Source: Planctomycetota bacterium (GTDB taxonomy: Bacteria; Planctomycetota; Phycisphaerae; WQYP01). From it: DNA of 9,734 bases. How positions within the stretch are numbered: position 1 is the stretch's first letter; each line of letters opens with the position of its first letter. Below the pieces are notes generated by a model. That model made no database searches. It was not told where the DNA came from and saw only the letters and a program-made list of their open reading frames with translations. Positions 1 through 9,734 of the stretch are shown one piece after another. Where the stretch lies: assembly GCA_021799715.1 (NCBI GenBank), contig JAJYZY010000085.1:1-9734 (forward strand), given 5' to 3'. Made by a program: the position numbers and the translations under genes.

Positions 1-179
1 ATCAGACCGGGCCGTTTGATATGACTGCAATCGCCGGCAAGATAAAATCCGGCGATCTCAAACCCGGCACGCTGGTGTGGAAAAATGGCATGGCCAATTG
101 GGCCGCCGCCGAAACAATTGATGAAATTAAGCCGCTTTTCCCGGTTCAGCCGCCGCCGTTGCCGCCAACACAGGCCTGA
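1..179 (+). CDS. C-terminal part of a GYF_2-domain protein (5' end outside window)
   Basis: The frame beginning at position 3 is open from the window edge to the TGA at 177-179. It encodes about 58 residues matching the GYF_2 (DUF4339) pattern: QTGPFD at the start, a helix with a KSGDLKPGTLVW turn, then GMANWAAA and a hydrophobic DEIKPLF end, followed by a proline-rich tail (PVQPPPLPPTQA). GYF_2 is a small protein-interaction fold. In planctomycetes and other bacteria it often forms the C-terminus of membrane proteins or of SPFH-domain (YdjI, virion-core-like) proteins, which frequently end in just this kind of proline-rich tail. The SPFH identity is an inference because the rest of the gene is not visible. 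The domain call itself is fairly secure. Confidence 0.75.
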   Translation, partial: QTGPFDMTAIAGKIKSGDLKPGTLVWKNGMANWAAAETIDEIKPLFPVQPPPLPPTQA

Positions 180-225
180 CTGAACTGGGAATGACTTGGA
201 TGAATGTCCCGGAACAAGGTAAGTT

Positions 226-285
226 ATGAACTTCAGATGCCGGACCAGTCAATCGGCCATGGGTTGCCACCGTGTCCCTGCATGA
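226..285 (+). other. Possible 19-aa mini-ORF in the gap between the GYF_2 gene and the FGGY kinase
   Basis: The 161-nt gap 180-340 holds no normal gene. It contains ATG at 226 preceded by a good ribosome binding site (AAGG, six nt upstream), encoding MNFRCRTSQSAMGCHRVPA and a stop at 283-285. Its start overlaps the stop of a 12-codon ORF beginning at 191 (TTATGA). The Cys-containing start loosely recalls a zinc-ribbon N-terminus, so this may be a decayed gene remnant or chance. No terminator hairpin with a T-run is visible here for either flanking gene. Confidence 0.2.
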
Positions 286-340
286 ATCCTCCGGAAATAG
301 TTTGGCACAAGGTATAAGGAAAGCTGTCGCCGGTTCGGCT

Positions 341-1666
341 TCACATGGCCAGACGGTTTAAGCCGGTCATGGCTTCGTTTTCCAGCGGGGTGAACGTATG
401 TTTGCCGGGCCACTGGTCGTGCATGATGTCCGCAAGCTGTGTCTGTCCGCCCATGGTAAATATCTCGCTGTGAACTTCGCGGATTTGTGAAAGTCTGTCA
501 AAGCGCTGCCGACTGGCTTGGGCCAAAGCGAGTACGGCGGCGCGCAGCATATCTTCCCGTGTGTTGGCAAGGGTCAAATGATCAAAACAACCTGTGCGTT
601 CTTCCATCGCGGTGCGATCTCCGGCTAAATACGGCGCAAAAGCGACTTCCATGTCCGCTTTCCCGCCCGGTTTTTGGTCCTGCAGTTGCCTGCCAATGTG
701 TGCTGTAAGCTTGTGGAACTTTTTTGAAGAATAATCTGCGAACAAATTATCTTTCAGCCAGTGCATGGTCGATCCGCCCGCGGCAATGGTGCTTACCGCC
801 AGCCACCGTTTGGCCAGGCGATGTCCCGTTCCCAATGGCCGCGTGAGAATATCACCCGCCGGGGCGGGCTTATCGAGGCATAGTGCCAGAACATCGGTTG
901 ATCCGGCACTGTGCACCATCCGCCCGGGGCGACAATCCGTGGAGAGCATGGCCGCACTGGTATCCACCATCGAGGCAAACACCGGACATCCTTCCGACAA
1001 ACCCAACTGCTCCGCCGCCGCGCGTGTGACTTTTCCGGCGATCTGGTCGGCAAACAGCAGTTTGGGAAGCTGGGATTCCGTCAGCCCGATGCGTTGGCAT
1101 AATTCCGGAATCCATCCTGACAATTTAATCGAATCGTATAAGCCCAGAAAAGCCGCCTGCGACGGGTCTATGACCCACTGGCCTGTCAGATGATCCAGCA
1201 GCAGAGTTGTCGGCTGACCGACGCAGGCGATGCGTTTGAATTCTGCGGGCTTATTCTGTTTGAACCATAAGAGCGTTGTGCTGGCAATGCCGCCAGGGAA
1301 GGGCCGATTGCCGGTGAGTTGCAAATGGCGCTGTGCACCGATGTCCTGTTCAATTTCTTCGGCTTGTTTCATGCTTCTTCGGTCCTGATGTGTCACACAT
1401 CCAAACAGAACCGCACGGTGCTTATCCAACGCGACTACGCCCGGACAGAAACTGTCCATGGCAATGGCGTCAATATGGCCGTGAGAAGCGGTGATATGGC
1501 GGACGGCTTTGCGAAAACTTTTCAGCAGACCCGCGGCTGGAATTTCAACTTCCCTGCCCTTTAAGCTCGTGGAGATGGGGACATGTTCAATATGTTTGAT
1601 GCGGCCGTTTTTGCAGAATGCCGCTTTAATGGAAGATGACCCGACATCAATGGCTAGAATTTTCAT
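341..1666 (-). CDS. FGGY-family carbohydrate kinase (xylulokinase-like)
   Basis: This 441-aa protein should phosphorylate a sugar or sugar alcohol with ATP in the cytoplasm; the substrate cannot be read from sequence. It shows the FGGY (actin-like ATPase fold) landmarks in order: DVGSSSIK (7-14, phosphate 1), a substrate-loop region (MDSFCPGV, 70-77), a candidate catalytic Asp in MVDTSAAML (Asp235), HSAGSTD (252-258, phosphate 2), APYLAGDRTA (344-353), and MGGQTQ (405-410) where the family has GGGxxS. It is shorter than typical family members (about 490-520 aa) but looks complete at both ends. I chose ATG 1666 because the conserved MKILAIDVG begins there and GGAG lies six nt upstream; in-frame starts further upstream lie inside miaA. 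The start overlaps the end of miaA by 20 nt, implying translational coupling. Confidence 0.85.
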   Translation of the reverse strand: MKILAIDVGSSSIKAAFCKNGRIKHIEHVPISTSLKGREVEIPAAGLLKSFRKAVRHITASHGHIDAIAMDSFCPGVVALDKHRAVLFGCVTHQDRRSMKQAEEIEQDIGAQRHLQLTGNRPFPGGIASTTLLWFKQNKPAEFKRIACVGQPTTLLLDHLTGQWVIDPSQAAFLGLYDSIKLSGWIPELCQRIGLTESQLPKLLFADQIAGKVTRAAAEQLGLSEGCPVFASMVDTSAAMLSTDCRPGRMVHSAGSTDVLALCLDKPAPAGDILTRPLGTGHRLAKRWLAVSTIAAGGSTMHWLKDNLFADYSSKKFHKLTAHIGRQLQDQKPGGKADMEVAFAPYLAGDRTAMEERTGCFDHLTLANTREDMLRAAVLALAQASRQRFDRLSQIREVHSEIFTMGGQTQLADIMHDQWPGKHTFTPLENEAMTGLNRLAM

Positions 1667-2639
1667 GCTGATCTCCAAAAAATATGGAAGAAATTGTCGG
1701 CTCGGCCGGTAATCGGAATATATGCTCCGCAAATTCCGCCGAGGCTTGTCCCGGCTGCGCATTGAACCATTGCACGGACTCAAAGCGCTTCAGCCAGGTG
1801 CGCTGCAATTTGGCGAGATGCCGCGTCTGAATTTTTATCTGCTCCACGGCGTCGTCCAGCGGCAGCGAACCTGTGAGATGCGCAATAATCTGTTTATAAC
1901 CCACCGCCTCCCGGGCTTGCATGGACAGTCCATTCGGATTGGCCACCAATGAGCGGACTTCATTTAATAAGCCGCGCTCCATCATCAGGCCCACACGCTG
2001 ATTGATCCGTCGATTCAAATCGGCCTTGTCACGCGCGACGCCAATGATGCGGTAATCCAGCCGGGGGCGTCCGGCCTGCCATTGTGTTTGCAGCGTGCTG
2101 ATGCCGCATCCGGTGAGTTGATAAACTTCCAAAGCGCGGATAATGCGGCGCAAATCATTGGGATGAATTCGCTGCGCCGCAACGGGGTCCACCTGCGCCA
2201 GCCGCCGGTGCAATTCCGCGGTGCCGGAGTTTTCCGCCTCTAGCGAAAGTGCTTGCCGGATTTCCGGATTTGCCGGTGGGCCTTCAAATAAGCCCTCCAG
2301 AACCGCCCGCAGATACAACACCGTGCCGGCAACCAGAATAAGCGGACGCCCTTCCGCTTTGTGCCGTTGCATGATGGGCTCCGCCATGGCGGCGAACCGG
2401 GCCGCCGAAAAGCATTCCCATGGCTCGGCCACATCGATCATCTCATGTGGTATGGCGTTTCGCACGGCGGGACTTGGTTTGGCCGTGCCAATATCCATGC
2501 CCCGGTAAACCTGCATCGAGTCAACCGCCATGATCGTGGCGGGCCGGCCGTCCGCATTGGTCCATTGCATGGCCAATGCTTCCGCTAATTCCGATTTCCC
2601 CGACGCGGTGCATCCAACAACAACAAGAAGCTTTTCCAT
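1647..2639 (-). CDS. miaA: tRNA dimethylallyltransferase (MiaA)
   Basis: MiaA transfers a dimethylallyl group to N6 of adenosine-37 in tRNAs reading UNN codons. The 330-aa product has the family signatures: P-loop GCTASGKS (9-16), DSMQVYRGMDIGTAKPS (40-56) with the substrate-binding Asp and Gln, AGTVLYLRA (104-112), IHPNDLRRIIRALEVYQLTG (158-177), and the C-terminal GYKQ plus TRHLAKLQRTW (272-282). Two landmarks deviate from the usual form: Pro to Cys in the P-loop (GPTASGKS expected) and GGTGLY to AGTVLY. Thr106, Asp40 and Ser41 are kept, so activity is likely. ATG 2639 starts the conserved MEKLLVVVG; an upstream in-frame extension to 2768 has no family similarity. No Shine-Dalgarno precedes ATG 2639, but a -10-like TATACT lies six nt upstream. 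The 3' end overlaps the FGGY kinase. Confidence 0.95.
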   Translation of the reverse strand: MEKLLVVVGCTASGKSELAEALAMQWTNADGRPATIMAVDSMQVYRGMDIGTAKPSPAVRNAIPHEMIDVAEPWECFSAARFAAMAEPIMQRHKAEGRPLILVAGTVLYLRAVLEGLFEGPPANPEIRQALSLEAENSGTAELHRRLAQVDPVAAQRIHPNDLRRIIRALEVYQLTGCGISTLQTQWQAGRPRLDYRIIGVARDKADLNRRINQRVGLMMERGLLNEVRSLVANPNGLSMQAREAVGYKQIIAHLTGSLPLDDAVEQIKIQTRHLAKLQRTWLKRFESVQWFNAQPGQASAEFAEHIFRLPAEPTISSIFFGDQHENSSH

Positions 2640-2645
2640 AACAAT

Positions 2646-2651
2646 AGTATA
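2646..2651 (-). promoter_or_regulatory. Candidate -10 element for a leaderless miaA transcript
   Basis: Read on the - strand, TATACT (one mismatch to TATAAT) is followed by six nt and then the miaA ATG at 2639. The usual spacing would place the transcription start on the A of the ATG, giving a leaderless mRNA, which agrees with the lack of a Shine-Dalgarno. No good -35 is visible 16-18 nt upstream (CATCCG or neighbouring hexamers). Confidence 0.4.
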
Positions 2652-2653
2652 AT
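2648..2653 (+). promoter_or_regulatory. Candidate -10 element (perfect TATAAT) facing the lipoprotein gene
   Basis: TATAAT on the + strand overlaps the opposing miaA -10 by four nt. It would start transcription near 2660, leaving a leader of about 130 nt before ATG 2793. The -35 region lies inside miaA and is poor (AAGAAG). The rest of the 153-nt intergenic gap contains a 5-bp inverted repeat (CGCCG/CGGCG, about 2666-2684) and nothing else I can name. Confidence 0.35.
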
Positions 2654-2792
2654 AGTTTTCCGTACCGCCGGATGCTCTTCGGCGCTGTACAACACGGCAG
2701 GGTGAATGATTATGCCAACGGATTAAAATCAGGGCATGCTGCAAATGCTTGGCTGAATATCCCCTCAATGGCCTGGCCGGCGGAGTTTTACC

Positions 2793-3338
2793 ATGGGCTG
2801 GAACGTGTATGGCGGAAAATACACCGAAGCGGTGATGCTCATATTTTACGGTGCCGTAACCGCCTTTGCGGTCATCGGCTTAACCGGGTGCTCCTATTGG
2901 CCCGCCGTGCGCGAGTCTTACGGGCAGCGCGTACGGATACTTGATGGCGCGGTGGCTCAACCGGCCCGCCTGGTTGTGGTTCGGGCCAAAGTCATGTCAC
3001 TGCGCTATCCCCATCACGCCTGGATCATATTATCACCGCCGGACACCGACGGTGATTCCGAAATTTCCACGCCCAGCGGACCAAACTGCACCGGCCCCGT
3101 CAATACCGAGCCGGATGCTGACGATGGCCCATCCATCAGCGAGCACATTTTTGTGACAGCCATGGCCTATCTGAAAATTCTCCATGGAACCGTGCCGCAT
3201 CATGCCGGTGTCCGCTATGTTGATCTTGATTTTGGCAATGATCAGATCATGGAATATTATCTGACCGTCGGGCGCACCGTGACATTGCGTTTCACGCCGG
3301 GTGGAAGGCTGTATGATATTCCCCATGCGCCGCCGTGA
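2793..3338 (+). CDS. Putative lipoprotein of unknown function
   Basis: This 181-aa protein is not recognised. Its N-terminus has a hydrophobic stretch (about residues 14-31) ending in the lipobox LTGC (30-33), so Cys33 would be lipidated by signal peptidase II and the mature protein anchored on the outside of a membrane. The n-region before the hydrophobic core is unusually long (about 14 residues with a single Lys); a shorter start at Met15 would remove it but has no better ribosome site. I chose ATG 2793 because GGAG lies seven nt upstream. The mature part alternates likely beta strands (RLVVVRAKVMSLRY, HAWIILSPP, VRYVDLDFGN, IMEYYLTVGRTVTLRFTPGG) and an acidic, proline-rich loop (about 88-113). 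The gene converges on rsmE. Confidence 0.65.
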   Translation: MGWNVYGGKYTEAVMLIFYGAVTAFAVIGLTGCSYWPAVRESYGQRVRILDGAVAQPARLVVVRAKVMSLRYPHHAWIILSPPDTDGDSEISTPSGPNCTGPVNTEPDADDGPSISEHIFVTAMAYLKILHGTVPHHAGVRYVDLDFGNDQIMEYYLTVGRTVTLRFTPGGRLYDIPHAPP

Positions 3339-3376
3339 TGGGGCCATGCTCTCCGCCTTTTTCCCGCGTGACACTC

Positions 3377-3411
3377 TTGCCGGCGCGAAAAGTATTCGAC
3401 GTTCGCGGCAA
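3377..3411. terminator. Stem-loop between convergent genes, possible bidirectional terminator
   Basis: TTGCCG (3377-3382) pairs with CGGCAA (3406-3411) and CGAA (3386-3389) with TTCG (3402-3405), with a 3-nt bulge and a 12-nt loop. It lies between the stop of the lipoprotein gene (3338) and the stop of rsmE (3427), where a bidirectional terminator is expected. Neither side is followed by a T-run, so termination is uncertain. Confidence 0.3.
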
Positions 3412-3426
3412 TCCGGCGTTTCCGTT

Positions 3427-4194
3427 CTACGGTCGCTGGTGTACAGTACCCACCGTTGGCAGGCAGGCTGCCGCGATTGCGGCGGCGGCGGCCGCCGCGG
3501 TTTCAATGCGTAAAATGTTTTCGCCCAGTCTTACCGGTGCGGTAATTTGCCCAAGCATGTCCTGTTCCTCCGGACTCCACCCGCCCTCTGGGCCAATCAT
3601 GATGGTCAATAACATGTTCTCCGCGCCGGGATAATCAGTGTCATGTTGTTGACGCCAAGCGACAAGGCGCTGCGCTAAATCTAGTTTTGCATCAACATGT
3701 GTCCATATTATGGTTCCCAAATCCGCGCGCGCCAGAAACTGCCGGGGCGTTTGCGGATCTTTAATAACCAGCAGGCGGTTTCGTCCGCACTGTCTGGCTG
3801 ATTCAACAGCCAAACGCCTCCATTTTTCCATTTTGCCCTCTTCCGCGACGGGGTGTACGACGCTGTAGCGGCAGTCCAGCCAGACCAGCGCGGCGGCACC
3901 GAGTTGGCTGATCTGTTCCAGCAATTGATGTGACCGATCCGCTTTGGGTACGGCGGTGGCTATGGTCACCCGGCAGGGGGGAGGCGGCTCAACGGTTATG
4001 GGGCCTGTAAGTTCATAATGGCAATGCTTTTTTTCAATGATAATGCGGGCCGGTGCCGACTGTCCCTCACCGTCAAAGATCATGACGCCCTGCCGGTTAT
4101 CCAGACGCAACACATCGCGGGCGTGATGCCCCTGATCGTCCGGCAATTCGCCCGCAGATGCCATGGGTGAAACGTAAAATCGCGGCATGCTCAT
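3427..4194 (-). CDS. rsmE: 16S rRNA (uracil-1498-N3)-methyltransferase RsmE
   Basis: RsmE methylates N3 of U1498 in 16S rRNA using S-adenosylmethionine; it is a SPOUT (trefoil-knot) enzyme. The 255-aa product has an N-terminal PUA-like part beginning MPRFYV and containing GHHARDVLRL (22-31), then the SPOUT domain with QLGA and SVVH (about 97-114), KWRRLAVESARQCGR (124-138), the SAM-binding IGPEGGWSPEE (200-210) and the C-terminal RLGENILRIETA (222-233). A run of alanines follows the last motif, as is common in the family's C-terminal helix. Length matches the family (about 240-250). The start at 4194 has AAGGTG upstream; Met3 at 4188 is an alternative. Only 9 nt separate it from the methyltransferase gene before it, so it is the last gene of a four-gene operon. 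Confidence 0.95.
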   Translation of the reverse strand: MSMPRFYVSPMASAGELPDDQGHHARDVLRLDNRQGVMIFDGEGQSAPARIIIEKKHCHYELTGPITVEPPPPCRVTIATAVPKADRSHQLLEQISQLGAAALVWLDCRYSVVHPVAEEGKMEKWRRLAVESARQCGRNRLLVIKDPQTPRQFLARADLGTIIWTHVDAKLDLAQRLVAWRQQHDTDYPGAENMLLTIMIGPEGGWSPEEQDMLGQITAPVRLGENILRIETAAAAAAAIAAACLPTVGTVHQRP

Positions 4195-4203
4195 GATGGC
4201 ACC

Positions 4204-4941
4204 TTATTGGATAACCACTTTGGGTGTCGCCGCGGATTTGCTCATTCGTCGCAGGACCAGCAAATCGGCATCGGAATTAACTCCCGACGGGCCGGTCCAT
4301 TGCAGTACCGAATTGGCCACGCGAAAGCCTTTTTCCACGGCGTATGGTGGAAAATCTGCCGCGCTGTTGCGCTGCGGATCACTGATCCACACTACGCCTT
4401 GCGGTGCCAGCAGCTGGTCTATCGCATGAAGCAAAATGGAATGCAGACGCCGTTCATACAGCACATCGGACGCGATAATCCAGTCAAATCTTTCATGGAT
4501 CGGATCCCGCCAATCCATGTGGCGGGCCTGCACCAGATCGGCGGGAATGTGGTTGCAGTTGGCATTAAATGCGGCAAAATCCACCGCTTCGGGATCATAA
4601 TCCGTGAATGTCACATGCCAGCCGCGCTTGGCGGCGGCGATACCGGCTATGCCCAGGCCGCATCCAAGTTCAATGGCGCGCGGCGGGGCGGCGGACTTCA
4701 TCGGCCAGGTAGGCGGCGAATCCTGGCTGTTTAGAATATGCTCGGCCAGCATGAGGCTGCTGGGCCAGATTACCGGCCAGTACGGCAGATAATTATCCTT
4801 TTGATATCTTGCTTCAACGGTTGGATCATCCAGCAGCGAGTCCGGGTCAGCCGGGGCGAATACATCCAGTCGATGCGCTCCGGCAGTCAATTCATGAAGC
4901 CGGATGGGATAACGCGACTGCAATGGCGGGCGCTGGCTCAT
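4204..4941 (-). CDS. Class I SAM-dependent methyltransferase, METTL21/Nnt1 type
   Basis: This 245-aa protein carries the class I methyltransferase signature: YWPVIWPSSLMLAEHIL (54-70), motif I ELGCGLGIAG (91-100), an acidic ribose-binding turn FTDYD (112-116), DW (143-144) and ASDVLYERR (157-165). The combination of the WPS helix, ELGCGLG and a DVLY (D-x-x-Y) motif is characteristic of the Methyltransf_16 family (COG3897, often annotated as nicotinamide N-methylase; eukaryotic relatives are protein lysine methyltransferases such as METTL21). A protein lysine substrate is therefore plausible but inferred. Its ATG overlaps the TAA of the upstream gene by 1 nt (TAATG), and rsmE follows after 9 nt, so two methyltransferases are translated from one operon. 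The substrate cannot be read from the sequence. Confidence 0.85.
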   Translation of the reverse strand: MSQRPPLQSRYPIRLHELTAGAHRLDVFAPADPDSLLDDPTVEARYQKDNYLPYWPVIWPSSLMLAEHILNSQDSPPTWPMKSAAPPRAIELGCGLGIAGIAAAKRGWHVTFTDYDPEAVDFAAFNANCNHIPADLVQARHMDWRDPIHERFDWIIASDVLYERRLHSILLHAIDQLLAPQGVVWISDPQRNSAADFPPYAVEKGFRVANSVLQWTGPSGVNSDADLLVLRRMSKSAATPKVVIQ

Positions 4942-5534
4942 TATTGCTTTTCCGTTCCCGACGTTGCTTGATCGGCGGTCGGCGAGGTTGTCGGTACAGC
5001 TGTCGATTTGGCGGCCTGTGTGCTGGGCGACGCGCTATGGTGGGTGGTGAGGATAATCGACGCGACAATACCAATGAACAGAACGATGGCTGTGGCAATG
5101 ACAAAGCGCGTCCAGGGTGACAGGTTCAGCCCTTCAATGTTGTCATCCGCACCCGATTTTTTCTTCTTTGGAGCCAGCAATGGGTCATAAGCCAGCATGG
5201 ATTGTTCGTCGGCACCCCCGAGCGCCGCGGCCTCAATTTGAATGGCGGCCGCCAGACGCGCCCATACGTCGGCGGGCATGGCCGTTTCGGCGGGATCGGC
5301 TGCGGCGGTTGCGGCCGGCTCTCCAAGCTCGGCTTTTATGTGGTCCGCCAGCCACTGTACTTGACCATCGCGCGGGGCCTGATTGCGGGCATATTCGCGA
5401 AAGGCGCTGCGGATTCCACGCTGCAGCGCGGTTTCCACAACGCTCGATGTGCCGCCCTTACAGGCTACGGCATATAGCGTATTGCGATGCGCTTCGAGCA
5501 ATTCAATAAATTTACGGCCGGTGGATTCAATCAT
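4941..5534 (-). CDS. Single-pass membrane protein with a sigma-70-region-2-like N-terminus
   Basis: This 197-aa protein has three parts. Residues 8-50 (FIELLEAHRNTLYAVA, then SVVETALQRGIRSAFREYAR) resemble the helices of sigma-70 region 2 as seen in ECF sigma factors, but no region 4 is present. Residues 70-135 are an Ala/Glu-rich linker ending in a basic KKKK (123-126). One strongly hydrophobic helix (about 143-163, RFVIATAIVLFIGIVASIIL) is followed by a Thr/Ser/Pro-rich tail with SPTADQATSG. Positive-inside charge puts the N-terminal domain in the cytoplasm and the tail outside. The sigma resemblance is by eye and may instead be a generic helical domain. It lies 24 nt after the TPR lipoprotein and is coupled by TAATG to the methyltransferase. 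The start at 5534 has only a weak GGA about ten nt upstream. Confidence 0.65.
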   Translation of the reverse strand: MIESTGRKFIELLEAHRNTLYAVACKGGTSSVVETALQRGIRSAFREYARNQAPRDGQVQWLADHIKAELGEPAATAAADPAETAMPADVWARLAAAIQIEAAALGGADEQSMLAYDPLLAPKKKKSGADDNIEGLNLSPWTRFVIATAIVLFIGIVASIILTTHHSASPSTQAAKSTAVPTTSPTADQATSGTEKQ

Positions 5535-5558
5535 CAGCGTGTTCCATGCCCGGATTGA

Positions 5559-6248
5559 TTATTGGCTTGCCGGTTGAGTCGTCGGCAGCGGTGCCGCCAG
5601 CGCCTCGGAAATGGTCACGCCGTCATGTTGCATTTTTTCGATCAGCCCCGGCATGACCGGATCCAGTTGATAAACGCGGATGTATAAAGCGCGGGCGTTG
5701 GGCTTTTCCCCAATGCCGTCATAAAATTCCGCAACCTGCATCAGCACGTCCGGATTGGATGGAGCCATGGCGGCGGCTTTCGCGAAATTCACGCGGGCAT
5801 CATCCAGATCGCCTATGCGTTTGTAAAACCGCGCCACGCGCAGGCGGCCGGTGACCCGCCCTGTTAGTTCCGCATCGCGCTCCAGAAAATTCATCGCTTC
5901 ATTGGGCCGCCCGGCACGGATCAGAGCTTCGGCCAGGGCACTTTTCACATGACCATAATTGGGGTCAACCGTCCAGGCGGTTTTATAATGAAATGCCGCC
6001 TCCTGATAACGCGCCAGCATGTAATCCGATGCACCGGCGTAATAATTGGCCCGCGGATCAGCCGGGTTGTATTTCAACGCATCATTAAATTTTGCCAGGG
6101 CGGATTGATAATCACCCCGGTGATACAGGGACAAGCCCTGATTGCGCAATTTCATGGCCGGACTTTCGCATCCCGCCAGCACCATCGCACTTGTGGCCAG
6201 CACAAGCAGGCCCATCCGTGACCAGTGTTTTGAACGTTTAACTTCCAT
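5559..6248 (-). CDS. TPR-repeat lipoprotein
   Basis: This 229-aa protein begins with a basic n-region (MEVKRSKHWSR), a hydrophobic core and the lipobox LAGC (24-27), so Cys27 is the probable lipidation site and the mature protein is exported and membrane-anchored. It then has about four to five tetratricopeptide repeats, for example GLSLYHRGDYQSALAKFNDA (34-53), NYYAGASDYMLARYQEAAFH (68-87), SALAEALIRAGRPNEAMNFL and VARFYKRIGDLDDARVNFAK. TPRs form a helical scaffold that binds other proteins; the partner is unknown. The C-terminus ends in PTTQPASQ, a composition common in Phycisphaerae proteins. AGGAG precedes ATG 6248 by nine nt. It is the first gene of the four-gene operon and shares a 50-nt intergenic region with the divergent phosphoesterase gene. 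Confidence 0.85.
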   Translation of the reverse strand: MEVKRSKHWSRMGLLVLATSAMVLAGCESPAMKLRNQGLSLYHRGDYQSALAKFNDALKYNPADPRANYYAGASDYMLARYQEAAFHYKTAWTVDPNYGHVKSALAEALIRAGRPNEAMNFLERDAELTGRVTGRLRVARFYKRIGDLDDARVNFAKAAAMAPSNPDVLMQVAEFYDGIGEKPNARALYIRVYQLDPVMPGLIEKMQHDGVTISEALAAPLPTTQPASQ

Positions 6249-6283
6249 AAAATAGTTCTCCTGCCGTATTCTGTCATAGAAGA

Positions 6284-6292
6284 TGGTAACAT
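6284..6292 (+). promoter_or_regulatory. Candidate extended -10 for a leaderless phosphoesterase transcript
   Basis: TGGTAACAT reads as TGn plus TAACAT, keeping the four most conserved -10 bases (T, A, A, T at positions 1, 2, 5, 6). Six nt separate it from ATG 6299, which would put the transcription start on the A of the ATG. No Shine-Dalgarno precedes that ATG, in keeping with a leaderless message. No convincing -35 is visible. Confidence 0.35.
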
Positions 6293-6298
6293 TGAACC

Positions 6299-6736
6299 AT
6301 GGTTTGGCAAGACTTCAAGCAAAAAGTTTTCCGATTTGCGATCTTAAAGCATGTCCGCGAAACCGATATCCACTGGGATTTACTGCTGCAATTGCCTGAT
6401 CGCCCGCTGCTGGCAACCTGGCAAATTCGCCTTGATCCAGTCCGGTGGGAACATGAAAATGGCCCAATTCCGGCACTTGAACTGCCTGATCACCGCCTGG
6501 TGTATCTCGATTTTCAGGGCGACATCTCCGGCGGACGCGGACATGTGTCGCATATTGACGGCGGCAAAATAGAAATTGCTCGCGGGGAAAAAAATATCAT
6601 CACATGCTTTCTCCGCGGCCAATTGCTGCATGGCTCAACGTCCTTGAAGCGTATGATGGTCGAAGGGGAAACGTCCTCGCGGCAGTGGGAGTTAACGTTT
6701 AATGCCAGTCCGGGATGTCTACCGGTGGAAGGTTAA
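6299..6736 (+). CDS. Stand-alone LigD-type 3'-phosphoesterase domain protein
   Basis: This 145-aa protein matches the LigD_N (DNA polymerase LigD phosphoesterase) domain, which in LigD trims 3'-phosphate and 3'-ribonucleotide ends during bacterial non-homologous end joining. Visible landmarks are FAILKH (His18), IHWDLLLQ (His25 and Asp27), a TWQI strand (40-43), LPDHRLVYLDFQGDISGGRGHV (62-83, His65), all in the family order HxxxxxxHxD then H. The position of Arg52 of Pseudomonas LigD, just after the H-x-D, seems to be Leu here, as in the divergent single-domain versions. No ligase or polymerase domain and no ku gene are present in the window. ATG 6299 is the only in-frame start before the conserved core. 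It is divergent from the TPR lipoprotein operon. Confidence 0.8.
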   Translation: MVWQDFKQKVFRFAILKHVRETDIHWDLLLQLPDRPLLATWQIRLDPVRWEHENGPIPALELPDHRLVYLDFQGDISGGRGHVSHIDGGKIEIARGEKNIITCFLRGQLLHGSTSLKRMMVEGETSSRQWELTFNASPGCLPVEG

Positions 6737-6771
6737 ATGCCCGTCCATGATCAACACCGGTCATGCCGTTG

Positions 6772-6796
6772 CCCCGCCGGCCAATCCGCCGCGGGG
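6772..6796 (+). terminator. GC-rich hairpin downstream of the phosphoesterase gene
   Basis: CCCCGC (6772-6777) pairs with GCGGGG (6791-6796), and the inner CGG (6778-6780) with CCG (6786-6788), leaving a CCAAT loop and a 2-nt bulge. It starts 36 nt after the stop at 6736. There is no T-run after it (TTCCACC follows), so it may be a factor-independent terminator of weak type, an RNA-stabilising 3' hairpin, or neither. Confidence 0.35.
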
Positions 6797-6859
6797 TTCC
6801 ACCGCGCAATTATTCCTGAACAAGAACCGATGTTTGTGCCTGACCGCACTCCAAAGTCG

Positions 6860-7081
6860 CAACCGTTATCCCGCCGCATCCGATCATTGGGGAGCATTAG
6901 CTTGATGCGGAAGCGTCAAGTTGGATGCGAAATGGTGTATGGATTTCTGCTTCAACCCCCTTCGGCGCGACTGCCACCGATTGCCACGGTTGAAATTGAA
7001 TTTCAGCCATTACCCGCAGTCCCGCAAACAACCATAATGCTCCCGCATTAGGCTATTGTTGGTACGCATCGTTAAACGACC
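6860..7081. repeat. Direct repeat copy A of a paired intergenic element
   Basis: This segment is repeated at 7125-7349, 43 nt downstream. The core 6890-7081 aligns without gaps to 7158-7349 (offset 268) with 11 mismatches in 192 nt by hand count, seven of them C/T. The preceding 30 nt (from CAACCG to CATTG) is also repeated but with more changes and a few single- or two-base indels. Sequences before 6860 and in the spacer show no similarity. The core begins with GGGAGCATTA and contains its exact reverse complement at 7035-7044, but similarity continues 37 nt beyond that, so the inverted repeat does not mark the element's end. No target-site duplication was seen. Confidence 0.9.
6890..7044 (+). 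ncRNA. Candidate structured RNA, copy A
   Basis: A + strand fold can be drawn by hand. P1 pairs 6890-6899 with 7035-7044 (10 bp). P2 is 6901-6920, eight pairs closed by a GGAA tetraloop of GNRA type. P3 is 6921-6955, twelve pairs with two single-base bulges and a 9-nt loop. P4 is a weak 3-bp hairpin (GGC 6964-6966 with GCC 6973-6975). P5 is 6988-7008, eight pairs with a 5-nt loop. P2 and P3 abut directly and sit one nt from P1. Several pairs are G-U on the + strand (6906-6915, 6924-6952, 6990-7006) and would be A-C mismatches on the other strand, so the + strand is the likely transcript. No promoter or known RNA family was recognised. Confidence 0.4.
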
Positions 7082-7124
7082 ATGATGGCACAGATCCCGG
7101 TGATCCATGTAGCGTGGAATAAAT

Positions 7125-7349
7125 CAACCGTGCCATCCGCCGCATCCAATTATTGATGGGAGCATTAGCTTGATGCGGAAGCGTCAAGTTGGATGCGAAA
7201 TGGCGTATGGATTTCCGCTTCAACCCCGTTCGGCACGACCGCCACCGATTGCCACGGTTGAAATTGAATTTCAGCCATCACCCGCCGCACCGCAAACAAC
7301 CATAATGCTCCTGCATTAGGCTACTGTTGGTACGCATCGTTAAACGACC
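7125..7349. repeat. Direct repeat copy B of a paired intergenic element
   Basis: This is the second copy of the element at 6860-7081. It carries the same inverted repeat (7158-7167 with 7303-7312), although the outermost pair is now G-T. Like copy A it ends at GTTAAACGACC, after which the two flanks differ. The 43-nt spacer between copies (7082-7124) holds no gene and no obvious promoter. The nearest downstream gene starts at 7538, 188 nt away. Confidence 0.9.
7158..7312 (+). ncRNA. Candidate structured RNA, copy B
   Basis: The same fold as in copy A is kept: P1 7158-7167 with 7303-7312, P2 7169-7188, P3 7189-7223, P4 7232-7243, P5 7256-7276. Relative to copy A, changes fall in the P3 loop (7204), P3 bulge (7216), P4 loop (7235, 7240) and single-stranded stretches (7228, 7279, 7286, 7288, 7289); the one change in a helix (7312) turns the terminal G-C of P1 into G-U. 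P2 and P5 are unchanged. Function, promoter and ends are unknown. Confidence 0.4.
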
Positions 7350-7461
7350 CCGGAAACACCGGCGACATGGGGCTCCAAACTGTGAACGGTAATCCGAAAG
7401 TTTAATGCCCTTTACCGCCGTGAACATCCGCCCACGGCTGACACATTCGTGCCCATGTCGC

Positions 7462-7491
7462 TTGGCCTGCGGGGTGCTTTTATGGCATGAT
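7462..7491 (+). promoter_or_regulatory. Candidate promoter for the 186-aa gene
   Basis: TTGGCC (7462-7467, four of six -35 matches) is followed after 18 nt by CATGAT (7486-7491), preceded by TGG as an extended -10. The start would fall near 7498, giving a leader of about 40 nt before ATG 7538. The stretch GGCAT-GAT-ATGCC (7484-7496) is also a small inverted repeat. Otherwise 7350-7537 shows nothing I can name. Confidence 0.3.
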
Positions 7492-7537
7492 ATGCCCTGA
7501 GAGACCACCGGAGCGTCCAAGGACATCGGAGCGTGCG

Positions 7538-8098
7538 ATGCAGATATTCCGAACCAGCCGACTTTCAGCCACCGCCGGTGCCGGCGATTTTGTTGATCAG
7601 GTGGAACCGATTCTGCGTCAGGCGGTGGAACCGGTCTCGTCCGCGGCCATGGCGGTGTGGGATGTGCGGCAACTCACTGATGGGCGTAACTTGTATCATT
7701 TGTGCCTGCACGACGCGTGGTCGCATATTCACCAGCATTTTTCCGCGGAGGAAATCGCGCCGGACATGCCGCTGCCGAGGCTGGTATGGGAAAAACTGGC
7801 CCTGTTCCTCAGCTGCGCCCGGCGCGTGCGTTTTTCCATACACGAGGGAACCTTCGCAACCGAAGCATTGGCGAATTTGCGCCTGGCGTTGAACCAGATT
7901 CCCGGCATCGGCCACAAGGGCCTGAAAATCCAGAACCAGTGTGAGATTATTCCCTGCAATGCGTTTGTACCGGCCACCGCCATGCGCCTGACCGAATTCT
8001 CCCTGGAAGTTGATGCCTCCGTCGCGGATCTGGTAGCCCATGCCCTGCGGGACTGCGGCTTCCAGGTGCAAAGCCGCACGGTGATTCGCAACGGCTGA
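7538..8098 (+). CDS. Conserved-looking protein of unknown function
   Basis: This 186-aa protein is not recognised. It has no signal peptide or membrane segment and is probably cytoplasmic. The first part (about 1-75) is helical in character (DFVDQVEPILRQAVEPVSSAAMAVWDV, then HDAWSHIHQHFSAEEIAPDMPLP). The C-terminal part (about 110-186) alternates helix and strand (ATEALANLRLALNQI, then RLTEFSLEVDASVADLVAHA, CGFQVQSRTVI) and would fit a small alpha/beta fold. Four Cys residues are scattered, with no zinc motif. I chose ATG 7538 because GGAG lies six nt upstream; ATG 7487 is in frame but overlaps the candidate -10. The TPR gene follows after 103 nt on the same strand. Confidence 0.6.
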   Translation: MQIFRTSRLSATAGAGDFVDQVEPILRQAVEPVSSAAMAVWDVRQLTDGRNLYHLCLHDAWSHIHQHFSAEEIAPDMPLPRLVWEKLALFLSCARRVRFSIHEGTFATEALANLRLALNQIPGIGHKGLKIQNQCEIIPCNAFVPATAMRLTEFSLEVDASVADLVAHALRDCGFQVQSRTVIRNG

Positions 8099-8121
8099 AA
8101 TGGAACGGCCAACGGAAAATC

Positions 8122-8134
8122 AGAGAAATTCTCT
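8122..8134. other. Inverted repeat AGAGAA-A-TTCTCT
   Basis: A perfect 6-bp inverted repeat with one central base lies 23 nt after the stop of the 186-aa gene and upstream of the TPR gene promoter candidate. It is too tight for a good RNA hairpin and lacks a T-run, so an operator-like protein site is as likely as a terminator. Chance occurrence is possible. Confidence 0.2.
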
Positions 8135-8169
8135 AGTACGCTTGGATTCGCGATATTGGTTTGTTAGCA

Positions 8170-8178
8170 TGTTATAAG
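8170..8178 (+). promoter_or_regulatory. Extended -10 promoter element for the TPR gene
   Basis: TGTTATAAG is a TGn extended -10 with TATAAG (five of six matches). The start would fall near 8185, leaving a leader of about 17 nt before ATG 8202. No good -35 is visible at 17 nt. This argues against the in-frame TTG at 8181, which would lie upstream of the message. Confidence 0.45.
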
Positions 8179-8201
8179 GTTTGAATGGAGCGGCACGCAG
8201 C

Positions 8202-9548
8202 ATGAGCGACTGGCAGGAAGCGGAGCAACGTGTTGAACGTGCTCATGAACTCTACGAGCGGGGGCGCTGGGAAGAGGCGCTGTCTGAACTTCGCCGGGCC
8301 ATTGAAATTAATCCCCACAACGGTGCCTGGTATTTTAATCTCGGTTTAACCCTGGACATGATGGATCGCTACGATGAGGCCTTAAAGGCCTTTCAGCAGG
8401 CCATTGTGCTGGATCCCAATGATGTGGAATCCCTTACCGCGGCGGGCACGGATTGCACGCGCGTGGGCAAATTTCAGAAGGCCATTGAATTTTTTGAGCG
8501 TGTGGAACGCATTGATTCCACCGTTGAAGCCTGCTATTGCAATCGCATAGCGGCATACAGTGAAATGGGGGATTTTGACCGCGCGGAGGAAATGTTTTAT
8601 CTGGCCCGGCAATACCGGGAAAAGTGTCCGCTCTGTTTTTACAACATGGGTATGGCGCTATTCAACCGCGGGCGCTATGACCGGGCATTATGGTGCTGGC
8701 AGCAGGTGCTGGAGCTGGAATCCGATTACCCTCAGGTGCACGCCCGGATTGCCGATGTATTCTGGGCCAAGGGGCGGCTGCCGGAAGCCCGCAATCATTT
8801 ATTTGAGGAATTGCGCGCCGACCCCGGCAATCTTGATACCTTGCTGGACCTCGGTGAACTGCTGATGGAAATGGGGCAGGATGTTCCGGCAGCGGAAAAA
8901 TTCCGGCAAGTGCTGGATTTAGACCCCGATGATTGCACGGCACATTATCAATTGGGCGTTTTGGCGCAAAAAGCCGGTGATTGGCGGCTGGCGCTGGAAC
9001 GGTATAAATTTGTCCTGCGGCAAGACCCGCACTTTATCGGCGCTCATTTGCAAATTGCCCAGACCCACCACCGACAGAAAAACCATGCCGAGGCGCTGTA
9101 TCACGCCAATTGTGAATTGGCCCAAAAAGAATTTGACGATGCGACCCTGCTGGATTTGGGCAACTTATTTCTGGATATGGCGCAATATGATTCTGCCCAG
9201 GCCGCCATGCGCCGCCTGCTGGATCAGACCCCCAACAATGCCGACGCCCGGCATGGTCTTGCCGTGGCCATGCTCATGGCCCATCGCCTTGATGAGGGTA
9301 TTGAACAGTGCAAATTGGCGCTGAAGCTTCAACCCAAGCACAGTTCGGCCATGTTCAATCTGGCGTTGGCCTACATGTCCAAACATGATTATGCCCGCGC
9401 CCAATATTGGGTGCGGGAAGCTCTGGACATTTCCCCGGATGACGCGCAGTTGCGACACATTCAGCATCGGCTCTGGTTGGAGTCCCGGTGGCATCGCATC
9501 TGCCAATGGCTTCGGCAGGGGGCCAAGGCCATTGGGATCGGGGCGTAG
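8202..9548 (+). CDS. Large cytoplasmic TPR-repeat protein
   Basis: This 448-aa protein consists almost entirely of tetratricopeptide repeats, about eleven to twelve in tandem, from AHELYERGRWEEALSELRRA near the N-terminus to LALAYMSKHDYARAQYWVRE near the C-terminus. Many repeats show the canonical pattern (W/L at 4, G/A at 8, Y/F at 11, A at 20, P at 32, as in INPHN, LDPND, LDPDD, QDPHF). A central segment, SEMGDFDRAEEMFYLARQ followed by CPLCFYNMG (a CxxC), is less regular. There is no signal peptide or membrane helix. The basic, Trp-rich C-terminus (RLWLESRWHRICQWLRQG) is not a TPR. It probably acts as a protein-binding scaffold; the partner is unknown. ATG 8202 was chosen because GGAG lies 11 nt upstream and the extended -10 at 8170-8178 places the mRNA start just before it. 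Confidence 0.85.
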   Translation: MSDWQEAEQRVERAHELYERGRWEEALSELRRAIEINPHNGAWYFNLGLTLDMMDRYDEALKAFQQAIVLDPNDVESLTAAGTDCTRVGKFQKAIEFFERVERIDSTVEACYCNRIAAYSEMGDFDRAEEMFYLARQYREKCPLCFYNMGMALFNRGRYDRALWCWQQVLELESDYPQVHARIADVFWAKGRLPEARNHLFEELRADPGNLDTLLDLGELLMEMGQDVPAAEKFRQVLDLDPDDCTAHYQLGVLAQKAGDWRLALERYKFVLRQDPHFIGAHLQIAQTHHRQKNHAEALYHANCELAQKEFDDATLLDLGNLFLDMAQYDSAQAAMRRLLDQTPNNADARHGLAVAMLMAHRLDEGIEQCKLALKLQPKHSSAMFNLALAYMSKHDYARAQYWVREALDISPDDAQLRHIQHRLWLESRWHRICQWLRQGAKAIGIGA

Positions 9549-9552
9549 GGAT

Positions 9553-9562
9553 GAGTATACTC
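9553..9562. other. Perfect 10-bp palindrome GAGTATACTC
   Basis: The palindrome lies 5 nt after the stop of the TPR gene. It could be a dimeric-protein binding site or chance. An ATG at 9551 opens a 12-codon ORF (MSILGTAIKETS) through it, which is not persuasive as a gene. Confidence 0.2.
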
Positions 9563-9583
9563 GGCACGGCTATCAAAGAGACA

Positions 9584-9616
9584 TCCTGATCCCGTGTTGA
9601 TGCCGCAAAATCAGGA
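9584..9616 (+). terminator. Stem-loop downstream of the TPR gene
   Basis: TCCTGAT (9584-9590) pairs perfectly with ATCAGGA (9610-9616) across a 19-nt loop, 36 nt after the TPR gene stop. There is no T-run after it, so it is at best a weak terminator candidate. Confidence 0.25.
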
Positions 9617-9680
9617 CGCATCCGCACTTATCGCTCTTTAATAACGTACCACAATGGGCTGCTGAGGGTATAAAGCAACC

Positions 9681-9725
9681 ACCGATGACTCGGATTAAAC
9701 GGATAAGCGGGATGGCACTGATTGT
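9681..9725. repeat. Five imperfect tandem 9-nt units sharing a central GAT
   Basis: Read in 9-nt steps from 9681 the sequence is ACCGATGAC, TCGGATTAA, ACGGATAAG, CGGGATGGC, ACTGATTGT, each with GAT at positions 4-6 and three of the five with GGAT. GATCCGCGA follows to the window end and contains ATCCG, the reverse complement of the repeated CGGAT. The array may continue beyond the window. No gene is seen between 9549 and 9734. Confidence 0.45.
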
Positions 9726-9734
9726 GATCCGCGA

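What the first reader, a model, noticed from the sequence alone, without database searches (positions are those of the whole stretch)
6860..7349. Paired 0.22-kb direct repeat in a gene-free gap
Two copies of an unrecognised element lie 43 nt apart in an 800-nt region with no convincing gene. Core identity (181 of 192 by hand) is much higher than in the 30-nt 5' flank, which has indels, so the core may be under constraint. It resembles no insertion sequence, tRNA or CRISPR unit I know.
Basis: seen in the sequence. Interest (0 to 1): 0.72.

Follow-up and report, generated by a model that had tools for sequence, protein, structure and literature searches.

The report
Paired hairpin repeats (REPIN family)
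The two near-identical stretches are a tandem pair of small hairpin-ended repeats, scattered in tens of copies through several related planctomycete genomes and probably copied around by a single-strand DNA transposase; the kind is known, but I found no description of this family.

Summary
The repeat is real: 6890-7081 and 7158-7349 match at 181 of 192 positions. Each copy is a 160-bp REPIN: two different REP hairpins in inverted orientation, TAG-type foot outward, around a 111-nt spacer. End A has an 8-bp stem and GGAA loop; end B has a stem with one bulged base. No Rfam, plasmid, phage, protein-family or exact DNA match explains it. A neighbouring gene led to seven related MAGs. Five carry 34-81 exact REP units each, on both strands, against 0 for the reversed pattern; in a class sample 8 of 198 genomes match, six in high copy. 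Arms pair better with their own partner than with swapped partners. In G003 a HUH/tyrosine transposase gene lies between two REP arrays; its closest relatives, in G001 and G046, have a REP 168 and 153 nt away. I read this as a REPIN family with a RAYT-like transposase, a new member of a known kind; the transposase lacks the RAYT Y..NP motif. Mobility is inferred. The window's own genome is not held.

The parts
6897..7056 (.). REPIN copy 1 (160 bp), ends A and B with feet outward
   Evidence: matches dispersed copies in relatives over query 35-196 = window 6894-7055
6897..6920 (+). REP end A of copy 1: foot TTAG, arm CTTGATGC, loop GGAA, arm GCGTCAAG
   Evidence: DNA fold of 6897-6930 -6.4 kcal/mol, z -3.0 (the last foot base adds a G-T pair there)
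7032..7056 (-). REP end B of copy 1: foot ATAG, arm CCTAATGC, loop GGGA, arm GCATTA(T)GG with one bulged base
   Evidence: DNA fold of 7025-7056 -5.1 kcal/mol, z -3.1
6921..7031 (.). spacer of copy 1 (111 nt), 102 of 111 identical to the spacer of copy 2
7057..7164 (.). linker between the two REPINs (108 nt); about 25 nt at each end repeat with the flanks of the other copy, the middle is unique
7165..7324 (.). REPIN copy 2 (160 bp), 149 of 160 identical to copy 1
7165..7188 (+). REP end A of copy 2, identical to that of copy 1
7189..7299 (.). spacer of copy 2 (111 nt)
7300..7324 (-). REP end B of copy 2: foot GTAG, loop AGGA, same bulge
   Evidence: DNA fold of 7293-7324 -5.1 kcal/mol, z -2.8

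Best explanation
The finding is a tandem array of two REPINs (BIME-like), members of a dispersed REP family of one uncultured Planctomycetota lineage. Each REPIN has two non-identical REP hairpins in inverted orientation with a (T/G/A)TAG foot on the outside. Most likely mechanism: when the strand is single-stranded (lagging-strand template, repair), each REP folds; a REP-associated Y1 HUH transposase binds hairpin and foot, nicks near the foot with its tyrosine and moves or copies the REPIN to other intergenic sites. The local pair arose afterwards by tandem duplication of a REPIN with part of its flank. Shown: repeat anatomy, dispersal in relatives, arm covariation, and a Y1 transposase gene next to REPs in three genomes. 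Inferred: binding, cleavage, copying, the tandem duplication, and that the window's own host has such a gene.
For: Dispersed: BLAST of copy 1 finds copies in 5 of 7 related MAGs, two over almost the whole REPIN at 72-74%. REP pattern: 34, 59, 81, 39 and 80 units in G001-G005, 0 in G006 and G007, reversed-pattern control 0 in all seven. Class sample 8 of 198, six with 32-81 units and two with one. Anatomy: 102 units found in the window and fetched loci by the 5' arm and the first two loop letters; 98 pair at 8 of 8 positions and 4 at 7 of 8; over 43 distinct units 340 of 344 pairs against mean 308.4, maximum 318, in 2000 partner swaps. 33 feet-outward pairs (the window's two included; the script looked at 100-260 bp), 32 of them 149-171 bp, each with one A-type and one B-type end (29 of 33 by the script's strict rule, the other four by my reading of the arms). 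Window REPs fold as predicted. Transposase link: G003:C116 Y1 gene (PF01797, 25.5 bits, cut-off 23) with REPs 21-225 nt on one side and 189-393 nt on the other; G001:C16 homologue (76% over 33 aa, contig ends inside the gene) with a REP 168 nt away; G046:C58 homologue (48%) 153 nt from that genome's only pattern match. Presence differs between relatives in the same gene neighbourhood.
Against: No transposition was observed and no precise empty site could be shown. The window's own genome is not held. Of the 25 family matches to the transposase I examined 12; only 3 of these have a REP nearby, and the other nine, at 34-38% identity, have no full-pattern REP in the stretch read (L093 has one divergent unit about 3.5 kb from the gene). 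G002, G004, G005 and G146 carry many REPs, but no match closer than 34% was found in these fragmentary MAGs. G007 has Y1 genes and no REP of this pattern, and G003 has six further PF01797 matches besides the REP-flanked one. The G046 homologue is below the Pfam cut-off (18.4 against 23) and has H-A-H as its HUH motif. In G003 only 8 feet-outward pairs come from the 81 strict units, so many units are single or have a divergent partner. The subfamily profile finds no related solved structure.
Confidence: 0.87

Rival explanations
1. A structured RNA element (terminator, mRNA-stabilising or regulatory hairpin) kept for its RNA function rather than a mobile repeat.
For: Arms covary and G-T pairs are tolerated; the long + strand fold is a little better than shuffles, z -1.7 and -2.0, the - strand -0.6 and -0.4; it lies between two co-directional genes.
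Against: No Rfam match at gathering score and only weak unrelated ones below it. 32-81 units per genome in six relatives on many contigs, and differences in presence in the same gene neighbourhood. The spacer looks poorly conserved between copies (by eye, alignment). REPs can also act in RNA, so this is not exclusive.
Confidence: 0.06
2. A duplicated small gene: the 51-aa minus-strand frame 6897-7052, open in both copies.
For: 8 of the 11 differences fall in one codon phase (binomial p 0.009 for a given phase, about 0.026 for any phase) and 6 of 10 changed codons are silent; the + frame of the same phase has 7 of 10 silent but internal stops.
Against: No family match, only the window's own copy-2 peptide in the protein search; over 33 REPINs no single frame is the long open one throughout; the frame runs through both REP arms.
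Confidence: 0.02
3. A MITE of an IS200/IS605-type insertion sequence rather than a REPIN.
For: Both kinds use Y1 transposases and end hairpins; the G003 transposase scores with the IS200 model (7.9e-05, 22.9 bits, cut-off 55) and not with the REP_Tyr model at E 0.01.
Against: A gene of this subfamily is found once in G003 and is flanked by arrays of whole REPINs, the REPtron layout, not by one left and one right end. The two ends are inverted relatives with a TAG foot.
Confidence: 0.05

Closest known systems
REPINs / BIMEs of Pseudomonas and E. coli (Bertels and Rainey 2011, PMC3116915, search listing only; Di Nocera 2013, PMC3733652, outline, passages, sections 5 and 14)
   Same: Short hairpins with a TAG-type foot, in inverted pairs with the foot outside, dispersed between genes, also in tandem clusters, pairs in many families made of two different REP types.
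   Different: Other host lineage and sequence; foot mostly TTAG/GTAG; spacer 111 nt in the window, a little longer than the 20-100 bp given for most dimers in PMC3733652.
GTAG REP families reported from Planctomycetes, with Rhodopirellula baltica named (PMC3733652, passages and section 5)
   Same: Same phylum, same foot superfamily, tyrosine transposase genes with flanking repeats.
   Different: The paper's consensus sequences are in a figure that I could not see, so sequences were not compared; the pattern used here is found in only 8 of 198 genomes sampled from the relatives' class.
TnpA-REP (RAYT) and class 3 Y1 proteins (Quentin 2018, PMC6006769, passages and sections 12 and 27)
   Same: HUH plus a single Tyr, gene flanked by high-copy hairpins; class 3 is found mainly in Planctomycetes, Acidobacteria and Proteobacteria.
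   Different: The class 2 rows that I saw (2.5-2.8) have YI..NP; here the conserved Tyr lies in YLPxQ in the three REP-linked proteins. Class 3 has a CnGA foot and YV..EQ; here the foot is TAG-type.

Membership tests
REP sequence (GTAG superfamily) | 20-40 nt palindrome with a short loop | tested here: met
REP sequence (GTAG superfamily) | GTAG (or degenerate) tetranucleotide at the foot | tested here: met
   By reading the units printed: TTAG or GTAG in most, ATAG or CTAG in some; window feet TTAG, ATAG, TTAG, GTAG. The pattern itself fixed TAG, and the first base is looser than in the type families
REP sequence (GTAG superfamily) | Many dispersed, mostly extragenic copies in one genome | tested here: met
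   32-81 units in six relatives; 5 of 33 REPINs lie inside a stop-to-stop frame of 150 aa or more, 28 do not. Not testable in the window's own genome
REPIN | Two inverted REPs, foot outward, nearly constant spacing, moving as one unit | tested here: inconclusive
   Pairing and spacing met: 32 of 33 pairs 149-171 bp, 8 of 8 in G003 at 134-153 between pattern starts. Movement as a unit not observed
REPtron / RAYT | Y1 HUH transposase gene flanked by the cognate REPs, not itself multicopy | tested here: met
   G003 on both sides, one gene of this subfamily there; G001 (cut by contig end) and G046 with one pattern match each. Not linked in nine further examined homologues; not testable for the window's host
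REPtron / RAYT | YI..NP tyrosine motif and RAYT model score | tested here: not met
   Motif is YLPxQ; NF047646 not reached by the G003 protein at E 0.01
REPtron / RAYT | Cleavage of single-stranded REP DNA near the foot | not testable with these tools
   Shown for E. coli, S. maltophilia and Marinomonas enzymes (PMC8266576, passages)

The most novel reading that the evidence does not exclude
The REP-linked transposases here (HUH, Tyr in YLPxQ, no Y..NP) form an undescribed Y1 group that works on TAG-footed REPINs built from one perfect and one bulged hairpin, a link between IS200-type transposases and classical RAYTs in which each end may be handled differently.
Probability: 0.3. Interest if true: 0.5.

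Novelty: new member of a known kind. Interest (0 to 1): 0.33.

Why it matters
It extends REPINs and their domesticated transposases to an uncultured planctomycete lineage, with A/B heterodimers of nearly constant length and a transposase type that does not fit the tyrosine motifs I saw in print. That gives a clean comparison for how REP recognition (perfect stem against bulged stem) and REP spread evolve.

Tried and rejected
Small protein gene in the repeat: rejected. Rfam RNA: none at gathering score; three sub-threshold matches at E 0.049, 1.2 and 8.7. Plasmid DNA: no match; phage DNA: five matches of 22-32 nt at E 0.5, taken as chance. Exact 21-mer from end A: 0 in genome contigs, 0 in viral contigs; the relatives found later differ in the arms. 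Integron attC site: considered from recall only, not tested, dropped after the array, dispersal and transposase evidence. Precise empty site downstream of the TPR gene: L001 lacks the REPIN array that L002 and L004 have, but the intergenic stretch differs as a whole, so no clean empty site. A hairpin scan around homologues was set too strictly and returned nothing in 12 loci, even where a REP is known; it is not used. The 136-of-136 pairing is circular for the A type (selected as fully paired) and is not used; one search is the less circular version, though most loci were fetched because of REP or BLAST matches. Solved-structure search: three weak matches at E 0.12-0.92 to unrelated molecules. 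Structure prediction of the transposase was not attempted, because its locus is not of a kind the tool's description accepts. The phylum-wide pattern search was not run.

Full report
Observation. The pair is as described: 192 nt, 181 identical, spacing 268. Similarity with indels reaches to about 6873 and 7139, so the gap is about 57 nt by this alignment. The 801-nt region has no defensible gene.

Surroundings. The window holds ordinary chromosomal genes: an FGGY kinase, an IPP transferase (MiaA), an RNA methyltransferase, a second methyltransferase, TPR proteins, a LigD N-terminal-type protein at 6299-6736, and an uncharacterised protein at 7538-8098. The LigD-type protein has 32 database homologues; the two with an organism in their source name are both Phycisphaerae bacterium. 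The 7538 protein has 17, its own included, none with an organism named. Searching genome contigs with an alignment of those 17 gave seven loci, all Planctomycetota or Phycisphaerales MAGs; in five of them (L001-L005) the downstream TPR gene is kept, in L003 up to the contig end.

Dispersed family. BLAST of copy 1 against the seven MAGs gave matches in 5 of 7, 13-28 each at E up to 1, concentrated on two parts of the query, about 37-75 and 170-196; two matches cover most of the element at 72-74% identity. Outside query 35-196 there is little cross-genome similarity, which puts the element at about 6894-7055.

Anatomy. Reading these copies shows two hairpins in inverted orientation. End A: TAG, CT[CT][AG]A[CT]GC, GGNA, complementary arm. 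End B: TAG, CC[CT][AG]A[CT]GC, loop, complementary arm with one extra pyrimidine. In the window and fetched loci 102 units were found by the 5' arm and first two loop letters; 98 pair at all 8 positions, 4 at 7. Across 43 distinct units 340 of 344 pairs form, against mean 308.4 (sd 3.4, maximum 318) when partners are swapped 2000 times. Thirty-three feet-outward pairs were found between 100 and 260 bp; 32 are 149-171 bp and one is 257. By the script's strict rule 29 of 33 combine A with B; the other four do so by the first two arm letters (my reading). In G003, whose 81 strict units are all listed, neighbours closer than 400 nt are 8 feet-outward (134-153), 10 feet-inward (44-141) and 8 same-direction (146-206). 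The four window hairpins fold as single-stranded DNA with z -2.8 to -3.1. The whole element folded as RNA is only slightly better than shuffles.

Range. The pattern TAGCYYRAYGCGGNAGCRTYR occurs 34, 59, 81, 39 and 80 times in G001-G005 and not in G006 or G007; the reversed pattern occurs in none. In 198 genomes drawn from the class of G003, 8 match: those five, G146 with 32, and G046 and G124 with one each. All eight are among the 28 genomes searched as the family of G003. At this stringency the family is lineage-restricted within what was searched.

Transposase. PF01797 is found in 6 of 7 MAGs, G007 included, which has no REP of this pattern. Of the seven matches in G003 one, G003:C116 (L058:2416-2931, minus strand), lies between two A-B-A arrays, with REPs 21, 176 and 225 nt away on one side and 189, 238 and 393 on the other. 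The protein has H-L-H and a Tyr in YLPAQ. Its search in the family gave 25 matches in 16 of 28 genomes at E up to 0.001. The two closest by identity also sit by REPs: the C-terminal end in G001:C16 (76% over 33 aa; I read the reported stop as the natural one; the contig ends inside the gene; REP 168 nt away) and G046:C58 (48%; REP 153 nt away, the only pattern match in that genome, with further TAG-footed hairpins on both sides by eye; HUH motif H-A-H; Pfam score below cut-off). Nine other examined members at 34-38% have no full-pattern REP in the stretch read; the remaining 13 matches were not examined. By my estimate, with 81 units in 4.7 Mb, about 0.02 REPs are expected within 400 nt of a given gene.

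Gain and loss. L002 has three and L004 two REPINs just after the TPR gene; L005 has one unit there by pattern, close to the contig end; L001 has none, and the window shows none in the 186 nt held after that gene. By pattern none of L001-L005 has a unit before the 7538 homologue in the stretch held. This fits mobility or loss, though no exact empty site was seen.

Mechanism. From the work on E. coli, S. maltophilia and Marinomonas TnpA-REP (PMC8266576, passages), these enzymes bind folded single-stranded REPs, use the foot for recognition or site choice and cut at CT, in one case also at CA. The foot here keeps the last two letters, AG, proposed to choose CT. I infer the same for this family. 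The tandem pair in the window is best read as a local duplication of REPIN plus part of its flank, as in arrays of relatives where the linker is repeated as well.

Literature. Searches for REPIN, RAYT, Planctomycetes (at least two terms, 63 papers, 20 listed), repetitive extragenic palindromic with Phycisphaerae (0 papers) and RAYT, REPIN, transposase family, spacer, group 3 (at least three terms, 15 papers, 12 listed) showed no description of this family in the listings; GTAG REPs in Planctomycetes are known in general (PMC3733652). Most subscription papers are not in that library.

Noticed in passing
window 7083-7138: The unique middle of the linker is bounded by an inverted repeat (GATGGCAC ... 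GTGCCATC, by eye), possibly another small hairpin.
   Followed up: no
window 6897-7056 and 7165-7324: 8 of the 11 differences between the copies fall in one codon phase; chance about 0.026, unexplained by the REPIN reading.
   Followed up: partly
window 7538-8098: Uncharacterised protein with no Pfam family and no NCBIfam match above cut-off, kept next to a TPR gene in five of the seven MAG loci; 17 database proteins, its own included.
   Followed up: partly
window 6299-6736: Stand-alone LigD N-terminal phosphoesterase-like protein, just below the Pfam cut-off (31.0 bits against 31.1).
   Followed up: no
L065 3-587 (contig of the same length as that of L001): A second type of Y1 protein (RAYT-like, with NNNP motif) stands upstream of the 7538 homologue in L001, on the side where the window has its REPINs; no REP found in the locus.
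   Followed up: partly
L059, L060, L061, L109: A related group of the transposase (34-35% to the G003 one) in G001, G004, G005 and G146 without REPs nearby; possibly a domesticated relative.
   Followed up: partly
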